From the NCBI GenBank assembly GCA_945957605.1, contig CAMFLR010000003.1, forward strand, positions 496,001 through 560,000: a DNA stretch of 64,000 nucleotides, in the 5' to 3' direction. The translations under genes were made by a program, and so were the position numbers. Positions 1 to 64,000 of this stretch are shown here, in pieces (position 1 is the first letter of the stretch; every line of letters begins with the position of its first letter). The notes beneath the pieces are model-generated. The model made no database searches and was not told the DNA's origin. It worked only from the letters and a program-made list of their open reading frames with translations. The stretch comes from an uncultured Isosphaeraceae bacterium. GTDB lineage: Bacteria > Planctomycetota > Planctomycetia > Isosphaerales > Isosphaeraceae.

Positions 1-1282
1 CGATGTCCTGAAGCATGTCGCCCAGGAAGATCGAGATGATCGCCGGCGGGGCTTCGTTGGCGCCGAGACGGTGGTCGTTCGCCGGGGTGGCGACGGCCAT
101 GCGGAGCAGGTCGCCGTGCTTGCTAACCGCGCTGATGACGGCGGCGAGGAAGACGAGGAACTGCGCGTTATCGTGCGGGTTGTTGCCGGGCTTGAGCAGG
201 TTGTTGCCCTGATCGTCCGACATCGACCAGTTGAGGTGCTTGCCCGAGCCGTTGACGCCGGCGAACGGCTTCTCGTGAAGGAGAAGCTTGAGGCCATAGC
301 GATCGGCAACGCGCTTCATCGTTTCCATGACCAGCATGTTGTGGTCGGTGGCGATGTTCGCGTTTTCGAAGATCGGCGCGACTTCGTACTGAGCCGGGGC
401 GACTTCGTTGTGACGGGTCTTGACCGGCACGCCGAGCTTGTAGAGTTCTTGCTCGGTTTCGAGCATGCAGGAAAGGACGCGGTCGGGAATGGCGCCGAAG
501 TAGTGGTCTTCCATTTCCTGGCCCTTGGGGGGCTTGGAACCGAAGAGCGTGCGGCCGGCGTTGATGAGGTCGGGACGGGCGTGATAGAAGGCCTTGTCGA
601 TCAGGAAGTATTCCTGTTCGGGGCCGGCGGTCGTGGAGACGGTGGTCGAGGTCGAACCGAAGAGCTTCAGCACGCGGACGGCCTGCTTCGACAACGCTTC
701 GATCGAGCGGAGGAGCGGGGTCTTCTTGTCGAGCGCTTCACCGGTCCACGAGCAGAACGCGGTGGGGATACACAGCGTGGTGCCGTTCGGGTTTTCGAGG
801 ATGAACGCGGGGCTCGTCGGATCCCATGCGGTGTAGCCACGAGCTTCAAACGTGGCGCGAATACCGCCTGAAGGGAAGCTGGAAGCATCGGGCTCGCCGC
901 GGACGAGTTCGCCGCCGCTGAACTCGAGGACGGCCGGGCCGCCGAAGTTGGGGGCGAGGAACGAGTCGTGCTTTTCGGCCGTTAGGCCGGTCATCGGCTG
1001 GAACCAGTGGGTGTAGTGCGTGGCGCCCTTCTCGATCGCCCATTCCTTCATGGCTTCAGCGACGGAGTCGGCCACGGTCGGGTCGAGCGGGGCACCCTTG
1101 CGAATCGTTTCGCAGAGGGCCTTGTAGACCTTATCGGGGAGCCGCTCTTGCATCACTTTGTCGGAGAAAACATTGCAACCGTAGTATTCCGTCATCGGCT
1201 TTTCGACGACAGGCGGGTGGCCATCGGCCTTCCACGCGTTGACAGAAGAAACGGCGGACTGACGGGCGTTAGAATGGCCCAT
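1..1282 (-). CDS. glnN: Glutamine synthetase type III, C-terminus cut by window edge
   Basis: ATP-dependent ligation of ammonia to glutamate in the cytoplasm. The translated minus strand begins [15 protein letters not shown] and carries the type III family blocks: a long N-terminal region with [14 protein letters not shown], then THWFQPMTG, the ATP/metal-site segments [11 protein letters not shown] and [13 protein letters not shown], then [15 protein letters not shown] and [14 protein letters not shown]. The [12 protein letters not shown] and RLGANEAPP motifs separate this from GlnA type I. About 427 codons are visible; family members are near 700 residues, so the C-terminal part lies beyond base 1. 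ATG at 1282 has a CTGGAG-like ribosome site about 10 bases upstream. The 550-base upstream region suggests its own promoter, but I could not identify one. Confidence 0.95.
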
Positions 1283-1832
1283 GTGTGATCAGGCTCCAGA
1301 CGAAGGGATTTGGGGAACGTGAAGACACTTGCTCCCCTGGGTTGAAACACGAAGAACCGGGTCGGTCCGGCCGAATGTCGGTTTCGTTGCCAGGGAAAAT
1401 AGACAGGGTACGCGGAGTCCGGGAAGGCTGGTCGTTGGCAGGGCGGACCTCGGGCGACTGAGATGTGGCGCGACGGCTGGCGACCCGCTCGCCGTTCCAC
1501 GCGCGTATGCGGAACGTGCGGCGAACAGCCCGTGGACCGGCCGCGATACTCGCCACACCGACGCGACGTTTTCCGGGGGAGAGCCGGGGAGCGGAGCGCG
1601 CTATTCCAACGTCATTGATGAATGCCGAGGGAGAGCCGCGTCCTCAGTCGCTAGACGAGGGAGCACCGGTCCAGGTGAACCGACAGGGCAAGCCCAGAGG
1701 CATTCGGGCACCCCATCGTCCCTTTCTCGCTGTCGGAGGTGCATGATAACGAAATTGCCTCCCCGACACCAGTACCCGCTGGGGGTAACTGCGTCGAGGA
1801 GGCGAGTGAGGCACTCTTGTGTGGCGATTTAA
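1283..1832. other. Intergenic region between glnN and a lipoprotein gene
   Basis: This 550-base stretch holds no convincing gene. Open frames exist on both strands, but their translations are Arg/Pro/Gly-rich, have no family motif, and look like GC-rich read-through. It must contain the glnN promoter and leader on the minus strand and the 3' end of the adjacent lipoprotein transcript. I looked for a sigma-54 type -24/-12 element and for known riboswitch cores and found none I would defend. Confidence 0.5.
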
Positions 1833-2303
1833 TTACTTTTTGCCGAGTTTAGCGAGCGTACCGGCCGGATCCTTCTCTGCGTCCTTCACACAACCCTTGC
1901 AGCAAAGGAAGACGGTCTGACCGTTGAGTACGACCTTCACCGGCATGCCCATCTCACCAAGATTGTCGTTGCCGATCGGGCAGGTCATCTGGGCGAGCGC
2001 GATCTTCTGCTCGGCTTCCGGAAGCTTTTTGATCTCGGCGATCTGGTCGTCCGTCAGCTTCTTGGCTTCTTTGGTGTCGGCCTTCTTCTCTTCGGGCTTG
2101 GCTTCCGTCTTCTTGTCTTCCGGCTTGGCCTCGGGCTTCTTGTCCTCAGGCTTGGCTTCCGGCTTCTTCGCTTCGGCCGGACCGCCAGGAGCACTCGCAG
2201 CTGGCGGCGCGGCGCTGCTGTCGGCGGGCTTGGTGGGTTCGTCGCAGCCGACAACCGCGGCCAGGGCAAGAGCGGCCCAGAAGCTGTTGCGAATCGCTTT
2301 CAT
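1833..2303 (-). CDS. Lipoprotein with Lys/Glu/Pro repeats and a Cys-rich metal-binding-like tail
   Basis: A 156-residue exported lipoprotein. The N-terminus MKAIRNSFW is followed by a hydrophobic stretch and the lipobox-like AAVVGC at about residue 20. Residues 25-90 are a low-complexity linker with three imperfect copies of KKPEAKPED. The C-terminal 60 residues contain MTCPIGNDNLGEMG and FLCCKGCVKDA, which resembles the YHS/heavy-metal-binding modules common in planctomycete surface proteins (Cys pairs likely bind a metal; inference). I chose ATG 2303 over an upstream in-frame start because it gives a clean signal peptide and has a GAGAG site 9-10 bases upstream. Transcribed like the SDR gene 146 bases upstream. 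Confidence 0.75.
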   Translation of the reverse strand: MKAIRNSFWAALALAAVVGCDEPTKPADSSAAPPAASAPGGPAEAKKPEAKPEDKKPEAKPEDKKTEAKPEEKKADTKEAKKLTDDQIAEIKKLPEAEQKIALAQMTCPIGNDNLGEMGMPVKVVLNGQTVFLCCKGCVKDAEKDPAGTLAKLGKK

Positions 2304-2448
2304 CTTGATAACTCTCGACAAAGAGATTGTGAGGCCTTGCCTGGCCCACCCGGGGACCAAGCGTATCGACCGTTGGATTCTAGGCCGTCCCAACCTCTTT
2401 GCCAAGCGTCTGCCTTGTGCAAGGCGCCATGCTCGCACGGGCAATCGA

Positions 2449-3201
2449 TTACCTCAGTCCGCCCGCAATGTAGAGCGTTTCACCGGTGATCCACGACGAG
2501 TCGTCCGATGCAAGGAACACGACCGCCGTCGCGATATCTTGCGGTTGACCGATCCGGCCCAGCGGCGTTTGCGATTCGATTTGCTTGCGGAAATCGCTCT
2601 CGATAATGCCGGCCGAATGGGCTCCCTCGGTCTCGACCATGCCGGGATTGACCGAGTTCACGCGGATCTTGCGTGCGCCGAGTTCTTTTGCGATTGATCG
2701 AGTGATCGCGTCCACGGCGGCTTTTGTGCCGCTATAAACCGACGTGTTCGGTGGGGCGAGTGTCGCCACAACCGAACTGATATTCACCACGCTGCCACCT
2801 TCTGCGCCGAACAGAGGCAGAGCTTCCTGCGTGGCAAGAATCAGGCCCAGTACGTTGATGTCGTTGATCTTGTGGAAGTGCTCGGGCGTGATTTCTTCGA
2901 GTGGCGCGAACTCGTAAATCCCCGCGTTATTCACGAGAATATCGAGCTTGCCGTAAGCCTTCTTCGTCTCGGCGAAGAGCTTGCGGATATCGTCGTGCTT
3001 GGCAACGTTCGCCTGTACTGCGATCGCCTTGCCGCCCTTCTTGGTGATCTCGGCGACAACCTTGTCGGCGCCTTCCTTGCTGCTCGAATAGTTGACGACC
3101 ACGCTCGCCCCTTCGCTCGCGAGATGCGTCGCGATCGAGGCGCCAATTCCCTTCGAAGCACCCGTAACAACGGCAACCTTGCCCGCGAGTTTTCCAGCCA
3201 T
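2449..3201 (-). CDS. SDR family oxidoreductase (FabG/glucose-dehydrogenase-like)
   Basis: NAD(P)-dependent classical short-chain dehydrogenase, 250 residues. Visible motifs: cofactor-binding TGASKGIG at residues 13-20, NNAG at 91-94, Ser142/143, and catalytic YSGTK with Tyr156 and Lys160. The C-terminal SSWITGETLYIAGGLR is typical of the FabG-like subgroup. The substrate cannot be told from sequence; neighbours give no fatty acid operon, so a role as a general aldehyde/ketone or sugar reductase is as likely as 3-oxoacyl-ACP reduction. ATG 3201 has AGGAG seven bases upstream. It is divergent from a TetR gene 121 bases away, a common regulator-target arrangement, so repression by that TetR is the simplest inference. 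Confidence 0.9.
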   Translation of the reverse strand: MAGKLAGKVAVVTGASKGIGASIATHLASEGASVVVNYSSSKEGADKVVAEITKKGGKAIAVQANVAKHDDIRKLFAETKKAYGKLDILVNNAGIYEFAPLEEITPEHFHKINDINVLGLILATQEALPLFGAEGGSVVNISSVVATLAPPNTSVYSGTKAAVDAITRSIAKELGARKIRVNSVNPGMVETEGAHSAGIIESDFRKQIESQTPLGRIGQPQDIATAVVFLASDDSSWITGETLYIAGGLR

Positions 3202-3240
3202 CGAACCGCTCCTCTAACCCTGAGACCTGTCGACTTGTTT

Positions 3241-3256
3241 TGTACCGGTCAATACA
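3241..3256. promoter_or_regulatory. Candidate TetR operator, left site
   Basis: TGTACCGGTCAATACA, an inverted repeat TGTA-N8-TACA in the 121-base divergent region between the SDR and the TetR gene. It shares TGTACC with a second site 54 bases to the right. Size and position fit a TetR-family operator; no binding data exist. Confidence 0.4.
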
Positions 3257-3292
3257 GAATAGGGGCGAACCTAGCCAAATCAAGTGGTGTTC

Positions 3293-3308
3293 TGTACCAT
3301 ACGGTAAG
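3293..3308. promoter_or_regulatory. Candidate TetR operator, right site
   Basis: TGTACCATACGGTAAG contains TACC-N4-GGTA and lies 15 bases before the TetR start codon, overlapping the region where its promoter should be. With the left site it suggests autoregulation plus control of the divergent SDR gene (inference). Confidence 0.4.
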
Positions 3309-3322
3309 AAAAGGAGCGAGTC

Positions 3323-3955
3323 ATGACGGTGGGCCGACCGCGCGAATTTGACGTGGACGAGGCGCTCGAACGAGCGCTTGAGGTGTTCTGGCGCAAGGGA
3401 TACGAAGGAACCACGCTGCCCGATTTGACGAAGGCAATGGGCATCAATCGCCCCAGCCTATATGCGGCGTTCGGCAACAAGGAATCGCTTTTTCGCAAGG
3501 CACTCGAACGCTATGCCAAAGGGCCGGGGAGCCAGATTGCCGATGCGCTGGCCGAACCAACGGCCCGGGCCGTTGCCGAACGCTGGCTGCGTGCAACCGT
3601 GGAGGTTGTTGCCCAGCCGAGGAATCCGCGGGGATGTTTTGTGATTCGATCCGCCATTGCATGCGGGGGTGAGTCGACGCTCGTTCAAGAAGCGTTAGGC
3701 GAGCACCGTATCGCAGCGGAAAAGGCGCTTCGTGCTCGCTTCAAGCGCGCGATCAGCGATGGCGATTTACCGCCCGACACAAATGTTGCGGACCTGACGC
3801 GATTCGTCGTCACGCTGACAAACGGAATCGCCGTGCAGGCTGCGAGCGGGGCGGATCGGCGTAGTTTACTCAAGGTGGTTGAGATGGCGATGCGGGCCTG
3901 GCCAGCACCGCCGAGTGATCAGTCACCCGAGCCTTCGACCGGAATTCCGCGATAG
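3323..3955 (+). CDS. TetR/AcrR family transcriptional regulator
   Basis: A 210-residue one-component repressor. Residues 6-60 form the TetR DNA-binding domain: GRPREFDVDEALERALEVFW, then the helix-turn-helix around TTLPDLTKAMGINRPSLYAAFGNKESLF (given here only to mark residues 30-58), followed by a helical ligand domain with GCFVIRSAIACGGES. ATG 3323 has AAGGAG six bases upstream, which fixes the start. It is divergent from the SDR gene and probably controls it and itself through the two inverted repeats between them. The last 37 bases overlap the convergent HD-domain gene on the other strand. The ligand is unknown. Confidence 0.9.
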   Translation: MTVGRPREFDVDEALERALEVFWRKGYEGTTLPDLTKAMGINRPSLYAAFGNKESLFRKALERYAKGPGSQIADALAEPTARAVAERWLRATVEVVAQPRNPRGCFVIRSAIACGGESTLVQEALGEHRIAAEKALRARFKRAISDGDLPPDTNVADLTRFVVTLTNGIAVQAASGADRRSLLKVVEMAMRAWPAPPSDQSPEPSTGIPR

Positions 3956-4944
3956 AGTCGCGTATTTTCCCAGCCGAAAACCTTGGTGGTGAAGAGTCCC
4001 GCCTCGGTCGATTCGACGAGTGCGCGGGCACCGCAGTTCATGCGGGCGTCGATTTCGTCGGCACAGTGGACGATCATTGCTTCGAGCGTCATCGGCCTGC
4101 GTGGGGAGTCGTACTCGGGCTTGCCGTGATGGGCGAGAATCACGTGTTCAAGCAAGAGCACCTTTTCGTCCGTGAATCCGTCGATCTTCACAGCGGCGGC
4201 GCGAATCATGTCGCGGCCCAACACGATATGGCCGACGAGCCGGCCAGACGGCGTGTAACGCGCTCCGCCTTGGTTGTACTGGAATTCGCGAAGCTTGCCG
4301 ATGTCGTGCAGGATGGCGCCGGCGACGATGAGATCCTTGTTGATCGGCGGATTCAATTCGCGATAGTAAAGCGCGTAGTGATCGGCGAGTCCCATCGCCA
4401 CGCGAGTCACGCTGCGAATGTGCTCGATGAGGCCGCCTGTGAACGGGTGGTGCAAGTTTTCGGCGGCGGGCATGCGTTTGAATTCAAACGCGTTTTCATG
4501 AAGCAGGGCAATGACGAGTTCGCGATAGAACTTATCTTTGATGTGCTCATTCGCAAACGAAAGAATGCGATTCCACGAATCCTCAACGGGATAGCGTGAA
4601 ACCTCAAAAACATTGCCGGGCTCGAAGCCATCGTTGAGATCGGCGTCGTTCGTTTTGCGGCAGCCCTTCAACTCGAGCTGCATGCCGTAGCGTTTGTCTT
4701 TGTTTCCAACAACTTCAATGCGGAAGACGTCGAGTTCGTCCCAGTCGTGAGCATCTTCGAGCAGGGCATTGCTGGAATAAATCGGCGCTTTGAGCGAGCA
4801 GGTGCGGTCTTTGAACACCGCGATGATCATCCGCCCGCCGGCCGTTTCCTTGATTTCCTTCTTGGCAAGGATCGCGTAACTGATGGCCTCCATTCCGTGC
4901 ATGATGTCGGCCAACGTCATCACGGCTGATTTCACGGACGCCAT
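3919..4944 (-). CDS. YhaM-like 3'-5' exoribonuclease, HD domain protein
   Basis: A 341-residue protein with the YhaM layout: an N-terminal OB-like nucleic-acid-binding region (about residues 20-110) and an HD metal-dependent phosphohydrolase domain. HD signatures are HHPFTGGLIEHIRSV, the core AGAILHDIGK near residue 215, GHIVLG, LLEHVILAHHG and a final HCADEIDARM, which supply the His/Asp metal ligands. YhaM-type enzymes trim RNA or short single-stranded DNA from the 3' end; this function is inferred from family resemblance. ATG 4944 has AGGAG nine bases upstream. The 3' end overlaps the TetR gene end by 37 bases (convergent), an arrangement that can give antisense transcripts. Confidence 0.82.
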   Translation of the reverse strand: MASVKSAVMTLADIMHGMEAISYAILAKKEIKETAGGRMIIAVFKDRTCSLKAPIYSSNALLEDAHDWDELDVFRIEVVGNKDKRYGMQLELKGCRKTNDADLNDGFEPGNVFEVSRYPVEDSWNRILSFANEHIKDKFYRELVIALLHENAFEFKRMPAAENLHHPFTGGLIEHIRSVTRVAMGLADHYALYYRELNPPINKDLIVAGAILHDIGKLREFQYNQGGARYTPSGRLVGHIVLGRDMIRAAAVKIDGFTDEKVLLLEHVILAHHGKPEYDSPRRPMTLEAMIVHCADEIDARMNCGARALVESTEAGLFTTKVFGWENTRLYRGIPVEGSGD

Positions 4945-5242
4945 CGGATCACTCCTAGATATCGTGGGGCCTTTACTTCGTTATCTTACTCTAACACCAC
5001 CGAAGCTGGGCAGTGACGATTGCGCACGAAGAGCAATTCGTGTGCGTTCAACGCAACGGTTGGCCGACTATCGCCAGGTGAATTCTCGCCCCTTTCGCCC
5101 CTCGACATTCGCCGGTCGTCGCGATCAAGCGGATTGTGGCGAGCGCAAATGAATCGAGGCGAATCGGGCTTGGATTTCCAGCCTTGCAATGGTCGATCCG
5201 AACGGAGGAACTCTCGCAAGAATTGGCTCATGGAGGAGCGCG

Positions 5243-5485
5243 ATGAGGAGGATTCTCGCGGTCGTGCTGGTCGGATCGGCCCTCGTCGGCTGTCGAGCCG
5301 AGCGGTCAAGCTCGGGACTCTGGCCTGGGCAGGAAAATTCGGCAGTGCTTGGGACGGATCAGACTCTGCGTCCCCGCGGAATCATGATTCCGCCCGTCTA
5401 TCCCGGTGTCGATCTTGCAAAGCGACCGGTGGACGCTCGCACGAGTGACCGGGACGTTGCGACTTCTTCGCTGGAAGTTCGCTAG
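5243..5485 (+). CDS. Small lipoprotein, unknown function
   Basis: An 80-residue product starting MRRILAVVLVGSALVGC, a short charged N-terminus, hydrophobic core and lipobox (ALVGC) at residues 13-17, so export and lipidation are likely. The mature part is polar and has no recognised domain (motif IMIPPVYPGVDLA near the middle). ATG 5243 is preferred over an upstream in-frame start because it begins the signal peptide directly and follows GGAGG six bases upstream. Its stop overlaps the 3' end of the convergent cytochrome P450 gene by four bases. Function cannot be stated. Confidence 0.6.
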   Translation: MRRILAVVLVGSALVGCRAERSSSGLWPGQENSAVLGTDQTLRPRGIMIPPVYPGVDLAKRPVDARTSDRDVATSSLEVR

Positions 5486-6828
5486 CGGCGTCGAAGCAAA
5501 GCCTTTACGCCTGAAGTGGGGCGTAAGGTCATCGTCGGCAGCGGAGTCACCTCTTCTGGGGCCGTAGCCTTCACAGAGTAGCGCTGGGCGATTGTGGTGA
5601 GGAGGAGCACCGACTCCATCATCGCAAACGAGTTGCCGATGCAGATTCTCGGGCCGCCGCCGAAGGGGAACCAGGCATAGCGGTGAATCCGTTTCGCCAG
5701 ACCATCGGCCCAGCGGTCGGGATTGTACGTGAGGGGATCGTCGAAGTTCCGCGGGTCGCGATGAACGACCCACTGGCTCATAAAGATTGTGTGTCCACGC
5801 GGGACGTCGTAACCGCCAATCTGGCAATCTTCCGTCGCCTCACGACCTAATAGCCATACCGTCGGAAAGAGCCGAAGCGCTTCGGTGACAACATTTTCGG
5901 CGTAGGGCAGGCGAGGCAGGTCGTCGAACCTTGGCGCGCGACCGCCAAGCACGGAATCAACTTCGGCGTGGAGTTTGGCTTCGGCGTCGGGATTGAGCGA
6001 GAGCAGATACCAGACCCACGCGAGGGTGTTGGCGGTCGTTTCGTGACCGGCCATGAAGAGGGTCATCGCTTCGTCGCGAAGCTGGCGGTCGGTCATTCGC
6101 GCGCCGTCGTCTTCATCGGTTGCGTTTATCAACATCGAGAGCAGGTCGATGCGATCGTGGCTCGAGCCGGAGGCTCTGCGCTCGGCGATGACGTCGAAGA
6201 TGATCTTGTCGAGCCGCTTTCGTGCGCGGGCCGATTCGAGGTTGAGCGGAGTCGGCACCCATTCCGGGAATTTGAGTAGCGTGTTCACGCGCCGGGTGAA
6301 GGTGCGCAGTACCGTTTCCATCGCGGCTGAGGCGTCGGCGGTTGAGTCTGAGACGTCGGCGTCGAAAAGTGTCTTGGCGACGATTTCGAGCGTGAGTCGC
6401 ATCATTTCTTCCTGGACGTCGAGCGTCTGGCCGTCTTGCCAGTGTTCGAGCATGCGCTGGGTGAACGCGACCATGATGTCGGCGTGGGCTGCGATTCGTT
6501 CGCGGTGAAACGCGGGCTGTGCTAGCCGGCGCTGTTTGCGCCAGAAATCGCCCTCAGACGTGAGCAGGCCGTTGCCGAGCGTGAGCTTGGTGTATCGAAG
6601 CGCGAAGTGCTTGATGAACAGCCGGTTCTTGGTGACGAGCACTTCTTCGACGAGGTCGGGATGATTGACGATCATCATCCGTCGCGGTCCGAGGCGAATC
6701 GACACGCAATCGCCGTATTCATGTGCGAGCTTCGTGAAGTACCCAAGGCGATCCTGGCGGAAATCGGGCAGATTACCAGACAGCCAGTTTCCCTTGGGAC
6801 CGGGAGCGAGGCGATAGCGTGCAGACAT
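5482..6828 (-). CDS. Cytochrome P450
   Basis: Heme-thiolate monooxygenase, 448 residues, the normal length for a soluble bacterial P450. Key elements: the I-helix oxygen-activation motif AGHETTAN, the K-helix ExxR in TEALRLFP, the PERF-like PDRW, and the heme loop FPFGGGPRICIG at residues 387-398 with Cys396 as the axial ligand. No N-terminal membrane anchor is seen. The substrate is unknown; resemblance is to fatty-acid or terpene-type hydroxylases, but this is weak. No ferredoxin or reductase gene is adjacent, so electrons must come from elsewhere. The gene stands alone, convergent with the small lipoprotein gene. Confidence 0.95.
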   Translation of the reverse strand: MSARYRLAPGPKGNWLSGNLPDFRQDRLGYFTKLAHEYGDCVSIRLGPRRMMIVNHPDLVEEVLVTKNRLFIKHFALRYTKLTLGNGLLTSEGDFWRKQRRLAQPAFHRERIAAHADIMVAFTQRMLEHWQDGQTLDVQEEMMRLTLEIVAKTLFDADVSDSTADASAAMETVLRTFTRRVNTLLKFPEWVPTPLNLESARARKRLDKIIFDVIAERRASGSSHDRIDLLSMLINATDEDDGARMTDRQLRDEAMTLFMAGHETTANTLAWVWYLLSLNPDAEAKLHAEVDSVLGGRAPRFDDLPRLPYAENVVTEALRLFPTVWLLGREATEDCQIGGYDVPRGHTIFMSQWVVHRDPRNFDDPLTYNPDRWADGLAKRIHRYAWFPFGGGPRICIGNSFAMMESVLLLTTIAQRYSVKATAPEEVTPLPTMTLRPTSGVKALLRRR

Positions 6829-7058
6829 GTTGAATCGGTTCTCGGCGATCTCGGCTGACTTTTACTCGCTAGCCGATGGTAGCAGAACTGCAAAAAACCT
6901 TCGAGCAGGCTGACCTCAGTCTCGAAGGAAAATGAAATGTGTCGACGACCGGAAACGCACAATTTTGCGGTGAACCAAGACAAGACGAATGGCGTATAGC
7001 GCGTTGGAAGATCCTTTCATCGCATTCATAAGTTCCAGGCCGTATGAGGAGAAGCGTC

Positions 7059-7316
7059 GTGAAAAACGGTGCGCATCAACTCGTGATTTTTAGCCTTCTT
7101 ATCGCCGCGGGATGTTCGGAGCCGACGAGAGATGCGGCTGCTCCGAAGGGGCCCGACACAATCTATGTCACTGGCGAGAAGAAAGCGGTACTCGGCGGGA
7201 CAGAGCAGACCTTGGAGCCAACGAACAAAAAACCGGGGGACCCAGTGTATAAAATCATTGACAAGAAGAATGCGGATGGAACGAGCGTCCATGCGCTCGT
7301 TGAAGTGAAGAAATAG
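7059..7316 (+). CDS. Small lipoprotein, unknown function
   Basis: About 85 residues. After a few basic residues there is a hydrophobic segment ending in LLIAAGCSEP, a clear lipobox, then a polar tail with GEKKAVLGGTEQTLEP and HALVEVKK. No domain recognised. Start choice: an in-frame ATG lies at 7044, but AGGAG at 7047-7051 is seven bases before GTG 7059 and cannot serve the ATG, so GTG 7059 is preferred. It is flanked by the convergent Mug gene and is probably a single-gene unit. Confidence 0.55.
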   Translation: MKNGAHQLVIFSLLIAAGCSEPTRDAAAPKGPDTIYVTGEKKAVLGGTEQTLEPTNKKPGDPVYKIIDKKNADGTSVHALVEVKK

Positions 7317-7363
7317 CCTGTAATCTGTTCTCACCTGAGATGGCTCGAATTCCAATTGTCGGG

Positions 7364-7927
7364 CTAATCGCGATGCTCAAAATCCGACGCGGCGCGAAGC
7401 GCAGCAAAGAGCCCGCCTAGCGCCGCAAGGGTATAGTGCGCGTTCAGGCCGCTCGGGTTGGGCAGCACCCACACACGCGACTTCGCGATGCTTTCATCTT
7501 GAGGCCCAACAACCGCGTTCGGCTTCGCAAATGCAGAGCGATACGAGCCGATTCCCAGAAACGCCACGATTTTCGGCTCGAATTTCGCGATTTTCGCGGC
7601 CAGATTCACGCCGCCTGCAATGTACTCATCGGCCGCGAGTTCTTGTGCGGTTGCGGTTGCGCGATCGACCACGTTCGTGATTCCGTAACCGGCATTCAAC
7701 AATATGTCTGACTCATGCGGCGCGAGGCGGCGCGCGGTGAGTCCACCAAGTGCGATCGCTGGCCAGAACCGATTGCCGGGCCGGGCAAAGTGATAGCCCA
7801 CGGCTGCTGAGTAAAGACTGGGATTGATGCCGACAAACAGCACGCGCAGGCCGGGAGCGATGATGTCGGGCACGGTCTGGCCATACGCAGCGGTGATTTC
7901 GTCCTTGGTTGGTTTCTTGGGCTGCAT
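7364..7927 (-). CDS. mug: G/U mismatch-specific DNA glycosylase, Mug family
   Basis: A 187-residue family 2 uracil-DNA glycosylase that removes uracil or ethenocytosine mispaired with guanine in base excision repair. The active-site motif LFVGINPS (residues about 30-37), in which Asn positions the water, and the intercalation motif NPSGLNAHY near residue 158 both match Mug/TDG proteins. RPGNRFWPAIALGGL is also typical. ATG 7927 begins MQPKKPTKDEITAAYG; its ribosome site is weak. The 5' region is shared with the divergent ceramidase-like gene (98 bases between starts). Single gene, probably constitutive. Confidence 0.9.
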   Translation of the reverse strand: MQPKKPTKDEITAAYGQTVPDIIAPGLRVLFVGINPSLYSAAVGYHFARPGNRFWPAIALGGLTARRLAPHESDILLNAGYGITNVVDRATATAQELAADEYIAGGVNLAAKIAKFEPKIVAFLGIGSYRSAFAKPNAVVGPQDESIAKSRVWVLPNPSGLNAHYTLAALGGLFAALRAASDFEHRD

Positions 7928-8025
7928 GGGACGTGCGTTCTCTTCCGGTTCGCGTTACAGTTTCCGATCTCGAAGGTAGCAACCGGCCCGGACGTGCGGG
8001 TAGATCAACTTCAAGGGATCGCGCT

Positions 8026-9324
8026 ATGAGATCGTGCTCACTCCTTGTCGCGGCGATTTTTGCTCTGGCGTCGTACAGTCTGGCTGGAGCTGCGGAACCT
8101 ACGTTTACCGTCGGCGCAGCGGTGCGCGATATCACGCCGCCGGCAGGGCTGCCGATGTGGGGCTACGCCGCGCGACATGACATGGTCGCGACCGGTGCGA
8201 TTGACCCGCTCATGGCCTCGGCCGTTGTAATCGAGGCGAATGGCGCGAAGCTGGCGATCGTCGCGACCGATCTTGGACGCGGTCCCATGCCCAAGAGCCT
8301 GGCGAAGATTCGGGCCGAGGCGAAAAGAGCCGGGATTGAGTATGTGCTGATTTCAGGCAGCCACACGCATCACGGACCGGTCATCGAACTGACGGAAAAA
8401 GCCGGGCCCAAGTTCAAACTCGCGGCGACGTATGGCGAGGAACTGACCGGCAAGCTGATCGAGGCGATTCTCGAGGCTGATGGCAATCGCAAACCAGCGA
8501 AGATTGGCGTTGGAACGGAGGAAGTCACGCTCAACCGCAACCGGCACTGGAAGAAAGAGCCGAAGCCGGTCGACAACGGTCTTCGCGTGGTTCGGTTCGA
8601 CGACGAGAGCGGCAAGCCGATTGTGGTGCTCGTCAATTTCGCTGCGCATCCGGTCATGACCGAGGCGAAGGATCTCCGCTGGTCGGCCGATTTTCCAGGC
8701 GCGATGAAGGCGAAGATCAAGTCGGAAATGGGCATTCCCGCGCTCTTCTTGCAGGGGGCTGCGGGCGATATGAGCCCGAACTCGCCTCCAGGCGTGAGCG
8801 GGCCGAAAGCGTTTGGCGAGAATCTCGGCGATCGCGTCGTCAAGCTGGCGGGCACGATCAAAACGGCGAAGCCTGAAGACCCGGCGATCGTGGGCAAGAC
8901 GGAAATCTTTCACTTCAAACCGCGCGTAGATCTTGGCAATCCGCTTGTGATTGCGGCGTTCTCGAAGGCGTTTTTCCCTGAACTCATCGCGGTGATGGCC
9001 GAGGAGTTTGGCAAAGGGGTCGACGCCGAGCTGAATACGGTGCTGATCAATCGCAAGCTGGCGATCGTCGCGGGATCGGGCGAGTTTTTCTGTCAGCACG
9101 CCAATCGGCTTCGGGCGCGATCGACTTTCGAAAACGTTCTGTTTCTGGGGTACTGCAACGGCCATCATATGTACTTCCCCACGATCGAGGCGGCGGTGCA
9201 GCGGGGCTATGGGGCCGAGCCGGGGGTGTCGCTGGCCGAGATTGGAGCGGGGGAATTGATGATGGACCACGCACTGATCAACCTGTACACGCTTGAAGGG
9301 ACTTTTGCGGCCGAGCGGCGTTAA
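8026..9324 (+). CDS. Exported neutral/alkaline ceramidase-like hydrolase
   Basis: A 432-residue secreted protein. MRSCSLLVAAIFALASYSLAGAAE is a Sec signal peptide (cleavage after AGA). The mature part begins FTVGAAVRDITPPAG and MWGYAAR, then SGSHTHHGP, NRNRHW, FAAHPV and QGAAGDMSPN, a set seen in the neutral ceramidase N-terminal-domain family used in planctomycetes; the paired His residues of SHTHHG likely bind zinc. Bona fide ceramidases are longer and have a C-terminal domain absent here, so the true substrate (N-acyl lipid or another amide) is unsure. ATG 8026 is chosen because it opens the signal peptide and follows AAGGGA. Confidence 0.8.
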   Translation: MRSCSLLVAAIFALASYSLAGAAEPTFTVGAAVRDITPPAGLPMWGYAARHDMVATGAIDPLMASAVVIEANGAKLAIVATDLGRGPMPKSLAKIRAEAKRAGIEYVLISGSHTHHGPVIELTEKAGPKFKLAATYGEELTGKLIEAILEADGNRKPAKIGVGTEEVTLNRNRHWKKEPKPVDNGLRVVRFDDESGKPIVVLVNFAAHPVMTEAKDLRWSADFPGAMKAKIKSEMGIPALFLQGAAGDMSPNSPPGVSGPKAFGENLGDRVVKLAGTIKTAKPEDPAIVGKTEIFHFKPRVDLGNPLVIAAFSKAFFPELIAVMAEEFGKGVDAELNTVLINRKLAIVAGSGEFFCQHANRLRARSTFENVLFLGYCNGHHMYFPTIEAAVQRGYGAEPGVSLAEIGAGELMMDHALINLYTLEGTFAAERR

Positions 9325-9470
9325 GTTGGCCAGTTGCTTCGATTTGGACAAAATTCGCCGCTCGATTTGACAGTTCCCGCACGTGACCTAACTTACAAAT
9401 ACACGGAGAGCCAGGCACTCTCCATCGCGAATTCGAGGATGATGAACCATCTTTGCGGGGGTAACGCCGC

Positions 9471-10460
9471 ATGGACGAATGCAGCGCCACGCAGTTCACT
9501 TACGGTGCCGTTCGGGACGTGGAAACCACGCCGAGCGAAACCTCCACGCCCTCGCCGCTCTACTTCATCATGTTGATGGGCGGTATTCCGGGCGCAATGC
9601 TGCAGCTTTCCGCAGCGGGTACGCGCATCGGCCGCGCCGCGGATAATAGCCTGCAGTTGCCGGACGCCAGCATTTCGCGCTATCACGCGATGCTGGGTCA
9701 GGACGAAACCGGGCAGCTACGGCTGACCGATCTGGGCTCGACGAACGGGACGTTTGTGAACGGCAAACGCCTTCCCGACCGCACGCCGGTGCCGCTCAAG
9801 GACGGCGATCGCGTGCAGTTTGGCACGTCGATCGTGGTGAAATTCGTTCGTCCCGATCCCTGCGAAGAGCGATTCCAGCACGAGATGTTTGAACGCTCGG
9901 TGCGCGATTCGCTGACCGGCCTCTACAATCGCGGCTACTTTCTCAGCGAAGTCGGCCTGCTCAGTTCCCGAAGCGCATTGCACGGACTCGGGCTGGCGAT
10001 TTTGATGGTGGACGTCGATCACTTCAAGCGGATCAACGACACGTTCGGCCACGATACAGGCGATCGCGTGCTTCGTGAAGTCGCCAACATTTTGCGGAGC
10101 TCGATGCGAGGTGACGACCTTGTCGCGCGATTCGGCGGCGAGGAATTTGTCGCCGCATTGCCGGTCGCGGCGCCTGATCTTGCGGCCGAACGGGCCGAGC
10201 GGATTCGCGCGAATCTGGCCGACCGGCAGATCATGGTCGGCGGCAAAACAATTTGCATGACGGCGAGCATTGGTGTTTCGTACGCTCCGGCTGGGCGTCC
10301 GCATTCGGTGATGGCGATGATCTCCGCCGCCGATCGCGGGCTGTATCAAGCGAAGAGTTCGGGGCGTGATCGCGTTGTTTTCGGCGTCGAAAGCCGGGTG
10401 CGATTGGGGGATCTGGACACGGCGATGGACGCCGAAAATCGTTCGACCCGCGTCGAGTGA
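9471..10460 (+). CDS. FHA domain-containing diguanylate cyclase
   Basis: A 329-residue cytosolic signalling protein. Residues 50-125 are an FHA phosphothreonine-binding domain (RIGRAADNSL, ISRYHAML, LTDLGSTNGTFVNG). Residues 145-310 are a GGDEF domain: DSLTGLYNRGYF, DVDHFKRINDTFGHDTGD, and the active-site GGEEF at 222-226. An RGDD at 213-216 sits exactly five residues before GGEEF and matches the RxxD inhibitory site, so both synthesis of cyclic di-GMP and product inhibition should be intact. FHA input implies control by a Ser/Thr kinase, common in this phylum (inference). Preceded by a GGGGGT stretch 12 bases before ATG. Confidence 0.93.
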   Translation: MDECSATQFTYGAVRDVETTPSETSTPSPLYFIMLMGGIPGAMLQLSAAGTRIGRAADNSLQLPDASISRYHAMLGQDETGQLRLTDLGSTNGTFVNGKRLPDRTPVPLKDGDRVQFGTSIVVKFVRPDPCEERFQHEMFERSVRDSLTGLYNRGYFLSEVGLLSSRSALHGLGLAILMVDVDHFKRINDTFGHDTGDRVLREVANILRSSMRGDDLVARFGGEEFVAALPVAAPDLAAERAERIRANLADRQIMVGGKTICMTASIGVSYAPAGRPHSVMAMISAADRGLYQAKSSGRDRVVFGVESRVRLGDLDTAMDAENRSTRVE

Positions 10461-10539
10461 CACGCTATGATCTGGGCCGTTCGCTGCGGCGAACTCGGTC
10501 CATGCGTAACGTCGTCTTCATCTCGATCGTAGGTGCGCC

Positions 10540-11391
10540 GTGTCGAATTCTGCCACTGGTTCGCGGCCGACTGTTGTCGGCGTTTGCAGTTGGAGCCTCC
10601 AGGTCACGAGCATTCCCGAGCTGACGCGACTGCTCAGCGGCCTGGGTATTGATGCGGTGCAAATTGCGTGCGGTGATCCGCACCATGCGTCGTGGCAAGA
10701 AGGCGATGACTTGCCCAAGGCGGCGCTGGCTTCAGGGTTGAAGCTCACCGGCGCGATGCTCGGCTTCCCGGGCGAGGATTACACCACGCCCCAAACGATC
10801 AAGGAATCCGGCGGATTCGGCAATCCCGCCGATCGCGCCGAGCGACTTGATCGCCTGCGCTGGGCCGTCGATCGCACCGTCGCGCTAGGCCTGACTGACC
10901 TCATGCTGCATGCGGGATTTCTGCCCGAAGAGGGCGATGCCGGCCGCTCGGCAATGCTCGATACACTCGCGAAGGCTGGGCAGATTGCCGCGGAAAAAGG
11001 GATCACGCTTGCATTCGAAACGGGTCAGGAGACTGCGGATCTCTTGCGCAAAACGCTCGACGACCTCAAGTCGCCCAACTTGAAAGTGAACTTCGACCCG
11101 GCAAATATGTTGCTGTATGACATGGGTGATCCCATCCGTGCGGTCGAGATCCTGGCTCCCGATATTCGCAGCGTGCACGTCAAGGACGCGAACCGCCCGA
11201 CGGTGAAGGGGAACTGGGGCGAGGAAGTGCCGCTGGGGCAGGGGCAGGTGAATATCGCCAAGTTCCTCGAGACGCTGAAACGCGTGGGCTATTCAGGACC
11301 ACTCATGGTCGAGCGCGAGGTCGGCGATCAGGCCGCACGGGTGCGTGACATCCGTCATGGTCTGGATGTGATCGCGAATTGCACGAAGTGA
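10540..11391 (+). CDS. Sugar phosphate isomerase/epimerase-like TIM-barrel protein
   Basis: A 283-residue AP-endonuclease-2/xylose-isomerase-like TIM barrel. Recognisable strands: GVCSWSLQ, GLGIDAVQIACGDP, LMLHAGFLP, ITLAFETGQE, LKVNFDPANML, IRSVHVKDAN, and YSGPLMVEREVG; the Glu, Asp and His residues in FETG, NFDPAN and VHVKD, with the final Glu in VERE, are the usual divalent-metal ligands. Substrate is probably a sugar or polyol, not assignable. The start is GTG 10540, with AGGTG four bases upstream. A hairpin with a T-rich tail about 130 bases downstream may end the transcript. Confidence 0.85.
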   Translation: MSNSATGSRPTVVGVCSWSLQVTSIPELTRLLSGLGIDAVQIACGDPHHASWQEGDDLPKAALASGLKLTGAMLGFPGEDYTTPQTIKESGGFGNPADRAERLDRLRWAVDRTVALGLTDLMLHAGFLPEEGDAGRSAMLDTLAKAGQIAAEKGITLAFETGQETADLLRKTLDDLKSPNLKVNFDPANMLLYDMGDPIRAVEILAPDIRSVHVKDANRPTVKGNWGEEVPLGQGQVNIAKFLETLKRVGYSGPLMVEREVGDQAARVRDIRHGLDVIANCTK

Positions 11392-11519
11392 AATTAGAAC
11401 GGGGAAGCGGTCGTTGCGATGAGTTCGCCGCGCGGCGGAGAAGAACTTACGTAGCGGCCGCGTTGATTCGCGCGCGGTTTTTTGCGTCGATAATTTGCGA
11501 CAACTTGTATCAAACGACG

Positions 11520-11563
11520 AGTCCCAGGAACCGATCTTTGTCGGCGCCTGGGACTTGGTTTTT
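11520..11563 (+). terminator. Rho-independent terminator-like hairpin
   Basis: AGTCCCAGG (11520-11528) pairs with CCTGGGACT (11547-11555) and is followed by TGGTTTTTA. The T-run is on the plus strand, so it fits termination of the sugar-isomerase-like gene; on the minus strand it could also slow transcription leaving the ArsR gene. Confidence 0.65.
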
Positions 11564-11599
11564 ATGGGACCAGACAGTCGGAGAGAGCGGGGCGGACGC

Positions 11600-11938
11600 T
11601 TAGGCCATGATCGAGTTGACGACCTTGGCGAGTTCCTTGCCACCGTCGGTCAGACCGTAGAAGTTGTGCTTGCCCGAGCGACGCGGCTCGATGAGCCGGC
11701 CGTGACGCAGCAGCGCCAGGTGGTGGCTGACGGCGGGCTGGCTCTGAGTGCCGAGGTCGGCACAAAGTTCCGAAACGTTCCGCTCCTTCTCAGCAAGCAG
11801 CATGAGCACCTGGAGACGGGTCGGGTCCGACACCTGCTTGAGCAGGTCGGCAACGCGACGGATGTCAGCCGAGGGGCGTGCCGGAGCAGCAGCCTTGGAA
11901 GCCTTGGACGCGGCGGATTTCGGTGAAGCAGCAGCCAT
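11600..11938 (-). CDS. ArsR-family winged-helix regulator
   Basis: A 112-residue repressor-like protein. After an Ala/Ser/Lys-rich tail of about 24 residues comes the ArsR fold: RRVADLLKQVSDPTRLQVLMLL, then VSELCADLG, the recognition helix around SQPAVSHHLALLRHGRLI, and the wing with KHNFYGLTDGG. The metal-sensing ELCVCD motif is reduced to ELCADL, so classic As/Cd sensing through a Cys pair is not supported. ATG 11938 has GAGGG a few bases upstream. A long upstream spacer with an inverted repeat at 12034-12051 may hold its promoter/operator. Target genes unknown. Confidence 0.85.
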   Translation of the reverse strand: MAAASPKSAASKASKAAAPARPSADIRRVADLLKQVSDPTRLQVLMLLAEKERNVSELCADLGTQSQPAVSHHLALLRHGRLIEPRRSGKHNFYGLTDGGKELAKVVNSIMA

Positions 11939-12033
11939 GGAAACCCTCGAAACGTGAGAAATAAGGGGGAAAACTTTGACTCGGGGGGTACACAGCGGCA
12001 TACCTGATTACAGGTGATGACCGCTAGCGTTTT

Positions 12034-12051
12034 CAAATGATATGATATTTG
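12034..12051. promoter_or_regulatory. Inverted repeat, candidate ArsR operator
   Basis: CAAATGATATGATATTTG: outer arms CAAAT and ATTTG pair around an AT-rich centre. It lies 96-113 bases upstream of the ArsR-family start and has the size and AT-rich character of ArsR operators. No experimental support. Confidence 0.35.
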
Positions 12052-12116
12052 TTACGGGCGTCAACCCTGTAGAAGCACTTCCATGTCGATTTACCGTCGT
12101 GAGGTTGGTTTTTGTA

Positions 12117-12132
12117 AATTCACGCGTGAATT
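12117..12132. repeat. Perfect 16-base palindrome
   Basis: AATTCACGCGTGAATT is a perfect dyad in the AT-richer spacer. It could be a regulator site; its partner is unknown. A single occurrence was noticed in the window. Confidence 0.6.
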
Positions 12133-12626
12133 ATCCTCTGATTTACACGCGTTTTTCGTTGATCTTATGCAATTTCACTGGTTTACTTACATTTGACGAT
12201 CGAAAAGTGCGCTGGCGTATCGAAACCTATACATGAGGACATCAAACGTCTTTTCACGTAAATTGCAGATGGCGGCGTTGCCGAGAGTTTTGAGTGATTT
12301 GGACAGAGTGGCAGATCACTTTATGAACTTTTGGAGGGATGATTTTCGGTGGTTCTGACGTATCTGGCAATAACAAGAATGTAGACAGCGATGACGTATT
12401 TTGACGAGAGTGAATCATCTGATCAAGCTGTGTTTCCGCGAACATTACGGCTGGGCTGAATTTTCGGATTGAAGGGGCGAGAGTTGTCGGGAATTCGGCT
12501 TGCCGCCCCGCGTTCGGGGGCGTAAATTGTCTCTTTCCGTCGAGGCTCCGACATTCGCGAACGATTTCGGCTATGTAGGCCGCGGGGCGAATCGGCGATC
12601 CCCACGCTTCAAGACCGAGATCGCCG

Positions 12627-14048
12627 ATGGCCGCGACTGCCGACACGGCATATCAGCAATGCCTGAACCAAAACTGCCGCGCCACGCTGGCGGTTGATCA
12701 AACCGCGTTTTCCTGCCCGAAATGCGGCGATTTACTCGACGTCATTTATAACTGGGATAAACTCCCGGTCCCCAAATCACTGCGCGATTTTGAGGCGAAA
12801 TGGTCCGATCGCCTCAATCCGCTGAGCTTTTCAGGCGTCTGGCGGTTCCGCGAACTTTTGCCGTTTGCGCCGCCTGATCAGGTCGTAACGATTGGAGAGG
12901 GGCAAACCCTGCTCCAAACGGCCGACAAGGTCGCCCAGTTTGTGGGGCTCAACACCGGCAAGCTCAAGCTGCAATACGAGGGGATGAATCCCTCGGGCAG
13001 CTTCAAAGACAACGGCATGACCGCCGCGTTCACGCATGCGCGGATGGTCGGTGCGCGTCGCGTCGCCTGTGCGAGCACCGGCAATACCTCGGCAGCGCTC
13101 GCGGTTTATTGCTCGGCGACGCCGTTCGGCTTCAAGGCCATCATCTTTATTGGTTCAGGCAAGATCGCCTACGGCAAGCTGGCCCAGGCCCTCGATCATG
13201 GCGCACTCACGATCCAGATCGTCGGCGATTTCGACGATGCGATGGAACGGGTGAAACAGGTCGCCGATCGTCTGGGTATCTACCTGATGAACTCGGTGAA
13301 CCCCTTCCGCCTGGAAGGGCAGAAAACCATCATGTTCCGCGTGCTGGAGGCGTCTGGTTGGGAACCGCCCGATTGGATCGTCGTCCCTGGCGGAAATCTT
13401 GGTAACTCAAGCGCTTTTGGCAAGGCGTTCATCGAACTGAAGCAGCTCGGCCTGATCAATCGCGTTCCTCGTCTGGCGGTCATCAACGCTTCCGGAGCCC
13501 AGACGCTCGATCAACTCGTGACTCATCACGGCTTGAAATGGCAGGGCGGCGCTCCCGAGATGACGGTTGCCAACAATTATTATGGCGAGCTTGATTCGAA
13601 GGGGTTGAAAGCGTCGACCATCGCCTCGGCGATCGAAATCAACCGACCCGTAAATTTGAAGAAATGTTTGCGCGCTCTCGACTTCTGCGACGGCGTTGTC
13701 CGCCAGGTGAGCGATCAGGAGATCATGGACGCCAAGGCACGCGTTGGCGCGGGCGGTCTAGGTTGCGAGCCGGCAAGCGCTGCGAGCGTTGCAGGAGCCA
13801 AGAAACTTCGCGAAGAGGGGATCATAGCCCCCAGCGATACCGTTGTTTGCATTTTGACCGGTCACCAGCTCAAGGACCCGACTGCGACGGTCGCCTACCA
13901 CGGGACCGACCAGGAAAACTTCGAAAAGGTGCTTGGCTCCCGCGGCGTGCGCCGGGCTGGATTCGCGAATCGCCCGGTTGTCGTGCCGAATGACCTCGAC
14001 GATATCATTCGCACGATCGCGCTTTATTCTGAAACCGCGAACGCATAA
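12627..14048 (+). CDS. thrC: Threonine synthase
   Basis: PLP-dependent conversion of O-phosphohomoserine to threonine, 473 residues. The N-terminus has a zinc-ribbon-like pair CLNQNC and CPKCGD, as in several bacterial threonine synthases, followed by GEGQTLLQ, the PLP lysine motif [11 protein letters not shown] at about residue 127, [12 protein letters not shown], and the phosphate-cup glycines VVPGGNLGN. The C-terminal NRPVVV...DLDDI segment is intact. The ATG at 12627 has a weak ribosome site. The next gene on the same strand, dapB, begins 88 bases downstream, so two aspartate-family pathways are probably co-transcribed. Confidence 0.95.
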
Positions 14049-14136
14049 CGTTGCATTTTTGTCTGTCCCCACGCTTCTCTTCTGTGCGTTTTCATCTCTA
14101 TCGCCGAGATGTTCGGCGATCATTGGGACAATTCTC

Positions 14137-14931
14137 GTGGCCGACATTCTTTCATTCGCCATCGTGGGCGCTACCGGGCGCATGGGCATCCGGTTAATTC
14201 AACTGATCGACGCCGATCCGTCGCTCAGTCTGGGAGCTGCCGTCGACCGGCCCGGTCATCCTTCGATCGGGCAGGATATCGGTCCCATTGCTGGTCTACC
14301 TTCGCTTGGCGTCGCGCTCGCTGCTGAGCTCGACGCCAATGCGAAGGTGGACGCGTTGATCGACTTCTCCGCGCCTGCTGGATCAGTGGCGATCAGCAAG
14401 GTTTGCCGCGAACGCGGAATTCCTCTAGTGGTAGGCACGACCGGTTTGGAGCCTGAGCAGAAGGCGGAAATTGAGACCGCGGCCGATCGCATTCCCGTGC
14501 TGATCTCGCCGAATCTCAGTCGCGCCGTCAACTTGCTCATGAAACTTGCGGGAGTGGCCGCACGTGCGCTGGGGGAGACGGCCGATATTGAAATTGTCGA
14601 GCGCCATCATGTGAAGAAGAAGGACGCCCCGAGCGGGACCGCCCTTCGACTCGCCGAAATCATTTCGCGCGAGACGGGTTTCACGACACTCACCCATGGC
14701 CGTGAAGGTCTCGTCGGCGAACGCCCGCGAGCCGAAATCGGCATGCATGCATTGAGAACGGGTGATAACCCCGGTGAACATACGGTGGTTTTTGGCCTCA
14801 TGGGCGAGTGTTTAGAATTATCACATAGAGCGCTAAATCGAGACGGTTTTGCCCGTGGAGCGTTGGACGCAGCGCGGTTTTTGGTCGGAAAACAACCAAG
14901 GCTGTATTCAATGGTTGACATCCTTGGTTGA
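14137..14931 (+). CDS. dapB: 4-hydroxy-tetrahydrodipicolinate reductase
   Basis: NAD(P)H-dependent reductase of the diaminopimelate/lysine pathway, 264 residues, normal for the family. Motifs: N-terminal FAIVGATGRMG nucleotide loop, DFSAPAG, VVGTTGL, SPNLSRAVN, and the substrate motif ERHHVKKKDAPSGTAL with the catalytic His/Lys. I place the start at GTG 14137 (VADILSFAIVGATG), because a longer reading to an earlier ATG would overlap thrC and add non-conserved sequence. Its presence implies meso-DAP synthesis, consistent with peptidoglycan in planctomycetes. Follows thrC in a likely operon. Confidence 0.93.
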   Translation: MADILSFAIVGATGRMGIRLIQLIDADPSLSLGAAVDRPGHPSIGQDIGPIAGLPSLGVALAAELDANAKVDALIDFSAPAGSVAISKVCRERGIPLVVGTTGLEPEQKAEIETAADRIPVLISPNLSRAVNLLMKLAGVAARALGETADIEIVERHHVKKKDAPSGTALRLAEIISRETGFTTLTHGREGLVGERPRAEIGMHALRTGDNPGEHTVVFGLMGECLELSHRALNRDGFARGALDAARFLVGKQPRLYSMVDILG

Positions 14932-15039
14932 GGTCTTGCGATCTTGAAGATTTCGCGCGAAACTCCGTCACAACTCTCCGGTTACATGGACGTCGTTTGC
15001 GTTTGCATGAGTGCTAGCCGCAATTGAGGAGTAGAGACG

Positions 15040-15432
15040 ATGGCTGTCTGCGAGCAGGGGTACCTCTGCGACGTGTGCGGAAAGGACGTCGCCGATCTGA
15101 CGGAATCGGATTTGTATCTCCGATTTGTGCTCGGCGAAGTCGACCCCGAAACGTTGCATGTGACGCCGGAACGTCACATTCGCTGTAATCCGACACTTGC
15201 CCAGTTCATTGTGGCCGACGGCTTCGATCAGGTGACGGTGGAAGGGTTCTTCTCGAAGAACATTCTCGACCCGGCATTCGTGATCGAAGAGGAAGTTCGG
15301 GTGACTCGCGGTTATCTGCGGCTTCAGGAGCTGATGACGCTCGAAGTGCCGATCACCGAATACCCCCTTCCGGAAGTTCTGGCCATCTGGCGACACGAAG
15401 AAGAATCGGTGACGCAGCCGATTCCTGCCTGA
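15040..15432 (+). CDS. Conserved-looking small protein with N-terminal CxxC
   Basis: A 130-residue soluble protein. The N-terminus has YLCDVCGKDVADL, a CxxC that could be half of a zinc site, and a further Cys in RHIRCNPTLAQ. The rest is acidic with a predicted beta-rich middle (ILDPAFVIEEEVRVTRGYLRLQ; residues 74-95) and LEVPITEYPLPEVL near the end. I do not recognise a family. ATG 15040 has GAGGAG eight to nine bases upstream, a strong ribosome site, so the gene is very probably expressed. It lies between dapB and a receiver-like protein gene on the same strand. Confidence 0.7.
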   Translation: MAVCEQGYLCDVCGKDVADLTESDLYLRFVLGEVDPETLHVTPERHIRCNPTLAQFIVADGFDQVTVEGFFSKNILDPAFVIEEEVRVTRGYLRLQELMTLEVPITEYPLPEVLAIWRHEEESVTQPIPA

Positions 15433-15481
15433 CGAATCTTGCCGGTCGATTTCGCGCCGGTCCCCAATGCTGGGTGAATCT

Positions 15482-15958
15482 ATGCGAAGTCTGTTCCGGG
15501 GCAAAGCAGCCCTCGAACCGCTGCCGCTGAAGCGATTGTTCCTCGACGACGATGCCGAACGAGCAAAGCTTTTTCTGACCGAGTATCCCGACGCCGTTTG
15601 GGTCGAGACTGCCGCCGATTGCATCAGCCAGCTGGCTGCGCATTGGGATGAAGTGCACCTCGACCATGACCTGGGCGGTGAACAGTATGTCGACGTCGAT
15701 CGCGACGACTGCGGGATGCATGTGGTGAGGTGGCTGGGGTTTGAGCCGAGAACGCATTTGAGATCGACGCAGTTTTTCGTTCATAGCCACAATGGCGTGG
15801 CCGCAACAGTGATGGTGCTGAATCTGAAATCGATGGGGTTTCGGGCGGAGGCGGCGCCGTTTGCCGTCGGACTGTGGAAACCAGGGGCCCGGGTGAAACC
15901 GGGCCTGGTCGATCGGCTTTTTGACTGGTTGCGATCGAAGCAACGATCCAAAGATTGA
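15482..15958 (+). CDS. Cyclic-phosphate-processing receiver-like domain protein
   Basis: About 158 residues. The pattern LKRLFLDDDAERA near the N-terminus, then DEVHLDHDLGGEQY and GMHVVRWL, and VHSHNGVAATVMVLNLKSMGF matches the single-domain receiver-like family proposed to process cyclic phosphates (LDDD, LDHDLG and the HSxN motif). These proteins are found singly or next to RNA- or nucleotide-repair genes. ATG 15482 follows GGTGA four bases upstream; an ATG at 15467 is an alternative without a ribosome site. The exact reaction is not established for the family, so the function stays tentative. Confidence 0.65.
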   Translation: MRSLFRGKAALEPLPLKRLFLDDDAERAKLFLTEYPDAVWVETAADCISQLAAHWDEVHLDHDLGGEQYVDVDRDDCGMHVVRWLGFEPRTHLRSTQFFVHSHNGVAATVMVLNLKSMGFRAEAAPFAVGLWKPGARVKPGLVDRLFDWLRSKQRSKD

Positions 15959-16118
15959 GACTGCCTTTCGAGCTGGTACACACCTGGCCGTATAAGGCCA
16001 TACTTCGCGCCTGGAGTGCTCAGCTTGCCAAGCAAGGCCAGCTTGTTCTACTATGGGCGCGGCCTGGGAGAAACGAGTTCTCCGGGCGGCTCGACCGTCT
16101 CATCCGAGGATTACAGCT

Positions 16119-17051
16119 TTGAGAACGGTGATCACCGGCGGCGCCGGCTTCGTTGGATCGCACCTCTGCGAGCGCTTCCTGGCCGAAGGACACGAGGTAA
16201 TTTGCCTCGACAACCTTCTGACCGGCCACAGGCGCAACATTGCCCACCTGCTGGACAATCCGAAGTTTTCGTTCCTCGAACACAACATTTCCGAGCCGGT
16301 GCAAATCGACGGTGCCGTCGATAACATCCTCCATTTCGCCAGCCCGGCCAGCCCCGCCGATTACCTCGCACACCCAATTCCGACCCTCAAGGTCGGTGCG
16401 CTCGGTACTCACAACGCGCTAGGGCTCGCCAAGGCTAAAGGCGCGCGCCTACTGCTGGCCAGCACATCGGAAGTCTACGGCGATCCGGACGTGCACCCCC
16501 AGCGCGAAGATTACTGGGGAAACGTAAACCCAATCGGCCCCAGAGGTTGCTACGACGAAGCCAAGCGGTTCGCCGAAGCGATCACGATGGCGTATCACCG
16601 CTATCATGGTGTGAAGACACGCATCGTGCGGATTTTCAACACCTACGGCCCGCGCATGCGCCTGAACGACGGCCGCGTGTTGCCCGCTCTCATGGGACAG
16701 GTGCTCCGCGGCGAGCCGATGACAGTGTTCGGTAAGGGCGATCAGACCCGGTCGTTCTGTTACGTAACCGACCTGGTCGATGGCATTTATCGCCTGCTCA
16801 ATTGCGACTTCTCCGAGCCGGTTAACATCGGCAACCCGTCGGAAATCACCGTGCTGGAACTGGCCAAGGAGATCCTGGCGATGGTTCCCGGGACGAAGAG
16901 CGTGATCGAGTATCGCGACCTGCCGCAGGACGATCCCAAGCGCCGAAGGCCGGATATCACGCGGGCTCAAACTCTGCTGGGCTGGAATCCGACGATCGAC
17001 CGCGCCGATGGTTTGCGACGCACCCTCGAGTACTTCAAAGGCGTGTTGTGA
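16119..17051 (+). CDS. UDP-glucuronate decarboxylase (UXS-like), extended SDR
   Basis: Forms UDP-xylose from UDP-glucuronate; about 310 residues, matching bacterial UXS. Motifs: [13 protein letters not shown] (NAD loop), [34 protein letters not shown], catalytic YDEAKRFAE (YxxxK), [21 protein letters not shown] and NIGNPSEIT. The likely start is TTG 16119: GAGGA at 16106-16110 sits eight bases before it and the SDR fold begins immediately, whereas ATG 16053 would add 22 non-conserved residues. Together with GalE downstream it points to nucleotide-sugar supply for surface polysaccharide. Other NDP-sugar dehydratases in the same family are possible. Confidence 0.85.
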
Positions 17052-17379
17052 GTTCGAGACCGGCGAAGGCGACCAGATTCTTGCTGATGAAGCTCGTCTG
17101 AAATCGTTCGTTAGCTGTGTACTCGCAACGCTTCGCATTTGGCCGTTCGCGTAACTCTGCGATCGGCCATGCGATGTGTTCGTGTCGCGAAGATTTCGCG
17201 ACGACACGCGGCGCAGATCCCGGAAAACTCAACGTATTCGACCGCTACCATCAGGCGTCGGCAATAACAGTGTTTCTTCGCCAACTCTTGGCCAGGCGTG
17301 CGCGCCCAGAGATATGATAGGCTAGTGATCGAACAGGTTTGCGGAGACGTTCGGCTTCGGGCAGGAGTGGTTCACATCG
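17052..17379. other. Intergenic region between UXS-like gene and galE
   Basis: 328 bases with no credible gene. It contains a perfect 7-base stem-loop TCGCGAA-GAT-TTCGCGA (17185-17201), not followed by a T-run, so it is not a standard terminator. The galE promoter should lie near the right end, before AGGAG at about 17365. Confidence 0.5.
17185..17201. other. Perfect stem-loop, function unknown
   Basis: TCGCGAAGATTTCGCGA: seven paired bases with a three-base loop, between two nucleotide-sugar genes. It could be an RNA hairpin or a protein-binding dyad. Confidence 0.5.
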
Positions 17380-18369
17380 ATGCGTATTCTCGTCGTTGGC
17401 GGTGCCGGTTACATCGGCAGCCACACTGTGCGACGTCTCACCCAGGTTGGCCACGACGTTTGGGTTTTTGATAATTTGAGCGTGGGGCACATTGCAGCCG
17501 TGCCTGCCGGGCGGTTGATCGAGGGGGATCTGGCCGATTCAGGCGCGCTCCTCAAAGCACTGACGGAGAACTCGATCGACGCCGTGATGCATTTCGCGGC
17601 GTTCACGTCGGTCCCCGAGAGCGTTGCCGAGCCCGCGAAGTATTACCGCAACAACGTCATCGGCGCGATCAACCTACTCGACGCCATGCGGGAAGCGGGT
17701 GTGGGTAAGATCGTATTTTCAAGCACCGCCGCGGTTTACGGCGTGCCCGATCATATCCCCGTCCCCGAAGACAGCCCGCCCCGGCCGATCAATCCGTACG
17801 GTTTCACCAAGCTCGCGATCGAGCACGCGTTGGCCGATTATGCTCGCGCGTACAATCTTGGCTTCGCGGTGCTGCGCTATTTCAACGCCTGCGGCGCATC
17901 GTCGGACAGCTCGATCGGCGAAGATCATTCGCCCGAAACGCATCTCATTCCCATCATTTTGCAAGTAGCACTCGGACAGCGCGAGCACGTCGCGGTGTTC
18001 GGCACCGATTATCCCACCGCCGACGGCACCTGCGTCCGCGACTACATTCACGTTGAAGACCTCGCCGAGGCGCACCTTCGCGTGCTGGCTCGCATCGAGC
18101 CCGGCAAGGGTTTGACGTATAACGTGGCGACCGGCGTCGGATTCAGTGTGCGTCAGGTGATCGAAACCGCGCGACGCGTGACGAATCACCCCATTCCCGT
18201 CGTCGAGCGGCCGAGGCGTGCCGGCGACCCGCCCGTACTCGTCGCCTCATCGCAGTCGATTCAGCGCGATCTTGGTTGGACGCCGCGTTATCCGGGGATC
18301 GAGGCGATCGTGCAGTCGGCCTGGCGCTGGCACTCGACGCACCCGCGTGGGTATGGCGACCGTAGCTGA
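17380..18369 (+). CDS. galE: UDP-glucose 4-epimerase
   Basis: Interconverts UDP-glucose and UDP-galactose; 329 residues, the normal size. Motifs: VVGGAGYIGSHTVRRL, FDNLSVGH, VMHFAAFTSVPESV, FSSTAAVYG, catalytic YGFTKLAIEH (YxxxK), LRYFNACGA, TCVRDYIHVEDLAEAH and the C-terminal RDLGWTPRY. ATG 17380 has AGGAG upstream. It follows the UXS-like gene on the same strand after a 328-base spacer, so it is likely a separate transcription unit within a nucleotide-sugar neighbourhood. Its 3' end is six bases from the convergent FAD oxidoreductase gene. Confidence 0.94.
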   Translation: MRILVVGGAGYIGSHTVRRLTQVGHDVWVFDNLSVGHIAAVPAGRLIEGDLADSGALLKALTENSIDAVMHFAAFTSVPESVAEPAKYYRNNVIGAINLLDAMREAGVGKIVFSSTAAVYGVPDHIPVPEDSPPRPINPYGFTKLAIEHALADYARAYNLGFAVLRYFNACGASSDSSIGEDHSPETHLIPIILQVALGQREHVAVFGTDYPTADGTCVRDYIHVEDLAEAHLRVLARIEPGKGLTYNVATGVGFSVRQVIETARRVTNHPIPVVERPRRAGDPPVLVASSQSIQRDLGWTPRYPGIEAIVQSAWRWHSTHPRGYGDRS

Positions 18370-18375
18370 CGCGTC

Positions 18376-19953
18376 TCAGCCTTTCAAAACTTCGAGCGCT
18401 GCATTCCGGCCATTGATGCCGATCACGCTGCCGCCTGGGTGAGTGCATGCGCCACAAAGGAAAACACCATTCATCGACGTGCGCGCTTTGAGACGTTTAT
18501 CCCACATATAGGGGGGTAAGCATTCGCCCTGGAATATGTGTCCGCCGGTAAGGCCAACCTTGGTTTCGATATCGGGCGGCCCCAGAACTTCGTAGGCGAT
18601 GACGTCGGCAGGAATATTCGGTGCATAGCGACCGATCGATGCGAGCGCTAGCTTGCCCACTTCTTCCCGGCGCGTGTCCCAAGTTCCCTCGGCAAACGTG
18701 TGCGGTACGTATTGGGCAAAAACGCTCATCGTGTGCACGCCTGGCGGCGCGACGCTCGGGTCGTGCACGGTCTGGAAATAAAGCTCGGTCCAGAGCCGTT
18801 CGGGAAGTTCGCCTGATCGCGCGGTGTCGAACGCGATTTGCCATTCAGCTTTGGTGAGCGGCGTGTTGATCTGTCCGTGATGATGTTCCTGCAATTGTCC
18901 CGGGCGTACCGAAAAATCCGGTAGCGCACGCAGGGCGACGTTGAGCTTCACCGTGCAACCAGTGATCGGCACCGATTCGACCTGTTGCTTCCAGGCGGGA
19001 TCGGCGTTCGTGCCGAGCAATCGCAGAGTCGTTTGCGGATCGGCATTCGAGACGACCACGGAGGCATGAATCCGATCACCACTCTCAAGTTCAACCCCTT
19101 CACCGGGAAGGATCGCGGCGACGGGAATATCGCTGGCAATCACCGCGCCGGCGTCGCGGGCGACGTCTCCCAGCAGGAACGATACCATTCCCATGCCGCC
19201 TTTGACATATCCCCACATGCCAGGAATTCCATCCATCCGGCCGGAGTTGTGGTGATAGTGGATCGACGCGGTTCCCGGGTCGTGGGGGCTGGCGTTCGTG
19301 CCGATCACCCCCTGGCCGAGATAGGCCATTTGCAGCCGCTCGTCTTCAAAATATTTCTCGACGAAATCGACCATCGACCAGTCAAAGAGCAACGCGCTCG
19401 CTTCGGCGTCGCCTTTGAGACGCGACTCGATTTCCTCGCGCGTCGGGTTGGGATCGAGCCAGAGATCGCGATCGTCGGGCGGACGCAGTGCGTCGCGGAG
19501 CCGGCGTTTTACGTCACAAAACGCGTGCCAGCCGGCGACGTCACGCGGGTTGAGTTTGCGAATTTCCGCTTCGCATTGAGCGTCGTCCTCACCAAGTTGA
19601 ATCGACGTCCCGTCATCAAAGGGGATGAACATGCCGGCAGTTGCAGGGATGAACTCGAAGCCGTATTTCCGCAGGTTGAGATCGTCGATCACGCGCCAAT
19701 GCAGGAGACCGGCGAGATAGGCACACGGAGAAATGCGATAGCCCGGCCAGAGATCGTCGAGTGTGCAGGCTCCTCCCACACGCTTGCGCGCTTCGAGCAC
19801 GAGCACGCGCTTCCCGGCTCGTGCGAGATACGCCGCGCAGGTGAGACCGTTGTGACCTGCGCCGACCACGATCACATCCCACCGCGTCGATTTCAACTCG
19901 GCGAGAGAGCAGGGGAGACCGACAACGCCCAGGCTATCAGCAATCCGTGACAT
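18376..19953 (-). CDS. Phytoene-desaturase-like FAD-dependent oxidoreductase (PYROXD2-like)
   Basis: A 525-residue flavoprotein. The dinucleotide fold is WDVIVVGAGHNGLTCAAYLARAG, followed by LEARKRVGGACT; the C-terminal FAD motif is FLCGACTHPGGSVIGINGRNAA. The internal segments GTASIHYHHNSGRMDGI and YVKGGMGMVS match the NAD(P)/FAD-dependent oxidoreductase group related to carotenoid desaturases and PYROXD2, not the canonical CrtI. Substrate is unknown and no carotenoid gene is adjacent. ATG 19953 has an AGGA site; this start and ribosome site is duplicated about 180 bases upstream across a REP-like element, an unusual arrangement described under findings. Confidence 0.85.
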   Translation of the reverse strand: MSRIADSLGVVGLPCSLAELKSTRWDVIVVGAGHNGLTCAAYLARAGKRVLVLEARKRVGGACTLDDLWPGYRISPCAYLAGLLHWRVIDDLNLRKYGFEFIPATAGMFIPFDDGTSIQLGEDDAQCEAEIRKLNPRDVAGWHAFCDVKRRLRDALRPPDDRDLWLDPNPTREEIESRLKGDAEASALLFDWSMVDFVEKYFEDERLQMAYLGQGVIGTNASPHDPGTASIHYHHNSGRMDGIPGMWGYVKGGMGMVSFLLGDVARDAGAVIASDIPVAAILPGEGVELESGDRIHASVVVSNADPQTTLRLLGTNADPAWKQQVESVPITGCTVKLNVALRALPDFSVRPGQLQEHHHGQINTPLTKAEWQIAFDTARSGELPERLWTELYFQTVHDPSVAPPGVHTMSVFAQYVPHTFAEGTWDTRREEVGKLALASIGRYAPNIPADVIAYEVLGPPDIETKVGLTGGHIFQGECLPPYMWDKRLKARTSMNGVFLCGACTHPGGSVIGINGRNAALEVLKG

Positions 19954-19976
19954 GGCCTATTCCTGGATTTTACTCA
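19945..19976. repeat. Direct repeat, copy 1 (covers start and ribosome site of the FAD oxidoreductase)
   Basis: CCGTGACATGGCCTATTCCTGGATTTTACTCA. It is nearly repeated at 20128-20156, with a few substitutions and small gaps. The two copies bracket about 150 bases containing the paired-hairpin element. Confidence 0.7.
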
Positions 19977-20032
19977 ACATAAATTGTTTATGAGATCGCG
20001 AGTATTCGGCCGCTCCCGCGGCCATTTGCGTT

Positions 20033-20125
20033 GGGTGCCACTGGCTGTGCCAGTGCTCGTTGCCTTTCATTTGCATGTGCCCGCAATCGTTTGCATTGAG
20101 AGCACTGGCATAGCCAGTGGCACCC
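20033..20125. repeat. REP/BIME-like element: two hairpin-forming arms in inverted orientation
   Basis: The left arm 20033-20058 and the right arm 20100-20125 are 26-base inverted repeats of each other with one mismatch. Each arm is itself a hairpin: CACTGGC-TGT-GCCAGTG on the left and CACTGGC-ATA-GCCAGTG on the right. The spacer of about 41 bases contains TTTCATTTGCATGTGCCCGC. This layout is typical of bacterial REP/BIME elements mobilised by REP-associated transposases. Confidence 0.8.
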
Positions 20126-20127
20126 GA

Positions 20128-20156
20128 CCGTGACATGGCTATTCCTAGATTTCTCA
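20128..20156. repeat. Direct repeat, copy 2
   Basis: CCGTGACATGGCTATTCCTAGATTTCTCA. Second copy of the sequence at 19945-19976. Read on the minus strand it again gives AGGA followed by ATGTCACGG, that is, a decayed duplicate of the oxidoreductase start. Confidence 0.7.
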
Positions 20157-20171
20157 GAAACTCACGTGTCA

Positions 20172-23100
20172 TTATCGTTCCGTTGCTTTGCGAAGCTTGG
20201 GACGCGGCTTTTGGGCCTCCGCGGCGACATCGGCACTGAGCAGTTCGATCGCCTTGTCGAGCTGGCGATCGGTGCCTTGAACCTGATCCTCTGGAGTGGG
20301 CCAAAGGATCACGTCGGGCACGGCACCGTTGAGTTCCATGTCTTCGCCATCGTTCGGCAGAAACCATCCGCGTGTTGGGAGCCGCAGAGTGCCGACATCC
20401 ATGATGCTCGCGGCGCCGGTGCTGACAACGCCGCCCGCGGTCGGCACGCCGACGAGTTTTCCACGCTTCAAAGTCTTGATCGCGTGGCTGAAAATTTCGG
20501 CGTTGGAAAAGCTGTTCTGGTTGCACAGCACGATGATCGGCTTGTTCCAAGTCGCGTAAATCTTGCGATCCTGCGGGTATCCAGGACCGCCGCCGCGACC
20601 AACCGTGATCGCGTGATTTGGTTGTGTCAACGCGGTCAGCAAATGATCGGCGGTCGAGCCGCCGCCGTTTTCGCGCACGTCGATGATCAATCCCAATTTG
20701 CCCGCACCGGCGGAGTAAAGCTCTTCCTCGAAGCGATAAAAACTCGGCTGGTTCATTGCGCGAATGTGCAAGTAACCGAGCGTCCCTTTGCTCGCGGTGT
20801 CGACGTGCTTGCGGTTGCCCTTCACCCATTTCTCGTAGAGCAGGCCAGGGATGACCGCGTAGGGAACTGGGCGAATATCGACGTCGCGTGTCTTTCCTTC
20901 GCCCGCGCGAACGGCAAGTCGGACGTCACGTGCAATGGGGCCAGTGAGCAGTTTTGCGAGGTCGAGCGAGGGATCTACGGGCTTGCCTTCGATCGCGACA
21001 ATGATGTCACCCGCGTTGAGCGCGACCGATTTGCGATCGGCGGGGCCGTTCGGAACGACGTCCTTAACTTTCAGGCCGGGTCCTTTGTATGCAGGGTCGA
21101 AACGCAGGCCGAGATGTGCAGTGGTGGCGGTCCAGCGCGGGCCAGCCTCAGCCGGTGCACCGGGGCGTCCCACGCGTGCAGGACTGCCCGAAGGATCGGC
21201 GGCGGGGCCAGGCATGAAGCCGAGGTGCGAGCCGTTCAACTCGCCGAGCATGAGCTGAATGACGACGGTGAGCGTTTCGATATCGGGCGACTCGCCGGCC
21301 ATGTCGATGTACTTGCGGCGAATTGCGTCCCAGTTGCGATTACCAAGCCGCTCGTCATACCAGCGGTCGCGCATCGTCCGCCAGCATTGGTCGAATGCCG
21401 CGCGGAAGCGCTCGGATTGATTCACGGTTTGCAGGGCGCGGAAGCGATAGGGGCTTTCTTTACCGCCGGGAACAAAACTCGTCGGCACACCGCCGGTGAC
21501 CCAAACGATTTGATTGCCCGACTCCAACCAGCGCGGCTGCGTGCCCGTTTGCGCGGTGAGCAGTTTGGGCTTGGTGTCATCGGGAATCTCGACGGTGTAT
21601 AGCCCGGCCTTGCCCTCGATGCTTGCCGAAAAACCGAGCTTCTTGGAGTCGGGCGACCAGAAGAGATTATTCTCCGAAGTATTCGCAATCGAAATCTGGT
21701 GGATGCGTTCATGAATTTCGTCGAAGTCAATCACCACGGTCGGCTTGTCGGCTTTCGGCGGCTCGGCTCCCTTCGCAGCAGGCTTGTTGCGAGCTTTCTT
21801 GACCTTATCGAGCGCCTTTTCAAGCGTCCGCTCGCGAGACGATTTCTCATCATCCTCGGCGCGAAGCCAGACGTAATAGAGATCAACCTCGGTATCAGCG
21901 CGGCGGCCTGTGAATGCGATCAACCGTCCATCGGGCGACCAGACCGGGTTCGCCTCGTTGTCGGGATGACGAGAGAGGTTGAACGGCGGCTTGGAACCGT
22001 CGGACGGAATGATCCAGATGTCTTGATTGAAGTCGAGGTCGGAGAGGGCGTAGACGATCCATTTACCGTCGGGCGACCAGTCGTAGTCGGGCGAATTCCA
22101 AGACGAGAAAACCTTGCGCGGATTCGTGCCATCGGGGGCGATTGTCCAGAGGTCTCCACGCGACTTCACGTATGCCAGCCGACTGCCTTCGGGGCTGAAG
22201 CGGAGGTCGGATTCAACGTCGGCGTCGTTCGTCAACGGAGTGAGTTTGAACGTGTTGTTCCGCCACCAATCCTTGTCAGCTTCGCCGCGCTCGGCCTTCA
22301 CGATATCGGTCTGGCCGCCCTTATCGCTCACGAAGTAAAGCGTGTTGCCATCGGGCGAAAAAGTGGGGAATCGCTCTTCCTCGGGAGTGCTTGTGACCGG
22401 CTTGGGATCGAGCAATTCCGTGTCCATCACCCAAACGTCGCCGCCGGCGATGAACGCGACTTCGAGACCATCTTTCGTAAACGTCGCAGCGGTTGCCTGC
22501 GTGAGCACGCGACGATCGATTGGGTCGCGAGTGGAATCAGCTTCGGTGCGGATGTCGATTTTCGCAGGCGGGTCGTTCGGCCGGGTTAGATCGAGGCGAT
22601 AGAAGTCGAAGAGATGCCGGAATACCAGTGTCGAGCCGTCGCGCGAGAGCGTTGGTTGTACGACCGAGTCGTCTTCAAATCGCGTCAGCGGAAAGCCATC
22701 CGTCATGGCGAAGTCGCGCTGCATCAGGTTGAGCGATTTGCCGACGAGGGCGACGTAGTAGAAACCGCGACCGTCCGGTTTCCAGATCGGCCACGACGCA
22801 CCACCAGCCGGGCGGAGCACTTCGGTAAAGGCGTTCGTGTCGGTGTTGTACATCCAGATCTGGCTATCTTGCGAGCCGTGATAACCCTTGCGCCACCAGG
22901 GAGCACCTTCACGCGTGAAAAGAATGCGCTTACCGTCGGGTGAGACCGAAGCGTTCTGGCAGTAGGTGTCGAAGAGCAATTCCTCGGCCTTCGACTCACC
23001 TGTGCTCACGCGAAAAAATCGTTCGCCGCCGCGCCAGGCATAATCGCGCACCGCACTTGCCAGGAGCGTGCGGCCATCGGGATACCAGCCTTGCAGCGAG

Positions 23101-23429
23101 TAGCCGGACGTGTGAGTCGTGAGCTGACGCGGGTTGCCGCCATTCGCCGGGACGACATAAACCTGATCCGACCCTTGCCGGTTCGATACGAACGCGATCG
23201 ACTTGCCATCTGGCGAGAATTTGGGCTCGCGCTCGCGTGCGCTGTGCCTTGTCAGCGGTTGGGCGATGCCGCCTGCCGTGGGAACGGTCCAGATTTCGCC
23301 GCTCCACGCGAAGGCGAGCGTTTTGCCGTCGGGCGAGAGATTGGGATTGTTCGCCAGGCGAATGTCTTCAGCGCGGGAGGATGTCGAGGAGAGAATGAGG
23401 CAAAGGGCGAGCAGGGCAGGTCGTCGCAC
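20172..23429 (-). CDS. Tricorn-like S41 protease with beta-propeller N-terminus
   Basis: A 1085-residue exported peptidase. Residues 1-20 are a signal peptide ending SSRAED. Residues 25-640 hold many PD40/WD40-like repeats with the signature SPDGKxIAF (for example SPDGKSIAFVSNRQG, WSPDGKWIVYAL), forming beta-propellers. Then come the tricorn core domains, a PDZ-like region (VKDVVPNGPADRKSVALNAGDIIVAIEG marks residues about 800-828) and a C-terminal S41 domain with the Ser motif NSFSNAEIF at residues 972-980. The family degrades peptides in large complexes. The start is GTG 23429 with GGAG nine bases upstream. Monocistronic; the substrate is unknown. Confidence 0.93.
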   Translation of the reverse strand: MRRPALLALCLILSSTSSRAEDIRLANNPNLSPDGKTLAFAWSGEIWTVPTAGGIAQPLTRHSAREREPKFSPDGKSIAFVSNRQGSDQVYVVPANGGNPRQLTTHTSGYSLQGWYPDGRTLLASAVRDYAWRGGERFFRVSTGESKAEELLFDTYCQNASVSPDGKRILFTREGAPWWRKGYHGSQDSQIWMYNTDTNAFTEVLRPAGGASWPIWKPDGRGFYYVALVGKSLNLMQRDFAMTDGFPLTRFEDDSVVQPTLSRDGSTLVFRHLFDFYRLDLTRPNDPPAKIDIRTEADSTRDPIDRRVLTQATAATFTKDGLEVAFIAGGDVWVMDTELLDPKPVTSTPEEERFPTFSPDGNTLYFVSDKGGQTDIVKAERGEADKDWWRNNTFKLTPLTNDADVESDLRFSPEGSRLAYVKSRGDLWTIAPDGTNPRKVFSSWNSPDYDWSPDGKWIVYALSDLDFNQDIWIIPSDGSKPPFNLSRHPDNEANPVWSPDGRLIAFTGRRADTEVDLYYVWLRAEDDEKSSRERTLEKALDKVKKARNKPAAKGAEPPKADKPTVVIDFDEIHERIHQISIANTSENNLFWSPDSKKLGFSASIEGKAGLYTVEIPDDTKPKLLTAQTGTQPRWLESGNQIVWVTGGVPTSFVPGGKESPYRFRALQTVNQSERFRAAFDQCWRTMRDRWYDERLGNRNWDAIRRKYIDMAGESPDIETLTVVIQLMLGELNGSHLGFMPGPAADPSGSPARVGRPGAPAEAGPRWTATTAHLGLRFDPAYKGPGLKVKDVVPNGPADRKSVALNAGDIIVAIEGKPVDPSLDLAKLLTGPIARDVRLAVRAGEGKTRDVDIRPVPYAVIPGLLYEKWVKGNRKHVDTASKGTLGYLHIRAMNQPSFYRFEEELYSAGAGKLGLIIDVRENGGGSTADHLLTALTQPNHAITVGRGGGPGYPQDRKIYATWNKPIIVLCNQNSFSNAEIFSHAIKTLKRGKLVGVPTAGGVVSTGAASIMDVGTLRLPTRGWFLPNDGEDMELNGAVPDVILWPTPEDQVQGTDRQLDKAIELLSADVAAEAQKPRPKLRKATER

Positions 23430-23581
23430 GGAAGGATCTCCCTCACCGATCGTTCAAGCGGCGATTGACGAGATAAAATGCGTGACCTGTAGCGTATCAG
23501 CCGGTGGGCGAGTTCTCAATTGTGCGGTGAAGTGGAGAAAGCTTGGCGTCAAATTATGCGAAAATCTGCACGAAACATGGA

Positions 23582-25261
23582 TCAGTCGGAATCGCTTTCG
23601 ACAAATGTATGATCGACGCGTGCCAGGACGGTACATTCGACGGTTCGCGCCCGTATCCGGCCAGGGGTGAATCGAAGCTGCTGTAATAGCGGTTTGTAGA
23701 TGTCCCAGCTTCGTGCGGAATAGACACCGCTTCCGTTTGCTAGCACCTTCGTGACCTCGCCGGTCTCGCTTACGGTGAGAAAATAGGCGATGCCGTCATT
23801 GAATGTATTGCAGTCTTCATACTCTACTTTGATGGAATGACTTAGATTTCGCTCGTGAACTTCACGCAAGAAATCCGGTACCTGAAGCTGCCATTGAACG
23901 TCGTCGATGTTGAGAACCTGAGGATACTCGTCGACCCGGATATGGCCCCAAGCCTCGTAAAGACGTTCGTTCGCCTCGACACTGAGCAGCACGGCAGGGA
24001 TTGGGCGGTCAAACTTTGGAAACGATTGGGATTCGACTTCAGTCCCGTTATCCATCTTCCGGACAGAGCGCACGCGACCGTTGTTCCAATAGGTCGTCGA
24101 TTCTCCGTGCGCAACTCCATTCACCAAGAACGTAACGCTCCATAGTACGCCACAGTGGTACCTTACCGATTTGCCATGCCCGATTCCATTTTTCAATTCT
24201 CGATCCGCTAGCCATTTGTGTTCAAGGAAGAGGTCGTCTTCCCAATCGAGTTGGCGCCCATCATCGTGGTAAACTCCCGTACCCTCCCTCACAACTTGAG
24301 TTCGGTCGCCTGCCCACGCGTTATGGACGATGAGCTTTTTACCGGGACCGTATTCGGCTTCGAGTTGTGGTGATCCGTCGTCGAAGAATTTGAGCCACGG
24401 GCCGAGCCTTTCCTTGCCGGTCTTATGAATTTCTTCAGCGAGTGTTCCATTTTCGTGATAGAGCCGAACGGGCTCGGCGACGTATCCGTCATTACCTTTG
24501 ACGTAACGCTTTTGTATTGAACCGCTGGGGTAATACCATTCAATGATCGTATGTGGACCGCGTTTGAATTCCTTGCGCCTGATCTGGCCGTCGGGCCAGA
24601 AGTCACCGGTAGTTTTTCCTGACTTATAGAATGTCACACTTCGGAGTGTGCCATCTTCGAAAAACTTACGATAAGCGCCGTTCGGTTTTCCCTTTTTCAC
24701 TTCGAGGTATTCGCTTACCAGGCCGTTTGGCTGGAGCATCTCAACTGCGCCCGTGAACTGCGCGTCGATCGGGTTGCCCGCTTCGTCGGCGGCAATTTCA
24801 GCGATATGCGCGCGAATCCATTTTTCGAGGGTGCGATCGCAACGGAGCGAGAGCGTGACAAACGCGCGGTCGAGTTTGCCGAACTCTTGAATGCTACCAA
24901 ACAGCCCGTCCCAGGGATTGTCGACACGAAACTTTGATTCATGCTGCTGGTAAATCGCCAGAGCGTCTCGCAGCAGGATGCCTGCTTTGGCCAAGTCGAG
25001 CGAATCGAGAAACTGGGCCAGTTCCTCGACGCCGTCGGGACCACCGAAGTTGTAGAAGAATTGCGTGAATCCGCCGTTCGGAACATTCACGGACATTTTT
25101 TCCCAAATAACGATCGCTTCTTGCTCGAAGCTCAGATTACCATCCGGATTTTCTTTGATGTATCGAATGATGGCCTGGGAGAGAGACGAAACGAATTCTT
25201 CTTCTTTCAACAGGTAAAAGTCGACTCGGTTCCATCGAGGTAGCGGTAAATTGTCGGCCAT
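23582..25261 (-). CDS. DUF4375 / MORN-repeat / TonB_C-like fusion protein
   Basis: A 559-residue protein without a signal peptide. Residues about 20-165 resemble DUF4375/DMP19 (NGGFTQFFYNFGG, LDLAKAGILLRDALAIYQQ). Residues about 180-450 carry at least seven MORN_2-type repeats with the G-x-x-x-x-[FY]-x-x-[DN]-G pattern (for example GAYRKFFEDGTLRSV, GKSVRYHCG, GESTTYWNNGRVRSV). The last 85 residues (FLTVSETGEVTKVLAN, LRFTPGRIRARTVECTV) resemble the TonB_C fold. ATG 25261 is fixed by GAGGA eight bases upstream; a TTG at 25276 is less likely. Its base composition is visibly less GC-rich than that of its neighbours. The function is unknown; the YwqK-like MORN proteins are sometimes called antitoxins. 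Confidence 0.7.
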   Translation of the reverse strand: MADNLPLPRWNRVDFYLLKEEEFVSSLSQAIIRYIKENPDGNLSFEQEAIVIWEKMSVNVPNGGFTQFFYNFGGPDGVEELAQFLDSLDLAKAGILLRDALAIYQQHESKFRVDNPWDGLFGSIQEFGKLDRAFVTLSLRCDRTLEKWIRAHIAEIAADEAGNPIDAQFTGAVEMLQPNGLVSEYLEVKKGKPNGAYRKFFEDGTLRSVTFYKSGKTTGDFWPDGQIRRKEFKRGPHTIIEWYYPSGSIQKRYVKGNDGYVAEPVRLYHENGTLAEEIHKTGKERLGPWLKFFDDGSPQLEAEYGPGKKLIVHNAWAGDRTQVVREGTGVYHDDGRQLDWEDDLFLEHKWLADRELKNGIGHGKSVRYHCGVLWSVTFLVNGVAHGESTTYWNNGRVRSVRKMDNGTEVESQSFPKFDRPIPAVLLSVEANERLYEAWGHIRVDEYPQVLNIDDVQWQLQVPDFLREVHERNLSHSIKVEYEDCNTFNDGIAYFLTVSETGEVTKVLANGSGVYSARSWDIYKPLLQQLRFTPGRIRARTVECTVLARVDHTFVESDSD

Positions 25262-25344
25262 ACGGTTTATCCTCAAGAGTTTCTTCGCTAGCTGTCGCCT
25301 AACAACCGACCTCTGGGGAGCTTGCTTTCCGGACGAATGACGTG

Positions 25345-26682
25345 CTACTTGCCGATACAGAATCGGCGGAAGATTTGGTCGAGAATGTCTTCTGTCACTA
25401 CAGCACCAACGATTTTACCGAGATCGTCGATCACTAGCCTTAGTTCCGCAGCGATGAGTTCTTCGCCGTGGAATCCTGCAGCGACGGCGCGAGCCTGACT
25501 GAGCGATTCGGCCGCGCGTTCTAGGCTTTCGCGCCAGTGCGAGCCAACTTGAGATGCTTCGTGATGTGCGGAGAGATCGCGCAGTGCTGCCGCAATTGCC
25601 GATTGTAACGTTGCGATTCCGTCGCCAGTGGCCGCGCTGGTGAGAAGGGCGTTTGTTGGCAGATCGTTGCTCGAAAGATCGGCTTTTGTGATCACCAATT
25701 GGTGAGCTGATAAATCAAGAAATGAAAATGCTGGCAACTCATCGCGTGGAACGCACAGGATGACCAGGTCAGCGTCTATGAGTTGGGCAGCGCGTTTATC
25801 CTGCGCGGCCGATTCTATCGCATCGCGCGCGATTTCTTCGCCGGCAGTATCGATGAGCGTGAGCGGGACGTTGTCGAATTCGCACGCGGCTGTGAGGTAA
25901 TCGCGCGTGGTGCCGGCGACCGGGGAAACGATCGCGTGTTCGTGGTTGAGCAATGCGTTGAACAGTCGCGATTTGCCGGCGTTTGGCTTGCCGATTAAGA
26001 CGACTCGTGCACGAGCGTCGGCCTGGTCGCGCCCGCGGTGTGTATTCAGAATTCCATTCAGTGTGTGAATCGCTTCGTCGAGGTCGTCGACAAGGCCCTG
26101 ACGGAAAATCGGGGAAACGTCGGGCTCTTCGACGAAGTCGAGGTTGGCTTCGAGTTCGACGAGGCGATCGAGCAGGCGATCACGAAGAGATTTGAGCGGA
26201 CCGGCGACACCGCCGGCGAGTTGTTCGAGCGCGGATTGTAGTTTGCGCGGGGAGCGAGCTTCGATGACCTTGAGAACGGCTTCGCTTTGTGAGAGGTCGA
26301 TGCGCCCTGATAAGAATGCGCGCAACGTGAACTCGCCCGGCTCGGCCAGGCGTGCACCGCTCGCGAGATAGTGTGCCAGGAGGTGATTCACGAGCGGCGG
26401 TGAGCCGATCGTGTGTACCTCGGCGACTGGTTGGCCGGTGTAGCTCTGCGGACCTGGCCAAAGGACGAGCTTGGCGGGCAGTTGCAGAGTCGGTGAGGTC
26501 AAATGGATTTGGCCCGCATAAACGCATGGTCGCGCGGGCAAGCCCAAATGTGCACCCGACTCGTCGCGAAAATCGCCAAGGGAAATCGCCAGTGCCTCGG
26601 GCCCCGACAGCCGGATGATGGCGCGAGGGGCAGGGCCGGGGCGGCTGGCGATGGCGGCGATGGTTTCGGACGAGTCGAGCAC
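25345..26682 (-). CDS. mnmE: tRNA-5-carboxymethylaminomethyl-2-thiouridine GTPase
   Basis: With MnmG modifies the wobble uridine of several tRNAs. 445 residues. N-terminal formyl-THF-binding region (TIAAIASRPGPAPRAIIRLSG marks residues 7-27; GQPVAEVHTIGS, GEFTLRAFLSGRIDLSQSE), central helical domain, G domain with G1 GKPNAGKS, G2 TTRD, G3 DTAGE, G4 TKAD, and the C-terminal FCIGK with the catalytic Cys. The start is GTG 26682, 12 bases after the yidC stop, so translation is probably coupled. The yidC-mnmE order is widely conserved near rnpA and rpmH, which are not present here. Confidence 0.95.
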   Translation of the reverse strand: MLDSSETIAAIASRPGPAPRAIIRLSGPEALAISLGDFRDESGAHLGLPARPCVYAGQIHLTSPTLQLPAKLVLWPGPQSYTGQPVAEVHTIGSPPLVNHLLAHYLASGARLAEPGEFTLRAFLSGRIDLSQSEAVLKVIEARSPRKLQSALEQLAGGVAGPLKSLRDRLLDRLVELEANLDFVEEPDVSPIFRQGLVDDLDEAIHTLNGILNTHRGRDQADARARVVLIGKPNAGKSRLFNALLNHEHAIVSPVAGTTRDYLTAACEFDNVPLTLIDTAGEEIARDAIESAAQDKRAAQLIDADLVILCVPRDELPAFSFLDLSAHQLVITKADLSSNDLPTNALLTSAATGDGIATLQSAIAAALRDLSAHHEASQVGSHWRESLERAAESLSQARAVAAGFHGEELIAAELRLVIDDLGKIVGAVVTEDILDQIFRRFCIGK

Positions 26683-26694
26683 GTTGAGAACCGA

Positions 26695-28869
26695 TTAACG
26701 GCGCTTGCCGGGACGCGGACGATTCCGGTTGCGGTCGGGCGGCGGATTGTTGCGATCGTTCCGACCGTTGCCGTTCGCTTCATTGTTGCGGATCGTCCGC
26801 TCGTTGTTCGCCTGCTCCATCAACTCTTCGAGCTTGCGGGCAAACCAACCACCGGGACGCGGGTTATCGGGTGTCGACACCGGCTTGCCCTGCTCGTTGA
26901 AGACCTCAACAGCCGGAGCCGGTGCTGCCTTGGTGATCTTGGGCAGAAGCAATCGCTCGCTCACCTGCCAGAGGCTGCTCGTGATGAAGTAAATACCGAG
27001 GCCCGAGGGGACGCGGTAGAACATGAAGGCCATGAAGATCATCATGTACTTCATCATCGATTGCTGAGCCTTGGCTTCCTCAGTCACCGCGGGCGGCGAG
27101 AAGAGCTTGGTTTGCACCAGCATCAGGCTGACGACCAGCAACGGCAGCAAGTTGAAGTACTTGCCGATGAAGGGAATCTCGGTCGGGAACGGGAACAGCA
27201 TGTCGGGCGCGGCGAGGTTCTTGATGTACAGGAACTGCGAGTGCCGGAGCGCGACGCTATTGTTCAGCGCTTGCCAGAGGCCGACGAAAATCGGCATCTG
27301 AATCAACGCGGGCAAGCAACCGGCGGCGGGGTTGAAACCGTGCTGCTTGTAGAGCGCGAAGGTTTCCTTCGTTTGCCGTTCCTTGTCGTCCTTGTACTTT
27401 TCCTTGATCTCAGCAAGATACGGTGCCAGGTCTTGCATTTTCTTCGAGATCATTGCCTGCTTGCGGCCGACCGGGAACATGATGAGCCGGACGGTCATGG
27501 TCAGCAGGATGATCGCGATGCCGTAGTTGCCGTTCTGGAACCCGAAGACACGGGCGACTGCTCGCGTCAGTCCGTAGATGTATTGAAGTCCCGGCGCGAT
27601 GATGCTTTGGGCGAGCGTCGATGCAAACGGAATGCTAAACCACTGCGGCTTACGATAGGCAACCAGGTCGGTCGCTTCGTATGGCGTAAGTGCTTCGGTC
27701 GTCTTCGGGCCGGCGAAGACGCGATAGGAATGCGTAATCGGGTGGTTGGGGCCGGGGGTGAACGGAATCGAAGAAAGCTCGATACCGACGTCCGACTTCG
27801 CCGTGTTCTTCTCGTCCTTCTTGGCGACAAACGCCAGCGCTTCGCGATCCCAGCGGGTGGTCGGCGTGGGCGTCGGGTTCGGCGAGAGGAAGACGGCGAA
27901 GTACTGGTTTTCGACGCCAGCGAATTTGATCGGCAAGCGCTGGAGGCGTTCGGGATTTGCTTCGTTCTTGACGATGTCAGACGCGGGGCGAGTCACCACT
28001 TCGAGCGACTTGCCGTTCACCTGGCCGAAAAAGACGTCCCGGAAATTTGAGGTGAACGCTTCGCCTTCGATCGGAACACCATGCGGTCCGAAGAGGCGGT
28101 AGGCAATGCTCGCATCCTTCGCGGAATCGAACGTCAGATCGAACTCGAAGCCGTCTTCACCCTTCCAGACGCGGAAGGTCTTCGTCACAGTCACGGCAGG
28201 GTCGCCGGCGACAGTCCGGAAGACGATTTGCTGGCCTTCGACCTGTCCTTTACCGTCAGTCGAGTTCTTGGTGATCGACTTCACAGTCGGTCCGCCGGGC
28301 GTTTCACGGACGACTTCCCAGCGCACAACGTCGAGCGGCTCTTCGCCGTTCGGGAAGGCGCCGGCGCCTTCGACCGTGGGGCGGCCGTTGGGCTGAACCG
28401 TCATGCTGAACGACACGGGCGCACGCGAGGTGACGTCGTCGGTGATGAGCTGCAGGCGGATTTTGCGGTCGGGGATGCCGTCGTTGGTTTCGCCGTCAAA
28501 TCGCGCGGCCAGCAATTGGCGAACGCCGGCGCCGATCTGATCGAAACGGAGTTCGAGACGGTACTGCGATGGGTCGGGGTTATCCGAAGCGCCCAGGATC
28601 AGCTCGGAGGACTTAACTGTCTCGGCTTCTTTGCGATCCACACGGGGCGCGGCGGGAGCGGCTTTGGCCTCGGCCGGTTGGGCTGGGTTTGCGTTGGCGA
28701 CATCGCCAGGTTGCGGCTGGCCCGGCGCGGCGGGAGCGTTCGCTGCGGGCTCGGCGGGTGCGGGAGCTGGCTCGGGCTCGAACCCAAGCTTTTTCATCAG
28801 ATAGCTCGTCCCCATCATCATGACGATGGAGAGGACGAAGAACAAAGCCAACCGCTTCGGACTGCTCAT
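26695..28869 (-). CDS. yidC: Membrane protein insertase YidC
   Basis: Inserts and folds inner-membrane proteins with or without SecYEG. 724 residues, the long Gram-negative type. An N-terminal TM (LALFFVLSIVMMMGTSYLM marks residues 7-25) is followed by a Pro/Ala-rich linker and a large periplasmic P1 domain (residues about 95-440), then five C-terminal TM segments (QSIIAPGLQYIYG, YGIAIILLTMTVRLIMFPVG, GCLPALIQMPIFVGLWQAL, FNLLPLLVVSLML, FMAFMFYRVPSGLGIYF). The cytosolic tail is basic and Asn-rich (NRNRPRPGKRR), suited to ribosome contact. Upstream of ATG 28869 are 240 non-coding bases rather than rnpA/rpmH. Confidence 0.95.
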   Translation of the reverse strand: MSSPKRLALFFVLSIVMMMGTSYLMKKLGFEPEPAPAPAEPAANAPAAPGQPQPGDVANANPAQPAEAKAAPAAPRVDRKEAETVKSSELILGASDNPDPSQYRLELRFDQIGAGVRQLLAARFDGETNDGIPDRKIRLQLITDDVTSRAPVSFSMTVQPNGRPTVEGAGAFPNGEEPLDVVRWEVVRETPGGPTVKSITKNSTDGKGQVEGQQIVFRTVAGDPAVTVTKTFRVWKGEDGFEFDLTFDSAKDASIAYRLFGPHGVPIEGEAFTSNFRDVFFGQVNGKSLEVVTRPASDIVKNEANPERLQRLPIKFAGVENQYFAVFLSPNPTPTPTTRWDREALAFVAKKDEKNTAKSDVGIELSSIPFTPGPNHPITHSYRVFAGPKTTEALTPYEATDLVAYRKPQWFSIPFASTLAQSIIAPGLQYIYGLTRAVARVFGFQNGNYGIAIILLTMTVRLIMFPVGRKQAMISKKMQDLAPYLAEIKEKYKDDKERQTKETFALYKQHGFNPAAGCLPALIQMPIFVGLWQALNNSVALRHSQFLYIKNLAAPDMLFPFPTEIPFIGKYFNLLPLLVVSLMLVQTKLFSPPAVTEEAKAQQSMMKYMMIFMAFMFYRVPSGLGIYFITSSLWQVSERLLLPKITKAAPAPAVEVFNEQGKPVSTPDNPRPGGWFARKLEELMEQANNERTIRNNEANGNGRNDRNNPPPDRNRNRPRPGKRR

Positions 28870-29109
28870 CTTGGGGAAAACCTTCGATGCGGGGACGAAC
28901 GGGCGATTCTGCGTCGGTCTTGGTCGGCCCGGTTCGTTGAGAAAGTCTCAGATCAATTCAAGTCACACGTTGGATTTCGTTCGCCGCGCCTGGTTCTTGC
29001 GCGAGTGCCGCGGATTTGAGGAGGGCCGCGGCTACGTCTTGGAAAAGCATCAAATCGCAAAGCGGGTCAAAACTGAGGCCCGTTTGCGATCGATGAGGTG
29101 TTTTGCGGG

Positions 29110-29958
29110 CTATCGGCCCTGGCGGAGCCGGTCGCCGAGGAAGGGTTCGAGCTCGGAGATCGAGTAAATCTTTTTGATCGTCTTTTCGTGGTCGTAAGGC
29201 AGGCGACGATAGGTGATTCGGATCGGACCGGAGGTCTTTTCCTTCGAGAGGGCAGACGTCGTCAACGCCGGGCCTTCAACCGTATCTTCGTAGTTTCCAG
29301 GGCTCGCCTGGTCGTCTTGACCGTCTTCAAGGATGACGTAGCAGGCGCGGGAGTCGCCGTCGCGGGGCTGGCCCACCGAACCGACGTTGATCATCACCTT
29401 GCCTTCGCCCAGCGTGTATTCGTGGTCGATTTCCTCGGGCGAATAGAACTGGTAGCCCTCGGTGAACACGCCTGGGACGTGAGTGTGCCCCTGGAAGCAG
29501 TATTTTTCGACAAGCTGGAACAGGCGTTCCATCTTGCGGTGATTGTAGATGTCTTCGGGGAAGATGTATTCGCTGAGCGGGTTGCGCGGCGAGCCGTGAA
29601 CGAACAGGAACGGCCCAACCTTATGCGTTCGCTGCAGATTGCCCAGGAATTCCCAACGCTTCTCGTTATTGGCGCGATCGTTAGGGCTTTCGAGTTGTTC
29701 GCGGGTCCAGAAGATTGCCCGTTCCGCGCCGATGTTGAAGCCATCGGGATCGAACATCGCCCCCTGGTCGTGGTTACCCAGGAGCGACATCGAGCAGGCG
29801 TCCATCACTAAGTCGATACATTCACGCGGGTTAGGACCATAGCCGATGATATCGCCGAGACAAAAGATTTCGTCGATACCCTGAGCTTTGATATCCGCGA
29901 GGACAACCTCCAAGGCCTCGAGGTTGCCATGAATGTCACTGATCAACGCACGGCGCAC
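29110..29958 (-). CDS. Calcineurin-like metallophosphoesterase (YfcE/DevT-like)
   Basis: A 282-residue cytosolic phosphoesterase. The dimetal-site motifs are in order: [12 protein letters not shown] (DxH), [12 protein letters not shown] (GDxxGYGxxP), SLLGNHD (GNHD), FVHGSP and FQGHTHVP (GHTH), with the closing [13 protein letters not shown], which together mark the DevT/YfcE-like branch. The substrate may be a nucleotide or a protein phosphate; not assignable. The start GTG 29958 is supported by GGAGGT eight bases upstream; an earlier in-frame ATG would add 23 residues with no conservation. It is divergent from tsaB. The C-terminus extends about 60 residues beyond the catalytic core. Confidence 0.88.
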
Positions 29959-30118
29959 GGGGAGAAACCTCCGAGCCTGACTGAAGCGAGGGCTACTTCG
30001 TGTCTTCCGTTCGTCGACGACATTCATCGATGGACTTACACGATCCTCTTAAACTACCATAATTATACGCAATCGGCGCGGTCAAGTGGGAGAGCCCGGA
30101 AAACGAGTGGGACGATTG

Positions 30119-30844
30119 ATGCAAGTGTCCGTTGAATCACGATTTCGGGCGAGCCTCTCCGGCCTCAATCTTGACCGTCCCGGCCTGCTCGCTCTCGACA
30201 CTTCCACCGACCGTGCAACGGTGGTGCTTTGGAGGTTCGACGGAGCCTGTTTCGAGGCCCCGCCAGGCGTCTCGCGACAGCACGGTCGCGGACTGGTTGG
30301 CGCAGTTCGCGACTTGATTCTGGAGGCCGGTTTGAAGCCGGCAGACCTCGCGGCGATAGGCGTTGGGCTGGGCCCCGGATCGTTCACCGGTCTGAGGATT
30401 GGAATCACCGCCGCCAAAACGTTGGCGTACGCTGTGGGATGCAAGCTCGCTGGGTTCGACAGCCTCGAAGCGATTGCACTCGGTGCGGCGGAAACGGCTG
30501 ATCGCGTGGCAGCGGTTGGAGATGCGCAGCGTGGCGATCTTTTCGTCGCCGATTTCCTGCGCGGCTTGGAATGGACGCGACTTGGGCCGACACGGCTAGA
30601 ACGTGTCGACAGTTGGCCCGCGAGCCTCGAACCGGGAACCTGCGTGATCGGTCCCGACCTCGGTCGCGCGGAGCCGAGCTGGCCTGACGGCATTATCCGA
30701 GTGAACGAGTATCCCAAGGGCGCGAATTTGCTCGCGTTGACTTGCGAGCGCATCGAAGCCGGCGAGTTTCTCGATCCCTGGTTTGTTGAGCCGAGTTACG
30801 TGCGGCGCAGCGCCGCCGAGGAAAAGGCGTGGCCGACCGCATGA
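30119..30844 (+). CDS. tsaB: tRNA threonylcarbamoyladenosine biosynthesis protein TsaB
   Basis: Partner and activator of TsaD in forming t6A37 of tRNAs. 241 residues. ASKHA-fold motifs: GLLALDTSTDRATVVLW, HGRGLVGAVRDLI, the family hallmark GLGPGSFTGLRIGI, KTLAYAVGCKLAGFDSLEAIA, and AVGDAQRGDLFVADF. The C-terminal PSYVRRSAAEE is typical. ATG 30119 is chosen; a GTG at 30086 without a ribosome site is the alternative. The last 16 bases overlap the following methyltransferase gene, suggesting translational coupling. tsaD and tsaE are not in the window. Confidence 0.92.
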   Translation: MQVSVESRFRASLSGLNLDRPGLLALDTSTDRATVVLWRFDGACFEAPPGVSRQHGRGLVGAVRDLILEAGLKPADLAAIGVGLGPGSFTGLRIGITAAKTLAYAVGCKLAGFDSLEAIALGAAETADRVAAVGDAQRGDLFVADFLRGLEWTRLGPTRLERVDSWPASLEPGTCVIGPDLGRAEPSWPDGIIRVNEYPKGANLLALTCERIEAGEFLDPWFVEPSYVRRSAAEEKAWPTA

Positions 30845-31677
30845 GCATCGACACTCAGGATCGCACCAAGGCGACGTATGGCCTGCAGTGGAATCGCTTT
30901 CGAATCCTCCGGCCCGAGGAAGACGTCGCCACGTTTTACACCCGCACCGGTTTTACGGCTGAAGAATTGGCGGGATTAGCCGTTTTCGACGCCGGCTGTG
31001 GGATGGGGCGTTACGTTCGAGTGGCTGCAAGTGCCGGCGCGAATGTCGTTGGATTGGATTTGAGCGAAGCAACCCGCGCCGCACGCGATTTAACGGCCGA
31101 GTTCGGCGAACGTGTGTTGATCACCCGAGGCGATTTGCTGCGTCCGCCTTTGGCGACTGGCACGTTCGACCGGATTTACTCGATCGGCGTGCTCGATCAC
31201 ACGCCCGACCCTCGCGCGGCGTTTTTGAGTGTCGCGCGATTGCTCAAGCCCGGCGGGCGGATTGCGATCTGGATTTATCGCAAGGAACGCCCGCTCCTGG
31301 AGCGAGTGATCAACATCCACCGAGCCATTTCAACGCGACTGCCGCTCTGGGTGTTGTTGCCGCTGTGCCGAATCACTGCGCCAATCGGTGGTATTAAACG
31401 AAGGTTGCTGCACAGCAAAAATTGGCTGGTGTCAAAGATTGGCGTTGCACTAAATGTGATGACAATTGGGGTATCGATGCATCCCGATCCCGAGGTGCGT
31501 GTCTGCGATACGCTTGATTGGTATGCACCCAAGTATATGTCGAGGCATACGCTGGAAGAAGTGCAGGAATGGTTTCGGGCGGCGGGATTGGTTGATGTGG
31601 TGAACTTGGCTGAGAGTGGGAAGTTCTTTCATGAAGGGCAGGGGAATGGGATCAATTTGAGCGGACGGTTGCCGTAG
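30829..31677 (+). CDS. Class I SAM-dependent methyltransferase
   Basis: A 282-residue Rossmann methyltransferase. Motif I is VFDAGCGMGRYVRVAA, motif II VVGLDLSEA, motif III region RGDLLRPPL, and FDRIYSIGVLDHTPDP with LKPGGRIAIWIYRKERP as post-motifs. This GVLHHTPD/KPGGxxxxxxY type is common among polyketide, glycan and lipid methyltransferases; the substrate is unknown. Two starts are possible: GTG 30829 with GAGGA six bases upstream, or ATG 30841, which overlaps the tsaB stop as ATGA. I give the first because of the ribosome site. It seems co-transcribed with tsaB, which may just be accidental clustering. Confidence 0.85.
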   Translation: MADRMSIDTQDRTKATYGLQWNRFRILRPEEDVATFYTRTGFTAEELAGLAVFDAGCGMGRYVRVAASAGANVVGLDLSEATRAARDLTAEFGERVLITRGDLLRPPLATGTFDRIYSIGVLDHTPDPRAAFLSVARLLKPGGRIAIWIYRKERPLLERVINIHRAISTRLPLWVLLPLCRITAPIGGIKRRLLHSKNWLVSKIGVALNVMTIGVSMHPDPEVRVCDTLDWYAPKYMSRHTLEEVQEWFRAAGLVDVVNLAESGKFFHEGQGNGINLSGRLP

Positions 31678-31827
31678 TTAGTCTCGCGCCTGGGTCTTGT
31701 GCTCTCTATTTCCATATTGGATTCTCGCTATCCCGTAGAACGGTTCGCGTTTTCAGTGGAACCGTGTGGTCCGTCCGGGCATGATCGGATCGATGAATTC
31801 AAATAATCTGACTGTGGAGGAATCGTC

Positions 31828-33906
31828 ATGGTTTCCTGCTGTGCGTTTCTATTCTGTATGGCTGTTCCCGCTTTGCTCGACGCCGATGACCAGTCCCCTC
31901 GTATAGAGGTTGGTTCAAGGGTCGTCGCCAAGCTCGATGCTAAAATCGGCACGAAGATTTTCGGCTCCGATGCTGATGACTGGAAGGTTTACCAGGTCAC
32001 GAAGATCGAAGGTTCGCGCGTTAGACTCAGAGCGGGAAAGCTCCGCGGGATCGGGCAAACGAAAGAGTTTCTCTGGGATTTCAAACGGGGAAGTGACGTA
32101 GCAGGCTGGGTTTCGATCGATGATGTCGTGTTACTCGACCGCGCTCCCGCCAACTATGAGGAATTCATCCGTGCTCATCCCAAAGATGCCCGTGCGCACG
32201 TCATACGCGGGCATTACTGGCTGTTCAACTCGAAAATCGATCTCGCGTTTGCCGATTATGCGGCCGCGATTCAGATTGACCCGGATCAAGCCGAAGCTTG
32301 GTTTTTTCGAGGGAATGGATACCGTCACAAAGAAGAATATGATAAGGCGATTTCCGACTATTCAAAGGCGATTAAGCTCAAAGAAAACTATATAGCCGCA
32401 TATGAAAATCGCGGTCTCGCCTTGAATGCAAAGGGCGAGTACCAAAAAGCAGCCGAAGACTTCTCCGAAGCGATCCGGCTCGATCCACAGTCTTCCAATG
32501 CCTTTGAAAACCGCGGAACCGCGTGGTTCAACTTGAAGGAGTTCGACAAGGCGTTCGCGGATTTCGAGGAGTCGATTCGGCTCGACCCCGGCAATCTCAT
32601 GGGCTATGTCAAGCGCGGGGCGATGTGGGAAGTCAGAGATGAGTTGGACAAGGCGGTTGCGGATTATACCGAGGCGATCCGTCTCGATTCCGATCTTTGG
32701 ATTGCGTATTCGGCACGAGGCGATCTTCGATTTCAAAAGCAAAAAAAGTTCACTGAGGCAATCGCCGATTACTCGGAATCAATTCGGTGCAATCCAAATG
32801 CTGCAACGACGTATCTCAACCGCGGCGCCTGCTATTCGATGAAAGGCGAGCTCGATAAAGGGATCGCGGATAACACAGCAGCGATTCGTCTCGACCCCAA
32901 ATTGATGGATGCGTTCCTGAACCGCGGCCGTAATTGGATCGCAAAGAACGAATACGACAAAGCAATTTCTGACTACTCTGAAGTCATTCGGAATCGGCCG
33001 ACGTCCGTCGAAGCTCACTTGCAGCGTGCGAGTTGCTTTGCGGCGAAGGAGGATTTTGAAAAGGCTTTTGCGGATTTTTCTTTCGCGCAGGACCTGAAGC
33101 CCAACAACCCCGACATTTTTCACGTAAGGGGTGATGTATACAAAGAAATGAAAATGTTTGAGAAAGCGATCGCCGAATACTCAGAAGCGCTTCGCCTCAA
33201 TCCCAAATACGCGGCAGTTTACAACAATCGTGGACTTATTTGGCGAGAGAAGAAGGAATGGGATAAAGCGATCGCCGATTTTGACAAGGCGATTCAGCTT
33301 TCGCCGGACGATCCCTTGGCATATCTCAATCGCGGGATCGCGTGGCGACTCAAAGGGAATATCGATAAGTCAATTGAAGATTCATCACAGGCGATTCGCC
33401 TGGATCCTAACTACGCACTCGCCTACACGAGCCGTGCGCTCAGCTACGACATGAAGGGCGAAGTCGATAAGGCGATTGCGGATTGCAATGAGGCAATTCG
33501 AATCAATCCTCGATCTAAATTTGCCTATAATGAGCGAGGAGTCCTGCTGGCGTACAAGAAAGAGACTGTCCGCGCGCTCGCAGATTTCTCGGAAGCGATT
33601 CGAATCGATCCTGAATACCCTGCGCCTTCGATTCACCTCGCGTTCATTTGGGCCACTTGGTCGGACGGAAAGTTCCGCGATGGCAAGCGAGCTGTAGAAA
33701 CTGCCACGAAAGCGTGTGAGCTTACCGATTGGAAGCTGCCTGTTGCCATTGATACGCTCGCCGCGGCATACGCCGAAACAGGTGAGTTCGACAAGGCGGT
33801 CAAGTATCAGAACGAGGCAATCGATTTGTTGAGTTCTAAAGAGGAGAAGGATGAATACCGAACACGCCTCAAACTCTATCAATCAAAGAAGCCTTATCGC
33901 CAATAA
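31828..33906 (+). CDS. Exported protein with 16 tandem TPR repeats
   Basis: A 692-residue protein. Residues 1-20 form a hydrophobic signal-like segment (FLFCMAVPALLDA). Residues 25-105 form a beta-rich SH3-like module (VGSRVVAKLDAKIGTKI, WVSIDDVVLLDRA). From residue 115 to the end there are about sixteen 34-residue TPRs with the consensus YxNRGxxxxxKGExDKAIADYSEAIRLDP, all strongly alike, so this gene arose by repeat duplication. TPR superhelices bind peptides; the partner is unknown. ATG 31828 has GGAGGA six bases upstream. The base composition is less GC-rich than that of neighbouring genes. Two hairpins follow the stop. Confidence 0.85.
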   Translation: MVSCCAFLFCMAVPALLDADDQSPRIEVGSRVVAKLDAKIGTKIFGSDADDWKVYQVTKIEGSRVRLRAGKLRGIGQTKEFLWDFKRGSDVAGWVSIDDVVLLDRAPANYEEFIRAHPKDARAHVIRGHYWLFNSKIDLAFADYAAAIQIDPDQAEAWFFRGNGYRHKEEYDKAISDYSKAIKLKENYIAAYENRGLALNAKGEYQKAAEDFSEAIRLDPQSSNAFENRGTAWFNLKEFDKAFADFEESIRLDPGNLMGYVKRGAMWEVRDELDKAVADYTEAIRLDSDLWIAYSARGDLRFQKQKKFTEAIADYSESIRCNPNAATTYLNRGACYSMKGELDKGIADNTAAIRLDPKLMDAFLNRGRNWIAKNEYDKAISDYSEVIRNRPTSVEAHLQRASCFAAKEDFEKAFADFSFAQDLKPNNPDIFHVRGDVYKEMKMFEKAIAEYSEALRLNPKYAAVYNNRGLIWREKKEWDKAIADFDKAIQLSPDDPLAYLNRGIAWRLKGNIDKSIEDSSQAIRLDPNYALAYTSRALSYDMKGEVDKAIADCNEAIRINPRSKFAYNERGVLLAYKKETVRALADFSEAIRIDPEYPAPSIHLAFIWATWSDGKFRDGKRAVETATKACELTDWKLPVAIDTLAAAYAETGEFDKAVKYQNEAIDLLSSKEEKDEYRTRLKLYQSKKPYRQ

Positions 33907-33964
33907 CGGCGAATCCGTTGCTTTCTGATCGCGACCGAAAGAGCGTCGGAGCGGGAAAAAGAAA

Positions 33965-34020
33965 GGCTCCCACGCAGGAGCATGGGAGCCAGCGGAAAGC
34001 CTTCAGTTGATCATTGAAGG
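33965..34020. terminator. Two tandem hairpins between convergent genes
   Basis: GGCTCCCA (33965-33972) pairs with TGGGAGCC (33983-33990), and CCTTCA (34000-34005) pairs with TGAAGG (34015-34020). They lie between the convergent TPR and serA genes, so each may stop one transcript; the flanking T-runs are weak. Confidence 0.5.
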
Positions 34021-34030
34021 ATTCAAAACA

Positions 34031-35659
34031 TCATGATCCCAGCCACGGTGGCGTTTCGTCGCGGCCGGGCAGGCGGATCACGCTGATGCTCGTGATGTCC
34101 TTGTGCGCTTGCACTTCTTCAAGCGCCGCGGCGGACGGGTAGCTGTCGAGATTGACGACGCCGATCGCCTCGCCGCCGGGCACTTCGCGGCCTACGTTCA
34201 TCTGGGCGATGTTAATGCCGTGGCGGCCGAAGGTGGTGCCGATGAAGCCGATCAGGCCGGGGACGTCGCGGTGGGTGAAGATGAAGAGGGTGCCGTCGAG
34301 GTGGGCGTCGAGGCGGTAGGGGCCAAGCTGCACTAGGCGGATGAACTGCTTGCCGAAGAGCGTGGCCGAGGCGATGTAGGTCTTGCGCTCGGTGACGACT
34401 TCGGTCTGAATCATCGACCCGAAATCGCCGGGATCGCTCGTCTTTTGTTCGATGATCGCTATGCCGCGATCCTTGGCAAGCACCTCTGCGTTGACGAGGT
34501 TGACCTGCTCGTCGAGCGCGGATTCCATCCAGCCGGCGGCGAAGCTCGCGGTGATCAGCTTCGTGTTCTTGCTCGCGACGTCGCCACGGTACCGTAGCGT
34601 CGCGCTCTTCACCGTTCCGCGGTCCATCTGAGCGTGGAGCATGCCCATCCGGCGGCCGAGGTCGAGGTAGGTGCGAATTTCTTCGAGTTCGGCGCGATCG
34701 AGCGTCGGCATGTTCACCGAGAACTTGATCTGGCCGCGACCGAAGAAGTCGGAGAGCAGGCGAGCGGCTTCCACCGCCACGCTAATCTGGGCTTCCTCGG
34801 TCGAAGCGCCGAGGTGCGGGGTGACGAGCACCTTGGGGTGCAAAACAAGCGGGTGATCGGCGGGCGGGGGCTCGGGATCGAAAGCGTCGATGGCAGCGCC
34901 GGCGACTTTGCCTGCGTTCAGCGCTTCGAGGAGCGCGGCTTCGTCGATCAGGCCGCCGCGGGCGCAGTTGATCAGACGGACGCCGTTCTTCATCATGCCG
35001 ATTTCACGCGCACCAATCAGGTGGCGAGTTTCAGCGGAAAGCGGCGTGTGCAGCGAAATGTAGTCGCACTTTTCCCAGAGATCGTCGAGCCGGCCGACGC
35101 TCTCGACTCCCAGTTCCTGGGCTCGTTCGGCCGAGAGGAATGGGTCGAAGCCGACGACATTCATGTCGAAGCCCTGCGCACGCTTGGCGACGGCGAGGCC
35201 GACGCGTCCCAGGCCGACGATGCCGAGCGTTTTACCGCCGAGCTGTGTACCGGTGAACTTGTTGCGGTCCCACTTGCCCGACTTCATGCTCGAATTGGCG
35301 GGGCCGACGTTGCGCGAGAGGGCGAGGATGAGCGCCATCGTGTGTTCGGCGGTCGAGACCGTGTTGCCGCCGGGCGTATTCATCACGACGATGCCCTGGC
35401 GCGTCGCGGAGGGGACGTCGATGTTATCGACACCCACGCCTGCGCGAACGATCACCTTGAGCCGGGGCTGGTCTTTGAGAACTTCATCGGTGAGTTGGGT
35501 GCCCGAGCGGATGACGATACCATCGGCTTCGGCGAGCGCGGCACGCAGGCCGGCGGTGTCGAGCTTGGTGTTGACGACGACTTCAAGACCCGGCTGGGAA
35601 CGAAGCAAGTCGAGGCCTTCGTCCGCCAGCTTGTCGGTAACAAGAACGCGATGCGCCAT
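34031..35659 (-). CDS. serA: D-3-phosphoglycerate dehydrogenase
   Basis: First step of serine synthesis. 542 residues, the long bacterial/eukaryotic type with intervening and ACT domains. Motifs: VIVRAGVGVDNIDVPSAT, NTPGGNTVSTAEHTMALILA, NAD loop LGIVGLGRVGLAVAKRA, the catalytic region INCARGGLIDEAAL with Arg, and VTPHLGASTEEAQ (Glu/His pair). The C-terminal ACT domain (TLFIFTHRDVPGLIGFIGTTF marks residues about 455-475; INIAQMNVGRE) suggests serine feedback. ATG 35659 has GGAGA five bases upstream. It sits downstream of the class V aminotransferase gene, separated by a strong GC hairpin. Confidence 0.96.
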   Translation of the reverse strand: MAHRVLVTDKLADEGLDLLRSQPGLEVVVNTKLDTAGLRAALAEADGIVIRSGTQLTDEVLKDQPRLKVIVRAGVGVDNIDVPSATRQGIVVMNTPGGNTVSTAEHTMALILALSRNVGPANSSMKSGKWDRNKFTGTQLGGKTLGIVGLGRVGLAVAKRAQGFDMNVVGFDPFLSAERAQELGVESVGRLDDLWEKCDYISLHTPLSAETRHLIGAREIGMMKNGVRLINCARGGLIDEAALLEALNAGKVAGAAIDAFDPEPPPADHPLVLHPKVLVTPHLGASTEEAQISVAVEAARLLSDFFGRGQIKFSVNMPTLDRAELEEIRTYLDLGRRMGMLHAQMDRGTVKSATLRYRGDVASKNTKLITASFAAGWMESALDEQVNLVNAEVLAKDRGIAIIEQKTSDPGDFGSMIQTEVVTERKTYIASATLFGKQFIRLVQLGPYRLDAHLDGTLFIFTHRDVPGLIGFIGTTFGRHGINIAQMNVGREVPGGEAIGVVNLDSYPSAAALEEVQAHKDITSISVIRLPGRDETPPWLGS

Positions 35660-35714
35660 CGTTTCTCCCATCCAATCCCAAACAAATCAGAACTTGAACG
35701 TTCAACGAATGAAG

Positions 35715-35738
35715 AGGGGGTCGAAAACTCGACCCCCT
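35715..35738 (-). terminator. Strong GC hairpin between aminotransferase and serA
   Basis: AGGGGGTCGA (35715-35724) and TCGACCCCCT (35729-35738) pair completely with a four-base loop. On the minus strand it lies after the aminotransferase stop and before serA. No clear T-run follows on that strand, so it may reduce rather than end read-through into serA. Confidence 0.55.
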
Positions 35739-35766
35739 TGATTGTGTTTTGATATGTTCGCGCGAA

Positions 35767-36915
35767 TCAGGCTCGCGCCGGCTTGCCGATAAAGACGCGC
35801 TGGGCGGCCGTGACGGCGACACCCGGCTCGAGCTTGTGGCCAAGTTCGCTGAGCACCATTTCGAGTGCTGCGAGGCCGGAGATGACGTCGAGCTCGTCGG
35901 TGTAGCCCATGTGGCCGACGCGGATGATGTGGCCCTTGAGCTTGTCCTGACCGCCGACGGTCGTGATGCCGAACTTGGCGGTGAGGGCGTTGCGGATCTG
36001 CGAATCTTTCAGGCCGGCGGGAACGTTGAAGGCGGTAAGGCCTTCGGCCGGGCGCGAGCTGAAGAGTTCGAGGCCGAGCGCCTTAATGCCGGCCTGGCAC
36101 GCTTCGCTCAGGCGGCGATGGCGATCCCAAACGTTTTCAATCCCTTCGGTCTGAATCATCTTCAGAGCCGCGCGAAGGGCGAGAATCAGGGTGTGGGCGG
36201 GGGTGAAGGGGGTGTCGAATTCCTTCGCCTTCTTCCGCGCCGTTTTGAGGTTGAAGTAAAAGCTCTTCGAGTCAAACGCGTCGATCTTCGCCCACGCCTT
36301 GTCGCTTACCGCGATGAACGCGAGGCCAGGCGGCAGCATGAGAGCTTTCTGCGAGCCGACGCAAAGGATGTCGATGCCCCACTTGTCGGTGTGGCATTCC
36401 ATCGCACCCACGCCTGAAATGCCGTCGACGGCGAACACGGCGTCGGACTTGGCGACGATCTTGCCGATCGCTTCGACAGGGTGGCCGGTGCCGGTCGAGG
36501 TTTCGCTCAAGGTGCCCATGACGCAAGCGGCGTCGGGATTGGCCTTGAGGGCGTTTTCGACCGTCTGGGGATCGACGGGATGGCCCCACTCGGTCTCGAG
36601 GTTGACGACGTTGATGCCGTAGGCCTTGCAGATCTTGGCCCAGCGATCGGCGAAGTAGCCGGCGTTGAGGACGATCGCCTTGCCGCCGGGAGGAACCGTG
36701 TTGACCGTCGCCGCTTCCATCGCGCCCGTGCCCGACGCGGTGAGGATCATCACGTCGTTCTTGGTCTTGAAGACCTCTTTCAGGCCGGCGGTGACTTCGG
36801 TGATGACCTCCTTGGCCTCATTCGAGCGGTGGTGAATCACCGGCCGGGCGAGCTCGAGCAAGACTTCCTCGGGAACCGGGGCGGGCCCCGGGGTCATCAA
36901 TCGCGGCTTCCTCAT
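35767..36915 (-). CDS. Class V aminotransferase (alanine-glyoxylate / serine-type), probable serine pathway enzyme
   Basis: A PLP enzyme of 382 residues. Motifs: MTPGPAPVPEEVL, HHRSNEA, LTASGTGAMEAA, ETSTGTGHPVEAIG, FAVDGISGVGAME (the PLP Asp), and the Schiff-base lysine in VGSQKALMLPPG (about residue 200). C-terminal HIIRVGHMGY matches the AGT/SgaA family. In archaea and several bacteria this family works as the phosphoserine aminotransferase next to serA, so a SerC-replacing role is likely here (inference), with serine-glyoxylate transfer the alternative. ATG 36915 has AAGGA eight bases upstream. Probably the first gene of a unit with serA. Confidence 0.85.
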   Translation of the reverse strand: MRKPRLMTPGPAPVPEEVLLELARPVIHHRSNEAKEVITEVTAGLKEVFKTKNDVMILTASGTGAMEAATVNTVPPGGKAIVLNAGYFADRWAKICKAYGINVVNLETEWGHPVDPQTVENALKANPDAACVMGTLSETSTGTGHPVEAIGKIVAKSDAVFAVDGISGVGAMECHTDKWGIDILCVGSQKALMLPPGLAFIAVSDKAWAKIDAFDSKSFYFNLKTARKKAKEFDTPFTPAHTLILALRAALKMIQTEGIENVWDRHRRLSEACQAGIKALGLELFSSRPAEGLTAFNVPAGLKDSQIRNALTAKFGITTVGGQDKLKGHIIRVGHMGYTDELDVISGLAALEMVLSELGHKLEPGVAVTAAQRVFIGKPARA

Positions 36916-37061
36916 CTTCGATGTCCTTCTCTCGGTCTTGCACGTATCGGCGACGGTCGAACAGAAGTTTTTGGGGTCGGCCGAAGGTTACGCTTGATCG
37001 AAAACACTGTACATTGTCCACCTGCGCAGAGGGACCGTGCGCGCAAGGCGAAACGACTAGT

Positions 37062-37508
37062 TTACTCTCCAGACGTCGTTTCGGGGAGGGACGTTCGCGC
37101 CTTGGTCTCCCCATAGACGCCTTCGGCGTCAAAAACGGGCGTCGCGATGATGTGCAAGCTGCCGTCGGCTGTCACTTCCCGGAAAAAGCACGTCCGGTAT
37201 CCCTCATGGCACGCGCCGCCAACCTGGCGAGCGCGAATCAGGAGGACGTCGCCGTCGCAATCGACGCGAATCGATTCGACGTATTGCACGTGCCCCGACG
37301 TTCCGCCCTTGTGCCAGCTCGACTTGCGCGATCGCGAGTAGAAATGCGTCTGCCCGGTCGCGAGCGTGTTGATAATCGCCGGCCGATCCATCCAGGCGAG
37401 CATCAGCACTTGGTCATTTTCTGAATCCTGAACGATCGCGGCGACAAGGCCGTCAGCCGTCCATTTGATCTGGTCGAAGAGGGCGAGATCGGTCGCGGGG
37501 GAGGACAT
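37062..37508 (-). CDS. hisI: Phosphoribosyl-AMP cyclohydrolase
   Basis: Third step of histidine synthesis; opens the adenine ring of PR-AMP. 148 residues, so it is the monofunctional HisI without the HisE pyrophosphatase domain. Motifs: [18 protein letters not shown], the core [23 protein letters not shown] (only cited for residues 49-71), the metal-binding [14 protein letters not shown], and [14 protein letters not shown] with the two zinc cysteines. Start [10 protein letters not shown] at 37508; longer readings run into the upstream repeat element. No other his gene is in the window. Confidence 0.93.
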
Positions 37509-37559
37509 TGGGGGACCTTTGAGGAAGGCGTGGGAGAGAGGGTTTTCTTGATTAGGATA

Positions 37560-37748
37560 GGAGTTACGCATTTGGTTCGGACATGAGGTCGAATCGGGTG
37601 GCCGGGACAACTCGTTGTCCCGGTCGCGAAGCGACAAGAGGAGATCGCAAACTGTTCTGCTTTGGCCTCTTGTGACTGCGTCACCTGGACAGCAAGTTGT
37701 CCAGGCAACCCGGTTCTATGCCTTGCTTTGTGCCAAATGTGTAACTCC
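37560..37748. repeat. Dispersed MITE-like repeat, copy 1
   Basis: 189 bases with 16-base terminal inverted repeats GGAGTTACGCATTTGG (37560-37575) and CCAAATGTGTAACTCC (37733-37748), one mismatch. The inner core 37596-37711 starts GGGTGG and ends CAACCC and contains the hairpins CCGGGACAA-CTCG-TTGTCCCGG, TCGC-GAA-GCGA and CCTGGACA-to-TTGTCCAGG. No coding frame of its own. The right end lies three bases after the stop codon of the adjacent TPR gene. Confidence 0.8.
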
Positions 37749-37751
37749 TCA

Positions 37752-39539
37752 TTAACCTTCGGATTCGGCCAAGCGTTCGAGCAGGACGGTTGTCTCGCGG
37801 GCTGCTTCGTCGTTCTCCTCGGCGTCGGCAAGCTCGAGCGTCAGTTCGGCGAGCGTTCGGGCGTGATCGGCGTAACCGGCGTCGTAAAGCGTGGTTGCGC
37901 CGTCGTACGCGATCCAGGCCGGGGTGTCGGCTCCAGGCTGTTGGCCAGATTCGGCCAACTCGCGGTAGATCTCGGTTGCGGCGTCGGGTTGTTCGAGGCC
38001 GCAAAGCAACTCTGCTTTCCAGACGGTGAACTCGGCGTAAAGTTCGCCGTCGCCAAAAGTCTGATCGAGGTCGATCGCCTGATCGATCCGACGTTGGGCC
38101 AACTCTTCATCGCCGTCGGCAATCGCCGCGCGGATGAGCGGGGCGAAGAGGTCCTTGAGATTTACCGCTTCGAGAACGCTTGGCTTGCGATCGACGAGCA
38201 CCGAGGCGAAACGCACCGTGCGGGAGTCGTTGCCAAGCGCGGCGGCGGATTGGAATGCTTCGACAAGTGAATGATCGTCGAGGGTACCTGGGTCGATCGA
38301 GTCGAGCTCGCTGCCGCTCATGCTGCCGGTTTCTTCGGCATTCACGGCGTCGGGATTATCGGGCTCGATTCCCAGACGCTTGCGCAGACGGTCGAAGGGA
38401 TAACCCTGATAAAGCTCAACCGAGCCGGGGCGGGCGGCGAGTTCTTCGCGAATCGCGATTGTGGCAGCGAGTCGGGCGCGAGTGGGGGCGTCGGTCTTTT
38501 GTGCGGCTTCGAGCGGGGAGAGGTTGAGCAGACCGGCCCGCTTGATGTTGATCCAGCGGTTTTCGTAATAATCTTCGACGTTTTCGCGATAGAGCCGGTG
38601 ACGATCATCCTCATTCACCCACTCGGGGATGCGAATCGTCCAGACGGCCGCGTCGAGCATCGGCAAGGGGAGGGGAGTGCGGGTGATTTGCAGGTCGGGC
38701 GCGAGCGATTGCAGCGTCGCGGCGACTTTCCAGAAGCTCGAGGCATCAGGCGAAGACACGCGGAAGACGTTGTCCGATGAGAGGACAAGCCCCAAGACGC
38801 GCGGGAGTTCGGCGAGCGTGTGCGTCGTCCCCGAGTTTTCGGGCCAGGGGCGATCGAGCCATTCGTCGACGTGAATATCGCCGTGATCGCGCGGGCTGGG
38901 AAGGCGGCGAAGATATTCTCGGCGTTTCAGTTGTTCATAGAGTGTTTTGGGCGACGTGTGCTCGGTTTTGCCCAGGTCGACGGCGTCGCTGAACTCGTTG
39001 GCGTACGGCTCGGCGCCGGCCCCTTGGCGAAGAATCTCGCCGAGCTTTGCGGCCTCGACGGCGCGATCGAAGTCGGTCTCGGCGGCAAGTTCGGTGACGC
39101 GATGCAGATCGCCGATCGCTTCGGGCCGGCCGAGCCATGCGAGGCATAGGGCGCGGTTTTCTAACGCGTCGATGTCGTTAGGTGTTTCGGCGATGATCTC
39201 GCTGAATGCGTCGATTGCGTCAGGAAGCGCACTAAGGTCGCGGCCGGCGAATTTTTCGCTCCAGCGGGTACGGGCTTCGGCGGACGTAGGGTTGCGAAAC
39301 CGGCGCTCCTTGCGGGCGGTTTCGGGGAGTTCGTCGGCCGATTTGAGGTGGTCGAGGGCTTGTTGCGCAGCGCGGTCGTCGGGAGAGAGCCGAAGTGCGC
39401 GTTGCCAGCTTGCCCACGCGGCGAGGGGCCGCTGGAACTTGAGATGCGCCCACCCTTCGTGAACGAGGGCGAGTACCTGGCTGGCGGCGTCGTTGGCCGA
39501 ATCCTGCGACATGGAGCGTCTGCTTTCCGCTGTCATCGA
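37752..39539 (-). CDS. TPR-containing protein of unknown function
   Basis: About 595 residues, cytosolic by appearance (no signal peptide). N-terminal part has TPR-like segments (VLALVHEGWAHLKFQRPLAAW marks residues 19-39; DAIDAFSEIIAETPNDIDALENRAL). The centre (ELPRVLGLVL, then a segment with NLSPLEAAQKTD and FDRLRKRLGIEP) resembles the centre of the next SEC-C protein. The C-terminal third has more TPRs. ATG 39539 is used; ATG 39512 is possible; neither has a clear ribosome site. Longer frames would read through the repeat element. Flanked on both sides by copies of the same repeat, 3 bases beyond the stop and about 12 bases before the start. Confidence 0.7.
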   Translation of the reverse strand, partial: SMTAESRRSMSQDSANDAASQVLALVHEGWAHLKFQRPLAAWASWQRALRLSPDDRAAQQALDHLKSADELPETARKERRFRNPTSAEARTRWSEKFAGRDLSALPDAIDAFSEIIAETPNDIDALENRALCLAWLGRPEAIGDLHRVTELAAETDFDRAVEAAKLGEILRQGAGAEPYANEFSDAVDLGKTEHTSPKTLYEQLKRREYLRRLPSPRDHGDIHVDEWLDRPWPENSGTTHTLAELPRVLGLVLSSDNVFRVSSPDASSFWKVAATLQSLAPDLQITRTPLPLPMLDAAVWTIRIPEWVNEDDRHRLYRENVEDYYENRWINIKRAGLLNLSPLEAAQKTDAPTRARLAATIAIREELAARPGSVELYQGYPFDRLRKRLGIEPDNPDAVNAEETGSMSGSELDSIDPGTLDDHSLVEAFQSAAALGNDSRTVRFASVLVDRKPSVLEAVNLKDLFAPLIRAAIADGDEELAQRRIDQAIDLDQTFGDGELYAEFTVWKAELLCGLEQPDAATEIYRELAESGQQPGADTPAWIAYDGATTLYDAGYADHARTLAELTLELADAEENDEAARETTVLLERLAESEG

Positions 39540-39550
39540 AGTCACGTACT

Positions 39551-39729
39551 GGATGTTAGACACATGGAGTAATGGGGTGGTTGAGACAGCTTTGTTGTCC
39601 CGGTCGCGAAGCGGCAAAAGGTTCACACAGACAGTTCTGCTTTCCCCTCCTGTGGCTGCGCCACCCGGACAACAAAGTTGTCCGGGCCACCCAATCCTAT
39701 CCATCTCCTTGTGCCAACGGCATAACTGC
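39551..39729. repeat. Dispersed MITE-like repeat, copy 2
   Basis: About 179 bases. The core 39575-39692 matches copy 1 along its length (shared run TTGTCCCGGTCGCGAAGCG) and has the perfect hairpin CCCGGACAA-CAAAG-TTGTCCGGG. The outer ends (GGATGTTAGACACATGG on the left; CCAACGGCATAACTGC on the right) are degenerate versions of the copy 1 terminal repeats, so the limits are approximate. Confidence 0.75.
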
Positions 39730-39818
39730 GATGTCGTTTCCACAGAAAGAAGGGGGTAGCCCCATCAGACCTGGGGCTACCCTTGGATATTACAGTCGAA
39801 CGTGCGAATCCAGCCGAT

Positions 39819-42080
39819 TTATCGGCCCGGAATGATCAACTTCGGCTTGTCGCCACCTGCTGCAGGAGGCGGCGAGCCGCCGGGTGTCCAGATGCCGCCG
39901 GACGAGGAACCACCGCCCGCCGAGGCGCCGGGGGTCCAGATCTCGCCCTTGCTTGCGGCGACGCCAAGCTGACCCGAAGCGGTCGTCACACGCGGGCCGT
40001 ATTCGGCCATGAGCGTTTGAAGCCCACGCGGGTCGATCATGATCTCACCCGGGTTGTCGGGGTTCGGCACAGCCTGCAACAGACCCATTTGCATCAGGCT
40101 GAGCATGATGATCTGGCTGGCGTTCTGGTTCTCGCGATACCGTTCGAGAACGATCGCCAGTTCGGGCACCCAGACTTCGGGCTTGAGCGCCTTTGCCTTG
40201 AGCATCACCTCGAACATATCCCACGCCGGCGCGTTGTATTGCCGTTGTGCGGCGGGTTCGATTTCGCGGCCTTCCTTGACGACGGCGAGCGCGGCGTCGA
40301 GTCCGTTGGCCTCTTCCTGATAGGCTGCGAGATCGGAGTAAACCGTGCGAACGAGCCGTTGTTCTCCGATGAAGTCGCGTCGCGTGGCGAGCTCCTGGGC
40401 CGCTCGTTTCGCAGCCTGGGGCATGCCGTTCTGCTTCGCTCGTGCGAAGTAAACGACGAGTGCTTCGTTCTCGAGCTTTTCAACGGCGACGTAGGCAAAT
40501 CGCGCGAGCGGCAGCGTTTCGATGATGTCGGCAGTCGCGGGGTCGACCGCGGGCTCGCTGGGAATATTCAGCGAAGCGCGGAAGGCGGGCATGTCGATCG
40601 GCGCCTTGCTCAACTGCTGCTGGTACTCGAACTGGCAGAAGGCAGCACGAAGCGGTACTTCAGCGTCTCCCGCCCTCGCCGCTTGTTCGGGGGTGCGGTA
40701 GTTGAGGTAGGGGATCTTGAGCGTCGGCCAGACTTCGCGAACCAGGCGCGACTGCTCCTGGTCGGTCAGGCGACGCAGTTCGGCCGCTTCGATCTCTTCG
40801 GGCGGCTGCCATTCCCAGGAGAGCGAGAGGCTGTAGCGCGAGTTGTGGCCGAGGACCTTGGTTTTGGGATGCGCGGGAGGAATTGCCGCGCCTGCGAGGG
40901 CGAGCAGTTTGTCCTTCACCGCGTCGAGCTTGCCGTCGTCGTCACCTTCGAGTGCGACGATTTCGTTGCCTACCGCAACACGGCAGAGGACGCGAGGGAT
41001 CTGTGAGCTGACGAGATCCTTGCCGCTCTGCGCTGCGAGTGGAGCGCGATCGAGGAAGACGAAGTGATCGACGGTCGGTGAGTCCGGATCGAACGGGTCG
41101 ATCGGTCCGCGCTCGTCTTCGATGATGTCCTTTTGCTCGCGAAGCGACGTGAGCAGGCCGTTGCGATTGCGGAGCGGCCAGATGAGCTGAACGTGCTCGA
41201 CCTTGTCGCTCGATCGCGGCGGGCTGATGATCTGGCAAAGCGCTTCGAGGTCGACCGCGTCGGCGCTAATGCCCATCTTGCTGATCGCGAGTCGCAGATA
41301 GTGTGCGGCGGGGGCATCTTCGGCGAGGAACAGCCTGCAGAGGCCCAGGTTGCGATCGGCCTCGGGGCCTGAGATGTCTTGCGAAAGAAGCTCGAATGCC
41401 GCCGCGGCCGATGACCAGAGACCTGCGCGAGCCCAGTCGACGGCTTCGGTGAATCGCGTCGCGACGTCGGCGGCAAGGCCAGCGGGGGCGTCGGCGAAGG
41501 TGTAGTCTTCCTTCTGCCAGGGCAAAACGGTCGGCGTGCTGAGCAGGCCTGATTCGAGCTGGTCGAGCCGCTCGTCGTTTTCCTTGTTGAATTTGAGCGA
41601 TTGCGCGAGGCGCACGTGCGCGAGGGCGGCGGGATAGTGCTCGAGGCGGACGAGCAGACTACCCACAATGCCGATCATACCGCCGAGACCCTTGCGCTCG
41701 GCTTCGGTGACGGCTGAGAGCGCGGTTTGGGCTTGCGCGACGCCGGCCATCGGCCCTTCGGTTTCCAGCACGCAACGAATGAGAAGTGCGTGGGCGGAAA
41801 CGTGTTGCGGCTGGCGCGAAAGAAGTTCGCGCAGGCTCGCCTTGGCTTCCTCGGGCTGGCCGGTGCGGATGAGGATGAGCGACTTGCGAATCAAGAGCCA
41901 GGCGTTGGCCGGTTCTTTTTTGAGGCCGTCGTTAAGAACTTCGAGGGCGCCTTCAGTTTGGCCGGTTTCGTACAGTCGCTGAGCCCGATCGGCGTACGAC
42001 TCCATCTTCTGGCAGCACCACTTGAACTTCTGACCGCTGCCGCAGGGGCACAAGGCATAGGGGTCGACAGCCGCCATCAC
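39819..42080 (-). CDS. SEC-C motif protein with TPR repeats
   Basis: A 753-residue cytosolic protein. The N-terminus is a zinc-binding SEC-C motif (CPCGSGQKFKWCC at about residues 11-23), as at the end of SecA. Residues 30-290 are TPR-like (AQRLYETGQTEGALEVLNDGL). The central region has IPRVLCRVAVGNEIVALEGDD, YLNYRTPEQAARAG and MPAFRASLNIPSE, the same order as in the neighbouring TPR protein, so the two are distant paralogues. The C-terminus is a Gly/Ser/Pro linker with two copies of GxIWTPG and ends KPKLIIPGR. SEC-C suggests ribosome or chaperone contact (inference). Two start codons are adjacent (42080, 42077). Confidence 0.8.
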   Translation of the reverse strand: MMAAVDPYALCPCGSGQKFKWCCQKMESYADRAQRLYETGQTEGALEVLNDGLKKEPANAWLLIRKSLILIRTGQPEEAKASLRELLSRQPQHVSAHALLIRCVLETEGPMAGVAQAQTALSAVTEAERKGLGGMIGIVGSLLVRLEHYPAALAHVRLAQSLKFNKENDERLDQLESGLLSTPTVLPWQKEDYTFADAPAGLAADVATRFTEAVDWARAGLWSSAAAAFELLSQDISGPEADRNLGLCRLFLAEDAPAAHYLRLAISKMGISADAVDLEALCQIISPPRSSDKVEHVQLIWPLRNRNGLLTSLREQKDIIEDERGPIDPFDPDSPTVDHFVFLDRAPLAAQSGKDLVSSQIPRVLCRVAVGNEIVALEGDDDGKLDAVKDKLLALAGAAIPPAHPKTKVLGHNSRYSLSLSWEWQPPEEIEAAELRRLTDQEQSRLVREVWPTLKIPYLNYRTPEQAARAGDAEVPLRAAFCQFEYQQQLSKAPIDMPAFRASLNIPSEPAVDPATADIIETLPLARFAYVAVEKLENEALVVYFARAKQNGMPQAAKRAAQELATRRDFIGEQRLVRTVYSDLAAYQEEANGLDAALAVVKEGREIEPAAQRQYNAPAWDMFEVMLKAKALKPEVWVPELAIVLERYRENQNASQIIMLSLMQMGLLQAVPNPDNPGEIMIDPRGLQTLMAEYGPRVTTASGQLGVAASKGEIWTPGASAGGGSSSGGIWTPGGSPPPAAGGDKPKLIIPGR

Positions 42081-42317
42081 TCGCCGTCCTGATAATAGAA
42101 AAAAGATGCGTTCGGCATGCGCCTCGAAACGATCACAGTAGCAAAACGCCCGCGGCGGCGTCTATCCTGAGACGCGATCGCACACCGGTGATTCTCCGGC
42201 ATGAATCGTGCCGCTGCAACGACCTTTTACCTCCTTTAATATTGTCATATCAGGCGCGCCAATTGCCTCTCGGGCGCGCGGTCGGCTACGCTGATGGCGG
42301 GACATTCGCCAGGCGGG

Positions 42318-42338
42318 AACTTTCCGGTCAGGAAAGTT
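42318..42338. promoter_or_regulatory. Inverted repeat ahead of the S1/P1 nuclease gene
   Basis: AACTTTCC-GGTCA-GGAAAGTT: an eight-base dyad 27 bases before the ATG at 42365. Position fits an operator or a 5' leader hairpin. Confidence 0.4.
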
Positions 42339-42364
42339 GTTGATCAATCCTTTTGTGAGGTTTC

Positions 42365-43192
42365 ATGTTTCGCGCATCTCACATCAAATGGCGGTTCACG
42401 CTGATGCTCGCCGTTGCGAGCCTGTTCGCAGCCGCCGGCACCACGTTCGGCTGGGGACGCATAGGCCATCGCGCCTCGGCGCGGCTCACGGATTCACTGC
42501 TCACACCCAAGACGAAACAGGCCATCGCAGCGATTCTCGACAACGGCGAGTCGCTGGCCGACGCCTCATTGTGGCCCGACGAACACCGTCGCGACATCCC
42601 CGAATCATCGCCATGGCATTATGTGAACGTGCCGATCACCGCGAGCGCGTACGACGCGAAGTATTGCCAGCAAGGCGGTTGCGTGATTTCAAAGATTGCC
42701 GATTTCCGCAAGCAACTCGCCGATCCGGCCGCGACGCCTGCCCAGAAACGCCTCGCGCTTCGGTTTCTCGCCCACTTCGTGCAGGACATGCATCAACCCG
42801 TCCACGTAGGCGATCGGTCCGACCGCGGCGGTAACGATTTGCAGCTTCAGTTTTTCGATCAGGGAACGAACCTGCACCGGCTCTGGGATTCAGGTTTGCT
42901 GGAAAAAGGCGGCTTCGACGAAGCGGCGGTGTTCCAGCGGCTGCAAGCGCGATTGACGCCGGAATACCGTGCGTCGGTGACGTTTGGAGCCGTTGAGTCC
43001 TGGGCGAACGAGAGCCTCGCGGCTGCTCGAGATGCTTACGTAGATCCTGCGACCGGAGCGGCGCTCAAGCCAGGAACGAAGCTCAGTCAGCCATATCTGT
43101 CCAAGAATTTGCCCGTTGCCGAGGATCGCGTGATGCGATCGGCCGTTCGGCTGGCGTGGATTCTCAACGAGACGTTTGATCCCAGCAAGTGA
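42365..43192 (+). CDS. S1/P1 family zinc nuclease, exported
   Basis: A 275-residue secreted single-strand nuclease/3'-nucleotidase. The signal peptide (MLAVASLFAAAGTTFG within residues 13-28) ends just before WGRIGH, so the mature N-terminal Trp can coordinate zinc as in P1 nuclease. Further zinc ligands: ASLWPDEHR, SPWHYVNVP, HFVQDMHQPVHVGDRSDRGGNDLQ and LHRLWDSGLL. The full trinuclear-zinc set is visible. Likely releases phosphate or nucleosides from extracellular nucleic acids (inference). Its promoter region contains an 8-base dyad. The gene is convergent with terC (19 bases between stops). Confidence 0.93.
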   Translation: MFRASHIKWRFTLMLAVASLFAAAGTTFGWGRIGHRASARLTDSLLTPKTKQAIAAILDNGESLADASLWPDEHRRDIPESSPWHYVNVPITASAYDAKYCQQGGCVISKIADFRKQLADPAATPAQKRLALRFLAHFVQDMHQPVHVGDRSDRGGNDLQLQFFDQGTNLHRLWDSGLLEKGGFDEAAVFQRLQARLTPEYRASVTFGAVESWANESLAAARDAYVDPATGAALKPGTKLSQPYLSKNLPVAEDRVMRSAVRLAWILNETFDPSK

Positions 43193-43211
43193 ACAAACGA
43201 CGCCGGGTTCG

Positions 43212-44060
43212 TCAGGTCAGGAATTCTTCTTCCGTGATCTGTTTCGACTCGGCGGCACTCTTCCGGGGCCGGTAGGCAAGACTCGCGGCGACGATCAGCG
43301 CCATGCCGGCCCAGAAGACCCAGGGATTCATCTCGAGCGGCAAGTCGAACGCCCAACCGGGAACCTTGGTGTGCCAAGAGGGGGCCGGGCCCTTCTTCAG
43401 GTCGGGATGAAGAGCGTCGTGGAAGCCGCTGCCGACGAGTTTCAGACCGATCCAGGCGACGAGATAATAGGCGCCTGTCGCGAGCGCGGTGAATCGGTCG
43501 AGCAAGATGAGAAAGTAGCCGGCGACGAATCGCATGGCGACGATGCCGAGAATCCCGCCCAGATAGACGATGAACAACTTCATCGTGAAATCAAAGTTGC
43601 CAAGCCTAAACGCAGTGCGGCTCGCAACTTCGGCAGGAATTCCCCCAGCCATCGCCACAGCTGCGACGATCGAGTCGATCGAGAAGGCGATATCCGCGAT
43701 CTCGACGCCGATCACCGTTCCCCAGAACCCGCTGCCGAACCGGGACTTCTTGTTTCCGTCGGATTCTTCTTCACCGAAGAGAAGATGTGCGATGGCCAGG
43801 TAAAGGAGGTAAACTCCCCCGACGACCTTGAACGACCAGTATTCGAGCAGTGCAGACGCGAAGATGACGGCGATCAATCGAAAGCCGAACGCGCCGATGA
43901 TTCCGTAACGAAGCGCTCGTTTTTGCTCGTCCTTGGGCAGGTGCCGCACCATGACGGCGAGCACCAGCGCGTTATCCGCGCTCAAAAGGCCTTCGAGAAA
44001 GACGAGCGTGGCGATCGTTCCCGAAATGAGGCCAAGTTCCGCGAGGTTCAAGCCCCACAT
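43212..44060 (-). CDS. TerC family integral membrane protein
   Basis: A 282-residue inner-membrane protein with seven or more TM segments. The family hallmarks are FLEGLLSADNALVLAVMV near residue 23 and VEIADIAFSIDSIVAAVAM near residue 125; the acidic residues within these TM helices are thought to bind Mn2+ or another divalent ion. TerC/Alx proteins export manganese or load it onto exported proteins. Between TM3 and TM4 is a charged loop (GEEESDGNKKSRFG). ATG 44060 has AGGAG nine bases upstream. I checked the leader for the yybP-ykoY manganese riboswitch often found with this family and did not see a convincing core. Confidence 0.88.
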   Translation of the reverse strand: MWGLNLAELGLISGTIATLVFLEGLLSADNALVLAVMVRHLPKDEQKRALRYGIIGAFGFRLIAVIFASALLEYWSFKVVGGVYLLYLAIAHLLFGEEESDGNKKSRFGSGFWGTVIGVEIADIAFSIDSIVAAVAMAGGIPAEVASRTAFRLGNFDFTMKLFIVYLGGILGIVAMRFVAGYFLILLDRFTALATGAYYLVAWIGLKLVGSGFHDALHPDLKKGPAPSWHTKVPGWAFDLPLEMNPWVFWAGMALIVAASLAYRPRKSAAESKQITEEEFLT

Positions 44061-44311
44061 TCAAGACGACTCCTGACAGCACGCGCAAGGTGGGTCACTG
44101 AATGAATATCCGGTCAGGCTGAAGCATCTCAACAGTAGGCCGCCCAGGGCAGTGCCCCAAATGCGGATCAGTCAAGCTACCAAACTCTTGTGCGATTGAC
44201 GACCCTCGTGTCACTCTCAATTGAACAGATTGGCAAAGACGAGATGCTTGACCTATCCGGTTATTCGTCATCGTGGCGCAAATCTGAGGTCGCAAGGGAG
44301 ATTCTTGGCCG

Positions 44312-45103
44312 ATGAATCGAACCACGACATCTCTGCTCGTCGCGGCGCTCGCCATCGGCCTTGGATCCGTCCTGACGACGAATACGAAAGCGCAGGCGCC
44401 CAACCAGTCGCCACCTCCTCAAAAGCCGGTACCTGTCCCGCCAAAGCCCGCGCCTGCGAAGCCGAAAGCGAAGGACATCGAGCCCAAAGTGCTTAGCGCC
44501 GAGGAAATGGCGAAGCGAGCAAAATCGGCGTCTTCGCTTTTGAATCCTACGGGAACATCGGACAAGTACAGCGAGGGAGTGCCGTTTCTGGAACTTCCAC
44601 CCTGGCGACAGACGACATTTTACGGGATTCGCGCAGAGGCTCAAAGAATTGTTTATGTCGTCGATTGTTCCGGAAGCATGGAGGACGATGCGTGTCTGGT
44701 GCGTGCCAAACGCGAATTGCGGCGGAGCGTGGAAGGATTACAGTTTCCGCAACAATTCACGGTGATTTTTTACAACGACGGCCCACTCATGATGCCCGGT
44801 GGCGCGATGCGAACCGTGGACACGGCGTCAAAAGACGGACTAACGGCGTGGCTTCGCCTGATCGAGCCCGACGGTGGAACTGATCCCCGCGCCGCAATGC
44901 GCACCGCGATTGGCCTTAAACCCGACGTGATCTTTCTCCTTTCCGACGGACTCTTTCCCGACGGCACGGTTGAAGATATCACCGCGCGTAACAAGAACAA
45001 GATTCCTATTCACTGCATCGATCTCTCGGCCGGGCTGGGTGGCGACCAGCTTAAACGTATCGCTGAATCGTCGGGCGGGAAGTATGCGCCGCGTGCACGT
45101 TGA
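44312..45103 (+). CDS. Exported VWA-domain protein
   Basis: A 263-residue protein. Residues 1-27 are a signal peptide (LLVAALAIGLGSVLTTNTKAQA). A Pro/Lys-rich linker (PKPAPAKPKAKDIEPK) leads to a von Willebrand A domain from about residue 110: IVYVVDCSGSMEDD supplies the MIDAS DxSxS, PDGGTDPRAAM the conserved Thr, and LLSDGLFPDG the final Asp. So divalent-metal-dependent protein binding outside the cytoplasm is likely. This domain layout is common in planctomycete surface proteins. A GGGAGA ribosome site precedes ATG 44312. Copy 3 of the dispersed repeat starts nine bases after its stop. Confidence 0.87.
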   Translation: MNRTTTSLLVAALAIGLGSVLTTNTKAQAPNQSPPPQKPVPVPPKPAPAKPKAKDIEPKVLSAEEMAKRAKSASSLLNPTGTSDKYSEGVPFLELPPWRQTTFYGIRAEAQRIVYVVDCSGSMEDDACLVRAKRELRRSVEGLQFPQQFTVIFYNDGPLMMPGGAMRTVDTASKDGLTAWLRLIEPDGGTDPRAAMRTAIGLKPDVIFLLSDGLFPDGTVEDITARNKNKIPIHCIDLSAGLGGDQLKRIAESSGGKYAPRAR

Positions 45104-45111
45104 TTCCATTC

Positions 45112-45298
45112 GGAATTACACACTCGAGGAGTGATCAAAAGGAGTGACGGGTGGCCGGGACAAATTGCTTGTCCCGGTCGCGAAGCGACAGGAGGCGATT
45201 GCGATCTTTTACGCTTTGCCCTCATGTGGCTGCACCACCTGGATAACAAGTTGTCCAGTCCACCCAGCCCATTCCGTTCTCCGAACCGCGCAACTGCT
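45112..45298. repeat. Dispersed MITE-like repeat, copy 3
   Basis: About 187 bases. Core 45149-45265 begins GGGTGG, ends CCACCC and contains CCGGGACAA-ATTG-CTTGTCCCGG-type and CTGGATAACAAGTTGTCCAG hairpins; it shares TTGTCCCGGTCGCGAAGCG with the other copies. Outer ends GGAATTACACACTCGAGG and CGCAACTGCTG are weakened terminal repeats, so the limits are approximate. It occupies most of the gap between the VWA and VOC genes. Confidence 0.75.
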
Positions 45299-45343
45299 GT
45301 TTCGTGGATTCTTAAACGTTTCTAAACTCACTGGCGCCTGGAT

Positions 45344-45742
45344 ATGAGCGATCGACCACTTCCAACGACGACCATTGCTCCCATGCTCTCTGTCAGAAAC
45401 GGAGCGAGCGCGGTGGAGTTTTACAAATCGGCTTTTGGCGCGATTGAGGTCTTTCGGATCGATAGCCCCGACGGCGCAGTGGTCGCGCGGCTGGCCGTTG
45501 ACGGCGCCGAATTCTGGGTGGCGGATGAATCGCCCGAGCATGCGAATTTCAGTCCAGCCACGCTCAATGGTAGCACGACTCGCATGATTTTAACCGTCGC
45601 CGATCCCGACGCGGTTTTTGCGACTGCGGTTGCGGCAGGTGCGAAGGTCGTTAACAACGTGAGCGACGCTTATGGATGGCGACTGGGGAGAGTCGTCGAT
45701 CCGTTCGGCCATCACTGGGAAATTGGCCGGCCGCTTGATTGA
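45344..45742 (+). CDS. VOC family (glyoxalase/PhnB-like) protein
   Basis: A 132-residue vicinal-oxygen-chelate fold protein. Two beta-alpha-beta modules are visible: TTIAPMLSVRNGASAVEFYKSAFGA (residues 9-33) and ILTVADPDAVFATAVAAGAKVV, ending with WRLGRVVDPFGHHWEIG. The second-module HHWEIG Glu and an N-terminal acidic residue would bind metal. The RMILTVADPDAVF and DPFGHHWEI segments are closest to PhnB-like proteins, which include bleomycin-resistance and glyoxalase relatives; the substrate is unknown. The gene begins 45 bases after the end of repeat copy 3, so part of its leader may derive from the element. Confidence 0.85.
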   Translation: MSDRPLPTTTIAPMLSVRNGASAVEFYKSAFGAIEVFRIDSPDGAVVARLAVDGAEFWVADESPEHANFSPATLNGSTTRMILTVADPDAVFATAVAAGAKVVNNVSDAYGWRLGRVVDPFGHHWEIGRPLD

Positions 45743-45902
45743 GAAATGCTGAAACGATCAGACAAAACTGAAAGTCGATTTTGATCAGGAACCAGCGCGA
45801 TATCGCAGACTTGGGGGAATCTTCGTTCTGAGCCTGAACGCCCGGCGATTCGATTGGCCCGGGAGAGGTGGGCCTTTCGGTTCGATGGGGCGAAATTGCG
45901 AC

Positions 45903-47054
45903 TTACTTCGCAGCGGGCCGGACGGAGTCGAGCCACTTCTTCGCGTTCGCGTCGAGGTCGGCAAGCGCGGTGTCGAGCTTGGGATTGGCGGTGCCGGCCT
46001 TTTCAATGTCCGCACCCTTGGTGACGAACTTCATCGTATCGCCGTCCCATTTGGCAGTCGCGTACCCGTTGGCGATCGCCGCGTAGTACCAGGCGCGGGC
46101 GTCTGACGGATTGCTCGTTCCGAGCGCGACGAAGCCGTCTTTCGCTGCGCCATACTGACCCTTCTTGAACAGGTCGAGCGCCTTGGCGAAGTCGGCGTCG
46201 GACGTCGGGGAGGCGGTTGCCGTCGTGGTGGCGGCGGGGGTTGTCGTGGTTGCCGTTGTGGCAGCGGGCTTCGCGTCGCCGAGACCCTTCACTTTGGTGT
46301 CGAGTGCGGCGATGAGCGTCTTCTGCGAGTCGAGCGTCTTCGAGAATGACGACGTCGATTGCGAAAGCGCCTTCAACTCGGCAGCGAGCGCGTCCTGACC
46401 CTTCACGGCATCGGCGAGCTTCGCTTCGAGTGCCTTCGTATCGCCGGGCGCGGGAATCGCGTCGATGCGCTTGCTCAGGCTACCGATCTCGGATTCGAGC
46501 GGCTTGAGGTCGGGAGCAGGGGCAGGCTTGGGCATGGCGGCGATCGCTTTTTGCAGATCGTCGATCCGCTTGCCGAGTCCGTCGAAGTCACCTTTCAAAT
46601 CGTCGACACGACCAGCGAGTGCCTTAATGTCCGTACTAGGATCGACTGCGGCGGGGGCGGCGGCCGTCGGAGCGGCAGCGGGGGTGGGGGCCGGCGGTGG
46701 TTCAGCAACGGACGCAAACAGGGCGCCAGAGCCGATGACAGCGCCACACACACCTAAGGCCATCAGCACGCCGCGGACCTTGGGCGGATCGTACGGCGGC
46801 CGGTCGTCGTGCTGGTAATGATGTGCGAAGTGGGTCTCGTCGGCCTCAGCCTCGACCGGCTCGCCATTTTCTTCCGCAAGCAACTTGTCCGCGGTGTGCT
46901 CTGAAGCTTCGCCCTCGTCGATGAGACCTTCGAACACAGGCTCAGGGGATTCCTCAGAGAGAGGCTCGAAGTGCTCAGTCGGGTCGAATGGCTGCTGAGG
47001 GGCGAAGGGTTCAGTGGGGTCGAACGGATCGGGGAAATCGGAGGCTTCTGACAT
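45903..47054 (-). CDS. Single-TM protein with coiled coil and TPR-like C-terminus (CpoB-like architecture)
   Basis: A 383-residue protein. Residues 1-92 are acidic and Pro/Phe-rich with three PFDPTE/PFAPQQ-like repeats, likely cytoplasmic. A TM follows at about 94-115 (GVLMALGVCGAVIGSGALFASV), then a Pro/Ala linker, heptad-like coiled coil at about 140-250 (LAGRVDDLKGDFDGLGKRIDDLQ; ALEAKLADAVKGQDALAAELKAL), a Thr/Ala linker and a TPR-like end (FAKALDLFKKGQYGAAKDGFVAL). Architecture recalls CpoB/YbgF or TolA but no sequence relationship is claimed. Last of three minus-strand envelope-type genes; 142 bases separate it from the one before. Function unknown. Confidence 0.7.
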   Translation of the reverse strand: MSEASDFPDPFDPTEPFAPQQPFDPTEHFEPLSEESPEPVFEGLIDEGEASEHTADKLLAEENGEPVEAEADETHFAHHYQHDDRPPYDPPKVRGVLMALGVCGAVIGSGALFASVAEPPPAPTPAAAPTAAAPAAVDPSTDIKALAGRVDDLKGDFDGLGKRIDDLQKAIAAMPKPAPAPDLKPLESEIGSLSKRIDAIPAPGDTKALEAKLADAVKGQDALAAELKALSQSTSSFSKTLDSQKTLIAALDTKVKGLGDAKPAATTATTTTPAATTTATASPTSDADFAKALDLFKKGQYGAAKDGFVALGTSNPSDARAWYYAAIANGYATAKWDGDTMKFVTKGADIEKAGTANPKLDTALADLDANAKKWLDSVRPAAK

Positions 47055-47196
47055 CGAAGTGAGGTCCCGGAGACGGCCCTCCCATCTGGATTAACGCAAT
47101 CCGACGGGTCAGGCCCGACCTGCGTTCCAGAACAACAGGCTACTCGGAACGACCCCGTTGACTCAACCCTATGCCGCACAAAGTCATCAGAATGCG

Positions 47197-48300
47197 TCAC
47201 TGCCCCGCGGAAAGTGACCCGCTCGGGCTGCCGCGAATCGTCATTCCGGCGGGAAGCGGACGGGCGGCGACCAAAAATCCTCGTGCGTGCAAATCGTCGC
47301 GAACTCGGCGGTAGAGTGCGTAACCATCAGGATAAATCCAGAGCGTGATCGTCGCCGCTTCGGGGTTGAGGCGTCCAATCACCCGACTGAAGACCGACGC
47401 GGGACTGGCGATCGTTTCGTACGACTCCCCGCGCGTCTCATGTTCGGGCTCAATCTCCCACCCCTCGAGCTGGATCGAAACCTGGCGAAGGTCGAGAACC
47501 TCGCCGAGCGAGTTGGGCATTTGCAGGCCCATCTGGTACCGCATCGAGAAATCGCCGACGGGACCGACGACGCCATTGAAGCCACGGCCGCGCTGAATGT
47601 TGAGACGGATGCGCATCTTGACGTCGTTTTTGACGAGCTCGGTGAGCTTGTCGATATCGAGATGCGCGATGTGGTCTCCCTTGATCTCGAAATGAACTTC
47701 TTTGCCGTCGATCGGCTTGGCGACCGCACTCTTGTCCATGAGCGCCCGCGCTTTGGGGCGAGGCGCCTGGTCGATCATGGCCAACTCGCCCTGCAGCTTC
47801 TTGATTTCCCACCGGAGTTTCGAGGTCTGGTTCGTCGCGCGTTCGATGCGAGCCGTGGGATCCTTCACCTGGAACGCAAGAGTCCGACTCGCAGCCGCAT
47901 CGGCCGTTGCTTCGAGCGAAGCCTTTCGGAGCGCGAGGCCAGCATCGGCGAGCCGAGATTCGAGCAACGCGCGTGTATGTGTTGCGGTATCGAGCGATTC
48001 TTCCGCGCGAGCGACCGCGACCGCGTCTGGCTCGATTTTCGGCGGAGGAACGGGCTTGGGCTTATCCGCGGGGGGCGGTGCGATCACGACCGGCACCGGC
48101 TTGGGAGTGGGCTTGGTTTCGACGGGAGGCGCTGCGATTGGAACCGGAGGCGCGGGGGTATCCGGCCTGGGCCGAGTGTCGACCGCGATCCAGCCGAGCA
48201 GGGCGAGCGTGACGCCCAGGCTGATCAGCGGCCCGCGAATCGACGCACGCGGGCGTGGGGGTGTGGGCGTCGGGTCGGTTGTTGATATGTTCGACGTCAT
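47197..48300 (-). CDS. TonB-like-architecture protein: TM, Pro-rich linker, coiled coil, C-terminal module
   Basis: A 367-residue protein, unrecognised by family. Residues about 22-41 are a TM (GPLISLGVTLALLGWIAV), followed by a Pro/Lys-rich stretch (TKPTPKPVPVVIAPPPAD) of about 50 residues, a helical Ala/Glu segment (residues 90-175), and a C-terminal domain with WIYPDGYALYRRVRDDLHARG. The latter shares the pattern I-x-[FL]-x-[IV]-x-P-x-G-x3-Y with two segments of the upstream protein. The start codon follows the upstream stop directly (TAAATG), so translation is coupled. Architecture suggests a periplasm-spanning protein (inference). No ExbB/TolQ-like motor gene is in the window. Confidence 0.7.
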   Translation of the reverse strand: MTSNISTTDPTPTPPRPRASIRGPLISLGVTLALLGWIAVDTRPRPDTPAPPVPIAAPPVETKPTPKPVPVVIAPPPADKPKPVPPPKIEPDAVAVARAEESLDTATHTRALLESRLADAGLALRKASLEATADAAASRTLAFQVKDPTARIERATNQTSKLRWEIKKLQGELAMIDQAPRPKARALMDKSAVAKPIDGKEVHFEIKGDHIAHLDIDKLTELVKNDVKMRIRLNIQRGRGFNGVVGPVGDFSMRYQMGLQMPNSLGEVLDLRQVSIQLEGWEIEPEHETRGESYETIASPASVFSRVIGRLNPEAATITLWIYPDGYALYRRVRDDLHARGFLVAARPLPAGMTIRGSPSGSLSAGQ

Positions 48301-50778
48301 TTACCAGCCGTCCGTCTGGAAGACGCGTTGGGTCTCACCGCTGATGACTTGCATACTCGTCGGCCAGTCGAGGTTGCTGAAGAGAAGCTGCGACTTGGCC
48401 TTCGAGTAAGTCTCGGTACCACCCGGCTCGATCACGAAACGAATCGAGGGGACGAAAGTCTTATCCGGGGCGCTATCTTCCTTGCGCCTGACGATGGCTC
48501 GAAGCTGGGCAACGAGCAGCGAATCTTTCGACTTGAGCGTGGCGATGGTTACGCGGTAGTTCCCGGGATGAATCGCAACACCGTGCTTGCTGCACGAGAC
48601 GATTAACTCGAACGGGCGATACGATTCCGCTGTCGAACCCAGTGGGCTCGAAACGCCGTCTCGTGACGATCGCGATCCGGGAATTCCTGGTTTGCCGGAC
48701 ATCGTGGTTGGCGACGAACCCGCGCCGCTCATTCCAGTGTTGGGCATCGGCGGGGTGCCATTCGCCCCAGCATTGCTGGCGTTGGCGCCTCCTGGAGAAC
48801 CTTCGCCACTTTGTTGGCCGTCCGACCCCTGTCCGCCTGAGTTTGAATTCGCGCCCGCGCCGGTTCCAGAAGGCGGCGACTGCCCGTTAGATCCGGAGCC
48901 CGTGCCAGTTCCATTCCCCGCGATGTTGAGATTGCCGTTACCGCTCAGTTGCGAGTTGTTTGGCCCGACACCGTCACCGCCGGCGACGCCTCTGCCACCC
49001 TTCTCGCCTGGCAAACCGCCTTCCATCCCAGGACGCCCGGCGCCGTTCGGAGATTCGGGAGGGCCGGGGATTTGTCTGACATACGCGAGGTCGAGCCGGG
49101 ATCGATTGCCGCCAGGTTGCTCATTCCCCGCTCCGTCGGGTTTGCCTGGTTCTTCACCCGGCAGACCAGAGCCCAGAGGAGATCCTCCGGGGCCTGGAAT
49201 TTGGCCGGCGCGCGCCAGATTTGCGCCTCGTAAAGCACCAACCCGCCCATTTCCCAACCCGCCTGCAAGATCTCGAAGGCTTACACCACCGGTTTCCGCA
49301 GTTCGCTCGCCCAGGCCGCCAGTTCCGGTTGGCGACGGTTCACCCGGTTGGTCCAATCCCGTATCGCCGCGTGGCCAGGTGCGGTCGTTCTGCGCTCCGA
49401 TCGGCAGGCCCGCCGGGCGATCGGTACCCAGGGCACGCATCGCGCGCTCCCAGGCCTCGTCGTACCAGTTCTGGCGAGAACGCTCGGAACGATCGGTATC
49501 GGGGAAACCGTGTTCAGCATCGCCAACACCGCCTCGGCCCAGTCCGTTCGGCTGCTGGTCGCGACCGCCGGGATAGCCTCTCATTCCGGCGCGTCTGGGA
49601 TCGGTGCCGTTAATCCCGCCGGGGCTGTCGCCTTGAAGCGTGTTCGCCAAATCACCTCCGCCCCCGCGACCTTCCATGCCGGGGACCGCTTTGGGCCAGC
49701 GGAAGGCGTTGTCGATCTCGTCCCGCGAAGGACGTCCGCCAGCGCCCTGGCCGTTCGGGCCGGAACCGTCTCCGCCTTCACCGCGAGGACCTTCGGAATT
49801 CGCGGCGAGTGCGTCGGCTCGGGGTTTGGTCGGAGGGGGCGAGCCGTCCCAGGTTTCGGGATGGTCGAGGTTGGGGAAGTCGATCGCCCAATCGGGATCG
49901 GCCAGCTCGTAGCCGAACGCGATTCCGAGCCGTTCCAGCCTCACACGAGCCTGGTAATAAGCCCGAATGCCGCTGGGGCGGACGATGAAGAAGATGTACG
50001 GGATGACGTCCTTGCCGTCGGGACCATATTGCCGCTGAATTCGCACGGCTTCGCGCGAAATCGTGCTCACGAAGGGCGGCGTGTTGGCGCTGAACCCGAG
50101 ACCGAGGTCCATCAGGTTGAACGTGGGGCCGTTAGGCTGAAGGTAGACCGACTCGTCCTTGCATTCGAGCACGATCGGCCGCTGCCAGGTGCCGTTGGGG
50201 CCTTTGTGCGGCAGCACGGCGTAGCTGGGGCGTTCGAGGTCTTCCTTTAGGACCTGCTTTTGGGCATCGCGGCGCTTGGCAAGTGCGTCGCGTTCCATGA
50301 GCGCAAGGCTGGCGGTCGATTCCTTTTGAGCGGCCTCGGCGACGCGAGCGGCGACCTGGCCCTTCGACATCGAGAGCGATCGCTTCCACTTTTGCGACTC
50401 AGCGCGTGCCGAGTCGGTCGCCTTCATGATCGCCGCGAGCTGGGCCTCGGCTTTCGCGGTTTCGAGCCGTTGTTCGGCCTCGGCCCGTGCAAGCTCGGCG
50501 ACGATTTTCTTCGTCGGATCTTCGGGCGGCTCAGGCGGTTTCTCGGCCACCTTGGGCGGCTCGGGAGTCGGCAGCGGCGCCGGTTTTTCCGGTTCCGGAT
50601 CGGGCGGCGCCGGTTCGGGAACCGATGGCGCGACCACCACCGCTTGCGGGGGCGCAGGGCGCGTCCTCGATGGGCGTCGATGGATCAGGATCACAGTGCC
50701 CAGCGTGCCGGTGACGCAGGCGGCGATCAATGTCACCGCGCAAAGCTCGGCGCTCAGCCTTCGCCGAGGGCGACCCAT
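48301..50778 (-). CDS. Large envelope-anchored protein with Gly/Pro-rich linker and two copies of a shared module
   Basis: An 825-residue protein of no known family. Residues 12-33 form a TM (AELCAVTLIAACVTGTLG), 41-87 a Pro/Glu-rich stretch (PEPAPPDPEPEKPAPLPTPE), 90-185 a coiled coil (AELARAEAEQRLETAKAEAQ), 200-305 module 1 (IPYIFFIVRPSGIRAYYQA), 315-710 a collagen-like Gly/Pro/Asn-rich disordered region (PGGRDQQPNG, GNLNIAGNGTGTGSGS), and 720-820 module 2 (VPSIRFVIEPGGTETYSKA). ATG 50778 follows GGAGGT by eight bases. Its stop abuts the next gene. Upstream is hldE (87 bases). Probably a structural or scaffolding envelope component (inference). Confidence 0.72.
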   Translation of the reverse strand: MGRPRRRLSAELCAVTLIAACVTGTLGTVILIHRRPSRTRPAPPQAVVVAPSVPEPAPPDPEPEKPAPLPTPEPPKVAEKPPEPPEDPTKKIVAELARAEAEQRLETAKAEAQLAAIMKATDSARAESQKWKRSLSMSKGQVAARVAEAAQKESTASLALMERDALAKRRDAQKQVLKEDLERPSYAVLPHKGPNGTWQRPIVLECKDESVYLQPNGPTFNLMDLGLGFSANTPPFVSTISREAVRIQRQYGPDGKDVIPYIFFIVRPSGIRAYYQARVRLERLGIAFGYELADPDWAIDFPNLDHPETWDGSPPPTKPRADALAANSEGPRGEGGDGSGPNGQGAGGRPSRDEIDNAFRWPKAVPGMEGRGGGGDLANTLQGDSPGGINGTDPRRAGMRGYPGGRDQQPNGLGRGGVGDAEHGFPDTDRSERSRQNWYDEAWERAMRALGTDRPAGLPIGAQNDRTWPRGDTGLDQPGEPSPTGTGGLGERTAETGGVSLRDLAGGLGNGRVGALRGANLARAGQIPGPGGSPLGSGLPGEEPGKPDGAGNEQPGGNRSRLDLAYVRQIPGPPESPNGAGRPGMEGGLPGEKGGRGVAGGDGVGPNNSQLSGNGNLNIAGNGTGTGSGSNGQSPPSGTGAGANSNSGGQGSDGQQSGEGSPGGANASNAGANGTPPMPNTGMSGAGSSPTTMSGKPGIPGSRSSRDGVSSPLGSTAESYRPFELIVSCSKHGVAIHPGNYRVTIATLKSKDSLLVAQLRAIVRRKEDSAPDKTFVPSIRFVIEPGGTETYSKAKSQLLFSNLDWPTSMQVISGETQRVFQTDGW

Positions 50779-50865
50779 CGTCCGTGACCTCCTGTGCATC
50801 CTCGAACTCCCCCGCCTCGCCAGTCGGCATGCAGAGAGGGTTCGCACACAAGGGTTTTTATCGGA

Positions 50866-52446
50866 TCAGCACACGTCTGGGCTTGAAGTTGGCAGAGCAC
50901 CAGCCGCTCGCGACGGGTGGGTTAGCGCGGCTGGCGCTGGGATGGCCGGTTGCGCAGGATGGTGCGTCAGCGTCTGGTCCGACGCCTTCTTGACCATGTT
51001 CGTCGTCGAATGACCGGCGACGAGCGGAATCAGCACGAGCTGGCCGCCATTTGCCTCAACTTCGTCCCGGCCAACAACTTCGTGCGGCTGGTAGTCGCCG
51101 CCCTTGACCAGAACGTCGGGCAAAATCGCGTTGATCAGCTCAAGCGGCGTGTCTTCGCCGAAAAGGGTGACGGCGTCGACTGATTCGAGCGAGGCGAGCA
51201 CCTCGGCGCGTGATCTTTCATCGTTGATCGGCCGGCTCGGGCCTTTGAGCCGCTGAACCGAGGCGTCTGCGTTCAGGCCAACGACGAGGAAGTCGCCCAG
51301 GTCGGCCGAGCTGCGCAGGAGCCGCGTGTGGCCGACGTGGAGCAGGTCGAAACAGCCATTCGTAAACACGATTTTCTGGCCGATTGCGCGTCGACGGTTG
51401 ACCTCGGCGACGAGATTTTCGCGATCGTAAACCTTGCCGTGATCGCTGGCCTGGTGCTCGATAAGGTCGGCGAGAATTTCTTCGCGTGAGAGCAGAGCGA
51501 CGCCGATTTTTTCGACTTCGAGACCGCCCGCGACGTTTCCGAGCGTCGCGGCCTCGTCGTAGTCGGCCCCAGCAGCGAGACAGAGGCCGACGATTGAGAG
51601 AACCATGTCGCCCGCGCCGGTGATGTCGTAAACCTGGCGGGGGCGCGTCGGCACGATTTCAGACCGGCCGTCGGCGCGGACGAGTGCCATACCGTCGCGG
51701 TCGAGCGTGACGAGCACGCTCTCCATCCCCAGGTCGTGAACGAGTTTACGGCCGAGGGCGATCGCATCGTTGGGCGTTGCGATTGTCATCCCGGTCGCGA
51801 GTTGGGCTTCGAGGCGATTGGGCGTCATGCAGTGCACGCCGCGGTAGCGCGAATAGTCGTTCGAGCGAATCGGGTCGGCAATCGCCCGCACGCCGGCGAC
51901 ACGGCAACCGTCGATCAGCGCCCGAAGTAGGCTTGGGGTGCAAATCCCCTTGTCGTAGTCGGAAATCAGGACGATGTCGGTCTCGGCGAGACGCGGCATC
52001 AGGTCGTCGAGAATCTGTGCTTCGTCGTGGGCCGAAATTGCCGTACGCACTTCGTAATCGACGCGAATCATCTGTTGTGGGTGACGATCCTGCGCGCGGC
52101 CGATGTAGCGCTCTTTGAGCGTGGTCGGGCGGTCGTCGAGCGTGGCGACGGGGCTATGGTCGATCCCCATTTCGCCAAGCAGTTCGCGCACGAGATCGCC
52201 GTCGCGGTCGCGTCCCACGCCGCCGACGAGAGTCACCTGTGCACCGAGCTTTGCGAGCATCGTCGCGACGCTCGCCGCGCCACCGAGGCGGTGTTCGCGG
52301 GTATCGGCTCGCAGGAGCGGGACAGGGGCCTCCTGGCTGATGCGTTCAGCGTAGCCCCAGACGTAGCGGTCGAGGATCAGGTCGCCCACCACCAAGATTT
52401 TCGGGCTTCCTAGCGACTGGACGCGGCGGATCAGGTCGAAAGCCAT
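50866..52446 (-). CDS. hldE: Bifunctional heptose-7-phosphate kinase / heptose-1-phosphate adenylyltransferase
   Basis: Makes ADP-heptose precursor for LPS inner core. 526 residues, near the usual length plus a Pro/Ala tail of about 40 residues. The PfkB-type kinase half has GDLILDRYVWG, HRLGGAASVA, and the catalytic DITGAGDMVLS. The nucleotidyltransferase half (from about residue 345) has FTNGCFDLLHVGHTRLL (HxGH), LNADASVQRLKGPSRPI and DVLVKGGDYQ. ATG 52446 with AGGAGG ten bases upstream; a GTG at 52497 is less likely. It lies upstream of the three envelope genes on the same strand. Supports a lipopolysaccharide-bearing outer membrane. Confidence 0.94.
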   Translation of the reverse strand: MAFDLIRRVQSLGSPKILVVGDLILDRYVWGYAERISQEAPVPLLRADTREHRLGGAASVATMLAKLGAQVTLVGGVGRDRDGDLVRELLGEMGIDHSPVATLDDRPTTLKERYIGRAQDRHPQQMIRVDYEVRTAISAHDEAQILDDLMPRLAETDIVLISDYDKGICTPSLLRALIDGCRVAGVRAIADPIRSNDYSRYRGVHCMTPNRLEAQLATGMTIATPNDAIALGRKLVHDLGMESVLVTLDRDGMALVRADGRSEIVPTRPRQVYDITGAGDMVLSIVGLCLAAGADYDEAATLGNVAGGLEVEKIGVALLSREEILADLIEHQASDHGKVYDRENLVAEVNRRRAIGQKIVFTNGCFDLLHVGHTRLLRSSADLGDFLVVGLNADASVQRLKGPSRPINDERSRAEVLASLESVDAVTLFGEDTPLELINAILPDVLVKGGDYQPHEVVGRDEVEANGGQLVLIPLVAGHSTTNMVKKASDQTLTHHPAQPAIPAPAALTHPSRAAGALPTSSPDVC

Positions 52447-52625
52447 TGGCGGCGGTCCTCCTTGACCGCGGATTGCCCGGAAAACCACCTCGCGCACGCG
52501 AGCCGAGACTCCGGATCACCCGAGCCGATAGGGTAGCGGCTGACGGGGGAGCGTCAAGGCGGGTTTGGATGTGGCTGCGGTTCCCAAGCGACTTGAGATG
52601 GAAACGGACAAGAACTCTATCCAAT

Positions 52626-52681
52626 CACAAAAGCAAACCGGCGGCCTTCGCGCGAGTTGATACTCGTGCGAGCCGCCGGTT
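52626..52681 (-). terminator. Terminator hairpin after the small secreted-protein gene
   Basis: AACCGGCGGC (52636-52645) pairs with GCCGCCGGTT (52672-52681), with an inner CGAGT-TGAT-ACTCG stem. On the minus strand it is followed by TGCTTTTGTG, a moderate T-run, placing it just downstream of the gene at 52708-53115. Confidence 0.7.
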
Positions 52682-52707
52682 GAATTCAGAAACGAGTCGG
52701 GCGAGGC

Positions 52708-53115
52708 TTAGCTCTTCTCGTCGGCGCGCTTGGCTTCGATGTCGAACGTACGGGTTTCGCCGTCGCGTTCCATCGAGGCCTGGATCTTGAACACGTCGCC
52801 TTCAACCTTGCCCTTGTACTTGATCGTGAACGAATTGCCGTTGAACTCGCGGGTGACGGTCCAGGTCGCGGTGCCGTCCTTATCGACCTTGCCGTCCTTG
52901 ATTTCGGTCTTGCCGCGGGGGTTCTCAACTTCGCCGGTGAGCTTTTCGCCCTCCTGCTTGAGCTTCATCGTGTTCTTGACTTCCTGATCATTGCGCTTTT
53001 GCGTCCAGGTCCAGGTGCCGGCGACCTTGCTCTCGGCGGCGATCACGCCCTGCGCGAAGCTGACGAACAGGCCGAACGCGAACAGACCGACCCACATGCG
53101 ATTGCGTGCAGTCAT
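52708..53115 (-). CDS. Small secreted beta-rich protein
   Basis: A 135-residue product. The signal peptide (MWVGLFAFGLFVSFAQGVIAAE at residues 7-28) ends with an AxA-like site. The mature part is made of short alternating strands with K/G/D turns: GTWTWTQKRNDQ, MKLKQEGEKLTGEV, TEIKDGKVDKDGTATW, NSFTIKYKGKVEGDVFKIQ, and GETRTFDIEAKRAD. This looks like a small lipocalin- or FABP-like barrel that planctomycetes encode in many copies. The function is unknown. ATG 53115 has AGGAG ten bases upstream and a strong terminator follows, so it is a single-gene unit. Confidence 0.72.
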   Translation of the reverse strand: MTARNRMWVGLFAFGLFVSFAQGVIAAESKVAGTWTWTQKRNDQEVKNTMKLKQEGEKLTGEVENPRGKTEIKDGKVDKDGTATWTVTREFNGNSFTIKYKGKVEGDVFKIQASMERDGETRTFDIEAKRADEKS

Positions 53116-53347
53116 TGGTGCGAATCTCCTGGATGTGAATGCGAGTTGAAGGCGGGCTCGGCGGCGTCCAAACGCTTCCGAGGTTTGCCTCTGGGGGCAC
53201 AGCCTCTCACAAGAGGCGTCAAATCGCGAGAAAATGTTTCCGGCGAATTGGGATTTACGGAGATTTCACGATCGCTTTGCGATTCGATCGTTCTTTGCGC
53301 AAAACTCGTAGCCGTTGGCAATCTGTCCAGGAAGCTTCCGATGTCGC

Positions 53348-54022
53348 TCAGTTGCCCCCGAGCTCGAAAGGCTTGGTGAATGCTTTTCCATTCAGCAACT
53401 GCCACTCTGCCTTTTGCTTATCGTTCAACATTCCATGGGCACGTTCAAAGGCCTGCAGGTGGATTTCCAGCGTTCTTCTACGAAGTTCGGCCGCGCCAAT
53501 TCCCTTGTCGTTCGCGGCCATGAGTTGCATGGATTTCGACATGTCGGCCACGATCTCTTGCGCTTTCTTTTTCTGCTCGTCGCCAAAACCGAGTGCCTTT
53601 TGAATCTTGGGCGAGAGAAAGGCTGGTGCGCCAGCGTTTTGGATCTGAATCTGGCCAAGCCGGCGGAGTTGATCCTTGTCGAGTACAGAAGTCAGCTTGT
53701 TCTGCAATTCGATGGTTACGTTTCTTGATTTCTCGCGTGTTCTCTGTTCATCACCCGGTGGCTCTTCCGGAGTGCCCTTGCGATTGAACCTTGCTTTTGC
53801 CAGGGCGAGCCCTTGATCTGTCGCCTCCTTCTGAAGCACGCTGATCGTTCCTTTTTGCTCTTCATTAAGCCGCAATTCTTTCTGCAAGTTCGGATTTGCC
53901 GACAAGTTGGGAAAAGCAACGGTGCCGATAAACCATTCGTTCGCGTCCCCAACCTGGGCCGCGCTCGTTGCCGACCACAACCCCATCGCAGCGACGGCCA
54001 AAACCAGGTGGGAGAATCGCAT
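53348..54022 (-). CDS. Exported helical protein, Spy/CpxP-like in outline
   Basis: A 224-residue protein. Signal peptide MRFSHLVLAVAAMGLWSATSAAQ, then a helical, charged mature part with LRLNEEQKGTISVLQKEATDQG, LDKDQLRRLGQIQIQ and MLNDKQKAEWQLLNG. The L-[TND]-x-[ED]-Q-x-x-x-[IL] recurrences resemble LTxxQ motifs of Spy/CpxP periplasmic chaperones, but the protein is longer and the relation is not certain. ATG 54022 is preferred over an in-frame ATG 75 bases upstream because it opens the signal peptide and follows AGGGA. It is divergent from folC. Function unknown. Confidence 0.6.
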   Translation of the reverse strand: MRFSHLVLAVAAMGLWSATSAAQVGDANEWFIGTVAFPNLSANPNLQKELRLNEEQKGTISVLQKEATDQGLALAKARFNRKGTPEEPPGDEQRTREKSRNVTIELQNKLTSVLDKDQLRRLGQIQIQNAGAPAFLSPKIQKALGFGDEQKKKAQEIVADMSKSMQLMAANDKGIGAAELRRRTLEIHLQAFERAHGMLNDKQKAEWQLLNGKAFTKPFELGGN

Positions 54023-54139
54023 GTCCGAAATCCCTTGGAAACGAGATCTCTTTGAATGAAAAGAATGCTTCATCTTCAATACGAGAGAAGTCACCACAAC
54101 GCAACAAATAAGTTTGCGTTTGGCTCCGTCGGCGAAGAA

Positions 54140-54156
54140 CCAAGCCGTTGGCTTGG
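54140..54156. other. Perfect stem-loop in the divergent folC/Spy-like spacer
   Basis: CCAAGCC-GTT-GGCTTGG, seven base pairs, lies in the 231-base region between the two divergent starts. It could be a regulator site or a leader hairpin. Confidence 0.4.
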
Positions 54157-54253
54157 CGAGAAGATGTAGGTTGCGTTATGCTTGGGACCGGAATCGACCG
54201 GTCGCCCCGCGGGCCGTGTCCGTGGACTGAATTCGAGCGTTCCGGCCGGATCT

Positions 54254-55630
54254 ATGAGCATCAGCGAACGTTATCGCGAGAGTCTCGACTACCTTCACGG
54301 CCGGCTCGACTACGAGCGAGCAGGAATGCCGCGCAGCAGCGGCGATCTCCGTATCGGCCGTATGCGCAGGATCTTACGCGCACTCGGCGATCCGCAAGAC
54401 GCCTATAAAATCGTCCACATCGCCGGCACAAAGGGCAAAGGCTCGACCGCTGCGATGCTCGCCTCTGTGCTGCAAGCTCACGGCAGCAAGACGGGCCTCT
54501 TCACGTCGCCGCACCTCCACCACGTTGAAGAACGCTTCCGGGTCGACTGCGTTGAAGCGTCGCGAGCCGAATTTGTCGAGCTTGTGGAACGCGTGCAGCC
54601 AATTTGTGCGAGGCTCGATCGCGACGACCCTCATTTTGCCGAGGGCGGTGGCGCGACGTTTTTCGAAATCACAACCGCGATGGGACTCATCCACTTCGCC
54701 CGCGCAGGGGCGGACGTGGTGGTGCTCGAAGTGGGGATGGGGGGACGTCTCGACTCGACCAACGCGATTCACCCCTGTTTGTCGGTGATCACGACGATCT
54801 CGTTCGATCACACGCGTCTCTTAGGTTCGACTCTTGGAGCGATCGCGGGCGAAAAGGCGGGGATCATCAAGCGTGGCCGACCGGTGATTTCGGGCGTGCG
54901 CGGCGAGGAACCAGCGAGGGTGATCCGGCAGATCGCGGCCCGGCGACATGCTCCCTTGCGCGAGATCGACGTCGACTTTCATTACCAATATGAGCCACCA
55001 CAACAACCGCTGAACCGCCCGAGTGCGGGGCGTGTCGGGGTGACGAGTTGGCGATCGAACTGGGGACCGTTTGACTTGCCGTTGTTTGGACGTCACCAGG
55101 CGCACAACGCGGCGGTCGTACTGGCGGTGGTCGATGCGCTCGCAGAGCAGGGGCTGGAAATCTCCGAGGCGGAAGCAATGCGCGGTCTGGCGGCGGTGAA
55201 CTGGCCGGCGCGGGCTGAATTGCTGGGCGAGCGTCCCTGGCTGGTCGTCGATGGTGCACACAATCCGGCGTCGGCGGTTGCGCTCGCGGAAACGCTGCGT
55301 TCGTGCTTTCCTGAGGGGCCGAGCACGCTTGTTTTTGGTTCGACGCGCGATAAGGATTTCCAATCGCAGTTGGAGGCGCTCTTGCCTCACTTTGCTAGAG
55401 TGATCTGCACGCGATATGTGAACAATCCTCGGGCGCTTGGTGTCGACCAGGCGGTACAGGCGGTTGTGGATCTGGGATATCCCGAACCGATGTCGGCGGA
55501 CGACGCAAAATCTGCGATTGAGTTGGCGCGAAAAATCACGCCTGAGAACGGTTTGATTTGCGTCACCGGGTCGCTGTTTCTGGCCGCCGAGGCCCGCGCA
55601 GTTTTGCTCGAAATCGATGAGAACGCCTGA
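54254..55630 (+). CDS. folC: Bifunctional folylpolyglutamate synthase / dihydrofolate synthase
   Basis: Adds glutamate to dihydropteroate and folates. 458 residues. Mur-ligase-type motifs: the P-loop HIAGTKGKGSTAAMLASVL, TSPHLHHVEERFRVD, FFEITTAMGLIHFA, EVGMGGRLDSTNA, the TTISFDHTRLLGSTLGAIAGEKAGI block (residues about 178-202), PLFGRHQAHNAAVVLAVVDAL, and C-terminal VVDGAHNPASA and VFGSTRDKDF. ATG 54254 (MSISERYRESLDYLH) begins the conserved N-terminus; the ribosome site is weak. Next gene on the same strand is DUF423, 27 bases downstream. Confidence 0.94.
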   Translation: MSISERYRESLDYLHGRLDYERAGMPRSSGDLRIGRMRRILRALGDPQDAYKIVHIAGTKGKGSTAAMLASVLQAHGSKTGLFTSPHLHHVEERFRVDCVEASRAEFVELVERVQPICARLDRDDPHFAEGGGATFFEITTAMGLIHFARAGADVVVLEVGMGGRLDSTNAIHPCLSVITTISFDHTRLLGSTLGAIAGEKAGIIKRGRPVISGVRGEEPARVIRQIAARRHAPLREIDVDFHYQYEPPQQPLNRPSAGRVGVTSWRSNWGPFDLPLFGRHQAHNAAVVLAVVDALAEQGLEISEAEAMRGLAAVNWPARAELLGERPWLVVDGAHNPASAVALAETLRSCFPEGPSTLVFGSTRDKDFQSQLEALLPHFARVICTRYVNNPRALGVDQAVQAVVDLGYPEPMSADDAKSAIELARKITPENGLICVTGSLFLAAEARAVLLEIDENA

Positions 55631-55657
55631 CGTTCAACGCGGAAGAGAACTTCAAGA

Positions 55658-56068
55658 ATGAGTGGACGTTTTTGGATCAGAGTGGGGGCGATCTCCGGAG
55701 GGGTGGCCGTCGCCCTCGGCGCCTTCGCGGCGCACGGACTCAAGCAGCATCTCGAGCCCAAGTCGCTCGAAGTTTTCGAGACCGGCGCGCGTTATCAGAT
55801 GTATCATGCGCTCGCCATCCTGGCGGTGGGGTTGCTCACGCTGGTGGCTGGCAGCTCACGCGGACGTTGCGTTGCCGGCTGGGGCTTTCTCGCAGGCACG
55901 CTTCTGTTTTCCGGCAGCCTGTACGCCCTGGCGCTCACGCAAATCAGCAAGCTGGGCATGATCACGCCACTGGGCGGCGTTGCGTTTCTTGTCGGCTGGG
56001 TCGCGCTGGCGGTATCGGGATTCGGACCATCTTCCATCGCGGACAAACCGTCGCGCATTGAGGTTTAA
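55658..56068 (+). CDS. DUF423 small membrane protein (YgdD-like)
   Basis: A 136-residue inner-membrane protein with four TM segments: VGAISGGVAVALGAFAAHGL (residues 9-28), ALAILAVGLLTLVAG, AGWGFLAGTLLFSGSLYALAL and ITPLGGVAFLVGWVALAV. The family signature GAFAAHGLK and FETGARYQMYHALA, plus FSGSLY and TPLGG, are all present. No biochemical function is established for the family. It is probably co-transcribed with folC upstream and the ACT-domain gene four bases downstream. Confidence 0.9.
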   Translation: MSGRFWIRVGAISGGVAVALGAFAAHGLKQHLEPKSLEVFETGARYQMYHALAILAVGLLTLVAGSSRGRCVAGWGFLAGTLLFSGSLYALALTQISKLGMITPLGGVAFLVGWVALAVSGFGPSSIADKPSRIEV

Positions 56069-56072
56069 TTTT

Positions 56073-56672
56073 ATGCACACGTATATCGTCACGGTGACCG
56101 CGCTCGACCGCGTGGGCATCGTGCAGTCGGTGACAGGCACGATTCGAGACCAGGGCGGGAACATCGTCGAGCTGTCGCAAACCGTTTTGCGCGACTACTT
56201 CACGATCATCCTCGCGGTCGAGTTTCCCGAGGGGCGAAACACGCGCACGTTGAGCGCGGCGATCATCGCCAACGGCGGCAAGTTCGACCTGAATGTCGAG
56301 GTGATCGACGCCGGCACGACCGCCCAGCAGCCGGTTGTGCCCAATGCCGAACGGTTCATCATCACAGTGCTCGGGCCCGACAGGGCGGGAAGCATTCACG
56401 AGATTTCGGGTTGTTTAACCAGTCATGGCGTGAACATCGTCGACCTGCACGCGCGGAGCGAGGAAGGTACATTCTCGCTGGTGATGGAAGCGTTCCTGCC
56501 GCACGACCTTTCGCCGACGATTGTTCGCGAAGAGCTCGAGCGTTACGGCAGTGAATTCGGCCTTGAATCGTACGTCCAGCACGAAAACATCTTTCTTGCC
56601 ACCACCGAGCCGAGCCCGGTTCGCGTAGGCCTGGCGCCGACTGTTGAAGGAGACGCCGTTGTACCGCACTGA
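56073..56672 (+). CDS. Double ACT-domain protein (GcvR/UPF0237-like)
   Basis: A 199-residue regulatory protein made of two ACT domains: TYIVTVTALDRVGIVQSVTG (residues 3-22) with GGNIVELSQTVLRDYFTI, and RFIITVLGPDRAGSIHEISG with HGVNIVDLHARSEEGTFSL. Such tandem ACT proteins bind amino acids; GcvR in Enterobacteria controls glycine cleavage. ATG 56073 has GAGGT eight bases upstream. Its last 14 bases overlap the start of the UPF0210 gene, a conserved pair in many bacteria, so the two products probably act together (inference). Confidence 0.88.
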   Translation: MHTYIVTVTALDRVGIVQSVTGTIRDQGGNIVELSQTVLRDYFTIILAVEFPEGRNTRTLSAAIIANGGKFDLNVEVIDAGTTAQQPVVPNAERFIITVLGPDRAGSIHEISGCLTSHGVNIVDLHARSEEGTFSLVMEAFLPHDLSPTIVREELERYGSEFGLESYVQHENIFLATTEPSPVRVGLAPTVEGDAVVPH

Positions 56673-58032
56673 AGATGTTCTCGCCACGCTGGGCATGGTC
56701 CGTCAGCACAAACTCGACGTGCGCACTGTCACGATGGGAATCGACCTGCAACCATGCGGGTCGCCTGATATCAAAACGCTGTGTGACGCGATTCGTGCGC
56801 GAATCATTCACTACGCCGGCCGGCTTGCCGCCGTTTGCCGCGAAGTCGAAGCACGCTATGGCATCCCGATCGTCAACCGTCGCATCGCGCTGAGCCCGAT
56901 CGCCGCAGTCGCCGCCGCGCACACCGCTGAAGGGTACGTGGCAATCGCCAAGACGCTCGACGAAGTTGCGGCCGAGGTTGAAGTCGATCTTGTTGGCGGT
57001 TTCACCGCGCTCGTGCAAAAAGGCTGGACCGACGGCGACCGCCGTCTGATCGGCGTCTTGCCCGAAGTGCTATCGACGACCAAACGCGTTTGCTCGTCGG
57101 TGAACGTCGGCACGACGGCCGCGGGCATCAACATGGATGCGATTCTGGCGATCGGCCACGTCCTCAAAGACGCCGCCGCCCGGACCGCCGATCACGACGG
57201 CTTCGGTTGTGCCAAGCTTGTGATCTTTGCGAATGCGCCAACCGACAACCCCTTCATGGCCGGCGCTTTCCACGGCGCAGGCGAACCCGACTGCGTGATC
57301 AACATTGGCGTGAGCGGTCCCGGTGTCGTCAAGGCGGCGGTGGAAGACCTCGTCACCCGCGAGCCCAAGGTCACGCTCGGCCAAATCGCCGAGGAGATCA
57401 AGAGCACGGCCTTCCGAGTGACGCGCGTCGGCGAACTGATCGGCCGCGAAGTGGCGTCGCGCCTGGGCGTGGCGTTCGGCATCGTCGACCTTTCGCTCGC
57501 ACCGACACCCCAGGTGGGCGATAGCGTCGGCGAGATTCTTCAGGCGATGGGCGTCGTCCGTCTCGGTGCGCCAGGATCGACCGCCGCGCTCGCGTTGCTC
57601 AACGACGCTGTGAAGAAGGGTGGCAGCTTCGCTTCGAGCTCGGTCGGCGGTCTTTCGGGCGCGTTCGTCGCGGTGAGTGAAGACTCGGCCTTGGCCGATG
57701 CCGTCGAACGCGGCGATCTGACGCTGGCGAAGCTCGAAGCGATGACAGCGGTTTGCAGCGTTGGTCTCGACATGATCGCCGTCCCCGGCGACACCGATGC
57801 CGAAACGCTTGCGGCACTGATCGCCGACGAAGCCGCGATCGGTGTCATCAACCACAAGACGACCGCGAGCCGTCTCATCCCGGTGCCTGGCAAGGGAGCC
57901 GGCGATCGCGCTGTGTTTGGTGGTCTGTTCGGCGAGATGGTGATCTTGCCGATTCACGCGGCGGGCGGTTCAACTGCATTCGTCCGGCACGGCGGCCGAA
58001 TTCCCGCGCCGCTTTCGAGCCTGCGGAATTGA
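56659..58032 (+). CDS. PFL family / UPF0210 protein
   Basis: A 457-residue protein of the UPF0210 family, distantly related to glycyl-radical enzyme folds but of unknown activity. Conserved parts: RTEDVLATLGMVRQHKLDVRTVTMGI (residues 3-28), SVNVGTTAAGINMDA, KLVIFANAPTDNPFMAGAFHG, INIGVSGPGVV, GRIPAPLSSLRN at the end. The start is TTG 56659: AAGGAG sits six bases upstream and LYRTEDVLATL aligns with the family N-terminus; a TTG at 56644 is less likely. It is coupled to the ACT gene by a 14-base overlap. Its 3' end overlaps the convergent desaturase gene by 63 bases. Confidence 0.9.
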   Translation: MYRTEDVLATLGMVRQHKLDVRTVTMGIDLQPCGSPDIKTLCDAIRARIIHYAGRLAAVCREVEARYGIPIVNRRIALSPIAAVAAAHTAEGYVAIAKTLDEVAAEVEVDLVGGFTALVQKGWTDGDRRLIGVLPEVLSTTKRVCSSVNVGTTAAGINMDAILAIGHVLKDAAARTADHDGFGCAKLVIFANAPTDNPFMAGAFHGAGEPDCVINIGVSGPGVVKAAVEDLVTREPKVTLGQIAEEIKSTAFRVTRVGELIGREVASRLGVAFGIVDLSLAPTPQVGDSVGEILQAMGVVRLGAPGSTAALALLNDAVKKGGSFASSSVGGLSGAFVAVSEDSALADAVERGDLTLAKLEAMTAVCSVGLDMIAVPGDTDAETLAALIADEAAIGVINHKTTASRLIPVPGKGAGDRAVFGGLFGEMVILPIHAAGGSTAFVRHGGRIPAPLSSLRN

Positions 58033-59148
58033 TATCGTTCGCGACGTCGTTGAGGAGAACCAGCGCGATCGGCGCGGCTTCTCGACGACGTCGTGCCCAT
58101 TGTCCCAGCGTGAGCCACGTCCGGGCTGATGTCCGGCGCGCAAAACGTCGAGCACCGATGGCCCTTCTCGCCTGAGATTGCGGAAGAAATAGCCGTTACA
58201 AACCGTGATGGTGTCGCGGTACTCGGGAAAGCCTAGCAGGATCTCGTGCGCCTGCGCGATTCGATAATGCGGCACCATCGCGAAGAGGTGATGCGTCAGG
58301 TGAAACGCCTGGCCATAAGGAAAGACTGCGGCCTCAAGCAAGGGATGAACGCGGAAGACGCGTGAGTTGGTGAAGTCGCCATCATCGGGGGCGTTCGCAT
58401 GATGGGCGACTTCGCGCAAGAGCATGTAGAACGGATAAAACGTCAGCAGCGGGACGACCCAGAACAGCCAAAAAACTGGCCACGCGTTGAACGCGTGAAC
58501 CATGGCAAGTAGTGCAAGCCAGTACGCGCCTCGCATCCGACGGGCGACAGCCATGTTGTAAGCATTGCGCAGCGGCTTATCGCCATTGGAAGTGCCGAGG
58601 TTCGCCGCTTTGGCTCGACCGAAGAGGTAGCGGAGCATCACGGGCGGCCAGAGTCCCAGTAACACATAATCACGCCAGAACTTTCGCTTGGAGACGGGGA
58701 ATTCGCGCGGGTGCGGGTGATTGAGACGAATGAGATCGGGGTCGTGATTGGGATCGTTCACAAACCGATGATGACCAAAGTGCGCGAGCCGATATTTCTG
58801 AGTCATCGCCACGATGGGAAACATCAAGAAGAGATCGGAGACCAGTTCATTCGCGAGCTTGTTGCGAAAAAGCGTGTAATGACTGGCGTCGTGCGCGAGG
58901 CCGGACAAGCGGTGCTGGAACGCCGCCATTACCGCGACGCCAAGAACCGCAAGAGGCGCAAAAACATAGCCTGCGAGGCCGCCCGATTGCCAGGCGTGGA
59001 AGAGCCAATTACAGCTCACCAGCGTTACACCCAGGCCGATGTATTCACGCATGATGAATCGCGCATTCGTGCGATTATCGACGCGCATGAGCGGTCTGAT
59101 GGCGTGATGAACCTCGTCCCACGAGGCGCAATCTGGCGGTGTGGCCAC
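57970..59148 (-). CDS. Fatty acid desaturase, membrane-bound di-iron type
   Basis: About 392 residues. The three histidine clusters are HDASH (about residues 86-90), HFGHHRF (about 123-129) and HLTHHLF near residue 285, with an additional EVAHHAN. TM helices flank them (AAFQHRLSG preceded by LAGYVFAPLAVLGVAVM; WLFWVVPLLTFYPFYMLL). The family introduces double bonds or hydroxyls in acyl lipids. GTG 59148 is favoured because GGAGG lies seven bases upstream; ATG 59169 is an alternative with the ribosome site inside it. The C-terminal 45 residues (RSRWFSSTTSRTIS) are basic, not conserved, and lie in the overlap with the UPF0210 gene. Confidence 0.88.
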   Translation of the reverse strand: MATPPDCASWDEVHHAIRPLMRVDNRTNARFIMREYIGLGVTLVSCNWLFHAWQSGGLAGYVFAPLAVLGVAVMAAFQHRLSGLAHDASHYTLFRNKLANELVSDLFLMFPIVAMTQKYRLAHFGHHRFVNDPNHDPDLIRLNHPHPREFPVSKRKFWRDYVLLGLWPPVMLRYLFGRAKAANLGTSNGDKPLRNAYNMAVARRMRGAYWLALLAMVHAFNAWPVFWLFWVVPLLTFYPFYMLLREVAHHANAPDDGDFTNSRVFRVHPLLEAAVFPYGQAFHLTHHLFAMVPHYRIAQAHEILLGFPEYRDTITVCNGYFFRNLRREGPSVLDVLRAGHQPGRGSRWDNGHDVVEKPRRSRWFSSTTSRTISIPQARKRRGNSAAVPDECS

Positions 59149-59250
59149 CTGGCGACCTCCGATCGACATCCTACCGGTCGGAGCGGAGCACTCCGAATCC
59201 CTCTTCCTGTCTTATCGGCCGATCGCCGCGGTTGAGTCCAAACTTGCCGG

Positions 59251-59997
59251 TTATGCGGCTTCAACGTGGTTCAAAAGCCCACGCGCCGCCTGACTTTGCG
59301 GGTTTTCAAAAACCTCGCAAATCGGTCCCGACTCGACGATTTTTCCCTCATCAAGCACATGAACCGTCTGCGCCACGTTGCGGGCAAACGCCATCTCGTG
59401 CGTGACGACAATCATGGTCAGACCATCGCTCGCCAGGTCCTTGATAACCGCAACGACTTCAAGCGTCATCCGCGGGTCGAGAGCGCTCGTCGGTTCGTCG
59501 AACAACATCACGCGCGGCTTCATTGCGAGTGCGCGAGCAATCGCCACGCGCTGCTGCTGTCCGCCCGAAAGCTCGCGAGGACGCGAATCGGCGCGATCTC
59601 CCAACCCAACGCGATCGAGCAATTTGCGAGCCCGTTCGATCGCTTCATCGACGCCAAGTTTCAAAACGTGGACCGGTCCTTCGATGACGTTTTCGAGAAT
59701 CGTGCGATGCGGAAACAAGTTGTACTGCTGAAAAACCATCCCCGCACGCAGGCGAATCGCTCGAACGGTTCGCTCGCGCTCTCTACGCGAGAGGGTGCAA
59801 CAAAGGTCGAGGCCGTCGACGGCGACTTTTCCTTCATCAAATGTTTCGAGACCATTGATGCATCGAACGAGCGTCGATTTGCCCGAACCCGAGGCGCCGA
59901 TGATCGCCGTTGCCTCACCCTGGGCGACCGTGAGGTCAACTCCGCGGAGGACGGGATGATCGCCGTGACTCTTCACCAGACCCGAGACGTCGATCAT
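59251..59997 (-). CDS. Polar amino acid ABC transporter ATP-binding protein (GlnQ-like)
   Basis: A 248-residue ATPase that powers uptake through the permease encoded just upstream. Walker A GASGSGKST (residues about 34-42), Q-loop in MVFQQYNLFPHRT, signature LSGGQQQRVAIARAL, Walker B VMLFDEPTSALDP and switch His in VVTHEM. The NLFPHxT and VxxLGxxxxxA features are typical of GlnQ/HisP-type amino acid importers. ATG 59997 overlaps the preceding stop (ATGA) and has AGGAGG six bases upstream, so translation is coupled to the fused binding-permease protein. Substrate likely a polar amino acid, exact identity unknown. Confidence 0.93.
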   Translation of the reverse strand: MIDVSGLVKSHGDHPVLRGVDLTVAQGEATAIIGASGSGKSTLVRCINGLETFDEGKVAVDGLDLCCTLSRRERERTVRAIRLRAGMVFQQYNLFPHRTILENVIEGPVHVLKLGVDEAIERARKLLDRVGLGDRADSRPRELSGGQQQRVAIARALAMKPRVMLFDEPTSALDPRMTLEVVAVIKDLASDGLTMIVVTHEMAFARNVAQTVHVLDEGKIVESGPICEVFENPQSQAARGLLNHVEAA

Positions 59998-61580
59998 CGC
60001 TTTCCTCCTTTCAGGGGGCCGGAAACACCATCGAGCCGCCGTTCCATCGCACGCGAAAGCCAGGTGAGCGGAAGGCTCATGAGGAGGTAGAGTAAGCCCG
60101 TGGCGATGCCGAATTCCACAACGCCGCCGACGTTGTTTGAGAGAATCGAATAGCGTTTCGTCAGTTCAGTCAGCGTAAGCACCGAACAGACGGATGTGTC
60201 TTTAAAGAGCGCGATGAAATCGCTGGTGACCGGAGGAATAACGATCCGCGCTGCCTGTGGGACGACGACTCTACGCAGCGCCATGCTGCGCGACATCCCC
60301 AGCGCGAGGGCTGCTTCCATCTGCCCGCGTGGGATCGCTTGCAAACCGGCGCGATAAATCTCGGCCTCGTAAGCCGAGTAATTGATCGCCAGTCCCAAGA
60401 TGCCGGCAGCCCAGGGGGAGAGCAAGATGCCCAGCTCGGGAAGGACGTAAAACAGCACGAAAAGCTGCAACATCAGCGGCGTGCCGCGAATCACCTCGAC
60501 ATATGTGCTGAGAATCCAGCGAAGGACTCGCGGACTTTCCGGCAGACGGCCGATCGCGATGAACAACCCTGCGATAATCGCCAGCGGCATCGAGGCGCAG
60601 GCGAGGCCGATCGTCACGCCGGCCGATGCGAGCAGCGTCGGAATGAAGTCGCGCAGGAGTGTGAGGTCGAACATTGGCCGCGACGTTGCGACGGGCGCGG
60701 TCTTGTCCTTGCTCCAACCGCCAAGTGAAAGCTGGGCGTCGTTCCAGATATGGTATTTTTCGAGGATCGCGCGCAGCTCGCCCGAGCGTGTGAGTGCATC
60801 GAGTGCGTCGTCGAGTGCGTCGCGTAACGCAACGTCACCCTTGCGGACGTACATGACATAATATCCCGATCCTTCCGCGGGACCGGCGAGACTGAGCATC
60901 GAGAATTCGGGCTGGCGGATGTAATACTGCGCGGCGGGAAGGTCTTGCAGCGTGGCGTCGATCTGGCCGCTGCGTACCTTCATCATCGCGTTGGTTGCGC
61001 CGTCGAAACGCACGACACGAACCAATCGCGAATCGAACTTCTGCGCGTAGTTATCGGCCGCCGAATTGCCGAGCACGCCGACTTGCCACTGTCCGCCGCC
61101 AGGACGTGGCAAACTTAAATCAGCCAATGAGTGAACTGGTCCGTTGGGCAGGGCCATGAGCTGAAGCTGATAAACGTAGTAAGGGCGAGTCGGCAAATAA
61201 TCACGCGTCCTGCGCTCGGTGAGTTCGTAGCCGTTGACGACGACGTCGATTTCGCGACGGTCGAGCACTTGGAGCAAGTTTTCCCAGAGCGCTTGCGAAA
61301 ATTCGGCGCGAACACCGAGCTTTTGCGCGACGCGATCCATCAACTCGACTTCAAAGCCGACGCGGCCGTGGGGCGGCTCGCGATCGATGTAGATATAAGG
61401 CGCACCGCCTTCTTCATCGGCACCATAGGTGAGCCGATGCGAGGTGCGGACATTTGCGAGCGTGTCGGGCGGTTGTGCGGAAGCTTGGGTGATTGCGCTG
61501 AGAAGAAGCGAGATGATGACGAGCGATCGGATGGTGAGATGAACAAGTGATGGGCGTGGTGGCGGGGCGTCTTCTTCCAT
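59994..61580 (-). CDS. Amino acid ABC transporter: substrate-binding domain fused to permease
   Basis: About 528 residues. A signal/TM region (VHLTIRSLVIISLLLSAITQASAQ) precedes a family 3 solute-binding domain (residues about 40-270: LTYGADEEGGAPYIY, GFEVELMDRVAQKLG, IDVVVNGYELTERRTRDY, MKVRSGQIDATLQDL). The permease domain (about 300-520) has STYVEVIRGTPLMLQLFVLF and the EAA loop YRAGLQAIPRGQMEAALALGM. So binding and transport are on one chain, as in some Gram-positive and a few Gram-negative importers. ATG 61580 chosen as the first ATG before the hydrophobic segment; GTG 61649 is an alternative. Coupled to the ATPase gene by ATGA overlap. Confidence 0.88.
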   Translation of the reverse strand: MEEDAPPPRPSLVHLTIRSLVIISLLLSAITQASAQPPDTLANVRTSHRLTYGADEEGGAPYIYIDREPPHGRVGFEVELMDRVAQKLGVRAEFSQALWENLLQVLDRREIDVVVNGYELTERRTRDYLPTRPYYVYQLQLMALPNGPVHSLADLSLPRPGGGQWQVGVLGNSAADNYAQKFDSRLVRVVRFDGATNAMMKVRSGQIDATLQDLPAAQYYIRQPEFSMLSLAGPAEGSGYYVMYVRKGDVALRDALDDALDALTRSGELRAILEKYHIWNDAQLSLGGWSKDKTAPVATSRPMFDLTLLRDFIPTLLASAGVTIGLACASMPLAIIAGLFIAIGRLPESPRVLRWILSTYVEVIRGTPLMLQLFVLFYVLPELGILLSPWAAGILGLAINYSAYEAEIYRAGLQAIPRGQMEAALALGMSRSMALRRVVVPQAARIVIPPVTSDFIALFKDTSVCSVLTLTELTKRYSILSNNVGGVVEFGIATGLLYLLMSLPLTWLSRAMERRLDGVSGPLKGGKR

Positions 61581-61700
61581 CAAGGGAACCGCTTTCTGTG
61601 AGAAAGAGGATCGGCCGGAAATCGACACAACCGGGCATCGACACTTCACCCGGTTGCGAGGTTCACAAGCTAGTGGAGAGACGCACGCCAGAAAGTGCGA

Positions 61701-62912
61701 TCACTCGCTGCGCTGAGATTTCGACCGGGCTCTTCGGACGCTCCGCACGCGTCGGCGGACGGTGCGTGAAATGCCGACTCGGTGCAGTCGCGTGAACTTG
61801 CCGATCGAGAACCGATTTCCACGCCAGTGAACGCGACGATCAAAGAGTGCGTCGAACCAGATCGGCAGGAGGAACAAATCCTTGATCGGGCTGAGCATCA
61901 GGAACTTGAGCGACGGGATGTGGCCCCGCAACCGCTTGGCCTGAACCGCGTCGCGCATCATGCCAAGGGCGACCAAACCAACCAGCGCGAACCAGCCAAC
62001 GTTCGACTCACCCACAAGCGCCCAGATGACGCCGACGGTCGCGAGATTCGCGGTCGGTTCGATGATGAACATCGGGAATGCGAGTTGGCGGCGAATCTTG
62101 AACCAGCGCGAGTGGCGATTCAAAAACCACCGGCTGCTGCGCTCCTGGTTCAGGTTGTCGATGACGTGATGACTGAGCACAACCGAATAACCCGCCTTGC
62201 GAATCCGCAGGCCGAGCACCTGGTCTTCGGCCAGCAAATTCCGCACGCCCGCGAGCCCGCCGGCTGCTTCAAGGGCCTGCACAGGCATCAGCATCGACTT
62301 GCCCACCACGCAGGTGATGCCGATGGCCGAAGCGGTCGCCACACCGCCGGCAATAAAGCCGTTCAGGTGCAGGTTCTCGAGCGCGGCACCAAAATGCTCT
62401 TCACCCGTGCCGTTGAACAGGTTCGAGACGAGTCCCACGCCCGGCTTCGCCAGGTAGCAGGTCGTTTCGCGTAGGTATTCGGGTCTGACTCGGACGTTCG
62501 AGTCGCTGATGAGAATCACTTCGTGCCGACGATGCGGCCACATCGCGGCGAGGTTTTCCACCTTGGGGTTGAGCCCGAACGCGGGCGTGCCAACCACCAG
62601 ACGGGCGTCGTGTTGCGGGTAACGCGCAATCAGTTGTTCAACGACTGGAATCGCCGGATCGTTGGCGTCGGCGACTCCAAACAGAATCTGATAAACTGGG
62701 TAATCCAGCTTGAAGAAGCTTTCGAGATTCTCTTCGAGCCCCTCGTCGAACCCCTTGAGCGGCTTGAGGATCGTGACGGGCGGAGTGTGATTGGTGTTCA
62801 GGTTCCGGGGACGGCGGGTGACCCAGAAGACGGCTGCGCCCGTAACGAGCGTGACCAGCACGGCCCAGGCCGCGATTGCACCTAGAATCAGGTCGCCATT
62901 CCAGCCATTCAT
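61701..62912 (-). CDS. Glycosyltransferase family 2/21, ceramide glucosyltransferase-like (HpnI-like)
   Basis: A 403-residue membrane glycosyltransferase. N-terminal TM (LILGAIAAWAVLVTLVTGAAVFW within residues 7-29), then VTILKPLKGFDEGLEENLESFF, the donor-site aspartates in EVILISDSNVRVRPEYL and LLAEDQVLGLRIRKAGY, and the product motif QxxRW as NRHSRWFK. C-terminal TMs (VGWFALVGLVALGMM; IKDLFLLPIWFDALF). This is the GT21 pattern shared by ceramide glucosyltransferases and HpnI of hopanoid synthesis; which substrate applies is not decided. The tail is Arg-rich (RTVRRRVRSVRRARSK). ATG 62912 has GGAGG 11 bases upstream. It stands alone. Confidence 0.85.
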   Translation of the reverse strand: MNGWNGDLILGAIAAWAVLVTLVTGAAVFWVTRRPRNLNTNHTPPVTILKPLKGFDEGLEENLESFFKLDYPVYQILFGVADANDPAIPVVEQLIARYPQHDARLVVGTPAFGLNPKVENLAAMWPHRRHEVILISDSNVRVRPEYLRETTCYLAKPGVGLVSNLFNGTGEEHFGAALENLHLNGFIAGGVATASAIGITCVVGKSMLMPVQALEAAGGLAGVRNLLAEDQVLGLRIRKAGYSVVLSHHVIDNLNQERSSRWFLNRHSRWFKIRRQLAFPMFIIEPTANLATVGVIWALVGESNVGWFALVGLVALGMMRDAVQAKRLRGHIPSLKFLMLSPIKDLFLLPIWFDALFDRRVHWRGNRFSIGKFTRLHRVGISRTVRRRVRSVRRARSKSQRSE

Positions 62913-63015
62913 CGCCGAGACGGCCTCCGAAGAGGGGATGCGCCAACAGGAACGCCCGGGCAGCATTGCTCGGACGTCTTACGTAAATCGTTTACACAAG
63001 GAGCGTTCGGTTCGC

Positions 63016-63447
63016 TCAATCAGAATTGGGTCTCATCCGTAAGACCAGAGGCCCCTGACAGCAGGGACAATCCTGATCATAGCGTACACTTATTGCGCAA
63101 ACGTCACAATAATATTCGGGTGTTTGCAACTTTCCTTCTTCACGAACTTTGAACGAAGCGACCTGCAAATACGGCAAACCGTCATGTTTCCGACCGACGA
63201 TCACCGTTTCGCGGTTTTGCAGCCGTTTGTCGCGGAAAAGCGCCCGGCTTGCGTCGTCTGACAACAGCGGGATGATTTGCCCATCTTCGCTCACGAGCGC
63301 AACTTGCCCAGCAATTGGTTCAGGGTCCACCTTGAAGTCGCGCGCCTTGAGAGCCGCCGTCAGGTCGATCACCTTGCCGCGCACTGTTACGGTTTGGGGA
63401 CCAGCGGTGAAGACCGCGAGCATGAGAATCGTCAGGGTATAGGGCAT
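63016..63447 (-). CDS. Small exported protein with C-terminal zinc-ribbon-like cysteines
   Basis: A 143-residue protein. N-terminal MPYTLTILMLAVFTAG is a short signal-like segment. Then VTVRGKVIDLTAALKARDF, an OB-like region with GQVALVSEDGQIIPLLSDDASRALFRDKRL and ETVIVGRKHDGLPYLQVASFKV. The end carries YYCDVCAISVRYDQDCPCCQG, a four-cysteine zinc-ribbon-like arrangement (CxxC...CPCC). I do not know a characterised homologue; such proteins are frequent in planctomycetes. ATG 63447 lacks a clear ribosome site. Divergent from the PCMT-like gene (167 bases between starts). Confidence 0.7.
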   Translation of the reverse strand: MPYTLTILMLAVFTAGPQTVTVRGKVIDLTAALKARDFKVDPEPIAGQVALVSEDGQIIPLLSDDASRALFRDKRLQNRETVIVGRKHDGLPYLQVASFKVREEGKLQTPEYYCDVCAISVRYDQDCPCCQGPLVLRMRPNSD

Positions 63448-63614
63448 GGTTGTAAATCTCGCGTGCGCCGGACTTTGGTGGGCGAGTGGGCTGGTATGAA
63501 TCGTATCGCTAAGCCTGACAGCGTCCAGACTTATCCTGGATGACTCACCGAAACCGCTTCGCTATGATGAGGTTGAAACCGATCACGAGGATTCGCAAGA
63601 AGTGAGGGAAGTCC

Positions 63615-64000
63615 ATGGCACGTCTGGCGTTCCCACGATTTGTCCTCACGTTGAGCGTCGCGGCGACGCTTCTGGCCGCCAGTCTTTCCTCTGGCGACGA
63701 ACCGCAGGCCGACCCCACTCAGGCGGCGCGGAATAAGCTAGTCCAGCAACACCTTGTCGAGCGCGGGATCAAAGACCCTCGCGTGCTCGATGCGTTTCGT
63801 AAAGTGCCGCGCCACCTCTTCTTACCGCCTGAAGGTCGCCGCCACGCCTACGACGACGAGTCGATTCCGATCGGCGAAGGCCAAACCAGCACGCCGCCGT
63901 TCGACATGGCCTTCATGACCGAAACGCTCCAGCTCAAGCCGACCGATAAGGTGTACGAGGTCGGCACCGGTTCGGGCTATCAGGCGTCCATCCTGGCGCA
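63615..64000 (+). CDS. Exported protein-L-isoaspartate O-methyltransferase-like protein, cut by window edge
   Basis: About 128 codons of the 5' part. A signal peptide (MARLAFPRFVLTLSVAATLLAASLSSGDE) precedes a PCMT-type domain: LVEQHL-like LVQQHLVERGI, KDPRVLDAFRKVPRHLFLP, AYDDESIPIGEGQTSTPPFDMAFMTETL and motif I VYEVGTGSGYQASILA. In standard PCMT the substrate loop reads GQTISQPxxVA; here it is GQTSTPPFDMA. The family repairs isoaspartyl sites using SAM; a SAM-dependent enzyme outside the cytoplasm would be odd, so it may be inactive, may act before export, or may have another role. ATG 63615 follows GAGGGA. Confidence 0.85.
   Translation, partial: MARLAFPRFVLTLSVAATLLAASLSSGDEPQADPTQAARNKLVQQHLVERGIKDPRVLDAFRKVPRHLFLPPEGRRHAYDDESIPIGEGQTSTPPFDMAFMTETLQLKPTDKVYEVGTGSGYQASILA

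Follow-up and report, generated by a model that had tools for sequence, protein, structure and literature searches.

The three repeats in the window (the whole 64,000-nucleotide stretch analysed, G000:C3:496001-560000) are members of a family of ~80 copies in one planctomycete genome (8.84 Mb in 33 contigs), and each is a composite whose outer part is an IS701-type MITE and whose inner part is a REPIN, a doublet of GT[AG]G-tagged REP units. Very probably, a REPIN was caught in an IS701-type MITE and spread by an IS701-type transposase, and its REPs were kept afterwards. REPINs, RAYTs and MITEs are all known; it is the combination of a REPIN in a MITE that is new, and we found no precedent in the open-access literature for this combination or for IS701 target duplications. 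The family would mean that an unrelated transposase can spread a REPIN, and it bears on the old question of whether REPs persist through copying by a RAYT or through a need of the cell. The two are separable here: the ends, linker and target duplications serve as an internal clock, by which the insertions are old and their REP units hardly changed.

The first-pass annotation had described three copies in the same orientation, sharing an invariant run. All three were confirmed, with limits refined as in Table 1; the run TTGTCCCGGTCGCGAAGCG is exact in 3/3, the repeats have no coding capacity, and the ORF map puts every copy between likely genes. Searching the genome for a 19-base core with up to three mismatches returned 111 matches (3 for a reversed-pattern control), and with up to one mismatch 74 (0 in the control); overall, the core occurs in 54 exact and ~30 near copies, against 1-3 in the control. 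A search with copy 1 as query gave 125 candidates, of which 40 were scored and proved homologous (40/40); several matched on both strands, the element being palindromic. Family copies occur in both orientations across the genome. Since the core is matched genome-wide, the three window copies are not a mere local duplication, which excludes an objection that the annotation itself had raised. One such event may have occurred elsewhere: two elements 165 bp apart with an identical linker (L041; G000:C6:371238 and 371403) look as if they arose by local tandem duplication and were partly deleted.

Table 1. Composite elements in the window and their parts (window positions)
Feature	Position	Strand	Remarks
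Copy 1, complete composite (REPIN flanked by IS701-type ends)	37558..37750	+	alignment, folding, TIRs
Copy 1 left TIR, TAGGAGTTACGCATTTGG	37558..37575	+	start identical to TIR of the IS at C30
Copy 1 REP unit A (GGGTGG tag, hairpin, GTCGCGAAGCGAC hairpin, CAAGAGG tail)	37596..37641	+	
Copy 1 linker, 24 bp	37642..37665	+	
Copy 1 REP unit B, inverted	37666..37711	-	
Copy 1 right TIR	37733..37750	-	
Copy 2, complete element, decayed TIRs	39536..39731	+	flanks TGTCA / TGTCG, a 4-of-5 target duplication
Copy 2 REP unit A	39575..39621	+	
Copy 2 REP unit B	39646..39692	-	
Copy 3, complete element, decayed TIRs, target duplication gone	45110..45299	+	
Copy 3 REP unit A	45149..45195	+	
Copy 3 REP unit B	45220..45265	-	

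We aligned 79 complete elements of ~193 bp each. At the centre of the element is an inverted pair of 46-bp units with a 24-bp linker between them, and this 116-bp REPIN part is enclosed by outer arms of 39 bp that end in the terminal inverted repeat (TIR) TAGGAGTTACGC. Each unit is built from GGGTRG, a perfect hairpin, a small hairpin and CAAGAGG; an element thus has four local hairpins, and not the three first reported. The consensus of the 79 aligned elements reads TAGGAGTTACGCACTTGGTATTGGACACAAGGAGGAATT / GGGTGGCCGGGACAACTTGTTGTCCCGGTCGCGAAGCGACAAGAGG / ATATCGCAAACTGTTCCGCTTTGC / CCTCTTGTGGCTGCGCCACCTGGACAACAAGTTGTCCAGGCCACCC / AATCCTATCCATTGCGTTGTCCCAACCGCGTAACTCCTA. Information per base is ~0.3-0.9 bits in the arms, mostly 1.5-2.0 in the two 46-bp units, lower again in the linker and near zero outside the TA ends, and the steps are sharp, falling exactly at GGGTGG and CCACCC. 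Unit A is headed by GGGTGG in 55/79 elements and by GGGTAG in 24/79. The inverted unit B is present at 81 of 101 core matches, with a spacing of 50 or 51 bp in 78 of the 81. Short forms with arms and a single hairpin also occur (L100, L102, L109 and L113). One of them (L102; G000:C6, ~14594-14720) combines TIRs and an exact 5-bp duplication (GAATT) with a left arm almost identical to that of window copy 1, features that suggest a younger subfamily. In copy 1 itself the TIRs, first given as 16 bases with one mismatch, extend to 17 nt (94% complementary), and those of copies 2 and 3 are decayed, as had been noted. The claim that copy 1 is the youngest holds for the TIRs only: its flanks, TAGGA and ATTAA, contain no target duplication, and copy 2 keeps 4/5 bases of one.

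When the TIR was sought at sites lacking the core, one intact 1074-bp insertion sequence (IS) was identified at C30, with the TIR TAGGAGTTACGCGATTRG and an exact flanking 5-bp duplication, AAGGA. Its transposase of 332 aa scores 372 bits against the NCBIfam model transpos_IS701_2 (NF049921; cut-off 250). The TIR TAGGAGTTACGC is common to this IS and the repeats, with an identity of 12 bp, and the TIR (~18 bp) is all that the two share. Four further copies of related IS in other genomes have an identical TIR start and exact 5-bp target site duplications (TSDs). The repeats carry traces of the same register: in the 39 best-ended copies of the set with up to three mismatches, the 5 bp just outside the TA match at 94/195 positions, compared with ~54 expected from re-paired flanks (permutation p = 5e-5). 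Exact 5-bp duplications are left in 3/66 aligned copies (L009, TGATT; L032, AATCA; L070, TAATG), and copies whose TIRs are well preserved frequently lack one. The TA itself, considered as a Tc1/IS630-like target duplication, was rejected: it is part of the TIR, and the duplicated bases are the 5 bp that follow it. The repeats were thus correctly suspected of being non-autonomous mobile elements, for which the IS at C30, with a transposase, the same TIR and the same duplication length, is the autonomous partner. The competing suggestion of a structured repeat is also right, its structure being the REP hairpins of a RAYT system; both readings are true because one composite element carries both.

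REPs are recognised by a GT[AG]G tag adjoining a hairpin, and RAYT cleavage in tested systems requires this tag to a varying degree (PMC8266576; PMC6006769); inverted REP doublets are termed REPINs, and their movement by RAYT has been proposed (PMC3116915). The core had been said to belong to no named family; its exact sequence indeed gave no Rfam match when the window was searched, but as a GT[AG]G-tagged REP doublet it is of a named kind. A structure-only REP search found 37 units in 849 kb, a sample partly picked from repeat-rich contigs so that densities are biased, and 0 in a reversed control. These units fall into several classes that differ in hairpin letters and are constant in build. 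IS701-like arms surround none of the units of other classes (0/7) and most units of the element's class. Conversely, the 849-kb sample has nine pairs of TIRs no more than 400 bp apart, and eight of them enclose a REP hairpin; the ninth is likely a chance pair. Since the TIR pairs enclose REP hairpins and the other REP classes are armless, the composite is the unit that spread.

The start of a RAYT gene at C13 (model NF047646) lies ~8 bp beyond a copy of the element, and a solo REP of the same class follows closely downstream. The gene scores below the NF047646 cut-off and carries a frameshift just before the tyrosine region, beside an A-rich run (L114:3297-3683; G000:C13:6296-6682); either the cognate RAYT is dead or the assembly is wrong at this point. 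Given the score and the frameshift, maintenance of the REPs by this RAYT is doubtful.

To see how the parts of the element have aged, one can compare them within the same copies. Pairwise identity averages 0.47 in one arm, 0.52 in the other and 0.57 in the linker, whereas the REP units reach 0.87-0.93, the high values including stretches that were not used in finding copies; the target duplications match at ~0.43-0.48 of positions. This contrast between arm and REP exists inside every copy and so cannot be created by selecting copies on their core. Arm and REP identity show no positive correlation (r = -0.19), and REP similarity is unlinked to arm similarity (Mantel r 0.00 and 0.03), although arm relationships are near star-like and give this comparison low resolution. 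By the clock of arms, linker and duplications, the insertions are old, yet the REPs were kept; judged from these identities, the REPs seem to have been maintained after insertion.

The changes that did occur in the REPs point to what is conserved. Double changes that preserve pairing number 26 in hairpin A of REP B (6.1 in shuffled data), and 7 and 3 in the small hairpins (0.5 and 0.1 shuffled); hairpin A of REP A is too uniform to judge. At one stem pair, T-A occurs 47 times, C-G 18, A-T 4 and G-C 2. Besides this pair, the substitutions commonly seen are A/G, both in the tag (GTGG/GTAG) and in the tail, and T/C in the loop, and there is no linkage among variant sites except between paired bases, which makes them tolerated states and not block haplotypes. 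Copy 1 as a whole also folds as one long hairpin (z -10.4). This 190-nt palindrome was rejected as a maintained structure, as it shows no covariation: its arms have 155 double changes compared with 190 when shuffled, and its head and tail pairs are at chance. Compensatory changes, proposed at the outset as a check, are thus found in the local hairpins and not in the long palindrome. We read this pattern of substitutions as selection on the local hairpins; the main rival reading is exchange between units.

In that rival, the REPs would be uniform through exchange between copies (gene conversion, perhaps driven by RAYT) and not through selection on each copy. It would account for the missing link between REP and arm similarity, and for the fact that the two-state variants (loop T/C, tail A/G) are common to units A and B. 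However, exchange of blocks should give linkage disequilibrium within a REP, of which there is none except at paired bases, and units A and B retain distinct small hairpins; we therefore regard it as unlikely.

If selection acts on the hairpins, their covariation equally suits a family of single-stranded DNA or of RNA, and one may ask whether the whole family is a structured regulatory RNA, such as an mRNA-end or attenuator element, that resembles a mobile repeat by chance. Its extragenic position, with 21/29 copies between co-directional genes and 3/29 between divergent ones, would fit as well as the covarying local hairpins do. Yet the copies lie in both orientations and come with target duplications, a matching IS and a RAYT; G.T mismatches (41) are about as frequent as A.C mismatches (30), with no sign of one transcribed strand; and no Rfam match was found. 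An RNA origin is therefore quite improbable, whereas a regulatory RNA could still be a secondary role.

Another possibility is that a RAYT alone spreads the element, in which case the arms would be conserved surroundings of a REPIN and their likeness to IS701 ends a coincidence. The proposed movement of REPINs by RAYT (PMC3116915) and the presence of the same REP class beside RAYTs in several genera speak for it. It leaves unexplained the 12-bp TIR identity with an IS701-type IS and the same 5-bp duplication register, and the armless REP classes are fewer in the sample. Enzymes of the IS200/IS605 type are known to make no target duplication; the duplication register has already largely refuted this account, which we hold to be very improbable. 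Finally, it is very improbable that old MITEs were later invaded by young REPINs at the same site, with REPs conserved in appearance through youth, for while this would explain the conservation step at the REP borders, the linker, though internal to the REPIN, has decayed almost as far as the arms (0.57 vs 0.47-0.52) and the likely chance pair is the one TIR pair found without a REP.

A composite spread by an IS701-type transposase thus remains the preferred reading. In the course of events that we envisage, a REPIN of the class of the C13 RAYT would once have been trapped between IS701-type ends. The composite would then have spread mainly as a MITE, mobilised in trans by an IS701-type DDE transposase, to ~80 mostly intergenic sites. 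The IS at C30 is a single, intact copy and the MITE copies look old, so a lost relative may have run the burst. After insertion, the arms, linker and target duplications have decayed to about half identity, with the REP units still at ~90% and changes in the latter mostly limited to tolerated states: GTRG, T/C in the loop, A/G in the tail and any Watson-Crick pair at one stem position. Selection on the local hairpins, as single-stranded DNA or RNA, probably kept the resident REPs, exchange of units being a less likely keeper. More tentatively, and with rather less than even confidence, we suggest that a REPIN population gave up its own transposase and hitch-hiked on a DDE transposase, that its hairpins then came to be used by the host, and that selection now keeps ~80 REP pairs in dead MITE shells.

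The family resembles several known systems. REPINs/BIMEs with RAYT (TnpA-REP) transposases (PMC3116915, PMC2817692, PMC8266576) likewise have a perfect hairpin with an adjacent GT[AG]G tag, an inverted doublet with a less conserved spacer, an extragenic location and a cognate RAYT flanked by the same units; unlike them, the doublet described here is enclosed by DDE-type TIRs with a 5-bp target duplication, and each unit adds to this a second small hairpin and the tail CAAGAGG. The GTAG-tagged REPs surveyed in Planctomycetes and other phyla (PMC3733652) share the tag, the palindrome, the several classes per genome and the RAYT neighbours, but the parts of that survey consulted here describe no REP inside an IS-type MITE. 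With IS701-type insertion sequences (NF049921, transpos_IS701_2) and MITEs derived from them, the repeats share the TIR TAGGAGTTACGC and the 5-bp duplication, and are noncoding; they differ in carrying a REPIN, whose conservation far exceeds that of the element's own ends. ERIC, NEMIS/Correia and RUP, which are MITE-like, are also palindromic intergenic repeats of ~100-200 bp without genes. We know of no inner REP doublet or cognate RAYT in any of these three.

Amplification is specific to the source lineage. The one other genome of the same genus lacks the core, and 5/43 further genomes of the family contain it once or twice; among other public genomes, two planctomycete records have one exact core each, and no RAYT was recognised near either. 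The IS701-type transposase is present in 10 other genomes of the family, including that of the same genus. REP units are strongly extragenic, with an ORF cover of 0.26 compared with 0.88 at random, as judged by a crude ORF caller with which a minority of units overlap predicted ORFs. For the 29 copies that have long flanks, the genes on either side are co-directional at 21, convergent at 5 and divergent at 3 (92, 42 and 44 for control gaps), so that a lean away from divergent promoters is suggestive only.

Relatives of the RAYT in four other genera of the family (G012, G039, G040 and G042) are flanked by REP units of the same build, and in three of these genomes (G012, G040 and G042) the sole near-exact core match adjoins the RAYT. 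A more distant RAYT (L207; G002:C251) is followed by two REP-like units of different build (GGGTGGCCGTGGTGGAACACCACGGGCGG...), 85 bp apart. In the source genome, other IS200-like genes with high IS200-family scores lie at C17, C20 and C27, and a second RAYT, at C10, has HVH, WQ and YMHQNP motifs (read by eye) and is flanked by REPs of another class. Also at C10, REPs of two classes lie between a RAYT and an IS4-type transposase gene (DDE_Tnp_1; L115:5400-5510; G000:C10, ~136.4 kb), and this site is another contact between the two transposon systems. At a further site (L056/L133; G000:C29, ~7.2-7.6 kb), a copy of the element neighbours a mixed inverted pair made up of REPs from two other classes, AGGTTCTCGAACCT and ACCGGTTCTTGAACCGGT.
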